Below, piece after piece: positions 1-64,000 of a stretch of 64,000 bases of DNA. A program made the translations under genes and the position numbers. The stretch covers positions 1,116,001 to 1,180,000 of the forward strand of contig NZ_CP162412.1 in the NCBI RefSeq assembly GCF_040931995.1. Reading direction: 5' to 3'. The notes below the pieces were generated by a model that did no database searches, was not told the origin of the DNA, and saw only the letters and a list, made by a program, of their open reading frames with translations. This DNA comes from Pelagovum sp. HNIBRBA483. Its GTDB lineage: Bacteria; Pseudomonadota; Alphaproteobacteria; Rhodobacterales; Rhodobacteraceae. Position 1 is the stretch's first letter. Each line of letters opens with the position of its first letter.

Positions 1-120
1 GCGGAACTGGGCATCGGTGAGAGTTGGCTCGGCTTCGACCTGAATCCAGAAAGGCTCCTGGGCATAGGCTTGGACGGCGATGACGGTCGATAACAGGACC
101 GCGAGACTGGTGCGCTTCAT
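1..120 (-). CDS. Secreted protein, N-terminal 40 residues only (possible SPOR-type protein)
   Basis: This is the start of a minus-strand gene that runs off the left edge; its ATG is at 118-120. The 40 visible residues begin with Lys and Arg, followed by a hydrophobic stretch ending in AYAQ. That is a standard Sec signal peptide with cleavage after AYA. The mature start EPFWIQVEAEPTLTDAQ resembles small periplasmic SPOR-like proteins of Rhodobacteraceae, in which a WxQ(I/V)EA motif opens the domain; this resemblance is from memory. The gene is divergent from glyQ across about 200 bases. The function cannot be settled from the fragment. Confidence 0.6.
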   Translation of the reverse strand, partial: MKRTSLAVLLSTVIAVQAYAQEPFWIQVEAEPTLTDAQFR

Positions 121-318
121 TATTCTTGTTCCAAATCTGTTGACTGTCGCGAGCTGTGGTGGCGTCGCAGTTTGGGGGAAACTATCAGAGATTTTCCGCC
201 AGTCAGCACCCAAAACAGCAAGTTTGCGCAACTGTGGCACACAAGGCGCGATTGACCCTGCCGCCCCCGCCGCATATGGAACGGGGCAACGCAAAAGAGG
301 GCGCGAAAAGAGGCGAAA

Positions 319-1239
319 ATGGCGGAGAAACCCCGTTCCTTTCAGGAAATCATTCTGCGACTTCAAAGCTATTGGGCATCAAAAGGGTGCGCGGTGCTGC
401 AACCCTATGACATGGAAGTGGGTGCGGGCACGTTCCACCCTGCCACCACGCTGCGCAGCTTGGGATCGCAACCTTGGGCCGCGGCCTATGTGCAGCCTTC
501 GCGCCGCCCAACGGACGGGCGCTACGGTGAGAACCCGAACCGCTTGCAGCACTACTACCAGTATCAGGTACTGATTAAGCCCAGCCCGCCGGATTTGCAG
601 GCGCTCTATCTGGGATCGCTGGAAGCGATTGGCATCGACGCCAACCTGCATGACATCCGTTTTGTCGAGGATGACTGGGAAAGCCCGACGCTTGGCGCGT
701 GGGGCTTGGGCTGGGAGGTCTGGTGCGACGGGATGGAGGTGAGCCAGTTCACTTATTTCCAACAGGTGGGCGGGCATGATTGCCATCCGGTTTCGGGCGA
801 GCTGACCTACGGGCTTGAGCGCTTGGCGATGTATGTGCTGGGTGTGGATCATGTGATGGATATGCCGTTCAACGACCCGGATGCACCAATTGCGCTGAGC
901 TACGGCGATGTGTTCCGGCAGACCGAAGAAGAATATTCGCGGCACAATTTTGATGTTGCCGATACGGAAAAGCTCCTGCGCCATTTCGAAGATGCTGAAG
1001 CCGAGTGCCAGCGCCTGTTGGAAGCGCCGGCGGAAGACCCGAAAACCGGCAAGCGGATCATCATGGCGCATCCGGCCTATGATCAGTGCATCAAGGCCTC
1101 GCACCTGTTTAACCTTCTGGATGCGCGTGGGGTGATCTCTGTCACCGAACGGCAGGCCTATATCGGGCGGGTCCGAGCGCTTGCGAAACTGTGCGCGGAT
1201 GCCTTTGTGCAGACCGAAGCAGGAGGGTTTGCAGCATGA
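319..1239 (+). CDS. glyQ: Glycine--tRNA ligase alpha subunit
   Basis: This is the alpha chain of the heterotetrameric (alpha2-beta2) bacterial glycyl-tRNA synthetase, which activates glycine with ATP in the cytoplasm. It has 306 residues, normal for the family. The N-terminus [19 protein letters not shown] followed by [17 protein letters not shown] is diagnostic. The class II motif 2 region with [18 protein letters not shown] and the stretch [12 protein letters not shown] are intact. Its stop overlaps the next start in an ATGA arrangement, and glyS follows that gene, so the three form an operon. Confidence 0.97.
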
Positions 1240-1766
1240 TGGGGCGGTTTATGGCGCTGTTGCTGTTGCTCAGCGCGCTGGTCGCGGGCGGTGCGATGTA
1301 CTACTTGCAGGTCTATGCCTTCTACGAGGAGTTGGATCCGGCTGATGTTGGAAATGTGAAAGTTTTCGACCTAAATACCGGGCAATCTGAAGGTATTTTG
1401 ACAGAAAACCTCAAGGCCATTGATAGCGACAGTTCTCCGATCCGGTTCCGTTCTTGCTTCGAGACGCCGCTGAGCGTGGCGATGATGACCGAAACCTATG
1501 CGATTTACGATGCAGCCGAGCCGCTCGTGGCGCCGAGCTGGTTTGACTGTTTTGACGCGCAGGAAATCGGTGAAGCGCTGGAGCAAGGCGGGGCTGTGGC
1601 TTTCCTTGGTGAAGAGAACATCACCTACGGGATTGACCGCGTGATTGCCGTGATGCCGGATGGCCGCGGCTTTGGCTGGAACCAAATCAATGCCTGCGGC
1701 GAGGTCGTCTTTGATGGCGACGCGGCGCCGGAAGGCTGTCCGACACCACCCGAAGGGGCGAACTGA
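1236..1766 (+). CDS. DUF6446-type membrane-anchored protein between glyQ and glyS
   Basis: This 176-residue protein has one N-terminal hydrophobic segment (about residues 5-22) and then a soluble domain, probably periplasmic. It contains the cysteines and aromatic patches [22 protein letters not shown] and [18 protein letters not shown] at 1221-1226 is well placed for the ATG at 1236; an in-frame ATG at 1239 is the alternative. The start overlaps the glyQ stop and the stop overlaps the glyS start, so translation is probably coupled. I recognise it as the small family that sits between glyQ and glyS in Rhodobacterales; its function is unknown. Confidence 0.85.
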
Positions 1767-3805
1767 TGCCTGACGTTCTGATTGAACTGTTTTCTGAAGA
1801 AATCCCCGCGCGGATGCAGCGCAAGGCGGCTGATGACCTGAAGTCGCTTGTGACCAACGGTTTGGTTGAAGCGGGGCTGACCTATGCGGGGGCGGCGGCT
1901 TTTTCGACGCCGCGGCGCTTGGCGTTGTCGGTCGAAGGGCTGACCGCCGAGAGCAAGCCCGTGCGCGAGGAGCGCAAGGGGCCGCGTGTGGATGCGCCGG
2001 AAAAGGCGATCGAGGGTTTCCTGCGGGCGACGGGGCTGAGCAAGGAACAGCTTGAGGTCCGCGACGAGAAAAAGGGGCAGGTCTACTTCGCTGTGATCGA
2101 GAAGCCCGGACGGACGGCTGCGGAGATCTTGGCCGAGGTGCTGGAAAAGGCCGTGCGCAATTTTCCGTGGCCGAAATCCATGCGCTGGGGCGCGGGGAGC
2201 CTGCGGTGGGTGCGGCCGCTGCATTCGATCATTTGCCTGATGAGCGATGAGCAGGGCGCGCAAGTGGTGCCGTTGGAGATCGACGGGATCGTGGCGGGCG
2301 ACGTGACGCGCGGGCATCGTTTCATGGCGGGCGATGCCTTCCGCGTGACGGGGTTTGACGACTATGAGGCCAAGCTGAAGCGGGCGAAGGTTGTGCTGCG
2401 CGCCGAGGAGCGGGCCGAGATGATCTGGCACGACGCGACCAATCAAGCCTTTGCGCAGGGATTGGAAGTTGTTGATGATAAAGGCCTTTTGGCCGAAGTC
2501 GCCGGGCTGGTAGAATGGCCGGTCGTGCTGCTCGGTGCGATTGATGATGCGTTTCTGGGACTGCCGCCAGAGGTGTTGCAGACCTCGATGAAAGAGCATC
2601 AGAAGTTCTTTAGCGTGCGGAACCCGAAAACCGGGCGGATCGAGAAGTTCGTGACTGTGGCCAATATGGAAACCGCTGACCACGGCGCGACGATCCTTGC
2701 AGGCAATCAGAAGGTGCTGGCGGCGCGGCTGTCGGATGCTAAGTTCTTTTGGGAGAATGACCTGCGGATTGCTAAGGCGGGCATGGGCGCGTGGCGGGAG
2801 AGCCTTGCCAATGTGACGTTCCACAACAAGCTTGGCAGCCAAGCCGAGCGGATCGCGCGGATTGCGGCGCTGGCCGGTGAAATTGCGCCGATGGTGGGTG
2901 CGGAGGCAGCGCTTGCCGTGCAGGCGGCGGAAGTGGCGAAGGCGGATTTGTCCTCCGAGATGGTTTATGAATTCCCTGAATTGCAGGGCTTGATGGGGCG
3001 CTATTACGCCGAGGCAGCGGGGCTGCCAGCGGAGGTCGCGGCGGCATGTGAGGCGCATTACTCGCCGCTCGGACCGTCGGACGATGTGCCGACTGCGCCG
3101 GTTTCGGTGGCTGTGGCGCTGGCGGATAAGTTGGACACGCTGACTGGCTTCTGGGCGATTGACGAGAAGCCCACGGGATCGAAAGACCCGTTTGCCCTGC
3201 GCCGTGCCGCACTGGGGGTGATCCGGCTGGTGCTGGTGAATGGGCTGACGCTGCCGCTCGGCGCTGTGAAAGGGGTGAGCGATGATCTGCTTTCTTTCTT
3301 CCATGACCGGCTCAAGGTGTTCCTACGGGATCAGGGCGTGCGGCATGATGTGATTGATGCCTGTATCGCGATGGACGGGGCGGATGATTTGGCGCTGTTG
3401 GTCAAGCGGGCCGAGGCGCTGGGCGCGTTCCTCACGACCGATGACGGTGAGAACCTGCTGCAAGGGTTTAAGCGGGCGAATAATATTCTGACGCAGGCCG
3501 AGGAAAAGGACGGCGTTGAGTATTCATTCGGTGCGGATGTGAAATTTGCCGAGGACGAGGCGGAGAAGGCGCTCTTTGCTGCGTTGGATGCGGCTGAAGC
3601 CGAGATCGCACCGGCAATGGCTGCGCAGGATTTTGCCGCAGCGATGGCCGCAATGGCGCAACTGCGCGCGCCGATTGATGCGTTTTTCGAGGCGGTGCAG
3701 GTGAACAGCGACAATCAAGTGGTGCGGCGGAACCGGTTGAACCTACTTTCTCGCATTCGCAGCATTTGCGGTTCGGTGGCGGACCTTCGCGTCGTCGAAG
3801 GCTAG
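1766..3805 (+). CDS. glyS: Glycine--tRNA ligase beta subunit
   Basis: This is the beta chain of glycyl-tRNA synthetase, which binds tRNA and is needed for activity with GlyQ. It has 679 residues, close to the family norm. It opens with LIELFSEEIPARMQ, the hallmark N-terminus. Other family segments are RRLAL, SMRWG, RPLHSI, HRFM, EWPVV and SMKEHQKFFSV. An HD-like region contains KADLSSEMVYEFPELQG and MGRYYA. The C-terminal part resembles an anticodon-binding domain. The start overlaps the stop of the preceding gene by one base. Confidence 0.97.
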   Translation: MPDVLIELFSEEIPARMQRKAADDLKSLVTNGLVEAGLTYAGAAAFSTPRRLALSVEGLTAESKPVREERKGPRVDAPEKAIEGFLRATGLSKEQLEVRDEKKGQVYFAVIEKPGRTAAEILAEVLEKAVRNFPWPKSMRWGAGSLRWVRPLHSIICLMSDEQGAQVVPLEIDGIVAGDVTRGHRFMAGDAFRVTGFDDYEAKLKRAKVVLRAEERAEMIWHDATNQAFAQGLEVVDDKGLLAEVAGLVEWPVVLLGAIDDAFLGLPPEVLQTSMKEHQKFFSVRNPKTGRIEKFVTVANMETADHGATILAGNQKVLAARLSDAKFFWENDLRIAKAGMGAWRESLANVTFHNKLGSQAERIARIAALAGEIAPMVGAEAALAVQAAEVAKADLSSEMVYEFPELQGLMGRYYAEAAGLPAEVAAACEAHYSPLGPSDDVPTAPVSVAVALADKLDTLTGFWAIDEKPTGSKDPFALRRAALGVIRLVLVNGLTLPLGAVKGVSDDLLSFFHDRLKVFLRDQGVRHDVIDACIAMDGADDLALLVKRAEALGAFLTTDDGENLLQGFKRANNILTQAEEKDGVEYSFGADVKFAEDEAEKALFAALDAAEAEIAPAMAAQDFAAAMAAMAQLRAPIDAFFEAVQVNSDNQVVRRNRLNLLSRIRSICGSVADLRVVEG

Positions 3806-3833
3806 GGATTCCTTCGATTTTTTGAAGTTTCCC

Positions 3834-3861
3834 TTGCCGCGAATCGGAAGCTGCCTATGCT
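3834..3861 (+). promoter_or_regulatory. Candidate sigma-70-type promoter of the PPDK-like gene
   Basis: TTGCCG at 3834-3839 and TATGCT at 3856-3861 are separated by 16 bases, matching a housekeeping -35/-10 pair. Transcription would begin near 3868. That would leave the ATG at 3857 outside the message and favour the GTG at 3887. The promoter is inferred from sequence only. Confidence 0.5.
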
Positions 3862-3886
3862 CGGCCCATCTCATTGGAGTGCTGCA

Positions 3887-6436
3887 GTGCAGAAAGAGCG
3901 CCGATTCGAACCAATTACGCTGATCACCGCCACCGCGGCGATGTCGCCGGCTGTGCATGGCGGGCGGGCGAAGTGCCTTCAGCGCTTGGTGCGGTTGGAC
4001 ATGCCGGTGCCGACGACGGTGGCGCTGTCTTTCAAAGCGGTGCTTGATCTCGCGCATGGCAACCTGCCTGACATGGCCGCGATCATGGCACCGTTTGGGG
4101 ATGCGCCGCTGCTCTCGGTGCGGCCGTCGAGCCAAGACCCGGATTGGGGCGGGCCGGGGGCGATCCTGAACATCGGGATGAACGATAAGAAATACGTCGC
4201 TATGATCGAAGAGATCGGGGAAGCAGCCGCCACGGCGCTTTATCTGCGGTTTATTCAATCTTATGCGGTGCATGTGGCGCGGCTTGATCCGGATGCGTTT
4301 GATTTGCCCGAGGCACCGACGCCTGCGGCGTTGCAAGCGGCGCTGGATGCTTACGAATACGAGACGGATGAAACATTCCCCCAAAGCCCTGCGGAGCAGC
4401 TGTCCGAAGTGCTGCGCTCGATGGCGCGGGCTTGGGATGGCACGTCGGCGCGGCTCTTGCGACAGGCGCGTGGCGCACCGGCGGATGCGGGTCTGGGTCT
4501 GGTCGTGCAGGAAATGGCGCTCGGTGTCGGCCCGGGAGAATGCGGCTCTGGGGTGATCCAGTTCATTGACGAGGCGACCGGCGAGCAGCGGATCACGGGG
4601 CGTTACCTGAGCCAAAGCCAAGGCCGTGAGGCGCTGACGGCGGGGTCGGGTGCATTGTTCCTGACGAAGGATGAGCGCGGACCTTCGGTCGAAGAACAAA
4701 TGCCGGAGATCTTTGCCGAGTTGCTTGCGCATGGGGAGCTGTCCCGCAAGCGTTTGCGTGAGGAAATGCAGATCGAGTTCGTCGTTGATCAGGGCAAGCT
4801 GAGGATACTTGACGCCGTACGGGTGCAGCGCTCAAGCCGCGCGACGGTGCGAGTCGCGGTTGCGTTGGCCGAAGATAAGGTAATCCCGCGCGAAGAGGCG
4901 CTTATGCGGGTGACGCCGACGGCGCTATCGGAGCTGCTGCACCGGCAGGTAGACCCGAAGGCCGCGCGCGACCTGATCGCCAAGGGGATCGGGGCCAGCC
5001 CGGGTGCTGCGACGGGAAAGATCGTTTTCACCGCGGATGACGCGCAGGCGAGCGCAGCGCGGGGAGAACCGTGCATTCTGATCCGGCGTGAAACGACGCC
5101 GGAGGACATTCGAGGCATGCATGCGGCGCAAGCGGTCGTGACGGTGCGCGGTGGCATAACCAGCCACGCGGCGGTGATCGGGCGTGGCTTGGGCCTGCCT
5201 TGTGTGGTGGGCGCATCGGACCTGACGTTTGATCGTAAGACCAAGGCCTTTGTTGGCCCGCGCGGGCGGGTCTTTGCCGCTGGCGATGTGATCACTGTTG
5301 ATGGCACCACGGGCGAGATCCTGAACGGGCAGGCGGCGATGTTGGAAGCGCAGCTCGATGATGCGTTCAAGACGCTGCTGACATGGGCGGACGAGTTCCG
5401 CGATATCGGCGTGCGGGCAAATGCCGACACGCCTGCGGATGCGCAAACGGCGCGAAACTTCAAGGCGCAGGGGATCGGGCTGTGCCGGACGGAGCATATG
5501 TTCTTTGAAGGGGATCGCCTTGGCGTGATGCGCGAGATGATCTTTGCCGACAGTGCCGAGGAGCGCAAAGCGGTGTTGGAGCGGCTGCTGCCGATGCAGC
5601 GGGGCGATTTTACCGAACTGTTCGAGATCATGCAGGGGCAGCCGGTCTGCATCCGGCTGTTTGATCCGCCGCTGCACGAGTTTCTCCCGTCTGATAAAGC
5701 GGGTTTGCGGGAACTGGCTGACCAGTTGGCGTTGCCGCTGTCGGATGTCACCACCCGTGTAGAGGCAATGACCGAGTATAACCCGATGCTTGGTCTGCGG
5801 GGAGTTCGGCTCGGGATCACCGTGCCGGAAATCTACGAGATGCAGGCGCGGGCGATATTCGAGGCAACCGTTGCCGCGAGTACAAAGGGCGCGCCTGTTG
5901 TGCCAGAGATCATGATCCCGCTGGTGAGCGCGATGCGAGAGGTTGAACTGGTCAAGACGCGGGTGGATGCGGTGGCAGCGTCGGTCAAGGCGGAGACGGG
6001 CAAGGATTTTGCCTACCGGCTGGGCGTGATGGTTGAAACGCCCCGCGCGGCGCTGCGGGCTAGCGACATTGCCGAACATGCGGCTTTCCTTTCTTTCGGG
6101 ACCAACGACCTCACGCAGATGACCTATGGTCTGTCGCGCGATGATGCGGGGCGGTTCATGTCGGCCTATGTGAATGCGCATGTGTACGAGGAAGATCCGT
6201 TCCACAGTCTCGATATTGACGGTGTTGGAGAGCTGCTGTCCATCGGCGCCGAGCGCGGGCGACAGAGGCGCAAGGACATCGTTCTTTCGATTTGTGGTGA
6301 GCATGGTGGAAGCCGTGCCGCGATCGCTTTTTGCCGTGAACAGGGCTTTGATTATGTGTCGTGCTCGCCCTTCAGGGTGCCCGTTGCGCGACTTTCCGCC
6401 GCTCAGCTGGCCATTGGGGCAACACTCGAAGCCTAG
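3887..6436 (+). CDS. Pyruvate, phosphate dikinase-like protein with degenerate ATP-grasp domain
   Basis: The protein has the PPDK layout: N-terminal ATP-grasp, central phospho-histidine domain, C-terminal PEP-binding TIM barrel. The phospho-His motif GGITSHAA is intact (His about 427), as are the PEP-domain motifs GLCRTEHMFF, FGTNDLTQM and CGEHGG (Cys about 803). The ATP-binding half has changed. The Lys of GGKG is Arg (about 27), and the usual LQTR near the end of the ATP-grasp reads LDAVR, losing the Gln and Arg that contact ATP. The GTG at 3887 follows GGAG at 3875-3878 and fits the promoter; an in-frame ATG at 3857 would add ten residues. At 849 residues it is slightly short. PEP binding looks likely, but classical ATP-dependent PPDK activity is doubtful. 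Confidence 0.85.
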   Translation: MQKERRFEPITLITATAAMSPAVHGGRAKCLQRLVRLDMPVPTTVALSFKAVLDLAHGNLPDMAAIMAPFGDAPLLSVRPSSQDPDWGGPGAILNIGMNDKKYVAMIEEIGEAAATALYLRFIQSYAVHVARLDPDAFDLPEAPTPAALQAALDAYEYETDETFPQSPAEQLSEVLRSMARAWDGTSARLLRQARGAPADAGLGLVVQEMALGVGPGECGSGVIQFIDEATGEQRITGRYLSQSQGREALTAGSGALFLTKDERGPSVEEQMPEIFAELLAHGELSRKRLREEMQIEFVVDQGKLRILDAVRVQRSSRATVRVAVALAEDKVIPREEALMRVTPTALSELLHRQVDPKAARDLIAKGIGASPGAATGKIVFTADDAQASAARGEPCILIRRETTPEDIRGMHAAQAVVTVRGGITSHAAVIGRGLGLPCVVGASDLTFDRKTKAFVGPRGRVFAAGDVITVDGTTGEILNGQAAMLEAQLDDAFKTLLTWADEFRDIGVRANADTPADAQTARNFKAQGIGLCRTEHMFFEGDRLGVMREMIFADSAEERKAVLERLLPMQRGDFTELFEIMQGQPVCIRLFDPPLHEFLPSDKAGLRELADQLALPLSDVTTRVEAMTEYNPMLGLRGVRLGITVPEIYEMQARAIFEATVAASTKGAPVVPEIMIPLVSAMREVELVKTRVDAVAASVKAETGKDFAYRLGVMVETPRAALRASDIAEHAAFLSFGTNDLTQMTYGLSRDDAGRFMSAYVNAHVYEEDPFHSLDIDGVGELLSIGAERGRQRRKDIVLSICGEHGGSRAAIAFCREQGFDYVSCSPFRVPVARLSAAQLAIGATLEA

Positions 6437-6588
6437 ATTTTGTAGCCAATTGCATAGTTGCCACCGTATCTAGAACCCTTTGAGCCCATGCGCATAGGTC
6501 GCAGGCCGTAATGCTAGACGCAGAGCCGGTTTTCCCCTAGGAACGGCCCGCTTGCGCGAGGCAGATCGCGTGTATCACGGATGGGTCG

Positions 6589-7257
6589 ATGACTCTCACG
6601 CGTTTTGGTCGATGGGTACGCCGCGTTGTTATGAGCGGCATGATGTTGGGGCTGGTTGCAAATGTTGCCGCCGCTGAAGAGGGGCTCGCCGATCGGCTGG
6701 GCGCACTTTTGGGGCAGGAGCGCGAAGCCTTGGCTGTGCTGCCTTCATCGCGCCTCAACGCATTGACCGCGCCGCCGCGTGCGACGAATGAGGGCGAGGC
6801 TTTTGCTTATGATCGCGCGTTTCTGGCAGAGATGCCGCGTGCGGATGGCGGCCCCCAGTGGGAATGCTTGGCCGAAGCTTTGTATTTCGAGGCGCGTGGC
6901 GAAAGCATCGCGGGGATGTTCGCGGTGGGCGAAGTGATCCTGAACCGTGTGGAGAGCGCATCCTTCCCCGATAGCATTTGCCGCGTTGTCAATCAGGGCA
7001 CGGGTCGGAAATTTGCCTGCCAGTTCACCTATACCTGTGATGGGCGGCTGGAAACCGTGTCGGAGCCGGAAGCGTGGACCCTTGTGGGCAAGGTTGCGCG
7101 GCTTTTGATGGATGGCGCAGAAACGGGGCTGACCGATGGGGCGACGCATTATCATGCGAACTGGGTGAACCCGTCATGGTCGCGCCGGTTTGCGCGCACG
7201 GCGACGATTGGCGTGCATCATTTTTACCGCATGCCGACGCGCACCGCCTCTAACTGA
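6589..7257 (+). CDS. SleB-type cell wall hydrolase
   Basis: This 222-residue exported protein has a basic N-terminus and a hydrophobic signal segment (about residues 8-26, ending NVAAA). Its C-terminal half is a hydrolase_2 (SleB-like) domain. WECLAEALYFEARGE carries the likely catalytic Glu, followed by GMFAVGEVILNRV, a Cys pair (SICRVV, FACQFTYTCDG) and THYHANWVNPSW. Such proteins cleave peptidoglycan during growth or division. The gene stands alone, 152 bases after the PPDK-like gene, and the next gene begins 80 bases later. Confidence 0.85.
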   Translation: MTLTRFGRWVRRVVMSGMMLGLVANVAAAEEGLADRLGALLGQEREALAVLPSSRLNALTAPPRATNEGEAFAYDRAFLAEMPRADGGPQWECLAEALYFEARGESIAGMFAVGEVILNRVESASFPDSICRVVNQGTGRKFACQFTYTCDGRLETVSEPEAWTLVGKVARLLMDGAETGLTDGATHYHANWVNPSWSRRFARTATIGVHHFYRMPTRTASN

Positions 7258-7337
7258 TCAACTGTCGTTTCTCTGGTTCTTGAGCATCCAGTCGTGGGCT
7301 AGTATGCCGCCGATACCACTACGGGAGGGGCTGCTTC

Positions 7338-8255
7338 ATGTCTGACGAAATCCGCATGGCTTTTGCGCATCCGAGCGAAAGGGCTGAAGCCAGTGCCACC
7401 CAGCCCTGTGACAGGATCAGCCTGCGGGACTATGTTGTCGAGGTCGAGATCGGGGCGTTCCAGCTTGAACGTGGGCATTTGCAGCGGGTGCGGTTCAATG
7501 TGGTCGTCGAGGTTGCCCCCTTGGGGCCGATTGATGACGATGTGGATCAAATCCTCTCTTATGATCGTGTCACCGAGGCGATCAATTACGAATTACAGGC
7601 TGAGCGGCTGAACCTTCTGGAAACACTGGCGGCGCGTGTTGCGGAGCGCATCTTGCACGAGCCGCAGGCGCTGCGGGTTTTTGTGCGGATTGAGAAGCTT
7701 GATCGTGGGCCGTTTTCGCTCGGCGTTGAGATCGTGCGGGCCAAGGGAGAGGAAGCCAGCGCAGGGCAGGTGCACGAGGAGCCGCCGCACCCGCGTATGG
7801 TCTATCTCTCCAATGCGGCGATTACTGCCCCGCAGTTAAAGGGATGGATCGACACCTTGGTGTCAGACGATGTGCCGCTGGTGATTTGCGTGGGCGCGGC
7901 AGATGTGGCTGCGCCGCAAGCTGGTAATGCACTAGCGCAGCGGCGGATCGACCTTCTTGCGATTGAGCAGAACGCCTGGATTTTGGCCGCGCGGGACAAG
8001 CGTTGTATGGTGGTTGGCACCCGTACCGAACTGGACTGGGCGATGAAGAATGGGCAGGTGAGTGTCTGGGCGCCGTCGAAGATCGTGCTTGACGCGGTGG
8101 ACGGCCCATCGGCGAGCCCGCGCGACGCGCTGGCGCTGGTCGCATGGTTTGCGGGCGAGATGACGGCAGCTGAGCTGCTGGTGATCGGGGCGGACGCGCC
8201 CGCCTGCGAAGTGCCTGTCCGCGCGATGGCTGTGACCGAGGAGGTTGTGCTGTGA
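7338..8255 (+). CDS. folB: Dihydroneopterin aldolase with a long C-terminal extension
   Basis: FolB converts 7,8-dihydroneopterin to 6-hydroxymethyl-dihydropterin and glycolaldehyde in folate synthesis. The first roughly 130 residues fit the family: ISLRDYVVEVEIGAF, an LxYDRVTE-like stretch, LLETLAARVAERIL and VRIEKLDRGPF with the expected Lys. The protein is 305 residues against about 120 for ordinary FolB. The extra 165 residues contain VWAPSKIVLDAVDGP and SPRDALALVAWFAGE, which recall the tail of amino-acid-kinase-fold proteins; this is a tentative reading. GGGAGG lies just upstream of the ATG. The stop overlaps the GTG start of folP. Confidence 0.88.
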   Translation: MSDEIRMAFAHPSERAEASATQPCDRISLRDYVVEVEIGAFQLERGHLQRVRFNVVVEVAPLGPIDDDVDQILSYDRVTEAINYELQAERLNLLETLAARVAERILHEPQALRVFVRIEKLDRGPFSLGVEIVRAKGEEASAGQVHEEPPHPRMVYLSNAAITAPQLKGWIDTLVSDDVPLVICVGAADVAAPQAGNALAQRRIDLLAIEQNAWILAARDKRCMVVGTRTELDWAMKNGQVSVWAPSKIVLDAVDGPSASPRDALALVAWFAGEMTAAELLVIGADAPACEVPVRAMAVTEEVVL

Positions 8256-9259
8256 GTGTTTACTACCGCCCGCTTTTGCAGACAGATTTGCACCGCCCGA
8301 TTGAGGCGCTGACATTGGGTAACGGATGGTGCTGGTTTACCCATGCGGAGCGGCTGGAGCGGGGGCGCGACCCTTGGATCGTGCCGGTCAAGGATTTGCC
8401 TGAAAGCGTGCTTTCGCGCCTGACGGACCCGCGTGCGCCGATTGCCGGAATGGCAATGGACAGGCCGCAGTTGATGGGCATTCTCAACGTCACACCGGAC
8501 AGTTTCTCGGATGGGGGCTTGTTCTTGGGTGCCGATGCGGCACTGGCGCAGGCCCAGGCGATGGAAGCGGCAGGCGCGGCGATCATCGACATTGGGGGGG
8601 AAAGCACCCGACCGGGTGCGAAAGAGGTAGAGATCACGGAAGAGATCCGCCGCACCGCGCCGGTGATTGCGGCGATCAGGGCAGGATCGGACATCCCGAT
8701 CTCGATCGACACCCGAAAGGCGGATGTGGCGCAGGCGGCAATCGCGGCAGGTGCGACGCTGGTTAACGATGTGGCGGCGTTCACCTTTGACCCAGCATTA
8801 GCTGCCGTGACGGCGGATGCAGGACTGCCCGTTTGCCTGATGCATGCCCAGGGGCGGCCCGACACGATGCAGGACAACCCGCGTTATGATGACGTTTTGC
8901 TGGATGTTTATGACTTTTTGGAGGCGCGGCTGAAGGCAGCGGAGGCCGCCGGCATTCCGCGAACCAAAGTCGTTGTCGATCCCGGCATCGGTTTTGGAAA
9001 GACATTGCAACATAACGTGACTTTGCTTCGCGGCTTGTCGCTGTTTCATTCGCTGGGAGCGCCGATCCTTCTTGGCGCGTCGCGGAAACGGTTCATCGCG
9101 GAAATTTCGGATGCGCCGGAGATGGCGGCGCGGATGCCGGGCTCGGTGGCTGTGGCGCTGTGGGGTGTGACGCAAGGTGTGCAGATTTTGCGTGTGCATG
9201 ATGTTTTGGAGACGCGGCAGGCAATGAGCTTGCAGCTGGCATTGAGTGGGGTCGTTTGA
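8252..9259 (+). CDS. folP: Dihydropteroate synthase
   Basis: FolP joins p-aminobenzoate to the pterin diphosphate to make dihydropteroate, and is the sulfonamide target. The core motifs are LMGILNVTPDSFSDGG, GGESTRPGA, SIDTRK, LVNDVAAF, LMHAQG and DPGIGFGKT. The protein has 335 residues, about 60 more than a minimal DHPS; the excess is an N-terminal extension before LMGILN. The GTG start at 8252 lies in a GTGA overlap with the folB stop, so the two genes are translationally coupled. glmM follows with no gap. Confidence 0.96.
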   Translation: MSVYYRPLLQTDLHRPIEALTLGNGWCWFTHAERLERGRDPWIVPVKDLPESVLSRLTDPRAPIAGMAMDRPQLMGILNVTPDSFSDGGLFLGADAALAQAQAMEAAGAAIIDIGGESTRPGAKEVEITEEIRRTAPVIAAIRAGSDIPISIDTRKADVAQAAIAAGATLVNDVAAFTFDPALAAVTADAGLPVCLMHAQGRPDTMQDNPRYDDVLLDVYDFLEARLKAAEAAGIPRTKVVVDPGIGFGKTLQHNVTLLRGLSLFHSLGAPILLGASRKRFIAEISDAPEMAARMPGSVAVALWGVTQGVQILRVHDVLETRQAMSLQLALSGVV

Positions 9260-10606
9260 ATGGCGCGGAAGTTTTTCGGGACGGATGGGGTGCGTGGACG
9301 GGCGAATGCGCATCCGATGACTGCCGAAATGGCGCTGAAACTGGGCGCTGCCGCGGGGCGGTTTTTCCGAAATGATGGCAGCAACGGGCATCGGGTCGTG
9401 ATCGGCAAGGACACGCGGCTTTCGGGCTACATGTTTGAAAATGCCCTGACCGCTGGACTGACCTCCACCGGGATGAATGTGTTGCTGTTGGGGCCGGTGC
9501 CGACCCCCGCCGTAGGGCTGTTGACCACTTCGATGCGGGCTGATGTGGGGATCATGATTTCGGCCAGCCATAACCCGCACCACGATAACGGGATCAAGTT
9601 CTTTGGTCCTGATGGGTTCAAACTGTCGGACGCGGCGGAGACTGAGATCGAAGCGCTTTTGGCGAGCGAGATCGAGCCTGCGAAGGCCGAGAACATTGGT
9701 CGTGCGCAGCGGATCGACGATGGGCGATTCAGGTATAACGAACGGCTGAAATCTACCTTCCCCTCTGGGCAGACTTTGAAGGGGCTGAAGATCGTTGTCG
9801 ATTGTGCCAACGGTGCGGCTTATCGCGCGGCGCCGGAATTGTTGTGGGAGCTGGGTGCGGAGGTGATCCCCGTCGGTGTGGCGCCCAATGGCTATAATAT
9901 CAATGACGGCTGCGGGTCGACCGCGCCGCAACTGGCGGCGGAAGCCGTGTGCGCGCATGGCGCGGATGTGGGGCTGTGTCTCGATGGGGATGCGGACAGG
10001 ATCATGATCATTGACGAAAAAGGGCAGGTGGCCGACGGCGACCAACTGATGGCGCTGATGGCGACGCGCTGGGCAGACGCCGACCGACTCTCGGGTGGTG
10101 CATTGGTGGCGACGGTGATGTCTAACCTCGGGCTGGAGCGGCATCTCGCGGCGCGTGGTATCGGCCTGCAACGGACGCAGGTGGGCGACCGCTATGTGGT
10201 CGAGGCGATGCGGGCGGGTGGCTATAACCTCGGGGGGGAGCAGTCCGGTCATATCGTGATGACCGATTATGCAACCACCGGAGACGGGCTGCTCGCCGGA
10301 TTGCAATTCCTCGCCGCGATGGTTGAGACGGGCCAACCGGCGAGCGCGTTGCGACAGCAGTTCGAGACTGTGCCGCAGATGCTGAAGAACGTCCGTTACG
10401 GGGCGGGCAGCGATCCGATGACCGCAGATACGGTTCGGAAAGTCATTGCCGATGCCGAAGGATTGTTGAGCGGCAAGGGCCGTTTGTTGATCCGCAAGTC
10501 GGGCACCGAACCGCTGGTGCGGGTGATGGCCGAATGCGAAGACGAGGCGCTGCTTGTTCAGGTCGTTGAGGGGATCGTGGCCGAGGTGGAAGCCGCCGCG
10601 AGCTGA
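9260..10606 (+). CDS. glmM: Phosphoglucosamine mutase
   Basis: GlmM interconverts glucosamine-6-phosphate and glucosamine-1-phosphate on the way to UDP-GlcNAc for peptidoglycan and LPS. The 448 residues match the family length. It opens with [10 protein letters not shown]. The phosphoserine loop is [12 protein letters not shown], the metal-binding loop is DGDADR and the phosphate-binding loop is RKSGTEP. Its ATG directly follows the folP stop, making folB-folP-glmM one transcription unit. It ends immediately against the convergent transporter gene. Confidence 0.97.
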
Positions 10607-11515
10607 TCAGGCGCGTGGCAGGAACCAGCGCGTGATCCCTGCAAGCTGGCTGACGGCCAGACCGCTGAGGATCAGCGCAAGTGCTGCGTAGAAGCGCAAG
10701 GGCAGGTCTTCGGAGAGGACCATCGCGCCAAACACCATCGACCAGAGCGGTACCTGATAATTCACGAGGGTCATAAAGACGGAGCCTGCGCTGCGGATGA
10801 CCTGCACGCGCAGAAGTGTTGCCAACGCGGTAGGCAGGAAGCCGAGGAACAGGATTGCGAGGCTGCTGCGCGTATCGACCCATTGGGGGACGCCTTCAAA
10901 TACCAGCATCGAAGGGACGAGAATGATTGCGCCCATCGTCAGGGATAGCGCGGAAAGCGAAACCGGATCGACGGGTGGGCAGCGCCGCGTCAGGATCGAG
11001 GAAAGCGCATAGCAGAGCGCCGCACCGAGGCAGGCGATCTGGGCCAGTGGCTCGGCGCCTTGGCCCAACTGCATCACCCCAGGGCCGATCAGTACAAGCG
11101 CGCCGACAAAGCCAAAGCAGACCCCGAGGAACTTGCGGATGGAGAGCCGCTCATCGGTGAAGAAGTGTGCGAGCGGCAGGATCATCAGTGGCACGGCGGA
11201 CATTGAAATCCCAGCAAAAGCCGAGGGAACATATTGTTGCCCCCAACTCAGCAGCATGAAGGGGAAGGCGGTGCTCAGTGCGCCGATGACGGCGATGTAG
11301 CGCCAGAGCCGTGCATCGCCCAAGTTGGGCATGGGGCGGCGCATTGCGGCGCGTGCCGTCAGAAGGGCAATGGCACCCAGCGTGGTACGGGCGCAGGCGA
11401 CGGTAATTGGCCCGTAGCCCTCCAGTGCGATGGACACGACCATGAAAGTTCCGCCCCAAATGAGGCCTAGCGTGAGAATCGAGAACCAGTTGAAGGGTGT
11501 AGGTGCCGTCGTCAT
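10607..11515 (-). CDS. EamA/DMT-family membrane transporter
   Basis: This is a ten-helix integral membrane protein of the drug/metabolite transporter superfamily with two EamA repeats. Hydrophobic segments run through all 302 residues. Typical features are LTLGLIWGGTF in the first helix, RTTLGAIAL in the second, YALSSILTRR at the second repeat, and LVNYQVPLWSMVFG. The ATG at 11515 is preferred over a TTG at 11536. The stop abuts the convergent glmM stop with no spacer. The substrate is unknown. Confidence 0.88.
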   Translation of the reverse strand: MTTAPTPFNWFSILTLGLIWGGTFMVVSIALEGYGPITVACARTTLGAIALLTARAAMRRPMPNLGDARLWRYIAVIGALSTAFPFMLLSWGQQYVPSAFAGISMSAVPLMILPLAHFFTDERLSIRKFLGVCFGFVGALVLIGPGVMQLGQGAEPLAQIACLGAALCYALSSILTRRCPPVDPVSLSALSLTMGAIILVPSMLVFEGVPQWVDTRSSLAILFLGFLPTALATLLRVQVIRSAGSVFMTLVNYQVPLWSMVFGAMVLSEDLPLRFYAALALILSGLAVSQLAGITRWFLPRA

Positions 11516-11576
11516 GCCGGTGTTTGAGCACGGCAATCAACGGCTGTCCATTACCCTTGTGTGGTGCGTGCCGTGT

Positions 11577-12644
11577 TTATTTGGTGAAGACGCCAGCGTC
11601 GCGCATTTGTTCATACATTTCGACAAGGCCCTTATCTGAGTCGGAGAATGTCAGGCCAAGTGACTTTTGAGCCTTGCTGTTATCGGCGCGCCATGAATGG
11701 CCGATGGTGCGGCTGACGGTTTTGCGTGTGAGAGCTTTGTTGACCATAGGACCAATAAGCCAGACCAGCCATTTTGGCATGGTTCTGCGCGGCACGTGGG
11801 CATCAGGGTAGGCGGCGCTGATGGCGGCGCCCATGTCGATGATCGTTCCGGCTTTCTCGGCGAGGATATGGCGCCCTTCGGCATCGGGGAGGTAGGCGCC
11901 GCGGAGGTGCGCTTCGGCGACATCGCGGACATCAACCTTGCCCGTTTCGAGATGCGGTGCGCCGGATTTGAAATCACCGCCTGCGATTTGACGGACGAGG
12001 TTGAAGGATTCGCTCGTCGGGATCGGGCCGCCGACGGACGGGCCATAGATGCCGGCTGGGTTCATCACCACGAGGCGCCAGCGATCTTGTGCGTTGGCCA
12101 TCTCCCATGCGGCGCGTTCGGCGACTGTTTTGGAATAGCTGTAGGGGATATGGTCAATGGAGGAAGTGGTGTTCCAGATCTCTTCTGTCAGGATGCCGCC
12201 CGGGGCATCAGCGCAATCGCCGGTATCGCCGTAGATGGCGGCGCAGGAGGAGGTGAGCACCACGCGGGTGACGGTGTCTGTCCTGTTGACGCTTTCAAGG
12301 ACATTGCGGGTACCCTTGAGGGCCGGATCGACGAGATCGCGCTGTGGGTCGGCGACGCTGAGGATATAGGGCGAAGCGGTGTGAAAGACGATACCGCAGC
12401 CGGCCATCGCGGCATCGAAGCTGTTTGGCTCGAGGAGGTCGGCTTTGAACAGGGTTAGCTCGCCGGGTAATTTGGTACCCATCTCGATCAGGTGACCGAC
12501 TTTCGCGTGGTTAGACGGGTCGCGCACCGTTGCATGGACGGTGACGCCTGCCTCTAGGAGCTGTTTGACGATCCAGCCGGCGAGATAGCCTGTGGCGCCG
12601 GTGACGAGAACGGGACGGCTGGTATCAACTGTGAAATCAGACAT
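11577..12644 (-). CDS. NAD(P)-dependent epimerase/dehydratase (dihydroflavonol-reductase-like extended SDR)
   Basis: This 355-residue extended short-chain dehydrogenase has a Rossmann motif TGATGYLAGWIVKQLL near residue 15, a VxHTASPY segment and the catalytic YSYSK. The architecture matches dihydroflavonol-4-reductase/cinnamoyl-CoA-reductase-like bacterial oxidoreductases acting on ketones or aldehydes. It is divergent from a TetR regulator that shares its upstream region and probably controls it. The true substrate is not evident. Confidence 0.87.
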   Translation of the reverse strand: MSDFTVDTSRPVLVTGATGYLAGWIVKQLLEAGVTVHATVRDPSNHAKVGHLIEMGTKLPGELTLFKADLLEPNSFDAAMAGCGIVFHTASPYILSVADPQRDLVDPALKGTRNVLESVNRTDTVTRVVLTSSCAAIYGDTGDCADAPGGILTEEIWNTTSSIDHIPYSYSKTVAERAAWEMANAQDRWRLVVMNPAGIYGPSVGGPIPTSESFNLVRQIAGGDFKSGAPHLETGKVDVRDVAEAHLRGAYLPDAEGRHILAEKAGTIIDMGAAISAAYPDAHVPRRTMPKWLVWLIGPMVNKALTRKTVSRTIGHSWRADNSKAQKSLGLTFSDSDKGLVEMYEQMRDAGVFTK

Positions 12645-12670
12645 GGAAGCTCCTCAATTTTTGTAATCAA

Positions 12671-12717
12671 ATGTTTACATGATGGGTGTTTGACGGTTTG
12701 TCAACAACTGTTTACAG
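12671..12717. promoter_or_regulatory. Repeated TGTTTACA and TTGAC inverted repeat between the epimerase and TetR genes
   Basis: The octamer TGTTTACA occurs twice, within ATGTTTACAT (12671-12680) and CTGTTTACAG (12708-12717). Between them is a perfect inverted repeat TTGAC-N5-GTCAA (12690-12704). The whole lies between two divergent genes, one of them a TetR repressor, and is a plausible operator region. No binding data exist in the sequence. Confidence 0.45.
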
Positions 12718-12743
12718 AAATGGATGTGGCAGGAGGTGACATG

Positions 12744-13307
12744 ATGGCCCAAGAAAAAACGCGAAGACGCGATTCCGAGGCGACCGCTGCGGCGATTGTG
12801 GCGGCGGCGGCGGAACTGTTTTCCCAGCGCGGCTACGATGGCGCCAGCACGCGTGAGATTGCGGATCGTGCGGGGGTGAATGTCGCGTTGATCAGCCGTT
12901 ATTTCGGCTCGAAAGAGGGGCTTTTCGAGGCCTCAATTCTGCCAATGCTGTCGATCAACAGGTTGCTTTCACACGACATGGCGACTTTTGGAACGCGCAT
13001 CGCGGGCTATTATTTTGATGCCTTGCCGGAAAAGACCGCTGATCCGATCCTTGCGGTGATCCGTTCCAGTGGCAATGAAGCGGTGCGGGCGAAGGTGCGG
13101 GACAGGCTGCGCGAACGGTTTGTGAATGCCATTGCCGAAAAGCTGGACGGGGCAGATGCCAAAACCCGCGCGGTGATGATCGTGATGGTGCTGAGCGGTG
13201 TCGACCTGATGGTAAGGGTGCTGGGCGTTGTGCCGGAACATGACAGCGAGAGAGCCGCGCTGAAGGAACGGTTGGCAGAGGATATTCAGAAGCTGGTGAA
13301 TGGCTGA
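12744..13307 (+). CDS. TetR/AcrR-family transcriptional regulator
   Basis: The N-terminal helix-turn-helix is clear: AAAIVAAAAELFSQRGYDG, then STREIADRAGVNVALISRYFGSKEGLFEA split across the usual positions. The C-terminal ligand domain (about residues 70-187) is not recognisable. AGGAGGT at 12731-12737 favours the ATG at 12744; the ATG at 12741 is possible but very close to the ribosome site. The gene is divergent from the epimerase and probably represses it and itself. A terminator shared with ilvC lies downstream. Confidence 0.9.
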   Translation: MAQEKTRRRDSEATAAAIVAAAAELFSQRGYDGASTREIADRAGVNVALISRYFGSKEGLFEASILPMLSINRLLSHDMATFGTRIAGYYFDALPEKTADPILAVIRSSGNEAVRAKVRDRLRERFVNAIAEKLDGADAKTRAVMIVMVLSGVDLMVRVLGVVPEHDSERAALKERLAEDIQKLVNG

Positions 13308-13333
13308 TCCTATGCGGCGCCCTTTGGAGTGAA

Positions 13334-13370
13334 TAAAAAAACAGCCCGCCAGAAGGCGGGCTGTTCGTTT
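13334..13370 (-). terminator. Rho-independent terminator after ilvC
   Basis: A ten-base-pair GC-rich stem (13341-13350 with 13355-13364) has a four-base loop. Read on the minus strand it is followed by a run of seven T. It serves ilvC; on the plus strand it may also stop read-through from the TetR gene. Confidence 0.85.
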
Positions 13371-13387
13371 GTCAGAAGTGACCTGAC

Positions 13388-14512
<1,125 letters not shown>

Positions 14513-14545
14513 TTATTCGTATAATTTACATTTATTGATATTTTT

Positions 14546-15001
14546 ATGCTTGATGATCTGGATCGCCGTTTATTGCGCCAAATGCAGTCTGATCCGGCGC
14601 TTTCGGTGCCGGAGTTGGCCGAGCTGTGCGGCGTGTCCGTGGGGCGGGCGAGCCGGCGCTTGGAGCGGTTGCGCGAAGAACAGATCATCAAGGGGCAGGA
14701 AGCGGTGATCGATTGGCAAGCCTTGGGGTTTGCGGTGCGGGTGTCGCTGCGGGTGACATTGGACAAGACCGCACCGCGCGCTTTTGACGATTTCCTCTCT
14801 GCTGCGCGCGAAGTACCGGAGGTTATAGAATTGCAGACGTTTCTTGGGCAGGTCGATGTGCGGCTGCATCTGGTGGCGAAAGACCTGCCACACTACCAAA
14901 GCATCTATCGCCAGCGGATCCTCACCTTGCCACATATCGCGGATATCGAGGCGCTGATGACGGTTTCGACGGTGAAGATGGATATGGACCTTCCGCTATG
15001 A
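14546..15001 (+). CDS. Lrp/AsnC-family transcriptional regulator
   Basis: This 151-residue feast/famine regulator has an N-terminal helix-turn-helix (LDDLDRRLLRQMQSDPALS, then SVGRASRRLERLREEQII) and a C-terminal ligand-binding alpha-beta domain (about residues 65-150). The upstream 135 bases shared with ilvC are AT-rich, with TATAAT-like stretches near 14518. Its last four bases overlap the start of a second Lrp-type gene. The two probably form heteromers or sense related amino acids; that is inference. Confidence 0.93.
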   Translation: MLDDLDRRLLRQMQSDPALSVPELAELCGVSVGRASRRLERLREEQIIKGQEAVIDWQALGFAVRVSLRVTLDKTAPRAFDDFLSAAREVPEVIELQTFLGQVDVRLHLVAKDLPHYQSIYRQRILTLPHIADIEALMTVSTVKMDMDLPL

Positions 15002-15453
15002 CCGAAATCGACGCGACCGACCGGAAACTGCTTCGCGCCTTGGCCGAAGACGCGACGCAATCGGCCAGTGCGTTGGGGCGGAAATTTGGACTGTCGCAAC
15101 CGGCAACGTGGCGCAGGCTGCGGCGGCTTCAGGAGAGCGGGGTGCTCTCGCGGCAGCGGTTGGTTCTGGATCAGGAACGCTTGGGGTTCGGGGTGACGGT
15201 GTTCCTTGGTGTCAAACTCGCAACAAAAGGACGTGTGAGCCTTGAGGATTTCGAGCGGGCGGTAAGTGCGATCCGTGAGGTGCAAACGGTGGAGCATGTG
15301 CTGGGGCTTTACGATTATCGCCTGCGCGTGGTGGCGCGTGATCTTGCGGATTTTGAGCGCGTGTTGCGGCGGCGGATCATGACATTGCCCGGGGTTGGCA
15401 ATGTGGAGGCTAACGTTCTGCTGAGTGAAGAACGCCGTCCCGGCCCGATTTGA
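14998..15453 (+). CDS. Second Lrp/AsnC-family transcriptional regulator
   Basis: This protein is also 151 residues long. It begins DATDRKLLRALAEDATQ and has a recognition helix around SQPATWRRLRRLQESGVL. The C-terminal domain includes VQTVEHVLGLYDYRLRVV, the usual effector-binding strand region. It overlaps the upstream Lrp gene in an ATGA arrangement, so translation is coupled. The two proteins are paralogous but clearly diverged in the recognition helix. Confidence 0.93.
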   Translation: MTEIDATDRKLLRALAEDATQSASALGRKFGLSQPATWRRLRRLQESGVLSRQRLVLDQERLGFGVTVFLGVKLATKGRVSLEDFERAVSAIREVQTVEHVLGLYDYRLRVVARDLADFERVLRRRIMTLPGVGNVEANVLLSEERRPGPI

Positions 15454-15527
15454 GACTTAGCCGCGCTTTGTAATTGCGTTGGAGCATTGGGCGCGGTTAG
15501 GTGTGCCAACATTATAGGAGAATGATG

Positions 15528-16643
15528 ATGTCGCAGGTCGATCCCGATGGGCTGATGGAATTTTCGGTGGTGTTTACCGATCGCTCGCTCAATCACATGA
15601 GTGTGGCTTTTCAGACCGTGATGCGGGATATCTCCGGCATGTTGAAAGAGGTCTATCAGGCCGACCATGTGGTGATTGTGCCGGGCGGTGGCACCTATGG
15701 GATGGAGGCAGTGGCCCGTCAGTTTGGCAAAGATGCACATGCGCTGATCGTGCGGAATGGATGGTTCTCGTTCCGTTGGACGCAGATCTTTGACGCTGGT
15801 GACTTTGCCAAGACGACCACGGTGATGAAGGCGCGCCAAACGGGCAATGACAGCCGCGCGCCCTTTGCGCCGGTGCCGATCGAAGAGGTGGTCGCAGCGA
15901 TCCACGATGCGCGGCCTGATGTGGTATTCGCGCCCCATGTTGAGACGAGTGCGGGGATTATCCTGCCGGATGATTATGTCGCGTCCCTTGCCGCTGCCGC
16001 GCATGAGGTTGGCGCGTTGATGGTGCTGGATTGTATCGCCTCGGGTTGCGCATGGATCGACATGAAAGCGACAGGCGTTGATGTGCTGATCTCAGCGCCG
16101 CAGAAGGGCTGGTCCTCAACGCCATCGGCGGGGTTGGTGATGATGTCGGAGCGTGCATGGGAACAGCTTGGGGAGACAAGCTCCAACAGTTTTGCCATCG
16201 ACCTGAAGAAATGGGCTGACATCATGAAAGCCTATGAAAACGGCGGCCATGCCTATCATGCGACGATGCCGACGGATTCTCTGCGTGCTTTCCGTGAAAC
16301 GATGAAGGAAACGCAGCGCTACGGGTTTGACCGGCTGAAAGAAGCCCAGTGGGAGTTGGGCAATCGCGTCAGGGAGATGTTGGCGGCAAAGGGCATTCGC
16401 TCGGTTGCGGCAGAGGGCTTTGGCGCGCCGGGGGTTGTTGTGAGCTATACGGACGATCCGGAGATCCAGAACGGAAAGAAGTTCATGGCCGAAGGAATGC
16501 AGATTGCCGCTGGTGTGCCGCTGCAATGTGATGAGCCGGATGATTTCCGCACATTCCGGCTCGGGCTTTTCGGGCTGGATAAGCTCTATGACGTGGATGG
16601 CACGGTCGAACGGCTCGGGCTTATCTGTGACAAGGTGCTGTAA
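15528..16643 (+). CDS. Class V aminotransferase (alanine-glyoxylate type)
   Basis: This is a PLP-dependent enzyme of fold type I, class V. It has VVIVPGGGTYGMEAVARQ for cofactor phosphate binding and LDCIASGCAWIDM for the Asp that contacts the pyridine nitrogen. SAPQKGWSSTPS carries the Schiff-base Lys. The family includes serine-glyoxylate and alanine-glyoxylate aminotransferases and related enzymes; the substrate is not clear. AGGAG at 15516-15520 favours the third of three consecutive ATG codons (15528). It is followed closely by the convergent UbiH-like gene. Confidence 0.88.
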   Translation: MSQVDPDGLMEFSVVFTDRSLNHMSVAFQTVMRDISGMLKEVYQADHVVIVPGGGTYGMEAVARQFGKDAHALIVRNGWFSFRWTQIFDAGDFAKTTTVMKARQTGNDSRAPFAPVPIEEVVAAIHDARPDVVFAPHVETSAGIILPDDYVASLAAAAHEVGALMVLDCIASGCAWIDMKATGVDVLISAPQKGWSSTPSAGLVMMSERAWEQLGETSSNSFAIDLKKWADIMKAYENGGHAYHATMPTDSLRAFRETMKETQRYGFDRLKEAQWELGNRVREMLAAKGIRSVAAEGFGAPGVVVSYTDDPEIQNGKKFMAEGMQIAAGVPLQCDEPDDFRTFRLGLFGLDKLYDVDGTVERLGLICDKVL

Positions 16644-16649
16644 GCAGAT

Positions 16650-17852
16650 CTAGGAGCGCGCGCCAAGGCCGAGGCGCATCAGGCCGCGCCGCAAAGGCGT
16701 GAGCTTGTAGAGCGCCTCGATCCCTTTGGCGCGGAGATCGCGCAGCAGTGGGCTGCCAGCGATCGACGCGCGATTGAGTGCATCCACACCGCGCACGCGG
16801 AGCATCACTTCGGGGTGGCGGCGACGGTTGTAGGCTTCCAGCATCTTGCGGTCGCCCAAGTCTTGCGGGCGGGCTTTTGCGAGGTCGAGCAGGCAAGAGA
16901 GATCAGCGAGCGACATGTTCAACCCCTGTGCGCCGATGGGCGGCACCACATGGGCGGCCTCGGCGACAAGTGCTACGCGCTCGGCGATCATTTTGTCAGC
17001 CAATTGGCTGATGATCGGCCAGACGAGACGCTTTGATGCCAGTTTGAGCGGGCCATAGACCCCAGCGGAGCGTTCTGTCGCTTCGTCTTCAAACGCGGCT
17101 TCAGACAAGTTTGCGAGGCGCTGGGCGTCGGGGCCGTGAGTCATCCAGACCACAGCGGAGCAGGGTTTCCCCTCGTGATCAGGCAAGGGCACGAGGGTGA
17201 AGGGGCCGCCGGTACGGTGGACCTCGGTTGAGACATTCTCATGCGGCGCGTCGTGGGTGACGGCGAAGGTCACGGCCTTCTGACCGTAGCGGGTGGTTTT
17301 GGCGGCGATGCCGACAGCCTGTCGCAACGGGCTATTGCGACCATCCGCTCCGATGACGAGGCGCGCCGCGATGTGCTGCCCATCGCTGAGGGTGACACGG
17401 GCCTCGCGCTCGCGGGTCAGGATGCCGGAAAAACCAGTGCCGGAAAGGAAACGGACATTGGGAAGCTCCGAAAGGCGGGCGACCATTTCGCGGCGTAGGA
17501 GCCAGTTTGGGAAGTTCCAACCGAAGGGGGCAGAGGAGATATCCTCGGCGTTAAAGTCGCGGGTGACGCGGGGCGCGGCCTCGGCGCCGCCGGCGTCGAC
17601 GATGCGCATGACTTGCAGCGCGCTGGCATGTGGCGCGAGGCGGGACCAAAGTCCCGCCGCATCAAGAAAGGCGCGCGCTGGCTGGAGGAAGGCGGTGGTG
17701 CGCAGATCGGCACCTTCGGCCTGCGCGTCGGTCACCGGCGGGGCCGGATCGACGATCACCACATCAAAGCCCGCGCTGCCGAATGCCGCCGCCGCCGATA
17801 GACCGGCAACGCCGCCGCCGGAGATCACGATATCTGTCGTCGAAATGCTCAT
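16650..17852 (-). CDS. UbiH/UbiF-family FAD-dependent hydroxylase
   Basis: This 400-residue flavoprotein monooxygenase is probably involved in ring hydroxylation of ubiquinone precursors. The N-terminal dinucleotide fold is ISGGGVAGLSAAAAFGSAGF. VIGADGRNSPLRQAVGI is the family DG motif and PPIGAQGLNMSLADLSCL is the C-terminal FAD-ribityl motif of UbiH-like enzymes. The specific position hydroxylated cannot be told from sequence. The gene is upstream and convergent to the aminotransferase. Confidence 0.88.
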   Translation of the reverse strand: MSISTTDIVISGGGVAGLSAAAAFGSAGFDVVIVDPAPPVTDAQAEGADLRTTAFLQPARAFLDAAGLWSRLAPHASALQVMRIVDAGGAEAAPRVTRDFNAEDISSAPFGWNFPNWLLRREMVARLSELPNVRFLSGTGFSGILTREREARVTLSDGQHIAARLVIGADGRNSPLRQAVGIAAKTTRYGQKAVTFAVTHDAPHENVSTEVHRTGGPFTLVPLPDHEGKPCSAVVWMTHGPDAQRLANLSEAAFEDEATERSAGVYGPLKLASKRLVWPIISQLADKMIAERVALVAEAAHVVPPIGAQGLNMSLADLSCLLDLAKARPQDLGDRKMLEAYNRRRHPEVMLRVRGVDALNRASIAGSPLLRDLRAKGIEALYKLTPLRRGLMRLGLGARS

Positions 17853-17893
17853 GTATCAGTCATAATCCGCGTGGGGTGAGACGGGAAGGGGGC

Positions 17894-18538
17894 TCAGACC
17901 AGCTGCGACAGAAAAGCCGCGAGATCATCGGTATGGTGATGGATGTGATCGGCGGGCAAAGGTTCCGGCCCTACATGGACCGTGCGCATTCCCATTGCAT
18001 GGGGCGCTGCGAGGTTGCGGATGTCATCCTCGAACATGGCGCCTTGTTCGGCGGCGAGGCCATCGAGCGCGAAGATCGCCTCGAAGGCTGCCTGCTCCGG
18101 TTTGGGGCGGAACTGCGCATGTTCGACGCCGTAAACGGCATCAAAGACATCGGAGAGCCCGCGCGCGGCCAGAACCCGCCTTGCATAGGGTTCGGTGCCG
18201 TTGGTGTAGACGATCCGTCGCCCGGGCAGGCGGGTGATTGCGGCGGCGAGCGCGGGATCGGGGGTCAGGTGGCTCATGTCGATCTCGTGCACCTCGTGCA
18301 GATAGGGTCCGGGATCGACGTTATGTTCGTTCATCAGGCCGGCGAGGGTGGTGCCGTACCGCTGCCAGTAATCGGCGCGGAGAAAATCCGCCTCCGTCCG
18401 CGATACGCCGAGGGCGGATTGCACGAACGTGGTCATTTTGACTTCGATCTGGTCGAAGAGGCGGGCTTCGGGTGGGTAGAGGGTATTATCGAGGTCAAAG
18501 ACCCACGCGCGGACATGTGTGAAATGTGCAGCAACCAT
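17894..18538 (-). CDS. HAD-family hydrolase, pyrimidine 5'-nucleotidase type
   Basis: This is a haloacid-dehalogenase-fold phosphatase of 214 residues. Motif I is FDLDNTLYPP (nucleophile Asp), motif II is VYTNGT and motif III is the Lys of FRPKPEQ. The LDNTLY form and the size fit the pyrimidine 5'-nucleotidase/Sdt1-like group. It shares direction with the UbiH-like gene but is separated by about 40 bases. The GntR gene on the other side is divergent. Confidence 0.87.
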   Translation of the reverse strand: MVAAHFTHVRAWVFDLDNTLYPPEARLFDQIEVKMTTFVQSALGVSRTEADFLRADYWQRYGTTLAGLMNEHNVDPGPYLHEVHEIDMSHLTPDPALAAAITRLPGRRIVYTNGTEPYARRVLAARGLSDVFDAVYGVEHAQFRPKPEQAAFEAIFALDGLAAEQGAMFEDDIRNLAAPHAMGMRTVHVGPEPLPADHIHHHTDDLAAFLSQLV

Positions 18539-18637
18539 GGCCTATGGGTAGGAGGCAAATTGGCGCGGCGCAAGTGGTTTGGCTTGATGCTGCCGCTGTG
18601 AGGGGGCTAAGGTCGCGGGACAGTGCCGGAGAGAGTG

Positions 18638-19297
18638 ATGACAGCCCCTAAAAGCCCGCAACGCGATGCGTATGAACTGATACTCGAAGCGATTGATACG
18701 CATGTTTACAAGCCCGGCGACCGGCTGGTGGAGAGCGATCTGGCGGACCGGTTTGGCGTGTCGCGGACGCCGATCCGAGAGGCATTGCAACGGCTGGAGA
18801 CGCAATCTTTGCTGACCCGTGACGGGCGCTCGCTGATCGTGTCATCGCTTGATCATACGCAGATGGCCGAGCTTTACGTCGTGCGCGGCGAATTGGAGGG
18901 GTTGGCGGCGCGGTTAGCGGCGAGCCATGCGACACCGGAAGAAAAGCATGTTTTGCGCGATATGTTGGAAAACGATCGCGCTTTGGTGGCCGATCCGGGG
19001 GCGCTGAGCCGTGCCAATAAACGGTTCCATAAGCAGATCCACCTGGCCAGCCATAACCGATTTCTGGTGCAGCAGCTCGATCTTGTGCATCGCTCGATGG
19101 CGTTACTGGCCACGACGTCTCTCGCGGCAGAGGGGCGGGGTGAGGTGGCGCTGGCTGAGCATGAGGCCATCGTAAGCGCGATTGAGGCAGGTGATGGCGA
19201 TGCGGCTGCGGCGGCGCTGCGCGAGCATATCTCGCGGGCGTTTGTCACGCGGCTCAAACTGGATGCCGAGGCTGTTGAGGGGCGTGACGGGGCGTAG
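18638..19297 (+). CDS. GntR-family regulator, FadR/FCD subfamily
   Basis: The protein has 219 residues. The N-terminal winged helix holds YKPGDRLVESDLADRFGVS followed by TPIREALQRLETQSLL. The C-terminal all-helical FCD domain has the metal-binding histidine pattern (NKRFHKQIHLASHN, EHEAIVSAIEAGD, EHI). FCD regulators usually bind small carboxylates. GGAGAG lies just before the ATG at 18638; a GTG at 18623 is less likely. The 3' end overlaps the convergent glycosyltransferase by 44 bases. Confidence 0.92.
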   Translation: MTAPKSPQRDAYELILEAIDTHVYKPGDRLVESDLADRFGVSRTPIREALQRLETQSLLTRDGRSLIVSSLDHTQMAELYVVRGELEGLAARLAASHATPEEKHVLRDMLENDRALVADPGALSRANKRFHKQIHLASHNRFLVQQLDLVHRSMALLATTSLAAEGRGEVALAEHEAIVSAIEAGDGDAAAAALREHISRAFVTRLKLDAEAVEGRDGA

Positions 19298-21107
19298 CCA
19301 CCGGTCCGGCCGCGCTATGCCCGTGGCTTGTTTTGTCCCAGTAGAACGGACGGGCAATCATCTCCCATAAGCCTTTATACATCGCCAAGGCTGCCAGCGG
19401 AAAATAGAGGTGTAGCGTGAGTGCCCAGAGTGGGAGACTCGCATGACGGGTGCGGCTTGCAGCAACCATTGCTAAGGCGATGGAGATGACCTCTGACAGA
19501 ATAAACACCGCAGCCAGCGCGATCACCGCTGAATCTGGCAGGAGGGATGAGAGCGGATGCGGCAGCCCGAGCGCCAAAAGCCAGAATGACCAGAGCAATG
19601 GTGCGAGGGTGAATTGAAAGAGCGTGCCAAGGAACAGCACCTGTACGCCGATGAAGCGCCATGTGCCGAGTGACCGCCACAACCCCACAGGCGCGCGCAT
19701 ATGGGTTGCGTAGGTCATGGCGTAGCCTTTGAGCCAGCGGCTGCGTTGCCGGACCCACGGCCACGGGCGGCAGTTTGCTTCTTCGTATGTGACGGTGGGG
19801 ACGAGCGCGGTCTGGTAGCCGAAACGGGCCAGACGCAGGCCAAGATCGGCATCCTCGGTCACGTTATGGGCATCCCAGCCGCCAATTTCTTCGAGTACAG
19901 AGCGCCGGAAGAAGAGTGTCGTGCCGCCAAGCGGTAGCACCCAGCCGATCTTTGACAGCGTCGGCAGAACCGCGCGAAACCAAACCGCATATTCGAGCGT
20001 GAAACAGCGGGAGAGCCAGTTCTGGTCGCTGTTATAGAAATCGAGCACGCCTTGCAGGCAGGCGACCTGTGCCGGGGCGGCGGCAAAGGCGCGAGCGATC
20101 TTTTGGAGTTGGGCGGGCGCGGGGGCATCCTCGGCATCGTAGATGCCGATGATTTGGCCGCGTGCGAATGTGAGCCCGTGATTGAGCGCGCGCGGCTTTG
20201 TCTGGATTTGCCCAGGTGGGACGGTAATCACCCGCATCCAGCGTGGCAGGTTCGCGGCGGCGAGGGCCTGCTGGGTGGTTGTATCACCCTCCTCAAGCAG
20301 CAGACAGATATCGGTGAGTGGGCGGGGATAATCGAGCTGCTGCAGCCGGTGGATGAGATGCGCGGCGATCCGGCGCTCGCGGTACAGAGGCACGAGGAGC
20401 GAGATCACCGGCAGGCGGGCGGGGAGGACTTCCGCCCCGCCAGCGGCTGGTTTTTGCGGGCGGATGAGCAGCAGTAAAGCGCGCAGTTTGAGAATGCTCA
20501 GTGGGATCAGGCTGAGGACAGCGAGGGCTGATAGGACGACAAAGAGTGGAATGGGGGCAAGGACTGCGGCGGCGAAGAAGAAACTCGCAGCGAGAGGGAG
20601 CAGGGCAGAGAGACGTAAGCTGCGGCACGAAAATTCAGCGGCTGTAGCGGATTCGGCGTGGTGTTTATGTGCCGTGCGGTAAAGCGTTGCTTGGGCTGCG
20701 TCGAGGGAGCGGCTTTCAACCATCGCGACGCGGACTGCGCCGAAGGCGGCTTGGAGCGCTGGAAGGGCGGCTCCTACGCGAGACGGGTCCGCTGCGAGTA
20801 TGACGACCTGACCGCCGATCCGTTGCCACGGGCAGACACCGAGCGCCTGTGCGCGGGAAAACGGCAAAAGTGCTGCCAATGCGGCATCAGGCGCCGGTGA
20901 CAGCTTGCCGAGAGGTACCGTCCCGAGGTCATGGGCGAAACGGGCGGCGATATCTGACGGGGCGATTGTGGGAGCGTGCAGCAGCGCCTCATTCGGTGTG
21001 ATATCCCAGTGCCGTGCCGATCGGATGAGCGCATCTGTTGGATCACCAACAGGCGCTGGTGCGACGGACGGAACACGACTCTGGGTTTTAAGTGCCGAGA
21101 GCGCCAT
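19254..21107 (-). CDS. Membrane glycosyltransferase family 2 protein with an N-terminal MshEN/GspE-like domain
   Basis: This is a large inner-membrane glycosyltransferase of about 617 residues. Residues roughly 35-145 resemble the GspE/MshE N-terminal domain, which binds cyclic di-GMP in some members. Two hydrophobic segments follow, then a GT-A catalytic domain with ISLLVPLYRE, YDAEDAP, TEDADLGLRL and the QxxRW motif QRSRWLKG. The C-terminus has about four more membrane helices. Processive enzymes making beta-linked polysaccharide carry these motifs. The ATG at 21107 is preferred over a TTG at 21143. No polysaccharide operon surrounds it. Confidence 0.88.
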   Translation of the reverse strand: MALSALKTQSRVPSVAPAPVGDPTDALIRSARHWDITPNEALLHAPTIAPSDIAARFAHDLGTVPLGKLSPAPDAALAALLPFSRAQALGVCPWQRIGGQVVILAADPSRVGAALPALQAAFGAVRVAMVESRSLDAAQATLYRTAHKHHAESATAAEFSCRSLRLSALLPLAASFFFAAAVLAPIPLFVVLSALAVLSLIPLSILKLRALLLLIRPQKPAAGGAEVLPARLPVISLLVPLYRERRIAAHLIHRLQQLDYPRPLTDICLLLEEGDTTTQQALAAANLPRWMRVITVPPGQIQTKPRALNHGLTFARGQIIGIYDAEDAPAPAQLQKIARAFAAAPAQVACLQGVLDFYNSDQNWLSRCFTLEYAVWFRAVLPTLSKIGWVLPLGGTTLFFRRSVLEEIGGWDAHNVTEDADLGLRLARFGYQTALVPTVTYEEANCRPWPWVRQRSRWLKGYAMTYATHMRAPVGLWRSLGTWRFIGVQVLFLGTLFQFTLAPLLWSFWLLALGLPHPLSSLLPDSAVIALAAVFILSEVISIALAMVAASRTRHASLPLWALTLHLYFPLAALAMYKGLWEMIARPFYWDKTSHGHSAAGPVATPRHAPQQPRHPV

Positions 21108-21177
21108 GATTGCCCCTTTCCCTGTGGCGACAGGGTGGAGCAATCTTGCTTAACAGCTGGTTAAGGCCACGGGTGAA

Positions 21178-22338
21178 TTAGGCCTTGCGGGCGTCCATTG
21201 CCTCAGAAAAGCGGTCGAAGAGGTAGTAGCTATCCTGCGGGCCGGGGCTTGCTTCGGGGTGGTATTGCACAGAAAATACCGGCCGTTCGGTCATACGAAT
21301 GCCGCAGTTCGAGCCATCGAACAGCGAAACGTGGGTTTCTTTCACGCCGTCGGGCAGGGTCTGGCTATCCACGGTGAAGCCGTGGTTCATCGAGGTGATC
21401 TCCACCTTGCCGGTTTCCATATCCTTAACGGGATGGTTGGCGCCGTGGTGGCCGTGGTTCATCTTGATCGTCTTTGCGCCGAGGGCGAGGGCGAGCATCT
21501 GGTGGCCGAGGCAAATGCCGAAGACGGGCAGGTCCGTTGTGTTCAGAACCTGTTTGATCATCGGCACGGCATAGCTGCCGGTTGCCGCCGGATCGCCCGG
21601 ACCGTTGGAGAGGAACACGCCATCGGGGTTGTGCGAGAGCACTTCCTCGGCGGTGGCGGTGGCAGGCAGTACGGTCACATCGCAACCCGCGGAGGCGAGG
21701 CAGCGCAGGATGTTACGCTTGGCACCGAAATCAAGCGCGACGACCTTGTGGCGCGGTGCGGTTTGCGGAGCGTAGCCTTCGGGCCAAGCCCAGCGCATTT
21801 CGTTCCATGTGTAGGACTGGCTGCAAGTGACCTCCTTCGCGAGGTCGAGGCCAACGAGGCCTGAGAAGCCGCGCGCCGCAGCGACGAGGGCGGCAACGTC
21901 GAAATTTCCCTCGGGGTCATGCGCCAGTGCGACATGGGGAGCACCTTGCTGGCGGATCGCACGGGTCAGGCGGCGGGTATCAATGCCGCCGATGCCGACG
22001 CGGCCGCGCTTGGTGAGCCATGCTGTCAGTTCCTCTGTTGCGCGCCAGTTGGAAGGTTCCGTCGGATCCCATTTGACGACCATGCCTTCTGCTACCGGAT
22101 CGCCGGTTTCGTCATCCTCGGCGTTGACGCCGACATTGCCGATATGGGGGAAGGTGAAGGTGACGACCTGCCCTGCATAGGAGGGGTCGGTCATGATTTC
22201 CTGATAGCCGGTCATGGCGGTGTTGAAGCACAGTTCAGCGGTTGTCTGGCCGGTGGCGCCGAAGCCTTTCCCGTAGAACAATGTGCCATCGGCAAGGGCG
22301 AGACAGGCGGTAGGTTTATCCTGAATGCGTTGGGCCAT
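21178..22338 (-). CDS. carA: Carbamoyl-phosphate synthase small (glutaminase) subunit
   Basis: CarA hydrolyses glutamine and channels ammonia to CarB to make carbamoyl phosphate for arginine and pyrimidines. It has 386 residues, as expected. The N-terminal domain has ALADGTLFYGKGFGA and FNTAMTGYQEIMTDPSY. The class I amidotransferase domain has FLSNGPGDP, the nucleophile Cys in FGICLGHQ and the His/Glu pair in QYHPEASPGP. carB is not in the window. The upstream 160 bases are shared with a divergent YqeY-like gene. Confidence 0.97.
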   Translation of the reverse strand: MAQRIQDKPTACLALADGTLFYGKGFGATGQTTAELCFNTAMTGYQEIMTDPSYAGQVVTFTFPHIGNVGVNAEDDETGDPVAEGMVVKWDPTEPSNWRATEELTAWLTKRGRVGIGGIDTRRLTRAIRQQGAPHVALAHDPEGNFDVAALVAAARGFSGLVGLDLAKEVTCSQSYTWNEMRWAWPEGYAPQTAPRHKVVALDFGAKRNILRCLASAGCDVTVLPATATAEEVLSHNPDGVFLSNGPGDPAATGSYAVPMIKQVLNTTDLPVFGICLGHQMLALALGAKTIKMNHGHHGANHPVKDMETGKVEITSMNHGFTVDSQTLPDGVKETHVSLFDGSNCGIRMTERPVFSVQYHPEASPGPQDSYYLFDRFSEAMDARKA

Positions 22339-22500
22339 GGCAGCGACTCCGGAAAGGTCAAATCGCCGTGGTCCTAAGGGACTGGGAGGGGCGGGTCAAG
22401 GCCGATAGCCGTAGATGAGGCGGTTTAGATGATGAGTTGTCATAACTGGCATGGCAGGCTAAATGGGGGTCTTGATTTTGCTTTGCCATGAGGACTGCCA

Positions 22501-22959
22501 ATGGACATGCGTAGCCGGATTTCCGCAGCATTGAAGGACGCGATGAAAAACAAGGAGGCCGAGCGCCTCTCGACGTTGCGCCTGATCAATGCCGCGATCA
22601 AGGATCGGGACATTGCCGCGCGTGGTGATGGCGAGGAAAGTGCCGTAACCGATGATGTTGTGCTCGGCATTCTGGGCAAGATGGTCAAGCAGCGACAGGA
22701 AAGCGCGCGCGCCTACGAAGAGGGCGGGCGGCTGGAACTGGCTGAGAAGGAGCGGTCTGAAATCGAGGTCATCGAGGACTTCCTGCCGCGTCAGCTGGAT
22801 GCGGATGAGGTTGATGCCGCAATTAGTGCCGCGATTGCGGAAGTCGGTGCCGAAGGCCTGCGTGATATGGGCAACGTTATGGCTGCCCTGAAGGCAAAGT
22901 ACACCGGACAGATGGATTTTGGCAAAGCCGGACCAATGGTCAAAGATCGCCTGAACTGA
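22501..22959 (+). CDS. GatB/YqeY domain-containing protein
   Basis: This 152-residue helical protein begins MDMRSRISAALKDAMKNKE. Family segments include LSTLRLINAAIKD, KMVKQRQES, EKERSEIEVIEDFLPRQL and GLRDMGNVMAALK. YqeY resembles the C-terminal tRNA-binding domain of the GatB amidotransferase subunit; its cellular role is unclear. The 3' end overlaps the convergent DUF2244 gene by 20 bases. Confidence 0.93.
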   Translation: MDMRSRISAALKDAMKNKEAERLSTLRLINAAIKDRDIAARGDGEESAVTDDVVLGILGKMVKQRQESARAYEEGGRLELAEKERSEIEVIEDFLPRQLDADEVDAAISAAIAEVGAEGLRDMGNVMAALKAKYTGQMDFGKAGPMVKDRLN

Positions 22960-23482
22960 GGCGTCCTTTTTTCAGGTCGGAAAACAGTTCGTTCAGCTCT
23001 TGATAGAGTGTGAGGCGCTCTTGTTTTGTCAGGAATGCGCCGAGTTCGACCTCGCGGCCGCCGCCGGTGAGCGTGAGGTAGTTCTCGATCTGGCCATTTT
23101 TTTCGTAGCGGTTGACCCGCACCCAATGCGGATTGGCGGACCAATTCTGCCGTAGGCGGTTTGGATTGTGGCGCGTGAGTTCGACCTTATCGGGCCAGAT
23201 TTGCATTTCCTCGACCAGTGACCCGTCCCGATAGCTGCGCCCCAGCCCCCACCAGACACCCGCCAAGGCGAGCCCCATGAAGGGCAACAGCCCCCAGAGC
23301 ACCGGAGTACCGAGCACTGCGAGCAGCGGCAGCGCGATCATCACCGCCGTGAGGCCAATGAACAGCACAAAGCCACGTTTCGGAAGCGAGCGATACGGCC
23401 AGAGATACAGGCTGGCGATCGGGCTTTCGGGATCGCGGGGGAGGGCAAAGGGCGGCGGCGTTGGGGTCCATTCGTGGGGCAT
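22940..23482 (-). CDS. DUF2244 membrane protein
   Basis: This 180-residue protein has two membrane helices (about residues 38-80) and a C-terminal cytoplasmic domain. Family features are the start MPHEWTPTPP, LYLWPYRSLPKRGF just before the helices, and the tail with RQNWSANPHWVRVNRY and EVELGAFLTKQER. In alphaproteobacteria this family often lies near cytochrome oxidase genes, and here ctaD is the next gene upstream on the same strand. The function is unknown. Confidence 0.9.
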   Translation of the reverse strand: MPHEWTPTPPPFALPRDPESPIASLYLWPYRSLPKRGFVLFIGLTAVMIALPLLAVLGTPVLWGLLPFMGLALAGVWWGLGRSYRDGSLVEEMQIWPDKVELTRHNPNRLRQNWSANPHWVRVNRYEKNGQIENYLTLTGGGREVELGAFLTKQERLTLYQELNELFSDLKKGRLSSGDL

Positions 23483-23580
23483 GGGGAACCTTTTAACATG
23501 TCAGCGCTGAATTAGGGCGCAGCTGTTTTGTGAAAAGGGGCGTGGGCTGTGCAATTTTGCCGCTGATGGCGGGGCAAAAG

Positions 23581-23616
23581 AAAACCCCCGGCAGCGGTGC
23601 TGTCGGGGGTCTTTTG
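23581..23616 (-). terminator. Terminator after ctaD
   Basis: An 11-base-pair stem (23584-23594 with 23600-23610) has a short loop. It is followed on the minus strand by four T, and on the plus strand the exit is CTTTTG. It lies just past the ctaD stop and ends a single-gene transcript. Confidence 0.8.
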
Positions 23617-23634
23617 TTCACAAGCCTTGCAGCA

Positions 23635-25308
23635 TTAGTGTGCGTGGACTTTGTCCCAGTCTTCTTGCTTGGGGAGCGTCTCGAAAGTGTGCTCCGGCGG
23701 CGGGGAAGGCAGGGTCCATTCCAGCGTGTCTGCGTATTCGTTCCACGGGTTGTTCTCGGTCACACGCTTGCCAGCGAAGAGCGTGTAGAACAGCAGAACG
23801 ATGAAGAACACGAAGGATGCGAAGGCGATGAAGGCGCCGATCGACGAGATGTAGTTCCAGTAGGCGAACGCCTCAGGATAGTCGATGTAGCGGCGCGGCA
23901 TGCCCTGACGACCCAGGAAGTGCTGCGGGAAGAAGGTGAGGTTGGCACCGATGAACATGGCCCAGAAGTGCAGCTTGCCTGCCCACTCAGGGAACATACG
24001 GCCGGACATCTTCGGCATGTAGAAGTAGATACCTGCGAAGATACCGAACACGGCGCCGAGGCTCATCACATAGTGGAAGTGCGCAACGACGTAGTAAGTG
24101 TCGTGGTAGGCACGGTCCACACCTGCTTGCGACAGGACGATACCTGTCACACCGCCGACGGTGAAGAGGAACAGGAAGCCGAAGGCCCAGAGCATCGGGG
24201 TGCGGAACTCTACCGACCCGCCCCACATGGTGGCGATCCACGAGAAGATCTTAACCCCGGTCGGAACCGCGATCACCATGGTGGCCAGCATGAAGTAGGA
24301 CTGCTGAGTCAGCGACATACCAACGGTGTACATGTGGTGGGCCCAGACAACGAAGCCAAGCGCACCAATGGCAACCATTGCGTAGACCATCGGCAGGTAG
24401 CCGAAAATCGGCTTCTTGGAGAAAGTCGCGATCACATGGCTGATGATACCAAAGGCCGGTACGATGATGATGTACACTTCGGGGTGGCCGAAGAACCACA
24501 GGATGTGCTGGTAGAGCACAGGGTCACCACCGCCTGCCGGATCGAAGAATGTCGTCCCGAAGTTGCGGTCGGTCAGCAGCATGGTGATGGCGCCAGCCAG
24601 AACCGGCAGGGCCAGCAGGATGAGCCATGCAGTCACGAAGATCGACCATGAGAACAGTGGCACTTTGTGCAGGGTCATGCCCGGCGCGCGCATATTCAGG
24701 AAGGTGGTAATCATGTTGATCGCACCAAGGATCGAGGACGCACCAGAGACGTGGACGGCGAAGATCGCGAGATCCATCGACATACCTGCCTCATTGGTGG
24801 AGAGCGGCGGATAGAGCACCCAGCCAACGCCGGAACCGAGTTGGCCGTTGCCGCCTGGTGCCAGCATGGACGCAACACCAAGCGCGGTGCCGGTGACATA
24901 CATCCAGAAGCTGAGGTTGTTCATTCGCGGGAAGGCCATGTCCGGCGCACCGATCTGCAGCGGCATGAAATAGTTGCCGAAACCACCGAAAAGCGCGGGA
25001 ATCACGACGAAGAACATCATCAACACACCGTGGTAGGTGATCAAGACGTTCCAGAGGTGGCCGTTAGGGGTACATTCGCCCGCGGCAGCTGCCGTGAAGC
25101 GTGCGCCTTCGAGGCACATGTATTGTACACCCGGTTCCATGAGCTCGAGGCGCATGTAAACGGTGAAGGCGACCGAGATAAACCCGACCAGACCTGAAAC
25201 AAAGAGATACAGGATCCCGATGTCTTTGTGGTTGGTGGACATGAACCAACGGGTAAAGAAGCCCCGTGTGTCTTCGTGTTCATGGCCGTGGATGGCTGCG
25301 TCTGCCAT
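23635..25308 (-). CDS. ctaD: Cytochrome c oxidase subunit I (aa3 type)
   Basis: This is the catalytic subunit of the aa3 terminal oxidase, holding heme a and the heme a3-CuB centre in twelve membrane helices. It has 557 residues. [20 protein letters not shown] contains a heme a ligand His. [17 protein letters not shown] holds the CuB-ligand His cross-linked to Tyr. [11 protein letters not shown] has the CuB His pair and [14 protein letters not shown] the heme ligands. Subunits II and III are not adjacent. The gene has its own terminator and a leader of over 200 bases. Confidence 0.98.
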
Positions 25309-25489
25309 TTGGCACTCCCATATTGGCTACAACTCGAAAACGGTTTGACCAGAGTCGCCCCGCCTTTGGTCCGGTTCTAGTGCGATGGGACATGAGGGGC
25401 AACAAACAATCAGAATAATCTGTTGAGATAAATTGGCGCACTTGGCCCAAAGGGATGGGGCCGTGGAATTGCCAACATATGCCTTTTGC

Positions 25490-25524
25490 ACAAAAAAACG
25501 TGCCGCCCGAGTGGGGCGGCACGT
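25490..25524 (-). terminator. Terminator after the PhoX-like gene
   Basis: The 11-base-pair stem (25498-25508 with 25514-25524) has a five-base loop and is followed on the minus strand by a run of seven T (25491-25497 region). It ends the PhoX-like transcript before the ctaD leader. Confidence 0.85.
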
Positions 25525-25542
25525 TGTGGTGCGGTCAGGTGA

Positions 25543-27437
25543 TTAACCGATTTGTCCGTTGTCGTCGCGCTTGACCACAATGACAGACGAACGCGGCAGG
25601 CCGTTGCCATCGGGCCAGCTGCCACCGGGGTGCTGGATGCCAACAAACATTGTGCGGCGGTCTGCCGACCATGTCAGGCCCGTCACCTCGGAGCCGTTCG
25701 GGCCGGTCAGGAAGCGTGCAATCTCGCCGGTAACGGGATCGCCGACCAACATCTGGTTATTGCCCATGCCGCCAAAGTCACCTTCGTTGCTGTCATCGCC
25801 GTCTGTCTGGATCCAGACGAGGCCGTTGCTGTCAAACGCCATGCCATCGGGAGCGTTGAACAGGTTGCCCGAAGTCACATTTTCGGAGCCTGCGTAGGCG
25901 TCGGAATGCACATCGGGATTTCCTGCCATGACGTAGAGATCCCAATCAAAGGTATCTGCGGCATGGTCATCGTTATGTGGCATCCAGCGGACGATCTGAC
26001 CGTAGTTATTGACCTCCCGCGGGTTTGGTCCGTTCGCAGGCGTGTCGTCGCCACCCGCGTTGGGTTTGACGCCACGGTTCTTGTTATTGGTCAGGCAGCA
26101 ATATGCCTCGACCGCAACAGGGTTTGCAGCGATCCACTCTGGGCGATCCATCGTGGTTGCACCAACTGCCGATCCGGCGATGCGCGAAAAGATCAGGATC
26201 TCGGCAACGCTCATGCCTGTGGTTTCTGGTGTCAGCGGAAGCCATTCGCCCGTTTGGTCATCGTTGAAGCGCGCGACATAGAGCGTGCCTTCATCCAGCA
26301 AGCCTTCAGTGGACGCCTCCGGGCTATAGGTGCCGTTCGACACAAAGCGATAGAGGAACTCACCGCGCTCGTCGTCGCCCATGTAAACAACCACGCGGCC
26401 ATCAGGCGCGAGCACCACCTCGGCGTTTTCGTGCTTGAAGCGGCCAAGGCCGGTGTGTTTCACGGGTGTGCTTTGTGGGTTGGTCGGGTCTATTTCGACA
26501 ACCCAGCCAGCGCGATGCGGTTCGTTGGGGTTTTTCGAGGTGTCGAAGCGGGCATCCCACTTGTGATAGTCGTAGCCCCAACCTTCGACTGGCACGCCGT
26601 AGCGGCTGTAACCTGCGGCGACGTTTTCTGGGTAGCTTGCTGTGGCATCGGTCGAGCCGAAGTAGCCATTAAAGTTTTCTTCGCAGGTCAGGTAGGTGCC
26701 CCAAGGGGTTTTGCCGGAGCCACAGTTGTTGAAGGTGCCGAGGCTTTCGGTGCCGGTGGGATCGGCATCCGTCTTAGGAGATCGTGGCCAGCAGCGGGGC
26801 CTGTCATTTTCATTGGGGTATTGTGGTGGATACGGCGGTTGAACGGGCTGTCGGTGACGAGCTGCCATCCGCCTTCGGCCTCTCGAACTTCCATGACTGT
26901 GACGCCTTGCAGGTTTTGCAGTTTGCGCACGTCTTCGGCGTTGGCTGGTGTTCCGTCTTGCGCGGAGGGGAGATTGATGCCGCGGTTGGTGTATTCATGG
27001 TTGATCGCAATCAGTTCGTGGCCGTTGAAGGAGAAGGTTTCCATGCCGTCGGTATTTTCACCGAAAACCAGATCTGAGCCGGAGACAGACCCGCCATCGG
27101 TGATATCGTAGCCAGCGCCTGCTGACATGAGCGGATCGCCCCAGCGCGCGAGAACCTTCCAGTTGTAGCCTTCCGGCACATGGACGGTGAAATCGGTTTG
27201 TGCCGCGATTGGCGTGAACGGGAAGCGGCTCGCAGTCTGTGCTTGTGCGGAGGTGCTGCTGAGAAGCCCCGTTCCCATGACAGCAGCGCCCGATCCGAAT
27301 GCCAGAACGCCGCCAAGAAAGCCGCGGCGGGAAATGGCGCGTTCGACAACATTGTCGAAATCATTGGTTTCGGGACGCGGGAAGTTGAGTTCATCCCAAT
27401 CGTCTGCGGACAAGTTAACGGTATTGATGTCTTTCAT
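25543..27437 (-). pseudogene. PhoX-family (DUF839) alkaline phosphatase-like gene with a frameshift
   Basis: Two overlapping minus-strand frames together make one PhoX-type protein. The first (from 27437) has a twin-arginine signal: SRRGFLGG followed by a hydrophobic stretch ending in SAQA. It runs in frame to TGPAAGHDLL. The second continues with TDADPTGTESLGTFNNC and TPWGTYLTCEENFNGYF, family segments that normally follow directly. It ends near 25543 with GNNQMLVGDP and an RRTMFVGIQHPGG-like tail. The frame changes at about 26771-26780 and needs one extra base to restore. PhoX enzymes are periplasmic Ca/Fe phosphatases induced by phosphate limitation. A real mutation and a sequence error cannot be told apart here. 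Confidence 0.8.
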
Positions 27438-27506
27438 GACAAAGCCCTGTAGCTAAGGTTGCGGATCATTTCCGCGACCGTGGCTAGAGGCTTTGATTGT
27501 CGGATT

Positions 27507-27535
27507 CGTTACGAGTGGATAAAGCTTTTGTAACG
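27507..27535. promoter_or_regulatory. Inverted repeat in the PhoX-like gene upstream region
   Basis: CGTTAC (27507-27512) and GTAACG (27530-27535) form six-base arms spaced by 17 bases. They lie 70-100 bases upstream of the PhoX-like start and just after the lipB stop. They could be an operator. The classical PhoB box with CTGTCAT repeats is not visible. Confidence 0.3.
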
Positions 27536-27539
27536 GACG

Positions 27540-28196
27540 CTATGAACGCGGGGTGATGGCCGTATCAAAGGTGCGCCGCAGTGCGTTGTCGAGGTCGTCC
27601 ATCGCAACTGGGAGGCCGAGATCGACGAGGCTGGTGACGCCGTGATCACGGATGCCGCAGGGGACGATGCCGTCGAAATGGCTCAGGTCTGGGTCAACAT
27701 TAATCGAGATGCCATGAAAGCTCACCCACCGGCGCAGGCGGATGCCGATTGCGGCAATTTTGTCTTCTGCGACGGAGCCATCGGGAAGGCGCGGTTTTTC
27801 GGGGCGTTCGACCCAAACGCCGACGCGGCCATCGCGGATTGCGCCGTGGATGTTGAACTCGGCGAGGGCCGCGATGACCCAATTTTCGAGATCTTGCACA
27901 AAGCGGCGCACGTCGTGGCCGCGCTTTCCGACATCGAGCATGACATAGGCCACACGCTGACCCGGGCCGTGGTAGGTATACTGGCCGCCACGTTTGGAGG
28001 TAAAAACGGGGAACCGCTCGGGATCGGTGAGATCTTCGCGTTTGGCGGAGGTTCCGGCGGTGTAGAGCGGTGGGTGCTCCACGAGCCAGATCAGTTCATC
28101 ACCCGTGCCAGCCGCGATGGCTTCGGCGCGCGCTTCCATGAAGGCGACGGCATCGTCATAGGCGGTGAGCCCTTCTGCAATGATCCACTCTACCAT
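27540..28196 (-). CDS. lipB: Octanoyltransferase (lipoate biosynthesis)
   Basis: LipB moves octanoyl groups from acyl carrier protein to lipoyl domains, the first step of lipoate synthesis. The 218 residues match the family. Signature segments are [14 protein letters not shown], the [16 protein letters not shown] motif and [17 protein letters not shown] with the active-site Lys. The catalytic Cys lies in IVPCGI. The ATG at 28196 gives [17 protein letters not shown]. The PhoX-like gene lies 102 bases downstream and probably has its own promoter. Confidence 0.96.
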
Positions 28197-28364
28197 CTGT
28201 TTTCCGCTGTTTTGATGGGTTTTCCGGCCGGTTTACATTCATATGCGGGCTAGCGCGGGAAATGTCATCCCGCGATGTGAGAAGATCGCGGACAATTTCT
28301 GCATTTTGCCTCTTCACAAGCCCTGCGCCCTTCGGTAGAGAGCGCGTCACCAAGCCTAGACAGT

Positions 28365-28451
28365 GCGGTCGTGGCGGAATTGGTAGACGCGCAGCGTTGA
28401 GGTCGCTGTGGGGTAACTCCCGTGGAAGTTCGAGTCTTCTCGACCGCACCA
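28365..28451 (+). tRNA. tRNA-Leu (anticodon GAG)
   Basis: The acceptor stem GCGGTCG pairs with CGACCGC at 28441-28447, followed by A and an encoded CCA. The anticodon stem CAGCG/CGCTG encloses the loop TTGAGGT, giving anticodon GAG for CUC/CUU. A long variable arm (class II tRNA) and the T-loop GTTCGAGTC are present. Length is 87 bases including CCA. Confidence 0.97.
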
Positions 28452-28456
28452 TTCAA

Positions 28457-28490
28457 AAGAAAAAGCGCCCCTGAAACGGGGCGCTTTTCT
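28457..28490. terminator. Bidirectional terminator between tRNA-Leu and the subtilase gene
   Basis: AAAAGCGCCCC (28461-28471) pairs with GGGGCGCTTTT (28478-28488) around a six-base loop. It is flanked by T-rich exits on both strands, so it can end both the tRNA transcript and the convergent protease transcript. Confidence 0.85.
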
Positions 28491-28506
28491 GCTTTTGGTG
28501 GTATTA

Positions 28507-29598
28507 TCAGTTCGCGGTGAGGGGGCTATTTACCGACATCGCTCGCAAGACATTGGCTTCGCCTTGGCCGTAGGTGGCGAAGTCCTCGGCGCCCCAGCCG
28601 GTTGCGCCCAGATCAACGAGCGTGTCACGGTCGGTCGTAGTGAGGAGGCGCGTTTTGATCTGGAGGGGATCTTCGGTGCCGAATTTGCCGCCAAGGAGCG
28701 CAGCGTAACCTGCGACAACAGGTGCGGCGAAGGATGTGCCGTAGAGACAGTGACCAGCCGCCGCCCCACAATCCGCACCGTAATTCGCGAGTTCATCAGC
28801 AGTGGTTTCGCCACCTTCAACACCGACGACGAGGAATTGCGCTTGTACCGTTTCGTTGCTGCCTGCAATCGTCGAGTAGCTGGCGATGGAGGCTAGCGCA
28901 TTGGCATCGCCGTTATTGCGCAACGCACCAACAAATACGGCCGATGCGGCTCCGATCAATGCTTCGTTCAGATAGTCTCTCGTTCCGTTTACCGCAGTTC
29001 CAACAGCCGCGCCCCAGTCATTGCCTGAGGACTTTGCAACGAATGCCGAACCGCTGGTCGCAGCGTCGATGATTGTTTGCTCGCGTTTTGACCACAGCAG
29101 GTTATCGACATTGAGACCGTCATTGGCGATCATTCCATAGCTGAGGTTTAGAACATTGAATCCAGATCCCATCTTAACCGGACCGTTTGACGTCCAGTCA
29201 CGTTCGACAACATTGGCACCCGGCGCGAGCAGGCGCACCTGATCGGATGTCCAGTCACCGTGGTGTTGGAGAATGACGCCAGCACCATCGAGATTACCTT
29301 CGAAGATGTCGCCGCTGGAGTAATCGTCAACGACAGTTACCGTGGCGCCTACGCCGATTGCGCCCGTGTCCCAAACGCCCTGAACATCGGAATCCATCCA
29401 GTCGTAATAAGTTGTGCTGGGTGGAGGGGGCGGAGGGTCGCCGCCGCCATCGCCGCCTTTGTCCTTGTTCGGTCCTTTGCCTTCTGGTGGGGCAAAGGCG
29501 ACAATGTCAAAACCCTGCGCCGGCAGGGCGGTGACGCTGGCGAGTGTGAGAGCGGTTGTCGCAAGGGCAACGCCGATTGCGGATTTGAAATGGGTCAT
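28507..29598 (-). CDS. Secreted subtilisin-like serine protease (S8 family)
   Basis: The protein has 363 residues. A signal peptide (about residues 1-27, ending TALPAQG) precedes a Gly-, Asp- and Pro-rich linker with six consecutive prolines. The catalytic domain has a candidate Asp in TVTVVDDYSSG, a His in QHHGDW and the clear nucleophile Ser in GTSFAAP (about residue 289). The S/N oxyanion segment is AKSSGNDWG. The substrate is unknown. GGAGGA precedes the ATG at 29598. A low-complexity linker of this kind suits secretion to the periplasm or outside. Confidence 0.85.
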   Translation of the reverse strand: MTHFKSAIGVALATTALTLASVTALPAQGFDIVAFAPPEGKGPNKDKGGDGGGDPPPPPPSTTYYDWMDSDVQGVWDTGAIGVGATVTVVDDYSSGDIFEGNLDGAGVILQHHGDWTSDQVRLLAPGANVVERDWTSNGPVKMGSGFNVLNLSYGMIANDGLNVDNLLWSKREQTIIDAATSGSAFVAKSSGNDWGAAVGTAVNGTRDYLNEALIGAASAVFVGALRNNGDANALASIASYSTIAGSNETVQAQFLVVGVEGGETTADELANYGADCGAAAGHCLYGTSFAAPVVAGYAALLGGKFGTEDPLQIKTRLLTTTDRDTLVDLGATGWGAEDFATYGQGEANVLRAMSVNSPLTAN

Positions 29599-29777
29599 GG
29601 CAGCTTCCTCCCAAAAAAGTGGGTTATGGAGGCATCCTAACACGAAACAACTTTAGCGTGATATTAATCGTGCAAAAATTTTGGCAGTAACCGGCGCCGG
29701 AGCAGGTTTCCCGACAATAATGGGGTAAACAACATATTGTTGATCGTACCGACCCAATGAGTCGCCGCGCCGGAAAT

Positions 29778-30389
29778 TTAAAAGCGGATTGTATAGGCGA
29801 AGCGAATCAAACCCCAATCAGGTGTGCGCTCTTCCCAGAGGTAATCCAGTGTTTCTTCTGGTGGCAGAGGAGAGCCTGAGAGGCGGCAGTTAACCTCGCG
29901 TGCGCCGCCGATGGCACCGTAGTCGGCGGTGCAGCTATCCTCGGAGAGCCATTCGCCCAGTCTGAATAGCACCATCAGAGTGACGGAACGGTTTTCATCA
30001 ATGTCGATCCGATGGGTCAGGCCCAGTGATAGGCCAGCGGAAAGATCATAGCTGGGCGCGGATTCAGGTGTGGCAAAGCCCCAAAGACCCTCGGTTTTCG
30101 CGCCGATGTCGGTGCGAAACAGTGCGCGAATGGTGCGGCGTCCGGTGCCGTAGAGCGGGGCAAAGGATTCGTATGCACCGGTGGAAAGGAGATAACTGTC
30201 GAGGCTGACGGCGCGTGTTCTGTCCGAGAGAGGCGAGCCGAGGGAGAGGCTTGCAAGGTCGGTGCGCTCCCAAAACGACTGCGCGACCGTGACCTGCGGC
30301 GAAAGAGCGAGCGCCACGCCGAGGCAGAGGAATCTAACAATGAGCCGCTTGACGCGCAGGGGGCATTCCTTTTCCGGTGTCTCGGTCAA
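29778..30389 (-). CDS. Small exported protein, outer-membrane-like, with uncertain start
   Basis: I do not recognise the family. The frame encodes an export signal (RLIVRFLCLGVALALSPQVTVAQ), then about 165 residues rich in alternating polar and hydrophobic stretches, ending in YTIRF. A terminal Phe is typical of outer-membrane beta-barrels. A Cys pair (EDSCTADYG, EVNCRLSG) could form a disulfide. No ATG sits at the natural signal start. A TTG at 30389 or a CTG at 30359, the latter preceded by AAGGA, are the candidates; an ATG at 30512 would lie inside the upstream AEC gene. It follows that gene on the same strand. Confidence 0.6.
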   Translation of the reverse strand: MTETPEKECPLRVKRLIVRFLCLGVALALSPQVTVAQSFWERTDLASLSLGSPLSDRTRAVSLDSYLLSTGAYESFAPLYGTGRRTIRALFRTDIGAKTEGLWGFATPESAPSYDLSAGLSLGLTHRIDIDENRSVTLMVLFRLGEWLSEDSCTADYGAIGGAREVNCRLSGSPLPPEETLDYLWEERTPDWGLIRFAYTIRF

Positions 30390-30484
30390 CTGTGCCGAAC
30401 TGGCGAAAGGATTGCTACCTAATTGGACGGCGCTTTGTTGGAAGCAGGGAAATACCGTGGAAGGCGGGCAGGTATTGGCGGGCT

Positions 30485-31414
30485 TTAGGGCAGCAGCGAG
30501 AGCCAGCCCCATGCGGTGAACAGCGACAGGGCGGTCGCGATCAAGACGCTCGATGCTGCAACGCGGCGGGCGGAGCCGTACATATTCGCGAAGAGGTAGG
30601 CATTCACCCCCGGCGCCATCGCGGAGGTGAGAACGGCGCTGCGCAGGCCGTCACGGTCGAGGCCGGTCAGCTTTGCGAGGGTGAAGGTGACCGTCGGGTG
30701 TAGGATGAGTGAGACGCCCACGATGAACAGGATGACACGAATGTCTCCTTCGGGGCGGTAACGGTAGAGCACACCGCCGAGGCCGAAAAGGGCTGCGGGC
30801 AGGGCGGCGCGGATCATCATGTCAATCGCGTCGGTCAGGGCAGAGGGCAGGGTAATGCCGGAGAGGTTCACAACGAAGCCAAGCCCGATGCCGATCAGCA
30901 GCGCATTGCGGAAGATTGCGCGGAATACTTTGCCCGGAAGGGCGGCAAGGCCGGCATCGCGGTTGCGCACGATTTCCATCGCGGTGATGCCGATGGTGTA
31001 GCAAAACGGCGCATGTAAGGCGACGATGGCAAAGTTGGCGGAGAGCGCATCGGCCCCGTAGGCGCGTTCGGTGAGGGGCAGGCCGAGAAGCACCGAGTTG
31101 GAAAAGAGGCCGACAAAGCCGATGGCGATGCTGTCTTCCCATGTTCGGCCGAAAAGGAAGCGTGCGCCGAGAAGACCGGCTGCAAAGCCTGAGAACGCGC
31201 CAACATAGAAGCTCAGCAGCAGGTCTGCGCGGAAGTTCTGGGCAAGGTCGAGATTGGCAATGGCGCTAAACAGAAGGCAAGGAATGGCGAATCCTTGGGT
31301 GAATTTCATCAGGGCATCTGTGCCTTGGTCGCTGAAAAGCCCGCGCCAGACGGCAACATAGCCGAAGCCCACCACCAAAAAGACGGGCAGAATGACATCG
31401 AGGAGCGCAGCCAT
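30485..31414 (-). CDS. AEC-family (auxin efflux carrier-like) transporter
   Basis: This 309-residue membrane protein has about ten helices in two five-helix halves. The first helix is ILPVFLVVGFGYVAVWRG, followed by FTQGFAIPCLLFSAI, the family N-terminal signature. The second half has FGLGGVLYRY and SAMAPGVNAYLFANMYG. Bacterial members export or import small carboxylates such as malonate or malate; the substrate here is unknown. It lies 25 bases after the MBL-fold gene, probably in the same operon. Confidence 0.9.
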   Translation of the reverse strand: MAALLDVILPVFLVVGFGYVAVWRGLFSDQGTDALMKFTQGFAIPCLLFSAIANLDLAQNFRADLLLSFYVGAFSGFAAGLLGARFLFGRTWEDSIAIGFVGLFSNSVLLGLPLTERAYGADALSANFAIVALHAPFCYTIGITAMEIVRNRDAGLAALPGKVFRAIFRNALLIGIGLGFVVNLSGITLPSALTDAIDMMIRAALPAALFGLGGVLYRYRPEGDIRVILFIVGVSLILHPTVTFTLAKLTGLDRDGLRSAVLTSAMAPGVNAYLFANMYGSARRVAASSVLIATALSLFTAWGWLSLLP

Positions 31415-31439
31415 CCGACCAGCCTTTCAGGAATGTGGA

Positions 31440-32240
31440 TCAGATAGGTAGGGTGATTTCCATGCCGTCATAGGCGGGCGTCACATGCTCGGGGGTTTCG
31501 GCGGCAACGGTCGCGTAGTCCAGATCAATGTGCATATTCGTCAGGATTGCATTTTTTGGCGCGGCGCGGGCGATCCACTCAAGCGTTTTGTCGAGATGTG
31601 CATGGGTGGGGTGCGGTGTGCGGCGCAGCGCATCAACGATCCAGTAGTCCAGCCCCTCAAGTGTTGGCCAGACGCTATCAGGAATTTCGGCCACATCCGG
31701 CAGGTAGGCCAGCGAGCCGATACGGAAGCCGAGGGCGTCGATGCTGCCATGATTGACGCGGAACGGGGTGAAGGTGATGTCACCGCCCGCGCCGGAGATG
31801 CTGACGGGGCCATCAAGAGGGTTGAGATCGAGGATCGGCGGGTAGGGCGAGCCTTTTGGCTGCACGAAGGCATAGCCGAAGCGCGAGAGGAGAGCATCGG
31901 AAGTGTCACCATCGGCCCAGACTTGCAGGCGTTCGCGCATGTTAAAGACGATCATCCGCAGATCGTCGATGCCGTGGACATGATCGGCGTGGGAATGCGT
32001 ATAGATGACCCCGTCGAGCGCACCGACATCTGCGTCGAGCAATTGGTGGCGCAGGTCGGGTGAGGTGTCGATCAGCACGGTGGTGGTGCCATCCGGCCCT
32101 TCGCGGGTGACGAGCGCCGAGCAGCGTGTGCGCCGATTACGCGGGTTTGACGGATCACAATCGCCCCAGTGGCCGCCGAGGCGCGGAACGCCGCCCGACG
32201 AGCCGCAGCCCAGAATGCGGAAGCGAAGTGACTCTGTCAT
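31440..32240 (-). CDS. MBL-fold metallohydrolase, PhnP-like
   Basis: The metallo-beta-lactamase fold is marked by the metal motif THSHADHVHGIDDLR (about residues 80-95) and the later HGSIDALGF and NMHID ligands. LGCGSSGGVPR at the N-terminus and the DCDPSNPRNRRTRCSALV segment place it in the PhnP-like cyclic-phosphate phosphodiesterase group. The ATG at 32240 overlaps the tatD stop in ATGA form; a longer reading from 32258 is less likely. Coupling with tatD fits the conserved alphaproteobacterial order tmk-holB-tatD-MBL. Confidence 0.9.
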   Translation of the reverse strand: MTESLRFRILGCGSSGGVPRLGGHWGDCDPSNPRNRRTRCSALVTREGPDGTTTVLIDTSPDLRHQLLDADVGALDGVIYTHSHADHVHGIDDLRMIVFNMRERLQVWADGDTSDALLSRFGYAFVQPKGSPYPPILDLNPLDGPVSISGAGGDITFTPFRVNHGSIDALGFRIGSLAYLPDVAEIPDSVWPTLEGLDYWIVDALRRTPHPTHAHLDKTLEWIARAAPKNAILTNMHIDLDYATVAAETPEHVTPAYDGMEITLPI

Positions 32241-33049
32241 CAGGCGGCGGCCTTCCATTGTGCGGCTTTCCAGAACAGTCGGTCGAAATTGGCGGTTGTC
32301 GCGGCGGCAAAGTCTTCGACTGTCAGGCCGAATACTTCTGCGCCGACACGGGCCGTATGCGCCGTGTAGGCAGGCTCATTACGCTTGCCACGGTGCGGCG
32401 GCGGGGCAAGGTAGGGGCTGTCGGTTTCAACCAGAATACGTTCCAAGGGTGCCGCCGCGAAAATATCGCGCAGCTCTTGGCTTTTGGGGAAGGCTGCGAT
32501 GCCGGACATTGACAGGTAAAAGCCCAGATCAAGCGCCGCGCGGGCCAGTTCTGCCGAGCTGGAGAAGCAATGCATCACGCAGGTATAGGGGCGCTGGTGA
32601 TAGGCTTCGCTCAGGATGCGGGCCATGTCATCATCGGCGGCACGGGCGTGGATGATCAGGGGCAATCCGGTTTCCTGCGCGGCCTCGATATGGATGTTCA
32701 GCGAGCGTTGCTGAATTTCGGCGCTGTCAGCAGTGTAGTGATAATCAAGCCCGCTCTCGCCTATACCGACGAATTTCGGATGTTGAGCGAGGGAAACGAG
32801 GTCTTCAACCGAGGCCAGTGGTTCTTCGGCGGCAGACATCGGGTGGGTTCCGGCGGCGTAAAATACGGGATCGTATGCCTCGGCTATCGCGCGGACGGAC
32901 AGTTCGTTGCGCAGGCGGGTGCAGATGGTGACCATCCGCGTCACACCGGCCTCGGCCGCGCGGGCAATGATGTCGTCGCGCTCACCGTCGAAATCGGAGA
33001 AGTCGAGATGGCAGTGGCTATCGACGATTTGGGGCGGTCTGTGCGTCAT
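32240..33049 (-). CDS. tatD: TatD-family metal-dependent deoxyribonuclease
   Basis: This 269-residue TIM-barrel hydrolase has VDSHCHLDF with two metal-ligand His, GESGLDYHY, PLIIHARAADDD, MHCFSS and ETDSPYLAPPPHRGKRNEP. TatD enzymes are magnesium-dependent 3'-exonucleases; some act in DNA repair or D-Tyr-tRNA-related steps. It lies eight bases after holB and overlaps the MBL gene, within the holB operon. Confidence 0.94.
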   Translation of the reverse strand: MTHRPPQIVDSHCHLDFSDFDGERDDIIARAAEAGVTRMVTICTRLRNELSVRAIAEAYDPVFYAAGTHPMSAAEEPLASVEDLVSLAQHPKFVGIGESGLDYHYTADSAEIQQRSLNIHIEAAQETGLPLIIHARAADDDMARILSEAYHQRPYTCVMHCFSSSAELARAALDLGFYLSMSGIAAFPKSQELRDIFAAAPLERILVETDSPYLAPPPHRGKRNEPAYTAHTARVGAEVFGLTVEDFAAATTANFDRLFWKAAQWKAAA

Positions 33050-33057
33050 CCTTGGCC

Positions 33058-34215
33058 TCAGACGGTGGCCGCGGCGTGCTTTGCGGCGGTTTCTTCGATC
33101 TTGAACAGCATATCTAGGATGACGCCGGAGGGGTCAAGGTTGACCGCGCGGGCGTGACCGGCGCGAGCGGAAAGCTCTTGTGTCAGATCGGCCCACGCAC
33201 GGGCAGCGCGGTCGTTCGGTGACAGCCGCGTCAGAAGGCGGGCCTCGCCGGAACTGCCTTGCAGCGATGGTTCGCCCAAAAGGCCCGTGCGCGCACAGCG
33301 GGCAAGGAAGGTCAGGATCAGGTCCAGCAGAAGCGTGTAGCGGACATCTGCCCCTTTGGAACTACAGGAATTGGCGAGCGCGATAGCGGTTGGACGGTCA
33401 AAATTGGGCAGACCTGAGAGGAGGGTGACGATCTCGTGGTAGAGATGCAGACCCTCATGCGACAACAATCGGATGGACTCTCCCACTGAGCCGCCGGAGA
33501 GCGCGGCCAATGCAGCGGTTTCTGGCGCGGGAAAACCGGCAGCAGGCATTGCCTCGGCTATCTGGCTTTCAGTTAAAGGCGAGAGACGCAGCTCGCGGCA
33601 GCGGGAACGAATGGTGGGAAGGAGTTTGGAGGGGTGATGCGATACCAGAAGGAGAGTGGTGTTTGCGGGTGGCTCTTCCAGTTCCTTCAGGATGGCGTTG
33701 GCGGCATTGCGGTTCATTTCGTCGGCACTGTCGACGATCACCACCCGCCGTCCGCCATCCGCGGCGGAAAGGCCGAAGAATGACTTGATGCCGCGTACGG
33801 CGTCGACGGTGATTTCCTTGCGCAGGCGGCCTTTTTCGTCATGGCCACGGCGGATGACAAAGAGCCGTGGATGGGCCCCAGCGGCCACGAGCTGCACATC
33901 ATGATTGTTGGGGTCGGTATCGAGGCTGGCGGGGGCGATTGGCGCGTCACCGAAAAGGCTTGGGCCGCTCTCTGCCCCTGACAGCGGGCGGGAGAGCAGG
34001 AAGCGGGCAATGCGCCATGCCAGCGTTGCTTTGCCGATGCCTTTAGGGCCTGTCAGCAGCCAACCTGAATGCAGCCTGTCTGCATTATAGGCAGCAAGAA
34101 ATGCGGCTTCAGCCGGTTCCTGCCCGATCAGGCGGCTGGTTTCACGCGGGTGAGGGACGCCTTCGAGGCGGTCAGGTTCTTCAAGCGCTTCGGGGGCGTC
34201 GATCATGACGCTCAT
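33058..34215 (-). CDS. holB: DNA polymerase III delta' subunit
   Basis: HolB is a subunit of the clamp loader that places the sliding clamp on DNA. RLIGQEPAEAAFL leads into the Walker A GPKGIGKATLAWRIARF. VVIVDSADEMNRNAANAILKELEEPP is the Walker B/DExx region, followed by LLVSHHPSKLLPTIRSRCRE with the sensor-1 and SRC motifs. The C-terminal part is helical. The ATG at 34215 overlaps the tmk stop by four bases. At 385 residues it is within the alphaproteobacterial range. Confidence 0.93.
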   Translation of the reverse strand: MSVMIDAPEALEEPDRLEGVPHPRETSRLIGQEPAEAAFLAAYNADRLHSGWLLTGPKGIGKATLAWRIARFLLSRPLSGAESGPSLFGDAPIAPASLDTDPNNHDVQLVAAGAHPRLFVIRRGHDEKGRLRKEITVDAVRGIKSFFGLSAADGGRRVVIVDSADEMNRNAANAILKELEEPPANTTLLLVSHHPSKLLPTIRSRCRELRLSPLTESQIAEAMPAAGFPAPETAALAALSGGSVGESIRLLSHEGLHLYHEIVTLLSGLPNFDRPTAIALANSCSSKGADVRYTLLLDLILTFLARCARTGLLGEPSLQGSSGEARLLTRLSPNDRAARAWADLTQELSARAGHARAVNLDPSGVILDMLFKIEETAAKHAAATV

Positions 34216-34832
34216 TGGCGTGCCTCGAATTGTGCGGCGACTTCTGCTGCGACGGCTTCGACGGCGCGATTTCCGTCCACGACCAGACATCGTGAGGGGT
34301 GCGCCTTTGCAAGCGTGAGAAAACCATGCCGGAGTGTTTCTTGGAATCCAAGGCCGAAATCCTCGAACCTGTCTTCGCCCGAGCTGCGGGCCAAGCCGCG
34401 TTCGAGCGCGATTTGGGGGTCCATATCAATGATGAAGGTCAGATCCGGTTCCTGTCCAATCATAATGGAATGCAGCTGCTCAACGGCGCCGCGCAGATCG
34501 CCACGAGTGGCGCCCTGATAAACACGGGTTGAATCCGCGAACCTGTCAGAAATCACGACCGCCCCTTCGGCGAGGGCGGGGCGAATGGTTTTTTCGAGAT
34601 GGTCGCGGCGGGCCGCATTGAACAGGAGCAATTCGGTTTCTGCCGACCAGCGGTTTGGATCGCCAGTGAGCAGCAATTGCCTTATTTCCTCGGCGCCTTC
34701 GCTGCCACCAGGCTCGCGCGTGAGCACCACCTTGCGCCCGCTGAATTGCAGCCGCTCGGCGAGGAGGCGGGCTTGGGTAGATTTACCCGAGCCGTCGATA
34801 CCTTCGAAGGTGATGAATATTCCCTGCGTCAC
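34212..34832 (-). CDS. tmk: Thymidylate kinase
   Basis: Tmk phosphorylates dTMP to dTDP. The P-loop is FEGIDGSGKSTQARLLAE, the DR(x) motif is VLTREPGGS and VVISDRFADSTRVYQG binds the nucleotide. SSGEDRFEDFGLGFQE is the LID region. The length of 206 residues is normal. It is encoded between dacA (13 bases upstream) and holB (ATGA overlap). Confidence 0.97.
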   Translation of the reverse strand: MTQGIFITFEGIDGSGKSTQARLLAERLQFSGRKVVLTREPGGSEGAEEIRQLLLTGDPNRWSAETELLLFNAARRDHLEKTIRPALAEGAVVISDRFADSTRVYQGATRGDLRGAVEQLHSIMIGQEPDLTFIIDMDPQIALERGLARSSGEDRFEDFGLGFQETLRHGFLTLAKAHPSRCLVVDGNRAVEAVAAEVAAQFEARQ

Positions 34833-34844
34833 GCGGACTGCCCT

Positions 34845-36023
34845 TTAGGTGCCGTCAGCGGCGGGTTGCTGTGGTGCGATTTTGCTGAGCAGAACTTGCG
34901 CCGCGGTGCGCAGCCGTATCGCGAAGCCGCCTTCGACAACGGATTCTTCGGCCACCAACGGCACGCGCGTTTCGGGCAGGCCCTCCAGAGTGATCACCAG
35001 TTCACCCAGTTGCTGGCCCTTTCGGATTGGCGCGGCGATGGGGGAATCGTAGACAACTTCGGCTGAGATGGCGTTGTCGCCGATCACGGGAACGAGCAGG
35101 TGAATATCATCTTCGACGGTCAGCCCGACATTGGGCAAAAGCCCCATCCATACATCGGCGCGGGCCAGTTCGGTACCAGCGCTTACGACCTCGCGTTCGG
35201 CAAATTGGCGGAAGGCCCAAGTGACGATGCGCTCGCTTTCAACCGCACGGTCAGCGGCGGTATCGAGGCCTGTTATCACCCAGATGATGCGCCGATCACC
35301 CTGTTTTGCCGAGCCGACAAGGCCGTAGCCTGCCTCCTGCGTGTGGCCTGTTTTGAGGCCATCAGCGCCGATATTCATACTCAGCACAGGGTTACGATTG
35401 CGCGAGTTGGCGGGGACACGCCCATCAAAATTGAACTCTTCCTGCGCGAACAGCGGATAGAAAGTCGGGAATTCGGTGATCAGGTTTTGGGCCAAAATCC
35501 CCAGATCGCGCACCGACATGCGGTGCCCAGCTGCCGGCCAGCCATTCGAGTTTGTGAAGGTCGAGTTGTTCATGCCCAGCTGTCGTGCGCGGTCTGTCAT
35601 GAGGCGGGCAAAGCCACCCTCCGTGCCATCGGGAGACAGCGCCTCGGCAATCACTGCGCTGGCGTCGTTGCCTGACAGCACGATGACCCCCCGCAGCAGG
35701 TCTTCGACGCTGATACGCTCGCCCGCGCGCAGGAACATCGACGAGCCGCCATAATCCATCGCGTGTTGCGAGACGGTCAGTTCTTCATCGACCCGAAGCC
35801 TCCCGTCGGCGATCGCCTCGAATGCCATGAACAGTGTCATCAGTTTGGACATTGACGCAGGCGGAAGCGGCTCATCGGCGTTTTTGGCCATCAACACGGT
35901 GTCGGTCGTCAGGTCATAGACGAACGCGGCACGCGCCTTTGTATCAAAAGACTGGGCATGCGCTGCCGGTGAGATGGCTGCAACAAGGACGAAAAGGATG
36001 GCCTGGCAAAGCTGGCGCGTCAT
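34845..36023 (-). CDS. D-alanyl-D-alanine carboxypeptidase (PBP5/6-like)
   Basis: This penicillin-binding carboxypeptidase trims the terminal D-Ala from peptidoglycan stem peptides in the periplasm. It has a signal peptide ending AAHAQS. The SxxK motif is PASMSKLM (about residue 60), the SxN motif is VLSGNDAS and the KTG motif is LKTGHTQEAGYG. A C-terminal beta-domain and a short terminal segment follow. It has 392 residues. It sits between a SPOR lipoprotein gene and tmk in one operon. Confidence 0.95.
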   Translation of the reverse strand: MTRQLCQAILFVLVAAISPAAHAQSFDTKARAAFVYDLTTDTVLMAKNADEPLPPASMSKLMTLFMAFEAIADGRLRVDEELTVSQHAMDYGGSSMFLRAGERISVEDLLRGVIVLSGNDASAVIAEALSPDGTEGGFARLMTDRARQLGMNNSTFTNSNGWPAAGHRMSVRDLGILAQNLITEFPTFYPLFAQEEFNFDGRVPANSRNRNPVLSMNIGADGLKTGHTQEAGYGLVGSAKQGDRRIIWVITGLDTAADRAVESERIVTWAFRQFAEREVVSAGTELARADVWMGLLPNVGLTVEDDIHLLVPVIGDNAISAEVVYDSPIAAPIRKGQQLGELVITLEGLPETRVPLVAEESVVEGGFAIRLRTAAQVLLSKIAPQQPAADGT

Positions 36024-36043
36024 GGGGATGCGATTTCCTCTTT

Positions 36044-37003
36044 TTAGTTCGTCACATAGTAGGCATCGGCGAAGCCTTTGGCCCGCACTTGCTCAAGTAG
36101 GGCGGAACGCTCGCGGGCCGAGCTTGCGGGGCCAACAATCAGGCGCCAGAAGGTGCGGCCTTGGCTCGTTTGTTCGAGAATGGTCGGGATGATGCCGGAC
36201 TCGCGCATCATGTCCGCCGTGCGGATCGCGTTTTCCTCAATGTTGAAAATGCCGATCTGGATGAAGGGCTTCTCAAGCGGGCCGTTGCTGAGCGCCGTTG
36301 TCGGCTGCTCGGTAGGGGGCGTTGGTTGGGTGACGGTTTCTGCCTCTGGAGCAGGGGGCGCAACCGAGGTTGCCTCCTCGGGCGCTGCGAGGCCGGAGGG
36401 ACGGGCGATTGGCCGTGGCTCGCCGTCCGGAAGCGCCATGCTTGTTTCGGCCGCATCAATGGCCGCAGCGGCACCGGCGAGGGTGTTGCCCAGCGTGGTT
36501 TCTTCGATGTCTCTGGGGCTGTCGAAATCTGTCGTGGCTTCCGGTTCTTCCACCGCAACCTGCTCGCGCCGCAGCGCGGTGACATTCAATTGCGTGGGCG
36601 CGCCAGCGAACAGGTCTATCGCCGCGGCCGCATCAGACGACACTTGCAGTGCGGGGCCGGGGGTGCTGCGTTCGCGCCGGAAAAGAGCACCGATAACGAA
36701 TTTCCCGTTTTCCTGATTGCGGATAATCACGCGTTCCGGCTCGATTACATCGGGGTGTGCCACCCATACGCCGCCAAGCGACGGGCGCCCGTCCCAAAGA
36801 CCGTTTGCGGTGATTTGGAATACTTCGGGCGCTTCGACGTCACGTTCGATCAGCTGGATAGATTGTGCCGCGCCCGTTGTCGCTTGATTGCGTTGCAACG
36901 CGGCACCGAAATCGAAGCCCTCGCCCGGTGCGCAGGCGGTGAGCAAAGCCACCGCACATAAGGCGCTGGCGGCCGTTCCTCTGCGCAAGAAATGTGACGT
37001 CAT
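36044..37003 (-). CDS. RlpA-like lipoprotein with a C-terminal SPOR domain
   Basis: The N-terminus has a lipobox (LLTAC, Cys about residue 24), so the protein is probably lipid-anchored. Residues about 90-155 (ERVIIRNQENGKFVIGALF, then SSDAAAAIDLFAG) resemble the double-psi beta-barrel of RlpA, though the known catalytic residues are not obvious. A Pro/Glu/Ala-rich linker follows. The last 75 residues form a SPOR domain (IQIGIFNIEENAIRTADMM, FWRLIVGP) that binds denuded glycan at division sites. ATG at 37003 is used; a GTG at 37006 is adjacent. It heads the dacA-tmk-holB operon. Confidence 0.85.
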   Translation of the reverse strand: MTSHFLRRGTAASALCAVALLTACAPGEGFDFGAALQRNQATTGAAQSIQLIERDVEAPEVFQITANGLWDGRPSLGGVWVAHPDVIEPERVIIRNQENGKFVIGALFRRERSTPGPALQVSSDAAAAIDLFAGAPTQLNVTALRREQVAVEEPEATTDFDSPRDIEETTLGNTLAGAAAAIDAAETSMALPDGEPRPIARPSGLAAPEEATSVAPPAPEAETVTQPTPPTEQPTTALSNGPLEKPFIQIGIFNIEENAIRTADMMRESGIIPTILEQTSQGRTFWRLIVGPASSARERSALLEQVRAKGFADAYYVTN

Positions 37004-37220
37004 CACTGCCCCCGTTTTTGTATGTGTTTCGCCGCAAAACCCGCGGATTTTGCGAACCGAATGCTCTTTTTTCTATCCCGCGGCCCAAATGGCCTAACCC
37101 TTGAGAATGATAGACTGTGATTTCCTGATTTGAAAGTGCGGGGTCGGGCGGTTGGCGGAAAAATGACTGTTACGATCGCCACTGGCAGAATCGTTTTAGC
37201 CTGCGTAAAGGAAATGCGCC

Positions 37221-37311
37221 GGAGGAGTGGCAGAGTGGTCGAATGCGGCGGTCTTGAAAACCGTTGAACGTCAAAAGCGTTCCGTGGGTTCGAATCCCAC
37301 CTCCTCCGCCA
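37221..37311 (+). tRNA. tRNA-Ser (anticodon TGA)
   Basis: The acceptor stem GGAGGAG pairs with CTCCTCC at 37301-37307, followed by G and an encoded CCA. The anticodon loop CTTGAAA gives TGA. A long variable arm is present, and the T-arm with GGTTCGAATCC is intact. Length is 91 bases. It marks the left edge of the accessory part of the window. Confidence 0.97.
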
Positions 37312-38042
37312 GCGACCCCTGTCTCTGTCAGCGCAGTTGTTCTCTCGCGTTTTCCGGGGGTTTACGCTGACAGCATCGAAAAACTGCTCATACTGTCGCT
37401 ATATTGAAGAATTCCTGATCAACGCGATTAGTTAGAATTTCTGCACCGAGTATACACTTAACCTCCTATTTTCCGACGCAGGCGCTTCATGTGGGATCCA
37501 AATCGGCACCAGCGTAAGTGGGGCCGACCTTTTTAGAAAAGGCAGCTTGTGCATCACAACCTACTGAAATACTTATAAATCATCAGCCTAGTTGCTTGGC
37601 TGTGAGTTAGGAGCCTTTTGGCCGACCAATAACTGGGATTTTGAGCTAAGGCGCTATGATCACCGGATATATGGCCTCAACGCGAGTCGGGTTTGCTGCT
37701 GTGCAGCAAAAACTGATGGGGTTTTGACAGCTTTTGCGTTGTGCGAGCGGTCACTTTTTGGGCAGTCGGGGCAAACGCGAACGATAATTGGGCGAAAACT
37801 CATCAACCCAAGCACCCTGTCGCGCACTTATTGGCATTGCAGCAATTGCTGTGGCTTGTTGAGCGGGCCCTGTATGGGCATTGAAACGTCCCGCAGGGCC
37901 CATCCTGGCAGATAGTTTCCCCGCGAGACGACAACATCACTGCTGTGGGTTTCAGATAAGTCGTCTGCGACCGTTTTCAAAGTGCTTTAGAGCATTTTTG
38001 AAACCGCCCAAGAGGCCCATGGCGCAACTTGGAACGTATATA
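37312..38042. other. 731-base stretch without a convincing gene
   Basis: The stretch separates tRNA-Ser from urtA and is visibly richer in A and T than the region to the left. A 107-codon plus frame at 37592 has Cys-rich, biased content and no clear ribosome site; I do not believe it. No tRNA 3'-end repeat, inverted repeat ends or transposase could be identified. The urt promoter must lie here, but no convincing sigma-54 or sigma-70 element stands out. Confidence 0.5.
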
Positions 38043-39323
38043 ATGGCTAAACTCCTCCCCCTTTCTTCGTTGCTCACGGCTGGTCTGCTTTCATCGACAG
38101 CTGCCTTTGCTTGCGATGGCCCGATAAAAGTAGGCGTCTTGCACTCGCTCTCTGGCACCATGGCGATTTCGGAAACCACGCTCAAAGATACAATGGAGCT
38201 TTTGATTGAAAATCAGAACGCGGCCGGCGGTTTACTTGGCTGCGAAATCGAGGCTGTCGTGGTTGACCCGGCATCCGACTGGCCGCTTTTTGCTGAAAAG
38301 GCCCGTGAACTGCTGACTGTATCAGAAGTCGACGTGATCTTTGGCTCCTGGACGTCAGTATCGCGCAAATCGGCGCTGCCCGTCTTGGAAGAGTTGAACG
38401 GTTTGATGTTCTATCCGGTGCAGTATGAGGGCGAAGAAAGCTCGCGAAATGTGTTCTACACTGGCGCTGCGCCAAATCAGCAGGCGATCCCAGCGACTGA
38501 TTACTTCCTTGAGGAACTCGGCGTTGAGAAATTTGCGCTGCTTGGAACTGATTATGTCTACCCACGGACAACCAACAACATCCTTGAAGCCTATCTGATG
38601 GATAATGGCATCGCGGCCGAAGATATCTTCGTGAATTATACGCCCTTTGGTCACTCTGACTGGGCAACCATCGTTGCAGATGTCGTCGCCTTGGGTGCGG
38701 ACGGCAAGCAGGTCGGCGTCATTTCAACCATCAACGGTGATGCAAACATTGGTTTTTATAAAGAACTGGCTGCGGCAGGGATCTCTGCGGATGACATCCC
38801 CGTGGTTGCGTTCTCGGTGGGCGAAGAAGAACTCTCGGGCCTTGATACGACCAATCTTGTCGGTCACTTGGCCGCTTGGAACTACTTCCAGTCCGCAGAA
38901 TCCGAGTTGAATGACGAATGGGTCACAGCCTGGAAAGCAAAGATGGGAGAAGATCGTGTAACCAACGATCCGATGGAAGCCCACTATATCGGCTTCAATA
39001 TGTGGGTGAACGCTGTGACTGACGCAGGCACAACGGACGTCGATGCAGTGCGCGAAGCGATGTATGGGCAGGAGTTCCCGAACCTCACTGGCGGCACCGC
39101 CGTGATGTTGCCAAACCATCACTTGGCTAAGCCGGTCCTGATTGGTGAGATCACGGCAGACGGTCAATTCGACATCATCAGCCAGACCACAGAGGTACCA
39201 GGCGATGCATGGACAGACTACTTGCCAGAGTCGGCAGTTCTGGTCTCTGACTGGCAAGAGCTTGGCTGCGGTATGTACAATACCGAAACCGAGACCTGCG
39301 TTCAGCTGACCTCGAACTATTAA
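38043..39323 (+). CDS. urtA: Urea ABC transporter, periplasmic urea-binding protein
   Basis: UrtA captures urea in the periplasm for the UrtBCDE transporter. The signal peptide (about 1-23) ends STAAFA. The mature start reads IKVGVLHSLSGTMAISETT, the UrtA hallmark. Further family segments are PASDWPLFAEKAREL, SWTSVSRKS, FYPVQYEGEES, GAAPNQQAIPA and LLGTDYVYPRTTN. Two extra Cys lie near the C-terminus (GCGMYNTETETC) and two more near the start, possible disulfides. The ATG at 38043 is preceded by GGAA; an in-frame ATG at 38019 is possible. Confidence 0.95.
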   Translation: MAKLLPLSSLLTAGLLSSTAAFACDGPIKVGVLHSLSGTMAISETTLKDTMELLIENQNAAGGLLGCEIEAVVVDPASDWPLFAEKARELLTVSEVDVIFGSWTSVSRKSALPVLEELNGLMFYPVQYEGEESSRNVFYTGAAPNQQAIPATDYFLEELGVEKFALLGTDYVYPRTTNNILEAYLMDNGIAAEDIFVNYTPFGHSDWATIVADVVALGADGKQVGVISTINGDANIGFYKELAAAGISADDIPVVAFSVGEEELSGLDTTNLVGHLAAWNYFQSAESELNDEWVTAWKAKMGEDRVTNDPMEAHYIGFNMWVNAVTDAGTTDVDAVREAMYGQEFPNLTGGTAVMLPNHHLAKPVLIGEITADGQFDIISQTTEVPGDAWTDYLPESAVLVSDWQELGCGMYNTETETCVQLTSNY

Positions 39324-39388
39324 GACCCTCTGGGCGTGCGAGCCTTCGTGCTCGCGCGCCTGAATTCCTGACGAACAGGCTTCGCACC

Positions 39389-41320
39389 ATGCTCCGAATA
39401 CTGCTGATGGCACTCGCCGTTTATCTTGCCATACCCAATGGCGCGACCGCCCAAACCCTACAATCCATCTTGCAGACCCACGCTGATGAGGTCGCCAAAC
39501 CTGGCCGCAGGACAGTTGGTGTTTTGCTGGATGATCTGGTGGCCAGCGCGTTGCCTCAGGCCGTCCCCTTTCTTGAGGCATGGCGTGATCGGGAAATCGT
39601 TCAGCGCGAAGAAGACGGCCTGTTCCTGCGTCAATTGGGCGGTGATCTGCTTGATCTGGACACCGGCGAGGTGATCGGCACAACCGAAGGATCTGCACTT
39701 ACCGAATCCCGTCCAAATGGCGGCGTGCGACGCGCGATTGGCGACGTGTTGGTTCAGTTTCAACTTTCAGATCCGGTGATTGAAAAACGTCAGGCTGCGG
39801 TCGATGCCATTGCGCGCAGCATGGACTCCAGTCAATTGGCCCCTCTTGCGGCTTCTATTGCAGATGAAGCGGATGCCACGTTGCGCGCCAGAAAAGAGCG
39901 CCTCGTGGGTCTGCTCCGCGCCAGTTTCGCACCGACAACGGCAGAGCGTATTGAAGCGATCGCCAACCTAGGTAGTGATCTTTCGGTCGATACGCGCGCC
40001 GTTCTGAATAATATCCTCGCCACCGAGGCAGGTGTCGCCGCCGAGTTTCCTGAGGGTTCAAATATTGCCGCTATCCTGACACCGGGAATTGATCTGACCG
40101 AGGCGGACGCTTACGCCCAGTTGGTTGATGCGGGCCTTGCTCCGCCGGTGATCAGCCCCTCGGAAATCCGGCAAGCGCTTGTGGCCAACATTGTCGACGA
40201 GAAGGTCGGTGGCCTGCAAGTTGCGACGCTCGGGACACAGGATGCGCGCGCGGCGGCTTATCAAGCTTTGGCTGCTGCTGGCACGGTCCCGACGCTTGTC
40301 ACACCGGCAGACCAAGCGGCGGCACTCGAAGACCATGTGTTCTACCTGAGCTACATTGAACCTGACAAAGAGATCACAGACGCCGCCCGTTCATCCCTCG
40401 ATGCGATCGAGACGAAAGTGGCATTCAGCCAAGCCGCTGATCTGGGGCTCGACGCGCTGTCGCTCGCTTCGATCTACTTTCTTGCAGCCATCGGCCTCGC
40501 GATCACTTTTGGTGTTATGGGGGTCATCAATATGGCCCATGGCGAGTTCATCATGATGGGCGCCTATACGGGCTATGTCGTCCAACTTTTTGTGCCGGAT
40601 TACACAGTGTCGATCATCGTCGCCCTCCCGCTGGCCTTTGCGGTAACATTCGGCGCAGGTGTCGCAATGGAACGCCTCGTGATACGGCATCTCTACCATC
40701 GACCGCTAGAAACCCTGCTGGCGACATTCGGCATTTCCATTGCCCTGCAACAGCTTGCCAAGAACATCTTTGGCACCCAGGCCAGGCCTCTGACATCACC
40801 GAGCTGGCTTGATGGCGCACTGGTCTTTAACGATGTGGTTGCCATCAGCTACATCAGGATCGCGATTTTTGTACTCGCGCTGATCTTTCTGGCATTGATT
40901 GTCTACGTCCTCCGGCGAACACGGCTTGGTTTGGAAGTTCGGGCGGTCACGCAAAACCCGGGCATGGCCTCTTCGATGGGGATCAATCCTGATTCTATCA
41001 ATATGATGACCTTTGGCCTTGGCTCAGGGATTGCCGGGATCGCAGGTGTGGCCATCGGGCTTTTCGCGCAGGTAACTTCGGAAATGGGGCAAGCCTATAT
41101 CGTTCAATCGTTTATGACCGTTGTGGTCGGAGGGGTCGGCAGCGTCTTTGGTACGCTGGCTGGGGCCGGTCTGATCGGTGGTCTGCAAAAAGGGATCGAA
41201 TGGTTGAACCCGTCGAACACGCTTGCGGCCCAAACTTACATGATCCTTTTCATCATTCTTTTCATTCAATTCCGTCCCAAGGGCATCGTTGCTCTAAAGG
41301 GACGGGCAGCGGCGGATTGA
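39389..41320 (+). CDS. urtB: Urea ABC transporter permease UrtB
   Basis: The protein has 643 residues. A signal-like N-terminus and about 330 residues of helical periplasmic domain precede the membrane domain. The permease starts near LGLDALSLASIYFLAAIGLA. GVMGVINMAHGEFIMMGAY is the LivH-type signature. TFGISIALQQLAKNIFG and VRAVTQNPGMASSMGIN complete it. The large N-terminal domain is normal for UrtB. It lies 65 bases after urtA and three bases before urtC. Confidence 0.95.
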   Translation: MLRILLMALAVYLAIPNGATAQTLQSILQTHADEVAKPGRRTVGVLLDDLVASALPQAVPFLEAWRDREIVQREEDGLFLRQLGGDLLDLDTGEVIGTTEGSALTESRPNGGVRRAIGDVLVQFQLSDPVIEKRQAAVDAIARSMDSSQLAPLAASIADEADATLRARKERLVGLLRASFAPTTAERIEAIANLGSDLSVDTRAVLNNILATEAGVAAEFPEGSNIAAILTPGIDLTEADAYAQLVDAGLAPPVISPSEIRQALVANIVDEKVGGLQVATLGTQDARAAAYQALAAAGTVPTLVTPADQAAALEDHVFYLSYIEPDKEITDAARSSLDAIETKVAFSQAADLGLDALSLASIYFLAAIGLAITFGVMGVINMAHGEFIMMGAYTGYVVQLFVPDYTVSIIVALPLAFAVTFGAGVAMERLVIRHLYHRPLETLLATFGISIALQQLAKNIFGTQARPLTSPSWLDGALVFNDVVAISYIRIAIFVLALIFLALIVYVLRRTRLGLEVRAVTQNPGMASSMGINPDSINMMTFGLGSGIAGIAGVAIGLFAQVTSEMGQAYIVQSFMTVVVGGVGSVFGTLAGAGLIGGLQKGIEWLNPSNTLAAQTYMILFIILFIQFRPKGIVALKGRAAAD

Positions 41321-41323
41321 ACT

Positions 41324-42490
41324 ATGGGCAAATCATTTCTTTCTCAAAACCCGTCAGTTCTTTGGTTCTTGATTGCCTTGTCAATCTTCACCCTTGTTGT
41401 GACGCTGCTATCCGAGGTCACTGGGGTCGCCTTCATCTCAACCAGCTTTGTAAAGACATTGGGCAAAACGCTTTGTTTGTGCCTGATCGCGGTCGCGATG
41501 GATGTTGTCTGGGGATATTGCGGAATTCTCAGCCTCGGACACTTCGCCTTCTTTGGGGGCGGTGGCTATGCCATTGGGATGTGGCTGATGTATGCGCGCA
41601 CAGAAATCATTGTGCTTGAAAGCCTAGCTGGGCAAGCGCTACCGCCGACGCCACAAGAAGTCTCTGATGCCATTGGCACGCAGATATTCGGTGTGGTCGG
41701 CAGCTCGGAGTTTCCGTTGATCTGGGCGTTCGCAGACAGTCTGATCCTGCAACTGGTTATGGTCGTTCTGATCCCTGGCCTGCTTGCATTGGTTTTCGGC
41801 TGGCTCGCTTTCCGTAGCAGGGTCACAGGGGTGTATCTGTCGATCCTCACACAGGCGATGACGCTGGCTCTGGCTCTTTACCTTTTCCAAAATGACAGCG
41901 GTTTGCGTGGGAACAATGGCCTCTCTGGCTTGCAGAATATCCCCGGGTTTGAGGACACGTCGCAAGCCACGATCTCCATCGTCTTTTTTTGGGCCTCAGC
42001 GCTCGCGCTGGGGCTGGGGTATGTGTTCTTCGCTTGGGTTGTGTCTGGAAAGATGGGGAGCGTGATCAAGGGCATCCGTGACAATGAAGCCCGCGTGCGT
42101 TTCCTTGGCTATCACGTCGAAAGCTATAAGCTGTTTATCTTTACGATCACAGCCATCGTCTCTGGCATCGCTGGCGCGTTGTACTACCCGCAAGCGGGGA
42201 TCATTAACCCAGGCGAAATTGCACCGATCGCTTCGATCTATCTTGCGGTCTGGGTCGCCATCGGTGGACGCGGGCGGCTTTACGGGGCGGTCATCGGCGC
42301 GGCTTTTGTCTCGCTGCTGTCCAGTTGGCTCACGGGCGGTGGTGCCCCCGACGTGCCGCTGGGGTTCTACACGATCAAATGGACAGATTGGTGGCTCGTC
42401 CTGCTGGGGCTGAGCTTTGTTGTGGTTACGCTTTTCTTCCCCAAAGGCATTGGGGGAGTGTTCGATAAATTGGTAAGGAAACCGTCATGA
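41324..42490 (+). CDS. urtC: Urea ABC transporter permease UrtC
   Basis: This is a LivM-type permease of 388 residues with about ten helices. WGYCGILSLGHFAFFGGGGYAIG carries the family signature, and RDNEARVRFLGYHVESYK is the cytoplasmic loop that contacts the ATPase. It overlaps the urtD start by four bases (ATGA). The order urtABCDE is canonical. Confidence 0.95.
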   Translation: MGKSFLSQNPSVLWFLIALSIFTLVVTLLSEVTGVAFISTSFVKTLGKTLCLCLIAVAMDVVWGYCGILSLGHFAFFGGGGYAIGMWLMYARTEIIVLESLAGQALPPTPQEVSDAIGTQIFGVVGSSEFPLIWAFADSLILQLVMVVLIPGLLALVFGWLAFRSRVTGVYLSILTQAMTLALALYLFQNDSGLRGNNGLSGLQNIPGFEDTSQATISIVFFWASALALGLGYVFFAWVVSGKMGSVIKGIRDNEARVRFLGYHVESYKLFIFTITAIVSGIAGALYYPQAGIINPGEIAPIASIYLAVWVAIGGRGRLYGAVIGAAFVSLLSSWLTGGGAPDVPLGFYTIKWTDWWLVLLGLSFVVVTLFFPKGIGGVFDKLVRKPS

Positions 42491-43236
42491 CAAGCCTGCT
42501 CGAAGTCTCGGGCGTGTCCGTCAGTTTTGATGGGTTTCGCGCTATTAACAATCTCTCCGTCCAATTTGCTGAAGCCGAACTGCGGGCCATCATCGGACCC
42601 AATGGCGCAGGCAAGACGACGTTCATGGACATTGTGACCGGCAAGACAAAACCCGACGAGGGCAAGGTTGTCTGGGGGGAAAAGAATATCTCCCTGTTGG
42701 GGATGTCCGAAAGCGAAATTGCTATGGAAGGGATTGGTCGGAAATTTCAGAAACCCACGGTGTTTGAAGATCAAACTGTTCGCCAAAACCTTGCGATGGC
42801 TCTCAAAAACCCCCGCAGCCCCTTTGCGGTACTTTGGCACAAGCGCACCAAGGCAAATGCGGCGCGTATAGAAGCTATCGCCGAGCAGATCGGCCTGACG
42901 GCGCAGCTCACTAGGATCGCAGGGGAGCTTAGCCATGGACAAAAGCAGTGGCTTGAAATCGGGATGCTGCTGGCGCAAGAGCCGCGGTTACTGCTCGTTG
43001 ATGAGCCTGCCGCAGGTATGAGCGTTGAGGAACGCGAAAAGACCACCAATATCCTGCGCGAAGCCGCCAAAACTAGGGCCGTTGTGGTTGTCGAACATGA
43101 TATGGAGTTCGTCCGCCGCCTGGAGTGCAAAGTCACGGTCCTACATGAAGGATCAGTGCTGGCCGAGGGCAACCTGGATCATGTGACCAGCAACCCAAAG
43201 GTCATCGACGTTTATTTGGGGCGCGGACATGCTTAG
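42487..43236 (+). CDS. urtD: Urea ABC transporter ATPase UrtD
   Basis: This is a LivG-type ATPase of 249 residues. Walker A is GPNGAGKTTF, the ABC signature is LSHGQKQWLEIG and Walker B is LLLVDEPAAGM. The LivG-specific start of the helical domain, GIGRKFQKPTVFEDQTVRQN, is present. It overlaps urtC and urtE on either side. Confidence 0.96.
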   Translation: MTSLLEVSGVSVSFDGFRAINNLSVQFAEAELRAIIGPNGAGKTTFMDIVTGKTKPDEGKVVWGEKNISLLGMSESEIAMEGIGRKFQKPTVFEDQTVRQNLAMALKNPRSPFAVLWHKRTKANAARIEAIAEQIGLTAQLTRIAGELSHGQKQWLEIGMLLAQEPRLLLVDEPAAGMSVEEREKTTNILREAAKTRAVVVVEHDMEFVRRLECKVTVLHEGSVLAEGNLDHVTSNPKVIDVYLGRGHA

Positions 43237-43924
43237 CGTCGAAAACCTCAGCCTGAAATATGGCCAAAGCCAAATTCTCTTCCACGTTTCCTTGACTGCC
43301 AAGCGCGGTGAAATCACGACCTTGATGGGCAACAATGGTGTCGGCAAAACCAGCTTGCTCAAGGCAATTGCAGGCAGGCACCCCTATAGTGAGGGCAGTT
43401 TGGAAGTGGACGGCGGCAGGTTGACTCTTCCAAGCGCGTTTGAAGCAGCCCGCGCTGGCATCGCCTATGTTCCGCAAGGGCGTGAGGTCTTTCCACTGAT
43501 GACCGTGCTTGAAAACCTTGAGACAGGTTTCGCGTGCCTTCCAAAGTCAGATCACATGATCCCTGACGAGATTTTTACGCTCTTTCCGGTTTTGCAAGAG
43601 ATGCAAACAAGGCGCGGCGGTGACCTCTCGGGTGGGCAACAACAGCAATTGGCGATTGCCCGTGCTTTGATCACGCGCCCCAAGGTGCTCCTTTTGGATG
43701 AACCGACAGAGGGCATCCAGCCAAATATTATCCAACAGATCGGTGATGCGCTGCAACAACTGCGCAGCAAAGGGGACATGGCGATTCTGCTGGTCGAACA
43801 GAATGCCGACTTCGCCTATGGGAATGCAGACCAGATTTACGTCATGGAACGTGGGACCATGAAACTGAATGTGCACAGATCAGCGATCTCTCAGGCTGCC
43901 CTTCTGGAACATTTGTCGCTTTAG
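43229..43924 (+). CDS. urtE: Urea ABC transporter ATPase UrtE
   Basis: This is a LivF-type ATPase of 231 residues. Walker A is GNNGVGKTSLLKAI, the Q-loop region is GIAYVPQGREVFPLM, the signature is LSGGQQQQLAIARAL and Walker B is VLLLDEPTEGI. It overlaps urtD by eight bases and ends the operon. No urease gene follows; the next gene begins about 490 bases later. Confidence 0.96.
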   Translation: MLSVENLSLKYGQSQILFHVSLTAKRGEITTLMGNNGVGKTSLLKAIAGRHPYSEGSLEVDGGRLTLPSAFEAARAGIAYVPQGREVFPLMTVLENLETGFACLPKSDHMIPDEIFTLFPVLQEMQTRRGGDLSGGQQQQLAIARALITRPKVLLLDEPTEGIQPNIIQQIGDALQQLRSKGDMAILLVEQNADFAYGNADQIYVMERGTMKLNVHRSAISQAALLEHLSL

Positions 43925-44414
43925 CTTGGATAACTGCGTCGCTGGATTGCGCCGAGGAAAATTCAGACCGCGGATTCCTTGCGGAGACGGGGCAGCATGG
44001 ATCTTATTTCACCGCCAGTTGCCCTGTTTTTGTTAGCGCAGCCGTCTCCTCTCCGTTTTTAGCCGCTTTTTGGCGGGTTTGGTGAGGGCCTGCGGTGAGA
44101 GCGATCGCCAACGCTCCGTGCATTCCTGAGGCTCATTGCGGCGCCAATTGGCGCTGTTCCCGTGCATTAAAAGGTGCTGCGACAAAAGCCAAGCTGGGGA
44201 GATCAGTGCCTCGAATGCGGCTGTCTTATGCTAGAGCAACTCCCCAAGAAAGCGACTGCCCTGAGAGGTTTGACTGCGCCAGCAGCCCTGCGGCGCGGAT
44301 GGTGCTTGAGAATGTTCCTAAAATCCGCACACTGATCCCAATTGGCATTGAATGGCCATCCTGAGTGATGGCGCCAGCGTAGAAAATTGAATTTTGGATA
44401 CGGGACGACTACCC
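43925..44414. other. 490-base stretch without a convincing gene
   Basis: This lies between urtE and the xylose-isomerase-like gene. An 89-codon plus frame at 44095 has no ribosome site and an unlikely composition. I see no TTGCAA-type operator here, unlike the other island promoters. A promoter for the isomerase gene should lie near the right end. Confidence 0.5.
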
Positions 44415-45722
44415 ATGACAACCGGTTTCTTCGACGGCATTGCGCCGGTCAAACATGAGGGTGAAAACAGCAACTCCCCTATCGCCTATCGCCACTATAA
44501 CCCTGATGAGCTGGTTATGGGTAAGCGGATGGAGGAGCATCTGCGGTTCGCTGTGGCATGGTGGCATTCTTTTGCTTGGGAGGGCGGTGATCCGTTTGGC
44601 GGGCAGACATTCGAACGGCCATGGCATCCGCAGGACAATATGGCGAAAGCGCGCGAAAAGGTTGATGCTGCTTTCGAGTTTTTTGACATTCTCGGCCAAC
44701 CTTATTTTTGCTGGCATGATGCTGATATCCGGCCCGAGCAGGGAAATTTCGCGGACAATCTGGCGACCCTCGACGAAATAACCGACTACATCGGTGACAA
44801 GATGCAGGGAAGGAGTATTGGCTGCCTTTGGGGCACCGCCAATATGTTCTCGCATCGCCGATGGATGGCGGGCGCGTCGACGAACCCTGACCCTGATGTG
44901 TTTGCCTTTGCCGCCGCGACCGTGAAATCCTGCCTTGACGCGACCCACAAACTCGGCGGTGAGAATTATGTCTTGTGGGGAGGACGTGAGGGTTATGAAA
45001 CCCTGCTCAACACCGACATGGGGCAAGAGCTGGATCACATGGGCCGCTTTTTGAGCATGGTCGTCGATTACAAACACAAGATCGGTTTCAAGGGGACGAT
45101 CTTGGTCGAACCGAAACCACAAGAACCTTCGAAGCACCAATATGATTTTGATGCGGCGACGTGCATCGGCTTCCTGCGCAAATACGGTCTTGAGGGCGAG
45201 GTGAAATTAAACCTTGAACAGGGGCATGCCATCCTCGCTGGGCATTCATTCGAGCATGAGTTGGCAGTTGCCGCATCCGAAGGTTTGTTGGGGTCGATCG
45301 ATATGAACCGCAACGACTACCAGTCTGGTTGGGATACTGACCAGTTCCCCAATAATGTCCCCGAGGTGGCACTGGCCTATTACCATATCCTGAAGGCTGG
45401 TGGGCTTGGAACCGGAGGCACCAACTTTGACGCGAAGCTGCGGCGTCAATCCTTGGACGCCGAGGATCTGGTTGCGGGGCATGTTGGGGCGATGGATGTC
45501 TGTGCGCGTGGATTGAAGGCCGCAGCGGCAATGATCGAAGACGGCGGACTGGAGACCGCGCTACAGGAGCGTTATGCTGGGTGGCGGACAGATGCCGCGC
45601 AGCAAATGCTGGGTAGCGATCTGGCCGCGATTACCGACCGGGTGCTGGCCGAAGAGATTAACCCGCAGCCGAGATCGGGGCGGCAGGAAATTCTTGAGAA
45701 TTATGTGAACCGGTTTGTCTGA
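44415..45722 (+). CDS. xylA: Xylose isomerase-like protein
   Basis: The protein has 435 residues and the XylA fold. [11 protein letters not shown] holds the catalytic His. [15 protein letters not shown] and [18 protein letters not shown] follow. The metal-binding set is complete in [37 protein letters not shown] and [10 protein letters not shown]. The usual segment NIEANHATLAG reads [11 protein letters not shown], keeping the Glu and His ligands but changing neighbours. The ATG at 44415 is used. No xylulokinase gene follows; the context is an inositol-like island, so the true substrate may be another aldose/ketose pair. Confidence 0.85.
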
Positions 45723-45732
45723 TCACAGGCTC

Positions 45733-45762
45733 TGCGGTGGCCCTGAATATAGGGCCGCCGCA
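45733..45762. other. Strong stem-loop between convergent genes
   Basis: A 12-base-pair stem (45733-45744 with 45751-45762, one G-U pair) has a six-base loop. It lies between the xylose-isomerase-like gene and the convergent dehydrogenase gene. No T-run follows on either strand, so it is a weak terminator candidate or an mRNA 3'-end stabiliser. Confidence 0.45.
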
Positions 45763-45814
45763 ATAAAAATGGGTGTATCGCGCGATGAACGCCTGAGGGG
45801 CATGCGCCGCCCGA

Positions 45815-46978
45815 TCAAACGGCGATGGGCGTAAGCCATACTGGGCTTTCGCTCGAAGCGCTGTCCACGACCGCCTCGACGAAGGCCACGCCTTTGAGGC
45901 CGTCATAGGCGAGAGGCACGTTTTGCCCCAAAGGTCCGGGCGCGCGCCCCGCCGAACGCGCGCGGATCGCTTCTGCAAAACCGGAATAAATGTTGGCAAA
46001 TGCTTCGAGGTAGCCCTCGGGGTGGCCGGGCGGGGTGCGCATGCGAACCTGTGCATCCGCCGATAGCTCGTCTGAACCGCGTTTGATCAATTGAACCCGT
46101 CCGCCAAGTGGTTGGAAAACCAAGTCGTTCGGTTGCTCTTGGAACCATTGGAATGATCCCTTATCGCCGAAGACGCGCAGGCGGATTCCATTCGAGTTGC
46201 CTATCGCGACCTGTGACGACCAAAGAAGCCCGCGCGCGCCGCCTTTGTAGCGTATCATGACATGGGCATTATCGTCCAACGCGCGCCCCTCGACAAATGT
46301 GGCTATATCGGCGGTTAAACTTTCGAGTTCCAGCCCGGTCACAAAACCCGCCAGGTGGTAGGCATGGGTGCCGATGTCACCGATTGAACCGCCGCGTCCA
46401 TTCTTGGTCGGATCGGTGCGCCAGGCAGCCTGGGCGTTGCCCTCTGCCTCGATGGCGGTCGCCATCCACTCTAGAGGGTATTCCACTTGTACGGTTCGGA
46501 TTTTGCCAATTTCTCCGTTGGCGATGCGCACCCTTGCTTCGTGGATCATCGGGTAGCCGGAGTAGGTATAGGTCACGCCGACGAAGCGGCCGGATTCGCG
46601 GGCGAGCTTTTCCAGTGCGACTGCGTCGTCGAGCGTTGCGGTCAACGGTTTTTCGCAAATGACATCAAAGCCAGCCTCTATGAGCGCTTTGGCGATGGGG
46701 TAGTGGGTGAAGTTCGGCGTGCAAATAGCAACCGCATCGACGCGATCTTCGCGGCTGGCTTCGCCAGCGATCAATGCCTTGTAGTCGCCATATGCGCGGT
46801 CCTCGTTCAGGCCTTGTGATAAAGCGAATGCGCGGCCTTTTTCAGGATCGACGTCAAATGCGCCAGCGACCAGATCCCAAGCGCCGTCGAGGCGGGATGC
46901 TATGCGATGAATGTTGCCGATATAAGCGCCTTCGCCGCCGCCGACCATGCCGAGGCGCAGTTTGCGTTGATAGCTCAT
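45815..46978 (-). CDS. Gfo/Idh/MocA-family oxidoreductase
   Basis: This 387-residue NAD(P)-dependent sugar or cyclitol dehydrogenase is the last gene of the minus-strand operon. The Rossmann motif is LGMVGGGEGAYIGNIHR. ICTPNFTHYPIAK is the second motif and VICEKPLT holds the catalytic-domain EKP. GGSIGDIGTHAYHLAGFVTG carries the active-site DxxxH. The preferred ATG is at 46978. The stop of the TIM-barrel gene is two bases before it. Pairs of such dehydrogenases with xylose-isomerase-like barrels often act on 3-keto sugars; this is inference from family knowledge. Confidence 0.9.
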   Translation of the reverse strand: MSYQRKLRLGMVGGGEGAYIGNIHRIASRLDGAWDLVAGAFDVDPEKGRAFALSQGLNEDRAYGDYKALIAGEASREDRVDAVAICTPNFTHYPIAKALIEAGFDVICEKPLTATLDDAVALEKLARESGRFVGVTYTYSGYPMIHEARVRIANGEIGKIRTVQVEYPLEWMATAIEAEGNAQAAWRTDPTKNGRGGSIGDIGTHAYHLAGFVTGLELESLTADIATFVEGRALDDNAHVMIRYKGGARGLLWSSQVAIGNSNGIRLRVFGDKGSFQWFQEQPNDLVFQPLGGRVQLIKRGSDELSADAQVRMRTPPGHPEGYLEAFANIYSGFAEAIRARSAGRAPGPLGQNVPLAYDGLKGVAFVEAVVDSASSESPVWLTPIAV

Positions 46979-46980
46979 AG

Positions 46981-48045
46981 TCAATTCTCCAGTCCGAGCA
47001 TTTGCCGGTTCGCCTTTTGATCCGCGCCAGATTTGACAAAATCGTCGAACGCGCGATCCGATATTTTAATGATGTGATCCGAGATGAATTCTGCGCCTTC
47101 TCGCGCACCATCTTCAGGGTTCTTGATGAAGCATTCCCACTCGAGGGTAGCCCAACCATCGAAGCCGTAAGTAGAAAACTTGGTGAAGATCGTGCCAAAA
47201 TCGACTTGTCCGTCACCGGGGCTGCGGAAACGACCGGCCCGCTTTGACCAAGGCATAAAGCCGCCGTAGGCGCCGGATTTTCCATCCGGTCGGAACTCGG
47301 CATCTTTGACATGGAAGGCTTTGATACGGTCATGGTAGTGGTCGATGAACGCCAGATAGTCCAAGGCCTGAAGCACGAAATGGCTAGGATCGTACATGAT
47401 GTTGGCGCGTGGGTGATGGCCCACTTTTTCGAGAAAGTATTCCCATGAATGGCCGTCGTGCAGATCCTCGCAGGGGTGAATTTCGAAGCAGGCGTCAACG
47501 CCGTTTGCGTCAAACTCGTCGAGCAGCGGCTTCCAGCGCGCCGCCAATTCCGTAAAGGCATCGTCCACAAGCCCTTCTGGCCATTGTGGATAGGGGTAAA
47601 GGTAAGGCCAAAGGAGCGAGCCCGAAAATGTGGTATGCGTGGTGATCCCAAGGCGATTAGACGCCCGCGCGGCCAATCGCAGCTGTTCCTCCGCCCATGC
47701 GCGCCGCGCGGTGGGGGAGCCACGCACATGATCGGGCGCAAAACTGTCCATGATCTGGTCATGGGCTGGATGGACGGCGACCAACTGGCCGGTGATGTGC
47801 GAGGCGAATTCGGTGAGGGTCAGGTCATGGTCGGCGAGCAACCCCTTGATTTCGCTCGCGTAGGTTTCACTTTCGGCCGCACGCTTAATGTCAATAAGCC
47901 GCGTATCCCATGTCGGGATTTGCACACCTTTGAAGCCCTTTTGCTGCGCCCATTTTGCGAGGCTTGGCAAACTGTCATAAGGGGGGTCGTCGGCGGCGAA
48001 TTGCGCGAGAAAGACGGCGGGGCCTTTGATCGTTTTCATCGTCAT
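46981..48045 (-). CDS. Sugar phosphate isomerase/epimerase-like TIM-barrel protein
   Basis: The protein has 354 residues in an AP-endonuclease-2/xylose-isomerase-like barrel. Metal ligands appear at FEIHPCED (Glu), MYDPSHF (Asp and His), FHVKDAEF (His) and LEWECF (Glu). GDGQVDF is a family loop near the C-terminus. Members isomerise, epimerise or eliminate 3-keto sugars or inosose-type compounds. The ATG overlaps the SDR stop in ATGA form. The specific reaction is unknown. Confidence 0.85.
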   Translation of the reverse strand: MTMKTIKGPAVFLAQFAADDPPYDSLPSLAKWAQQKGFKGVQIPTWDTRLIDIKRAAESETYASEIKGLLADHDLTLTEFASHITGQLVAVHPAHDQIMDSFAPDHVRGSPTARRAWAEEQLRLAARASNRLGITTHTTFSGSLLWPYLYPYPQWPEGLVDDAFTELAARWKPLLDEFDANGVDACFEIHPCEDLHDGHSWEYFLEKVGHHPRANIMYDPSHFVLQALDYLAFIDHYHDRIKAFHVKDAEFRPDGKSGAYGGFMPWSKRAGRFRSPGDGQVDFGTIFTKFSTYGFDGWATLEWECFIKNPEDGAREGAEFISDHIIKISDRAFDDFVKSGADQKANRQMLGLEN

Positions 48046-48854
48046 AATTGCAGGGCCTCATCGGGTACGGGCGCGTCATCGTAGGCGCCCCAGATGGATT
48101 GGTCGAAATTGACGATCGTTCCGGTCATCATTCCGCTATCGTTAGACGCCATCCAGAGAACGGCTTTTGCAACTTCCTTCGGGTCGAGAATGCGACCGAA
48201 TGGCTTTGCGGCGGCAGCGCGGTCTATGAAATGTGGGTCGCCTGTCTCGAACTCGATCAATTTGCGCTCATGGTCGGAATTCATCCAGCCAATCGAGAGC
48301 TGGTTTACATGTATCCTGTTGCGCATGAGGGCAAAGCCTGCGTTCCGTGTGAGTGTCGCCAATGCGCCTTTGGACGCGGAATAGGGGCAGAGGAAAGGTT
48401 GGCCTGCGTGTTCGGACATGGAGCCGATATTGACAATGCGCCCTTCAACGCCTTCGCGGATCATGATTTTGGCGGCATCCTGCATCAGGAAGAAAGGCGC
48501 GCGAACGTTGACGGCGAACATGCTGTCGAACAGTTCGGCACTTGTGTTCATGATATTCCCGCGATCCGTTAGGCCTGCGGCGTTGACGAGAATGTCGACC
48601 CGGCCGAAGGTTTCATCAGTCTCGGCCATGATCCGGTGTACGTCCTCGAGATTGCCCAGATCGGCCGCGACCATGCGCACATCTATGCCAAAAGCTGCGC
48701 CAATCTCTGTGGCGACTTTCTCGCCCTTTTCGCGGCCTCGGCCGACAAGCACTATTCCTGCGGCGCCGGCTTCGGCGAACTGGCGGGCAATTGCCGCGCC
48801 TAGGCCTTGCGTTCCGCCAGTAATGACAGCGATCTTTCCGTCTATCCGGTTCAT
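48042..48854 (-). CDS. Short-chain dehydrogenase/reductase (SDR)
   Basis: This classical SDR of 270 residues has TGGTQGLGAAIARQFAEAG, NAAGLTDRG and the catalytic YSASK with the upstream Ser in NIGSMSEHAG. It probably oxidises or reduces a hydroxyl of a sugar or cyclitol intermediate. The ATG at 48854 overlaps the iolE stop by four bases, and its own stop overlaps the next gene, so the operon is translationally coupled. Confidence 0.9.
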   Translation of the reverse strand: MNRIDGKIAVITGGTQGLGAAIARQFAEAGAAGIVLVGRGREKGEKVATEIGAAFGIDVRMVAADLGNLEDVHRIMAETDETFGRVDILVNAAGLTDRGNIMNTSAELFDSMFAVNVRAPFFLMQDAAKIMIREGVEGRIVNIGSMSEHAGQPFLCPYSASKGALATLTRNAGFALMRNRIHVNQLSIGWMNSDHERKLIEFETGDPHFIDRAAAAKPFGRILDPKEVAKAVLWMASNDSGMMTGTIVNFDQSIWGAYDDAPVPDEALQL

Positions 48855-49747
48855 TCCACTACCTCGTATCCTGCGATATCCATCACGTTTTTGAGCGTTC
48901 TGCGCCCCTTGATTGCCATCTCTAGAGGCGGGTGCGCCACCGGATCTTGTTCGGCTTCGATTACAAACCATCCTTGATAGCCCTTGGCGGCGAGGGCTTT
49001 AACGATCTCTTCAAAGTCGAGGGAGCCATCACCGGGAACTGTGAAGGCGCCCTTGATGACCGCATCAAGAAAGCTTTCGCGGCTTCGGTCCAACCCATTA
49101 ATCACGTCGAAGCGCACATCCTTGGTGTGGACATGCGCTATTCGGGCATGGTGATTGTCGATCACGCGCAGATTATCGCCGCCGGCGAACGCCATATGGC
49201 CCGCATCGAACAGAAGTGGCACTGACGAGTTCTGCATGAACATGTCGAGTTCGGCCTCTGTTTCGACTACGGCTGCCATGTGGTGATGGTAGGCGATCGG
49301 CATGCCCTGCGCTGCGCACCAGTCCGAAAAATCCGATATCTTGCGCCCATAGACGGCCATCTCGGCCTCGGTCAATCGCGGCTTTTGGGCAAGTGGAGTG
49401 TAGCGTTCCCCTTGCACCGAGCGCGCTGTTTCGCCGTAAACAATGCATGGCGCTCCGGCTTCCTTGAAAAAGGTAAGTTGAGCTGCGATCCTGTCTTTTT
49501 CGGCTTCGATGTCGCCATCGAGCAGCAGTCCGGAAAACCATCCGCCACAAACCGACATTCCGTGCCGTGCGAGGGTTGGGCCAAGTTCAGCCATATTCAT
49601 GGGGAAGCGACGGCCGGTTTCCATGCCGCTAAGCCCTGCCGTGGCAGCCTGTCGTAGACATTCGTCGAGCGAAACATCATCCGACAGGCTCTCCAGATCG
49701 TCGTTCCACCACGCTATCGGGGCGATCCCTAGTCGCGCTTGCAACAT
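48851..49747 (-). CDS. iolE: Myo-inosose-2 dehydratase-like protein
   Basis: IolE dehydrates 2-keto-myo-inositol to the trihydroxycyclohexane-dione. The 298-residue protein begins LGIAPIAWWNDDLE, the usual opening. It continues with LGPTLARHGMSVCGGWFSG, AYHHHMAAVVETEAE, LLFDAGHMAFAGGD, HVHTKDVR and TVPGDGSLDFEEIV, matching inosose dehydratases and their metal ligands. The ATG at 49747 is chosen because iolD stops four bases before it. It sits directly downstream of iolD. Confidence 0.85.
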   Translation of the reverse strand: MLQARLGIAPIAWWNDDLESLSDDVSLDECLRQAATAGLSGMETGRRFPMNMAELGPTLARHGMSVCGGWFSGLLLDGDIEAEKDRIAAQLTFFKEAGAPCIVYGETARSVQGERYTPLAQKPRLTEAEMAVYGRKISDFSDWCAAQGMPIAYHHHMAAVVETEAELDMFMQNSSVPLLFDAGHMAFAGGDNLRVIDNHHARIAHVHTKDVRFDVINGLDRSRESFLDAVIKGAFTVPGDGSLDFEEIVKALAAKGYQGWFVIEAEQDPVAHPPLEMAIKGRRTLKNVMDIAGYEVVE

Positions 49748-49751
49748 GCGA

Positions 49752-51626
49752 TCACACGCCCCGGCGTTGTTTCTGGCGGAACGCTTCCTGACCTGCTCGT
49801 GCCTGGCGGATGCTTTCACGGTTGTTGATCTCGGGAACGCCGACGTACCAATCTGCACCGCCGGGCGTCCATGTGTAGGCATCTGAATTGATCACCAAAA
49901 CGGTTGTGCGATCAGTGCCTTGTGCCCATTCCATATTGACCTCGAGGTCAGCGAGGCTCTCGCAAAAGCGGGCTTCGGCGCCCATGGCGCGGGCGTGCGA
50001 GACGAAATCAACGTGCAAAGGATTGTCCTTGTTCTGCACGCGGCTGTCTTTAAGCAAGTTATTGAAGCCAGGAACGCCCATGCCGGTTTGCAAGCGGTTG
50101 ATGACGCCAAAACCGCCATTGTCGCAGACCACGACAATCATTTTATGGCCGGACAAGACTGTCGAATAGATGTCGGAGTTCATCATCATGTATGAGCCAT
50201 CGCCAACCATGACGATTGGCACACCGGTTTGAGTGCCGTCTGGGCTGGTTTTGGCCATTGCGTGCCCCCAACCACCCGCGATTTCATAGCCCATGCAGGA
50301 AAACCCAAACTCGAGGTCATAAGTGTTCGGGGCTTTTACGCGCCAGTTCTTGGCCGTTTCGCCGGGGAGGCCGCCGGCGGCCGTGACCATCGTATCCTCC
50401 TTGCGGGCCATCTTGTTCACCACGCCGATGACCTGCGCATACGAGGGTAGGGCGCTATTTGTCGGGGTTTGGCCCTCGTCCAGTGCCGTGTTCCATTCAG
50501 CGTAGAGCTTTTGAGCGCGCTCCATTTGTGCGGGATCGCAAGCCCAATCGCCCAGCTCGGCGTCGATTTCTTGGATGCATTCCAATGCGTCCCCGACCAC
50601 AGGCACCGCGAAATGTTTGCTGGCGTCAAAGCGCGCCGCGTTGATGTTCAGGAATTTCGCGTCCTTGGCGAATGTAGTCCAAGAGCCTGTTGTGAAATCC
50701 TGCATTCGAGTGCCGACGGCAATCACGACATCGGCAGTTTCTGCCAGTTCCTTCGCTGCGTCGGTTCCCTCGATCCCCATTGCACCCACATTCACAGGGT
50801 GATCATGCACGATCCCCCCTTTGCCAGCGATGGTTTCCGCGACGGGAATGCTACGACGCTGAGCAAAGTCGGCCAGCAATTCATTCGCGCCGGAGTAACG
50901 CACACCGCCGCCGGATATGATCAATGGCTTTTTAGCCGATTTCAGCAGCGCGACAGCAGCAGCGACCTCGTTACGAGAGGGCCGAGGACGCGGTATGATC
51001 CACGTTTTTTCGGCAAAGAAACTTTCCGGGTAATCATAAGCGATTTCCTGAATGTCCTGTGGCAGACCGATGAAGGCAGGCCCGCAATTGGCGGGTTCGA
51101 GCATCGTTGTCAGTGCTTGCGGCAGTGACGATAGAATCTGTGCCGGATGGGTGATCCTGTCCCAGAAGCGGGTCACGCTGCGGAAACCGTCATTGACTGT
51201 CGTGGAGGGGCTTCCGAAATGCTCGACCTGTTGCAGAACGGGATCCGGCAAACGGTTTGTGAATGTGTCGCCCGACAGTAAAAGAAGCGGTAGTCTGTTA
51301 GCGTGAGCGGTGCCTGCGGCAGTGATCATATTCGTCGCGCCCGGTCCGACAGAGGATGTTGCAATCATGATCTGCCGGCGAAGCTTGGCTTTCGCGAAAC
51401 CGACGGCGGCAAGGGCCATCGATTGTTCGTTTTGTCCGCGCCAAGTGGGAAGGCGGTCTTGAACTTGCTCAAGCGCTTCTGACAGGCAGGTGACATTGCC
51501 ATGGCCGAAAATGCCGAAAACGCCTGCAAACAACGGCACCTTTTCGCCGTCAACTTCGGTATACTGGTTACACAGATAACGCACTATCGCCTGTGCCATG
51601 GTCAGATTGACTGTTTTGTCGGACAT
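49752..51626 (-). CDS. iolD: 3D-(3,5/4)-trihydroxycyclohexane-1,2-dione hydrolase
   Basis: IolD is a thiamine-diphosphate enzyme that opens the cyclitol ring to 5-deoxy-D-glucuronate. It has 624 residues. LFAGVFGIFGHGNVT and GQNEQSMALAAVGFAKA form the N-terminal domain with the catalytic Glu-containing segment. GDTFTNRLPDPVLQQVEHF is the IolD-specific region. The ThDP motif is GDGSYMMMNSDIYS to CDNGGFGVINRLQ. GGAGGA lies before the ATG at 51626. A promoter with -35 TTGCAA and -10 TATACA lies upstream and overlaps the RpiR-type motif. Confidence 0.93.
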   Translation of the reverse strand: MSDKTVNLTMAQAIVRYLCNQYTEVDGEKVPLFAGVFGIFGHGNVTCLSEALEQVQDRLPTWRGQNEQSMALAAVGFAKAKLRRQIMIATSSVGPGATNMITAAGTAHANRLPLLLLSGDTFTNRLPDPVLQQVEHFGSPSTTVNDGFRSVTRFWDRITHPAQILSSLPQALTTMLEPANCGPAFIGLPQDIQEIAYDYPESFFAEKTWIIPRPRPSRNEVAAAVALLKSAKKPLIISGGGVRYSGANELLADFAQRRSIPVAETIAGKGGIVHDHPVNVGAMGIEGTDAAKELAETADVVIAVGTRMQDFTTGSWTTFAKDAKFLNINAARFDASKHFAVPVVGDALECIQEIDAELGDWACDPAQMERAQKLYAEWNTALDEGQTPTNSALPSYAQVIGVVNKMARKEDTMVTAAGGLPGETAKNWRVKAPNTYDLEFGFSCMGYEIAGGWGHAMAKTSPDGTQTGVPIVMVGDGSYMMMNSDIYSTVLSGHKMIVVVCDNGGFGVINRLQTGMGVPGFNNLLKDSRVQNKDNPLHVDFVSHARAMGAEARFCESLADLEVNMEWAQGTDRTTVLVINSDAYTWTPGGADWYVGVPEINNRESIRQARAGQEAFRQKQRRGV

Positions 51627-51667
51627 CGCGGCTTCCTCCCGTTGACGGATTCTCCTCAGTTGTGAAA

Positions 51668-51708
51668 TGTATATTGACATTGATCGATCGTTGCAACGAT
51701 CATTGCGA
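51668..51708 (-). promoter_or_regulatory. iolD promoter overlapped by an RpiR-type operator; site 1 of 3
   Basis: Reading toward iolD, TTGCAA (51691-51696) is followed 17 bases later by TATACA (51668-51673). The operator motif TTGCAA-CGATCA-TTGCGA lies at 51691-51708 on the plus strand and covers the -35. A 16-base perfect palindrome, GATCGTTGCAACGATC, lies at 51686-51701. On the plus strand TTGACA (51674-51679) suggests an iolG promoter across the same site. Confidence 0.6.
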
Positions 51709-51728
51709 AAATTCACGGGGAGGATTCC

Positions 51729-52736
51729 ATGCTGAGAATTGCCGTCTTGGGGTGCGGGCGTATTGGTCGCATGCATGCCGAAAATATCCATGCCCACCCA
51801 CGGGCGGAGCTAGCGGGTGTATTCGACGTTGTTGAAGCAGCCGCGAAAGAGGTGGCTGCGAATTTGTCGGTTAAGCAATTTGCCAGCGCGGACGATATTT
51901 TCAGTGCCAATGAGGTTGATGCGGTTCTCGTCGCGACGTCGACGCCAACGCATGCGGATTTCATCGAAGCGGCGGTAACGGCCGGAAAGCCTTGCTTATG
52001 TGAAAAGCCGATTGACCTGTCGGTAGCGCGCGTCAAGGCATGTGCATCAGCCATTGCAGGGACGACAGTGCCGATCATGTTGGGCTTCGTGCGGCGGTTT
52101 GACAAAGGTCATGCGGCGGTTCGCGCTGCCATAGAGGCCGGACAGATCGGCGACGTGCATCAGGTGGTGATTACTTCGCGTGATCCCGATATCGCGCCGG
52201 ATGCCTATATCGAGGTTTCGGGCGGTATTTTCAGAGACATGACGATCCATGATTTTGACATGGCGCGGTTTATTATGGGCGAAGAGTTCGAAACGATCTC
52301 GGCGGTTGGTGCGAGATTGGTCGCTCCCGCACTTATGGAACGGTGCGACGACTACGACACCGTGACAGTCACCATGACCACGGCATCTGGAAAGCAATGC
52401 GTGATCTCAAACTCGCGGCGGGCTGTCTACGGCTATGATCAGCGTGTTGAAGCCTTTGGCACGGGAGGTATGGCGATTTCGGAAAACCATCCGGAGAACA
52501 ATGCAAGGCTTTATGGTGGCGCCTATACTGACCAAAAAGCGCCGCTGTTGAATTTCTTTATTGAACGCTACGCACAGGCGTTCGCGTCCGAGATTGATGC
52601 TTTTGTTGACGCGGTCGAAAACGCCGCGCCGCCTGCCGTTGGTTTTGATGATGGTCACAAGGCACTGTTGCTCGCTGAAGCGGCGTTGATCTCGGTGCGC
52701 GAAGGTCGGCCGGTGCATCTGAAAGAGGTTGAGTAA
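51729..52736 (+). CDS. iolG: Inositol 2-dehydrogenase-type oxidoreductase
   Basis: IolG oxidises myo-inositol at C2 with NAD+. The 335-residue Gfo/Idh/MocA protein begins LRIAVLGCGRIGRMHAENI. ATSTPTHADFIEAAV and CLCEKPIDL follow. VSGGIFRDMTIHDFDMARF and SNSRRAVYGYDQRVEAF are IolG-specific in my memory of the family. It is divergent from iolD across a 102-base region. The next gene starts three bases after its stop. Confidence 0.9.
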   Translation: MLRIAVLGCGRIGRMHAENIHAHPRAELAGVFDVVEAAAKEVAANLSVKQFASADDIFSANEVDAVLVATSTPTHADFIEAAVTAGKPCLCEKPIDLSVARVKACASAIAGTTVPIMLGFVRRFDKGHAAVRAAIEAGQIGDVHQVVITSRDPDIAPDAYIEVSGGIFRDMTIHDFDMARFIMGEEFETISAVGARLVAPALMERCDDYDTVTVTMTTASGKQCVISNSRRAVYGYDQRVEAFGTGGMAISENHPENNARLYGGAYTDQKAPLLNFFIERYAQAFASEIDAFVDAVENAAPPAVGFDDGHKALLLAEAALISVREGRPVHLKEVE

Positions 52737-52738
52737 AC

Positions 52739-54169
52739 ATGTACGAACAATTTGGATGTTTCATTGATGGTGCGTGGTGTGCTGGCGGTGCCCGCCTCGA
52801 TGTGTTTTCGCCTGTTACAGAAAAGCTGCTCGGTACCGTGGCCGCGGCAAGCGTTGAGGACACTGAGGCGGCGCTTGATGCGGCAGCGAAAGCTCAAGCG
52901 CAGTTGCAGGCAATGGGTGGCTTCGGCAGAGCTGACGCGCTGCACAAGATCGCCGATGCCATGATCGCCCGCGCTGATGAAGCGCAGCGCATGATCTCGA
53001 CCGAGACAGGTAAGCCGCTGGTGCAATCCGGCAGGGAATGGGGCCTCGCTTGCGACCAGTTCAGATGGTACGCCGAAGAGGCGCGCCGGATTTATGGTCG
53101 AGTGGTCGATAGCCGCGTTCCGGGTGGTCGCTTTGAAATTTCCCGAGAACCTGTTGGTGTCGTCGGTGCCTTTACCGCTTGGAACTTCCCCGCCGCCCTC
53201 CCAGCCCGCAAGCTGGCGCCCGCGCTCGCCGCGGGCTGCCCGGTGGTTCTGCGTCCTTCCTCGCAGACCCCGGGCGTGGCGATGATTATCGTGGACTGCA
53301 TAAAAGCTGGTGGCTTGCCTGATGGAGCTGTCAACCTCGTGGCGGGGTCGACGGCTGCGACCTACGGGACAATCATGGCTGATCCCCGAGTCCGAAAGGT
53401 TTCACTGACCGGATCGACGCGCGTGGGGCAGCAAATGATCCGCGACGCGGCCGACACGGTGAAGAAAGTGTCGATGGAACTTGGGGGTAACGCGCCGTGC
53501 ATACTATATGATGATGCTGATTTGGAGGTCGCGCTGGACGTAATCGTCGCTACAAAATTTGCCAATTGCGGCCAAGTGTGTGTCACGCCTGATCGCTTCT
53601 TTGTGCACGCATCCTTGCATGATGCATTTGTTGCGGGTTTCACCGACCGCGCCAAGAAAATCAAGCTGGGCGACGGGCTCGACGACAGTGTTGGCATGGG
53701 GCCATTGATTAACGAAGGGCGTCTCTCTGAGATTGATTCAATCGTACAGGGTGCGGTTAGAAGCGGGGCCACCGTCGCGACGGGCGGCCAGCGTGCGGCT
53801 GGCTTCAACGAAGGACATTTCTATGAACCGACCGTTCTGACGGGGGTTACAGATGATATGGAAGTCTTTTCCGAGGAGAATTTTGGACCAATTGCGGCGA
53901 TCACGACCTTTACAGACGATGACGATGTCTTGGCGAGGGCAAACGCATGCAACATGGGGCTTTCGGCTTATGCCTTTACGACCTCACCCGAGCGCGCGCG
54001 CCGGACGATTTCGACGCTAAAGGCGGGCATGGTCGGCATAAATTCATTTGCTTTGGCAGCCAGTGAGGCGCCGTTCGGCGGCACAAACTTCTCTGGCATG
54101 GGGCGTGAAGGCGGGCTTGAGGGTATTGAGGATTATCTTGATACGAAACTCGCCCAGATCGTTTTCTGA
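52739..54169 (+). CDS. NAD(P)-dependent aldehyde dehydrogenase
   Basis: The protein has 476 residues and the ALDH superfamily layout. FTAWNFPAALPARKLAPALAAG binds the cofactor, VSLTGSTRVG is the Rossmann loop, MELGGNAP holds the general base Glu and ANCGQVCVTPDRF the nucleophile Cys. EEPFGP-type GFEENFGP is replaced by SEENFGPI. It resembles succinate-semialdehyde and related dehydrogenases rather than methylmalonate-semialdehyde dehydrogenase (IolA). It may oxidise an aldehyde formed by the adjacent aldolase. Confidence 0.88.
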   Translation: MYEQFGCFIDGAWCAGGARLDVFSPVTEKLLGTVAAASVEDTEAALDAAAKAQAQLQAMGGFGRADALHKIADAMIARADEAQRMISTETGKPLVQSGREWGLACDQFRWYAEEARRIYGRVVDSRVPGGRFEISREPVGVVGAFTAWNFPAALPARKLAPALAAGCPVVLRPSSQTPGVAMIIVDCIKAGGLPDGAVNLVAGSTAATYGTIMADPRVRKVSLTGSTRVGQQMIRDAADTVKKVSMELGGNAPCILYDDADLEVALDVIVATKFANCGQVCVTPDRFFVHASLHDAFVAGFTDRAKKIKLGDGLDDSVGMGPLINEGRLSEIDSIVQGAVRSGATVATGGQRAAGFNEGHFYEPTVLTGVTDDMEVFSEENFGPIAAITTFTDDDDVLARANACNMGLSAYAFTTSPERARRTISTLKAGMVGINSFALAASEAPFGGTNFSGMGREGGLEGIEDYLDTKLAQIVF

Positions 54170-54188
54170 TGAATTTGGGGGACTTGAA

Positions 54189-55004
54189 ATGATCGAGAAC
54201 AAGGTCAAAAGGCTCTGGGCTGAGGGTAAGCCGGTACTCCATGGGTGGTTGTCTGTTGGCAATGCCTTCACAGCAGAAATTATGGCCGCGCAGGGGTATG
54301 ACGCGATATCTGTTGATTGGCAGCATGGCGCTCTGGACTATTCGGACCTGTTGCCAATGTTTCAGGCGATGCGGGCCAGCGGCACGACAATCGGGGCGCG
54401 CGTGCCGTGGTTGGATCCTGCCGCGATCATGAAGGCACTTGATGCCGGCGCCATGCAAATCATTTGCCCGATGATCAATTCGCCTGAACAGGCTGCGGAG
54501 TTCGTCGGCTATTTGCGTTATCCGCCTCATGGACAGCGCAGTTTCGGTCCTACACGGGCAGCATTTGCGCAAGGGGCGAACATCCATGCCGAGGCCAATG
54601 ATCAGATCATCGGCTGGGCAATGGTCGAAACCAAGGAAGCGATGGCAAATCTGGATGCGATCGCTGCGACCCCGGGGCTGGACGGAATTTACGTTGGGCC
54701 TGCGGATTTGACGTTTTCCCTCTGCGATGGGCGATATCCGCCCGGCTTTGACCGCGAGGAGCCAGAAATGATCGCGGCGTTACAGACCATTGTGCGAACC
54801 TGTCATAAGCATGGGATCAAGGCCGCGCTTCATTGTGGGACAGCCAACTATGCTGCCCGCGCGAGTGGTTGGGGCTACGACATGACAACGGTATCCGGCG
54901 ACTCGCGGCTGCTTGCCGCGGCTGCTGCGGAATCGGTTGCGGGCTTCAGGAGCGCGGTTTCTGGCATCAAAACGAAACCTTCGGACGCGAAGGGGGGATA
55001 TTGA
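54189..55004 (+). CDS. HpcH/HpaI-family class II aldolase
   Basis: This metal-dependent pyruvate aldolase of 271 residues cleaves 2-keto-3-deoxy acids. The N-terminus has LHGWLSVGNAFTAEIMAAQG. VDWQHG contains the Asp and His, and AGAMQIICPMINS the Glu/Arg region. PPHGQRSFGPTRAAF, GWAMVETKEAMANLD and YVGPADLTFSL are family motifs with metal ligands. GGGGA precedes the ATG at 54189. The stop shares an A with the next start. Confidence 0.9.
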   Translation: MIENKVKRLWAEGKPVLHGWLSVGNAFTAEIMAAQGYDAISVDWQHGALDYSDLLPMFQAMRASGTTIGARVPWLDPAAIMKALDAGAMQIICPMINSPEQAAEFVGYLRYPPHGQRSFGPTRAAFAQGANIHAEANDQIIGWAMVETKEAMANLDAIAATPGLDGIYVGPADLTFSLCDGRYPPGFDREEPEMIAALQTIVRTCHKHGIKAALHCGTANYAARASGWGYDMTTVSGDSRLLAAAAAESVAGFRSAVSGIKTKPSDAKGGY

Positions 55005-55978
55005 TGCCCAGAGTTATTGTCGCTGGTAAACTCCACCCCTCGGGCAAAGCGCTGCTGAATGCGCAGCCGGATATTGATGTTCACTTCATAGATGAAATCA
55101 GCGAGGAAAGTTACGCGCCCTTCATCCACGATGCAGATGCATTGCTCTTGCGGACACAGCCGTTGACGGCTGCGACGGTGGCAATGGCTAAGCGGCTAAA
55201 GATCGTTTCGCGCCATGGCGTTGGATATGACGCTGTCGACGTCGGGGCATTGAGCGCGCGCGGGATTGCGCTGGCCGTGTGCGGGGATGTCAATTCATAC
55301 TCGGTTGCCGAGCATGCGTGTATGATGATCCTCGCGGCGTCAAAACGTGCTGTACGCGGGGACAACTCGGTGCGCCATGGGCCGTGGGAGTGGCGCAATT
55401 CATTGCAAAGCCAGGACCTTCGTGGCCGGAATCTGCTTGTGCTTGGCTATGGCAGGATTGGCAGGCACACTGCAGAGATGATGAGCGGCTTTAAGATGAA
55501 TGTCAGGGCGTTTGACCCGTACCTTCTTGCTCAGGGCTGGCCCGCTGGGGCGATCGAGCCCGTCGCTGATATTTCTTCCGGTTTGGCTTGGGCGGATATC
55601 ATAACCATTAGCGCGCCTAAGTCGGACAAACCGTTGATCGGCTCCGCAGAATTTGATGCGATGAAAGACGGTGTGGTGATTGTGAACACCTCGCGTGGCG
55701 GTATCGTTGATGAGGTGGCGTTGGTGGCGGCGCTCGAATCCGGCAAAGTCGGTGCGGCGGGACTGGATGTCTTCGAGGAGGAACCAGTGCGTGATGACAA
55801 TCCGCTCAAGAGGTTCGATCAGGTTGTGCTCTCGCCTCATATCGCTGGTGTTACCGAAGGTGCTGCCGAGCGCATGGCGCTGGGTGCGGCTCAGAACATC
55901 ATCGATCATCTGAACAACGAAATAGACACCTCATTGGTGGTTAATCGAGACGATATTTTACATGCACTCAAAGTCTAA
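55004..55978 (+). CDS. D-2-hydroxyacid dehydrogenase (phosphoglycerate-dehydrogenase-like)
   Basis: The protein has 324 residues. It has an NAD-binding fold with VLGYGRIGRHTAEMM and the substrate residues in RHGVGYDAVDV. VNTSRGGIVDEVALVAAL and the catalytic His in SPHIAGVTEGAAERMA follow, with Glu in DVFEEEP. The family reduces or oxidises 2-hydroxy/2-keto acids. It could reduce a keto acid from the aldolase. The stop lies inside the next gene, overlapping it by 17 bases. Confidence 0.9.
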   Translation: MPRVIVAGKLHPSGKALLNAQPDIDVHFIDEISEESYAPFIHDADALLLRTQPLTAATVAMAKRLKIVSRHGVGYDAVDVGALSARGIALAVCGDVNSYSVAEHACMMILAASKRAVRGDNSVRHGPWEWRNSLQSQDLRGRNLLVLGYGRIGRHTAEMMSGFKMNVRAFDPYLLAQGWPAGAIEPVADISSGLAWADIITISAPKSDKPLIGSAEFDAMKDGVVIVNTSRGGIVDEVALVAALESGKVGAAGLDVFEEEPVRDDNPLKRFDQVVLSPHIAGVTEGAAERMALGAAQNIIDHLNNEIDTSLVVNRDDILHALKV

Positions 55979-57089
55979 GCTCCGCGTCGGCATGGTCGGC
56001 ACAGGTTTTATGGGAAAGGCGCATGCCTTCGGCTTCTCTGCTGCGCAGAAAGTCTTTGATCTGCCCTTTGAGATCATCCTTGAAATGGTCGCGGATGTAA
56101 CCGTCGAAGCGGCGCAAAGAGCAGCGCGTGCCTATGGGTTCAACCAGTTCACCGCGAACTGGCGTGACATCATCGAGAGCAGGGAGATTGACGTTGTATC
56201 AATCACCGCGCCAAACGCCTTGCACAAGGAAATTGCTCTGGCTGCGATTGCCGCAGGGAAGCATGTTTATTGCGAAAAACCATTGGCGCCTTTGGTTGCG
56301 GACGCATTGGAGATGACCGAAGCGGCCGAGGCGGCTGGCGTCAAGACGCAGGTGGGATTCAACTATCTGTGTAACCCGATGATGCAGTTGGCCCGCGCGA
56401 TGATCGCTGAAGGTGAGCTCGGTGAGATCCGTAGCTACCGTGGAATCCATGCAGAGGACTACATGGCCGATGCGGCGTCCCCCTATACATTCCGTCATGA
56501 CCCCGCCGGGGGCGGGGCGCTGGCCGACCTCGGTAGCCATGCGTTGGCGACCGCAGAATTCCTCCTTGGGCCAATTGGTGATGTTCTTGGAGATTGCCAT
56601 ACAGTCATCGGCGAGCGCAGTGATGCCAGTGGGACGAAGCGACGGGTCGAGGTGGATGATGTCGGGCGAGCGTTCCTGCGATTTGAGAATGGTGCGAACG
56701 GTACGATCGAAGGCAACTGGATCGCGACCGGCCGAAAAATGCAGCATGATTTCGAGGTATATGGGACCAAGGGAGCGCTGGTTTACACAGGCGAGCGGCT
56801 TAATGAACTGCTCTTTTATGAAACTGGGGCAAAGACTGGCAGACAGGGGTTCCGCAGGATTGAAGCTGGGCCGGACCATCCGCCTTATGGTCAGTTCATC
56901 GTCGCGCCAGGGCACCAGATTGGGTTTAACGATCTGAAAACAATAGAAGTTGCGGAATATATCCGCGCGATTGGTGGGCAAACTCCGGAGCCTTTCAACT
57001 TTCGTGATGGATTGCGAATCCAGACTTTGGTCGAGTCGATTCATGCTTCGTCCCGCGAGAGAAGCTGGCGGAGCACGCCGTTCACCTAA
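55962..57089 (+). CDS. Gfo/Idh/MocA oxidoreductase resembling levoglucosan dehydrogenase
   Basis: The protein has 375 residues. LRVGMVGTGFMGKAHAFGF is the Rossmann segment, with ITAPNALHKEIA and YCEKPLAP following. QVGFNYLCNP, GGGALADLGSHALATAEF with the active-site His, VEVDDVG, GTKGALVYTGERLNEL and GFRRIEAGPDHPPYG recall levoglucosan and other sugar 3-dehydrogenases of this group. Others of the same set act on scyllo-inositol, so the substrate is open. It overlaps the previous gene by 17 bases and ends 190 bases before the ABC operon. Confidence 0.87.
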   Translation: MHSKSKLRVGMVGTGFMGKAHAFGFSAAQKVFDLPFEIILEMVADVTVEAAQRAARAYGFNQFTANWRDIIESREIDVVSITAPNALHKEIALAAIAAGKHVYCEKPLAPLVADALEMTEAAEAAGVKTQVGFNYLCNPMMQLARAMIAEGELGEIRSYRGIHAEDYMADAASPYTFRHDPAGGGALADLGSHALATAEFLLGPIGDVLGDCHTVIGERSDASGTKRRVEVDDVGRAFLRFENGANGTIEGNWIATGRKMQHDFEVYGTKGALVYTGERLNELLFYETGAKTGRQGFRRIEAGPDHPPYGQFIVAPGHQIGFNDLKTIEVAEYIRAIGGQTPEPFNFRDGLRIQTLVESIHASSRERSWRSTPFT

Positions 57090-57163
57090 ACGGGCATCGT
57101 TTCAACCACATCAGATGTTTGACGACCGTGCTCTCTTGAGGCGCGCGGGGTAGGGTATTCGGG

Positions 57164-57187
57164 TTTTTGCAACAACTATTGCAAAAA
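57164..57187 (+). promoter_or_regulatory. RpiR-type operator before the sugar ABC operon; site 2 of 3
   Basis: TTTTTGCAA (57164-57172) and TTGCAAAAA (57179-57187) form a nine-base inverted repeat around a six-base spacer, within the motif TTGCAA-CAACTA-TTGCAA (57167-57184). A TTGACA at 57195-57200 lies just downstream and could be the -35 of the ABC promoter. Confidence 0.6.
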
Positions 57188-57279
57188 AATAAATTTGACA
57201 AATTTTGCTTTATGGGAAAAGCTAGGACCGAGGCGGCCCGTTTGTGCGACCGTCTTGGAAAACATTGGGAGGAAACCAA

Positions 57280-58302
57280 GTGAAAAAAACTATTCTGCTC
57301 GCATCAATGGCAGCAGCCATGATTGCAACCGATGCAGTCGCACAAGACCTGACGGTTTGTGTAAGCTGGTCGAATTTCCGTGAGGAACGCTGGAAGACGG
57401 ATGAAGCTGCAATCGTGGGCGCTCTTGAAGCCGCTGGTGCAAAATACGTTTCGGCTGATGCGCAGACCTCTGCGACAAAGCAGCTGGCGGATATCGAAGG
57501 CATGATCACCCAAGGATGCTCCTCGATTATCATTCTTGCACAGGACTCCGCGTCGATCGGACCGGCTTTGAACGCTGCCGAAGACGCTGGTGTGCCGGTC
57601 GTTGGATATGACCGCATGATCGACGACCCGCGTGCCTTCTACCTGACCTTTGACAATGTGGAAGTTGGCCGGATGCAGGCGCGTGCGGTCTTGGAAGCGC
57701 AGCCGACTGGCCGGTATGTCATGATCAAGGGTTCGCCGGTTGATCCGAACGCAGACTTCCTGCGTGGCGGTCAGCAAGAAGTGCTGCAAGAAGCGCTGGA
57801 CTCCGGTGCGATCGAAATCGTGGGCGAAGCCTACACTGACGATTGGCAGCCTGCAAACGCGCAGCGCAACATGGAGCAAATCCTGACACAGACCGACAAT
57901 GGCGTTGACGCTGTTGTGGCCTCGAATGACGGAACCGCAGGTGGTGTTGTTGCTGCCCTGACGGCGCAAGGCATGGCGGGTATCCCGGTTTCTGGCCAGG
58001 ATGGTGACATGGCTGCACTGAATCGCGTGGCGCTGGGCACTCAGACGGTTTCCGTCTGGAAAGACAGCCGCGCACTGGGCCGCAAAGCAGGCGAGATCGC
58101 TGTAGCATTGGCAACCGGTACTGCAATGGCTGATGTTGAGGGCGCTGCCACCTTTACGTCCCCGAGCGGCAAAGAGCTGACCTCGGTCCTGCTCGCACCG
58201 CAGCCGATCACGCAGGACAAGCTGGATATCGTTCTGGACGCTGGCTGGATCTCGAAAGAGACACTCTGTGCAGGCGTGACGGGACTGGCTGTTTGCGAAT
58301 AA
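57280..58302 (+). CDS. Sugar ABC transporter, XylF-like periplasmic binding protein
   Basis: The protein has 340 residues. A signal peptide ends DAVAQ. FREERWKTDE, YDRMIDDPRAFYLTFDN, GSPVDPNADFLRGGQQEVL and VVASNDGTAGGVVAAL match D-xylose-binding XylF closely. GGGAGG at 57267-57272 fixes the GTG start at 57280. The gene starts the ABC operon. Whether the substrate is xylose, inositol or another sugar cannot be said from sequence alone; Cys pairs near the C-terminus (ETLCAGVTGLAVC) look like a disulfide. Confidence 0.88.
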   Translation: MKKTILLASMAAAMIATDAVAQDLTVCVSWSNFREERWKTDEAAIVGALEAAGAKYVSADAQTSATKQLADIEGMITQGCSSIIILAQDSASIGPALNAAEDAGVPVVGYDRMIDDPRAFYLTFDNVEVGRMQARAVLEAQPTGRYVMIKGSPVDPNADFLRGGQQEVLQEALDSGAIEIVGEAYTDDWQPANAQRNMEQILTQTDNGVDAVVASNDGTAGGVVAALTAQGMAGIPVSGQDGDMAALNRVALGTQTVSVWKDSRALGRKAGEIAVALATGTAMADVEGAATFTSPSGKELTSVLLAPQPITQDKLDIVLDAGWISKETLCAGVTGLAVCE

Positions 58303-58320
58303 TGGCCGCTTGAAAAACGA

Positions 58321-58353
58321 GTGCGACGGTCGGATCATATCTGATCGTCGCAC
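58321..58353 (+). other. Stem-loop between binding-protein and permease genes
   Basis: GTGCGACG (58321-58328) pairs with CGTCGCAC (58346-58353), with a 17-base interior that contains a weaker pairing. It may stop or protect transcripts so that the binding protein is made in excess over the permease. The following T stretch is short. Confidence 0.5.
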
Positions 58354-58396
58354 CCAACTTTTGAAGAGCCGACGGTTGCTTGGGAGGGCACACTAA

Positions 58397-59698
58397 ATGA
58401 GTGACAGAGACGCCGCGTCAGGAGCGCCAACTCCGAAACGTAATATTTTTGAAACCTTGGAACTGGATGTGAGGTTGTTGGGAATGTTGGTGGCGTTTTT
58501 TGCCATCACATTGGTTTTCACAATCTGGACAGGTGGAACGTTCATTCAGCCCAGAAACGTGTTCAACATCACGGTTCAGACGGTACCCGTAGCGATCATG
58601 GCATGCGGCATGGTCTTCGTGATTGTCTCGCGCCACATCGACCTCTCTGTTGGCTCCATGTTGGCAATGTGTTCTGCTGTCATGGCTATGATGCAGGCAT
58701 ACTGGCTGCCGTCACTTTTCGGATTGGAATATGGCAGCCCCCTGATCCTTTTGCTGACAATCGTAATCGGGTTTGCTGCTGGTACAGCGATGGGGGCAGC
58801 TTCGGGTTGGTTGATTGGATACCAAGCGATCCCGTCATTCATCGTCACTCTTGGCGGACTGTTTATTTGGCGTAACGTCAACTGGTTCACGACCAATGGT
58901 CAATCTGTTTCCCTGACTGACCCAAATCTGCTGATGTTCGGCGGCACCGAAGGCGTTCTTGGGGCTCAATGGAGCTACGCTGTCGGGATAGGGGCGTCGA
59001 TCGCTGCTGTCGCAGTGTTGTTGTCAGCCCGCCGCAATAAGGTCCGCCATGGTTTCATGGTGAAACCGGTTTGGGCAGAAGGCGTGATGATGGCACTCAT
59101 AGTCGGTTCGATTATGTTGTTCGTTGGGTGGCTCTCTCGGTACCCGATACCCGCAGGCAAATTGCGCCGCATGTTCGAGGCGCGCGGAGAGGTGGTGCCA
59201 GAAGGCTATACCGCGATGCATGGTCTGCCGATTTCGGTTTTGATTTTGATCCTCGTCGCGGTGGGGATGACCGTGATCGCGCTCAAGACGCGCTTTGGTC
59301 GCTATATCTTTGCAACGGGGGGCAATCCGGATGCGGCTGAACTTTCCGGTATCAACACGAAATTTCTGACGGTGAAGGTTTTTGCGCTGATGGGCTTTCT
59401 CTGCGCCGTCGCCGCGCTGATCGCGCAAGCACGACTGCAAAGCCACGGCAACGATATCGGCATGCTTGAAGAACTGCGGGTTATTGCGGCCGCCGTCATT
59501 GGCGGAACCGCGCTGGCTGGAGGTGTCGGGACGATTTACGGTGCCGTGCTCGGCGCGCTGATCATGCAGTCTCTGCAATCGGGCATGGCGATGGTCGGTG
59601 TCGATACGCCGTTCCAGAATATCGTGGTTGGCCTTGTCCTGATCATCGCTGTCTGGGTTGATATCATTTATCGTAAACGTGTGGGGATCGCAAAATGA
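58397..59698 (+). CDS. Sugar ABC transporter, XylH-like permease
   Basis: The protein has 433 residues and about ten membrane helices. [20 protein letters not shown] is the family signature, followed by [41 protein letters not shown] is the conserved cytoplasmic loop and [20 protein letters not shown] the final helix pair. The sequence follows XylH more than RbsC. It overlaps the ATPase gene by four bases. Confidence 0.9.
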
Positions 59699-60456
59699 CC
59701 AACGAAGCAAAAACGCCACTTGTTGAGATGCGCGATATCTCTATCGCTTTCGGAGGTATTAAGGCGGTGGATCATGTCTCCATTGACCTTCACCCCGGGG
59801 AGGTTGTTGGATTGCTTGGGCACAACGGTGCTGGCAAATCGACGCTTATTAAGTGCCTCTCCGGTGCATACCAAAGAGATAGCGGTGATATCTTCATCGA
59901 CGGAAAGAAGGTTCAGATCGATAATCCGCGCGACGCGCGTGCGCATAATATCGAGACGATTTATCAGACCCTTGCGCTCGCGGACAACCTTGACGCTGCT
60001 TCCAATCTCTTTCTGGGCCGCGAACTGATGCGGAACGGGTTGGTCGATGATGCGAAGATGGAAGCTGAAACGCGGAAGATCATGGGAAGGCTGAACCCGA
60101 ACTTCAAGAAGTTCAACGTTCCTGTAAGTGCATTGTCTGGTGGACAGCGGCAATCCGTTGCGATTGCCCGGGCCGTGTACTTCAATGCAAGAATTCTCAT
60201 CATGGATGAGCCGACTGCGGCGCTTGGACCGCATGAAACTCAAATGGTGGCTGAGTTGATCGCAGAGCTGAAGGCCCATGGCATTGGTATTTTCCTGATC
60301 GAGCATGACGTTCATAACGTGATGAAGCTATGCGACCGAGCGAGCGTTATGAAGAATGGCGAGCTTGTGGGAACCGTCAATGTCGCCGACGTGACGGATG
60401 ACGACATCCTCGGAATGATCATTCTTGGTAAGAAGCCGGCGCATTTGGCTGCGTGA
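59695..60456 (+). CDS. Sugar ABC transporter, single-domain ATPase
   Basis: The protein has 253 residues and one ABC domain, roughly half the size of XylG or RbsA. Walker A is [10 protein letters not shown], the signature is [15 protein letters not shown] and Walker B is [13 protein letters not shown]. The H-loop His lies in [10 protein letters not shown]. Single-domain partners of this permease class exist in alphaproteobacteria (FrcA-like). Its stop is followed by GAGG, which serves the next gene's GTG. Confidence 0.92.
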
Positions 60457-60465
60457 GGTCCTGCT

Positions 60466-62088
60466 GTGCGCGCGCCGTCAAGGCAGGTAAACAAACGTAC
60501 CGTCGATACAAAACACCCCAAGCGCGGTAAGACAGGGGCCTTTCTGCTATGCGCGCTTGGGGTATGTTTTGCCAGTCATGCCAATTTTGCTTTGGCCGAC
60601 GTGGCTTTTGTCGATCGTTCTGCGGCACTTCCGGCCGAGCATGTCTATGATGGTGGCTGGAACTTCTTCGTCGGCGGTGGTCTCGCTGTTTTTGACTGCA
60701 ACGGCGACCGCCTGCCGGACGTGTTTGCCGCAGGTGGCAGTAACCCGGCGCGGTTGTTGATCAATGCATCGGAGCGCGGCGGTGATATCGGCTTCGAACT
60801 TGGCGCGCTGCCGGTGATAACAAGCGTTACCGGAGCTTATCCTCTCGATGTCGATAGCGACGGGGTGCTTGACTTGGTTGTGCTGCGCCACGGTGAAAAT
60901 ATTCTCCTACAGGGGTATGGGGAGTGCCGTTTTGCGGAAGCACCGCCAGCTTGGAACTTTCAGGGCGGCAATGAATGGACCACTTCTTTTACAGCCACTT
61001 TTGAAAGAGGGCAGGGGTGGCCGACGCTGGCGTTCGGAAATTACGTTGATGAAACGAACCCGGAAGGTCCGTTTGCGGCGTGTGATGCAAACTATTTGAT
61101 GCGCCCTAATGGGCGGTCATTTGCCAAACGCAGGGCTTTGGAACCCGGTTATTGCGCGCTGTCGATGCTCATATCGGATTGGAAACGCAACGGTCAGCCT
61201 GACCTTAGAATATCGAATGACCGGCAATATTATGTGCGGGAAGGTCGTGAGCAGATGTGGAGCCTTGACCCGCTGAGAGAATATTCCGCAGCAGATGGTT
61301 GGCCCGAGCTGAAAATTTGGGGAATGGGGATCGCAAGCCGCGATTTGACAGGCGATGGGCTTCCTGAGGTTGTCCTGACCTCTATGGGCGATCAGCAAAT
61401 CCAATTAAACCAAGGTAACGGCATCATGACTGCCGCGCCTTACACGATTGGTACTTATGCCACGACACCCTATGTCGGCGACGATGGGCGCCCCTCTACG
61501 GGTTGGCATGCCGCGTTCGGTGATTTCGACAATGATGGCCGCGATGATCTGTTCATTGCGAAAGGGAATGTCGATCAAATGCCTTCCAACGCTATTCATG
61601 ATCCGAACAACCTCTTGATGCAGAACACTGACGGGACCTTCACGGAATGGGGCGAAATAACCGGTATTGGGACGACTGAGCGTGCGCGGGGCGCGTCGTT
61701 GGTGGACCTCAACAATGATGGCTTGCTCGATATTTTAGTGATCAACCGTCGGGCCCCGATGGAGGTATGGCAAAACCGTTCGGTGAATACTGGAAACTGG
61801 ATCACGCTCGATTTGGTGCAAAAAGGTGCCAATTCTGACGCGATAGGGGCCTTTGTCGAGCTGAGACTGCCGGACGGGCGCATCTTGACCCGTGAAAGGA
61901 CGATTGGGGGTGGCCATGCGTCGGGGACCGTTGGGCCGCTGCACTTTGGCTTGGGGGCGGCTGAGGCCGCGTCTATGCGGGTTATCTGGCCGGACGGCGA
62001 GGAAACGGAGTGGGCGGAGATCGGCTTGAACACTGCCTGGACGGTCACACGAGACGTCGGCGCAGCGCCGGTACTCAGGGAGGAATGA
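60466..62088 (+). CDS. Secreted FG-GAP/VCBS repeat protein with an ASPIC/UnbV-like C-terminus
   Basis: The protein has 540 residues. After a basic start and a hydrophobic segment ending FALAD it is exported. Five Ca2+-binding-type loops occur: FDCNGDRLPDVF, LDVDSDGVLDLV, RDLTGDGLPEVV, GDFDNDGRDDLF and VDLNNDGLLDIL, spaced as in a beta-propeller. The last 100 residues (GAFVELRLPDGR, GGGHASGTVG, VIWPDGEETEW) fit ASPIC/UnbV. GAGGT lies before the GTG at 60466, and the ABC ATPase stop is 10 bases away. It is followed four bases later by the di-heme peroxidase gene. The role is unknown. Confidence 0.85.
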   Translation: MRAPSRQVNKRTVDTKHPKRGKTGAFLLCALGVCFASHANFALADVAFVDRSAALPAEHVYDGGWNFFVGGGLAVFDCNGDRLPDVFAAGGSNPARLLINASERGGDIGFELGALPVITSVTGAYPLDVDSDGVLDLVVLRHGENILLQGYGECRFAEAPPAWNFQGGNEWTTSFTATFERGQGWPTLAFGNYVDETNPEGPFAACDANYLMRPNGRSFAKRRALEPGYCALSMLISDWKRNGQPDLRISNDRQYYVREGREQMWSLDPLREYSAADGWPELKIWGMGIASRDLTGDGLPEVVLTSMGDQQIQLNQGNGIMTAAPYTIGTYATTPYVGDDGRPSTGWHAAFGDFDNDGRDDLFIAKGNVDQMPSNAIHDPNNLLMQNTDGTFTEWGEITGIGTTERARGASLVDLNNDGLLDILVINRRAPMEVWQNRSVNTGNWITLDLVQKGANSDAIGAFVELRLPDGRILTRERTIGGGHASGTVGPLHFGLGAAEAASMRVIWPDGEETEWAEIGLNTAWTVTRDVGAAPVLREE

Positions 62089-62092
62089 GATA

Positions 62093-63424
62093 ATGCGTTT
62101 CTTACCGTTGATCTTGCTTTGTTTGCCGACGGCGATTTACGCACAAGCCTTGCCAGAGCCTCTGACCGACGCTGACTTTCCCAAGGCGAATATGGAAGAG
62201 ATTGCGCTCGGGCAACTTCTGTTCTGGGACGCTGAACTGTCGGGAAATCGCAACATCTCATGTGCGAGTTGTCATCACCCGCGGTTTGGTACTTCGGACG
62301 GGTTGTCGCTGGGCATTGGGGAAGGAGGTCTCGGTTTGGGGCCGGATCGACGCCCAAATCCGGACAACCCTCCGGAGCAACGTATCCCGCGTAATGCGCC
62401 GGCCCTTTGGAATGTAGGCGCGGCTGGGTTTACCGTGCTTTTTGCCGATGGTCGGATCGAAGTAGATCACAACCGGCCAACTGGGTTCAGAACCCCGCTT
62501 GAGGATGAGATGGTGCAAGGTTTTAACTCGCTCCTTTCAGCGCAGACCATGTTCCCTGTATTGTCGCAAGATGAGATGGCAGGCCATTACAGCGAGAATG
62601 AGATCGCAGCGCTGGTGCGCACTGGACGCCTTACTGGAAGTGACGGTGCGTGGGCGGCTATAGCGGCGCGAATTGACGCCATCCAAGAATATCAGGCGCG
62701 TTTCCGCCAAGCCTATGCAGAAATTTCTGGTGGGCGAGAGATCAATTTCACCGATATTTCGAATGCAATTGCCGCCTATATGGCATTTGATTTTCGATCA
62801 GACACTTCGCCATTCGATGCATTTCTGCGCGGCGAAGATAGCCTCGATGCTGATGCGCGTGCAGGGCTTGAACTGTTTTATGGGGATGCCGGTTGTAGCA
62901 CTTGCCACAGTGGGCCGTTGCTGAGTGATATGTCTTTCCATGCAATGGGAGATGTTCAGATCGGACCGGGCAAGGCGGAGCGTTTCGAGACGCACCAACG
63001 CGATACCGGACGCATGCGCGTTACCAACAGGGCAGAGGACGCCTATGCTTTTCGGACGCCTTCGTTGCGAAATGTTACGCTGACGGCGCCCTATGGGCAT
63101 TCAGGCGCCTTCGCCGATTTGGAAGCGTATTTGCGCTCACACATCGCGCGGGGAGGCCAGATCGCTGACTATGACACGACCGAGGCCATTTTGCCGGAGA
63201 TGACCCTTTCCAAACCGGATTTGGCACCCGATGCGGCCGGAGCGGATTTTGCTGGCATCTACGCGGCGGCGCAATCAATGCCCGCACAGGAAGTTGAACT
63301 AGAGGACCGCGAAATCAAACAATTGATGGCATTTCTGAAGTCTCTTGAAGACCCCATAGCGCGAAGTGGTGGGCGCTTGGGGATCCCTGAAAAAGTCCCT
63401 TCGGGATTGCCGGTTGAGCGCTGA
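62093..63424 (+). CDS. Periplasmic di-heme cytochrome c peroxidase/MauG-family protein
   Basis: The protein has 443 residues after a signal peptide ending IYAQA. Two c-type heme motifs are present: CASCH (57-61) and CSTCH (268-272). The gap of about 211 residues is larger than in typical bacterial CCPs, and the C-terminus is longer. AFRTPSLRNVTLTAPYGHSGAF is the family C-terminal motif. Members reduce hydrogen peroxide or, like MauG and MbnH, oxidise partner-protein residues. Its neighbour is the UnbV-like protein. Regulation would follow the upstream operator. Confidence 0.88.
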   Translation: MRFLPLILLCLPTAIYAQALPEPLTDADFPKANMEEIALGQLLFWDAELSGNRNISCASCHHPRFGTSDGLSLGIGEGGLGLGPDRRPNPDNPPEQRIPRNAPALWNVGAAGFTVLFADGRIEVDHNRPTGFRTPLEDEMVQGFNSLLSAQTMFPVLSQDEMAGHYSENEIAALVRTGRLTGSDGAWAAIAARIDAIQEYQARFRQAYAEISGGREINFTDISNAIAAYMAFDFRSDTSPFDAFLRGEDSLDADARAGLELFYGDAGCSTCHSGPLLSDMSFHAMGDVQIGPGKAERFETHQRDTGRMRVTNRAEDAYAFRTPSLRNVTLTAPYGHSGAFADLEAYLRSHIARGGQIADYDTTEAILPEMTLSKPDLAPDAAGADFAGIYAAAQSMPAQEVELEDREIKQLMAFLKSLEDPIARSGGRLGIPEKVPSGLPVER

Positions 63425-63435
63425 GTAGATCGCTT

Positions 63436-63470
63436 TTGACTCTTTCTAATTATTGCAACGATTGTTGCAG
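63436..63470 (+). promoter_or_regulatory. RpiR-type operator and promoter before the regulator gene; site 3 of 3
   Basis: TTGACT (63436-63441) is a -35-like element. TTGCAA-CGATTG-TTGCAG lies at 63453-63470. The distance from TTGAC to TTGCAA is 17 bases, the same as at the iolG site (51674 to 51691). This fits autoregulation. Confidence 0.6.
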
Positions 63471-63543
63471 GTTCAATCCATTCGATCTAATGTCATGTGT
63501 CGGTTTGTGATCTGGGTGGGGCGCTGTTGATGAGGAGAAGAGC

Positions 63544-64000
63544 ATGGTAACGCAGGACGGATCGCCACCGGCGGACTATGAAGAACTCATCCGGTTGATC
63601 CACGACCGCTTCGAGCAGATGAGCAAAACGTATCAAAAAATTGCCGAGTATCTGACCCAGAACCCCAATGAAGTTGCGGTCCAGTCGGTGAACGCGATTG
63701 CAGCGCATTGCGATATTCATGCATCCAGTTTTGTCCGGTTCGCGCAGTCGTTGGGTTATAGCGGCTTCAAGGATTTGCAATCACTGTTTCAGCGGCGACT
63801 TTCTACCGCGGCGCCCGGTTTTGAAGCGCGAAAGAAAGCTTTGGAGGGCGAACTCTCGAGGCGGGAGGACCGCTCGGAATACGGTTTTTTGCGCGATCTG
63901 GTGGTGAGGGATATCGCTTCATTGCAAGACCTGCTGGAAAAAATGGATGCTGGTGACATTGCCCGTGCCGCGGAAATGATCGAAAGAGCCGGTACGGTTT
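63544..64000 (+). CDS. RpiR/MurR-family transcriptional regulator (partial, cut by window end)
   Basis: The first 152 residues are visible and the frame stays open to the edge. The N-terminal HTH_6 region reads IHDRFEQMSKTYQKIAEYL and SVNAIAAHCDIHASSFVRF, then AQSLGYSGFKDLQSLFQRRL. The C-terminal SIS sugar-phosphate-binding domain should begin near the end of the fragment. AGGAGA precedes the ATG at 63544. It sits at the end of the island and is the natural candidate to bind the TTGCAA-N6 motif. Confidence 0.92.
   Translation, partial: MVTQDGSPPADYEELIRLIHDRFEQMSKTYQKIAEYLTQNPNEVAVQSVNAIAAHCDIHASSFVRFAQSLGYSGFKDLQSLFQRRLSTAAPGFEARKKALEGELSRREDRSEYGFLRDLVVRDIASLQDLLEKMDAGDIARAAEMIERAGTV

Follow-up and report, generated by a model that had tools for sequence, protein, structure and literature searches.

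Two proteins with predicted export signals, an UnbV/CRTAC1 propeller protein and a di-heme protein of the CCP/MauG superfamily, are encoded side by side in Pelagovum sp. HNIBRBA483. Their co-inheritance, and a linkage that survives rearrangement, strongly support the view that they form a functional pair. UnbV is the constant member of this pair and its partner is exchangeable.

The two genes lie in the window, the whole stretch of 64,000 nucleotides that was analysed, at 60466..62088 (unbV, + strand, with a GTG start and GAGGT six bases ahead of it) and 62093..63424 (ccp, + strand). They stand directly behind a set of ABC transporter genes, all on the + strand, namely a xylF-like gene for a substrate-binding protein (57244..58302; Peripla_BP_4, and TIGR02634 with 431 bits, above the cut-off of 389.55), a xylH-like permease gene (58397..59698; BPD_transp_2, 125 bits) and a xylG-like gene for a single-domain ATPase (59695..60456; ABC_tran, 115 bits). 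The intergenic gaps amount to 9 nt between xylG and unbV and to 4 nt between unbV and ccp; the ORFs, their coordinates and the very short gaps were exactly as given in the original prediction.

The assignment of unbV was made from Pfam matches, a fold model and conservation. The encoded protein matched FG-GAP_3 (94.7 bits) and UnbV_ASPIC (52.2 bits) in the family scan, both above the gathering score, and the top PDB match of its AlphaFold2 model (pLDDT 90.9) was murine CRTAC1 (9etn, TM 0.75, E 1.4e-22). Its conserved residues include a near-invariant Trp65 (precursor numbering; codon at 60658..60660, + strand) and four Cys (78, 154, 206, and 230). For ccp, the assignment was based on a CCP_MauG match (121.7 bits in the family scan), on alignment to MbnH and bacterial peroxidases, and on an AlphaFold2 model; the two CXXCH motifs occupy residues 57-61 and 268-272. 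The N-termini of both proteins read as export signals. The 211 residues that separate the heme motifs had been described as unusually long. The count was correct, but the spacing was 205-212 residues in all orthologs and 208-209 in paralogs; 211 is thus the subfamily norm, and heme spacing was ruled out as a special trait.

Among 101 relatives searched, the UnbV subfamily was found in 34 genomes, with one weak match set aside. The di-heme ortholog was present in 23 of the 101, and UnbV was encoded in all 23 of them versus 11 of the 78 others (p = 9e-15, uncorrected for kinship). When the di-heme gene appeared to be alone, UnbV was located elsewhere in the genome in five of the six such genomes searched. 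A profile search with one genome per genus of the family detected UnbV in 195 of 395 genomes; matches were rarer in the wider class and phylum, and one fell outside the class. In a merged set of 225 non-redundant UnbV-subfamily loci, the di-heme ortholog was located within 5 kb of UnbV in 152, a proportion that, like those from our other locus sets chosen by similarity to the window genes, holds for this subfamily only. The functional pairing proposed in the original prediction is thus strongly supported by co-occurrence across genomes, and a pair unlinked in most genomes is not what these loci displayed.

The orientation was convergent in 146 of the 152 linked loci, tandem in four and divergent in two, the window being a further tandem case. 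A tandem pair behind xylFHG, as in the window, was also observed in Alexandriicola marinus and in three other loci. The linked pair was mostly found within D-xylose clusters. In a set of 57 loci selected for resemblance to the di-heme protein, UnbV was adjacent in 50 and xylFHG was nearby in 45, and the commonest order was ccp> <unbV <xylR xylF> xylH> xylG> xylB> xylA>. In Phaeobacter inhibens DSM 17395, a laboratory strain that is harmless, plasmid pPGA1_262 carries the cluster in its standard form (xylGHF-ROK-CRTAC1-CCP), with an aldose epimerase gene behind it. The di-heme protein is encoded there by PGA1_RS18330 and UnbV by PGA1_RS18335, and the counterpart of Trp65 in this UnbV is precursor residue Trp43. 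No description of the UnbV/di-heme pair was found in the literature searched, the coverage of which was incomplete.

At loci without the di-heme ortholog, the gene overlapping or adjoining unbV often encoded either a DHOR di-heme protein or a member of the PAP2 superfamily. Thus, the remaining UnbV loci of the 225 carried a haloperoxidase-like gene (28 loci), a DHOR gene (8 loci) or neither (37 loci, 8 of which lie at contig ends). The PAP2 partner set scored 350 bits to the vanadium-dependent haloperoxidase 4cit and has kept the Lys/Arg/Ser-Gly-His/Arg/His anion site; we call these proteins vanadium-haloperoxidase-like, a class in which sequence alone cannot separate a haloperoxidase from a phosphatase. 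The DHOR partner proteins are only distant kin of the CCP/MauG group. When 103 UnbV proteins were placed in a tree, those linked to a haloperoxidase-like gene formed one side of a branch and the CCP-linked proteins were nearly all together, while the DHOR pairing required two or three changes. The partner therefore tracks the UnbV lineage and was swapped a few times, not many. Among loci where no partner was found nearby, two had a short-chain dehydrogenase gene between unbV and xylR (L184:3503-4474 and L185:2820-3656), and another had a fatty-acid-desaturase-family gene directly after unbV (L167:9233-10198).

UnbV proteins from partner-bearing genomes, whether the partner was linked or unlinked, were then compared with those from partner-less genomes, a very divergent UnbV (L122) being excluded. 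The di-heme profile was run genome-wide on all orphan genomes, and the haloperoxidase and DHOR profiles on those still without a partner. Residue 65 was Trp in every scoreable linked locus but one, which was DHOR-linked, and Trp was kept in 18 of 18 genomes with an unlinked di-heme ortholog, as well as in one genome with an unlinked DHOR gene. Three lineages had no UnbV-type partner. One is a clade of four genomes (G058, G009, G018, and G1090), three of which had the general di-heme paralog only, whereas G009, which is 82% complete, gave weak partial matches; the others are G649, which is 100% complete and nested inside the CCP-linked clade, and G267. Position 65 was Thr/Leu/gap/Glu in the clade of four, Pro in G649 and Phe in G267. 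Of 96 columns that were near-invariant (at least 97%) in partner-bearing proteins, that of Trp65 was the only one altered in all three partner-less lineages. Such a column was obtained in 0.4% of trials in which equal numbers of changes were placed at random (P = 0.004), and in 0.8% at looser thresholds, in a comparison that was post hoc and covered three lineages.

There were exceptions to this pattern. Phe65 was found in three DHOR-bearing genomes (G623, where the gene is linked, and G130 and G492, where it is unlinked), which argues against maturation at Trp65, as does the retention of Trp65 in G255 and G348, two genomes without a close partner that have distant MauG-like genes only. Two further features were considered and rejected: a CorA-like Kyn-x-His copper site made of Trp65-x-His67, His67 being common only in CCP-linked loci and replaced by Phe in the window, and Trp285 as a second, crosslinked Trp, a residue exchanged for Phe in no more than a few genomes of the orphan or DHOR type.

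The reading that we prefer, and to which we give about an even chance, is that the di-heme enzyme oxidatively matures UnbV at or near Trp65. The exported di-heme enzyme would be activated by hydrogen peroxide and would draw electrons from the exported UnbV/CRTAC1 propeller, which would be oxidised once, as a maturation step, at or beside Trp65. In its oxidised form, the propeller would then work in the periplasmic handling of the sugar imported by XylFHG. In other lineages, a DHOR-type di-heme protein or a vanadium-haloperoxidase-like enzyme would do the oxidising. We infer the oxidation of UnbV, Trp65 as its site and the role of the mature protein alike. More tentatively, the product could be a Trp-derived oxidised residue at or near Trp65, installed interchangeably by a His/His di-heme MauG-like enzyme, a DHOR protein or a vanadium-dependent haloperoxidase. 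UnbV is also kept, often in xylose clusters, where no partner was found, and thus the modification would not always be needed. The earlier proposal that UnbV is oxidised by its partner gains indirect support from the replacement of the partner by two other families and from the loss of Trp65; the MauG chemistry invoked along with it is not simply transferable, because the heme ligands differ from those of MauG and MbnH.

At the second axial ligand position of the C-terminal heme, the di-heme protein has His350, which aligns with the Tyr ligand of MbnH and corresponds to Tyr294 of MauG; this residue is His in 64 of 65 orthologs. The inter-heme Trp is missing, with FADGR (Ala118) in the window and FHDGR in most orthologs versus FWDGR, although it is absent from BthA too. 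The acid-base Glu is probably Glu161, which belongs to an invariant EMAG motif. Compared with Pseudomonas CCP, Glu77 stands in the alignment at the distal His71, a hint of an open peroxide site, and His350 lies at the Met275 ligand position. The Y294H variant of MauG and the Y463H variant of BthA abolished the bis-Fe(IV) signal, and BthA Y463H retained peroxide reduction (PMC6405878). His ligation thus counts seriously against MauG-type chemistry, since these Tyr-to-His variants form no bis-Fe(IV). The fold cannot choose between the known enzymes, because the AlphaFold2 model (pLDDT 85.4) matched MbnH (6e1c, Z 28.3), bacterial peroxidases (27-28) and MauG (27) nearly equally. The genome also encodes a second di-heme protein (G000:C1:1697213-1698469, or L118:7214-8467), 48% identical and located away from UnbV, with a divergent Sel1-like ORF beside its gene; similar paralogs occur in many relatives.

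Other explanations were weighed against oxidative maturation. UnbV could itself be a sugar-acting oxidase, or form a redox chain with its partner, with Trp65 as an electron-transfer or docking residue; UnbV would oxidise or bind the sugar, leaving its haem or vanadium partner to consume peroxide or carry electrons. The FG-GAP propellers that match the UnbV model include the sugar-acting aldos-2-ulose dehydratase 4a7k and a Psathyrella lectin, but these matches, of low identity, are to the propeller fold in general, and UnbV showed no recognisable cofactor site. Also in favour of this explanation, UnbV is linked to xylose genes as well as, in P. inhibens, to the gene for an aldose epimerase, and peroxide is used, or believed to be used, by all three partner types. 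However, if partners of unrelated fold share a key residue, it is more naturally a site of modification than one of docking, and UnbV persists without any partner; we thus regard this explanation as unlikely.

We see a slightly smaller chance that ccp encodes a common hydrogen peroxide reductase guarding the periplasm during sugar uptake, next to UnbV as an unrelated sugar-binding protein. This would be consistent with the CCP_MauG superfamily and with a fold that matches bacterial peroxidases as well as MbnH, whereas the residues found at the His71 and Met275 sites of Pseudomonas CCP, and a co-inheritance with UnbV that is complete in our sample and survives rearrangement, argue against it; nor does it offer a reason for the loss of Trp65 in UnbV. 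It is improbable that the partners act on a third target, a small molecule or the cell surface (for example, by halide or aromatic oxidation), with UnbV merely anchoring or guiding them. One propeller serving as a scaffold for unrelated folds would require several interfaces, and the loss of Trp65 would be left unexplained, even though haloperoxidases produce diffusible hypohalous acid and 26 of the 28 haloperoxidase-linked loci lacked xylose genes in the retrieved sequence, which was short for many loci.

The sugar context of the window was also analyzed. A motif scan detected an operator-like palindrome, TTGCAA-N6-TTGCAA, before xylF (57167..57184), and the same TTGCAA-N6-TTGCAR palindrome between ccp and an rpiR-type gene (63453..63470) and between iolD and iolG (51691..51708). 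Seven matches were obtained at two mismatches or fewer versus 0.05 expected, and two related sites were found in A. marinus. The upstream myo-inositol region (45818-52736) contains iolG (409 bits, cut-off 355), iolD (804 bits, cut-off 715) and iolE (382 bits, cut-off 290), together with sugar dehydrogenase genes, and a xylose isomerase gene also lies upstream. The three palindrome copies at the inositol-type, xylF and RpiR-gene promoters suggest a small local regulon. The RpiR-family gene (63544..64000, + strand, running off the window; HTH_6, 62 bits) probably regulates the operon in this genome, and in this lineage control of the operon may have passed to an RpiR regulator of the inositol type. 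With such control, the transported sugar may be xylose, inositol or both. In the xylR-xylF intergenic regions of the 42 convergent loci tested (within L061-L117), the palindrome AATTtATTTTGACAAaTaAATT was found, which is the probable XylR operator. The idea that XylR also controls the di-heme gene was rejected, as the region upstream of ccp did not exceed the 99% level of shuffled sequence in any of the 42 loci.

If oxidative maturation is confirmed, the large bacterial CRTAC1/UnbV family would gain its first testable chemistry, sugar use would join amine oxidation and copper among the settings of partner-oxidising di-heme enzymes, and non-homologous enzymes would be seen to carry out the same protein modification. 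One residue, Trp65, is singled out by the loss pattern as a testable site.

Finally, the pair was compared with known systems. The window UnbV shares its Pfam families and fold with the CRTAC1/ASPIC-UnbV family but, unlike CRTAC1, it is bacterial, predicted to be exported, has four conserved Cys and has a partner oxidase; no pairing of CRTAC1 with an oxidase was found in the literature searched. The di-heme protein has two CXXCH motifs, the fold and the expected peroxide chemistry in common with bacterial cytochrome c peroxidases, from which it differs by His for Met at the C-terminal heme and by Glu77 for the distal His71. Its top NCBIfam match was TIGR03981 (His-Xaa-Ser system-associated MauG-like; 252.5 bits, below the cut-off of 340), a family that is the best match of the paralog as well.

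As in the maturation of the tryptophan tryptophylquinone of pre-methylamine dehydrogenase by MauG, a CCP_MauG di-heme enzyme of the same fold is found with an exported partner. Unlike MauG, the window protein has His350 for the Tyr ligand and lacks the inter-heme Trp, its score to the MauG equivalog TIGR03791 (105 bits) was far below the cut-off of 443.85, and no methylamine dehydrogenase genes were present in the neighbourhood examined. MbnH/MbnP, CorA/CorB and MopE/SACCP, in which Trp is converted to kynurenine, likewise combine an adjacent di-heme enzyme with a secreted partner carrying a candidate Trp; in CorA and MopE, the Trp is oxidised to kynurenine and a MauG-like gene lies alongside (PMC3912023). 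MbnH is the closest structural match of the di-heme protein, tied with bacterial peroxidases. In contrast to the MbnH-type pairs, the partner in the window is a CRTAC1 propeller, the context is sugar and not copper, and His replaces Tyr; the di-heme protein scored 132 bits to the MbnH model TIGR04039, against a cut-off of 362.85, and its neighbour is UnbV, not MbnP. The pair thus resembles the MauG and MbnH pairs in kind but belongs to neither family.
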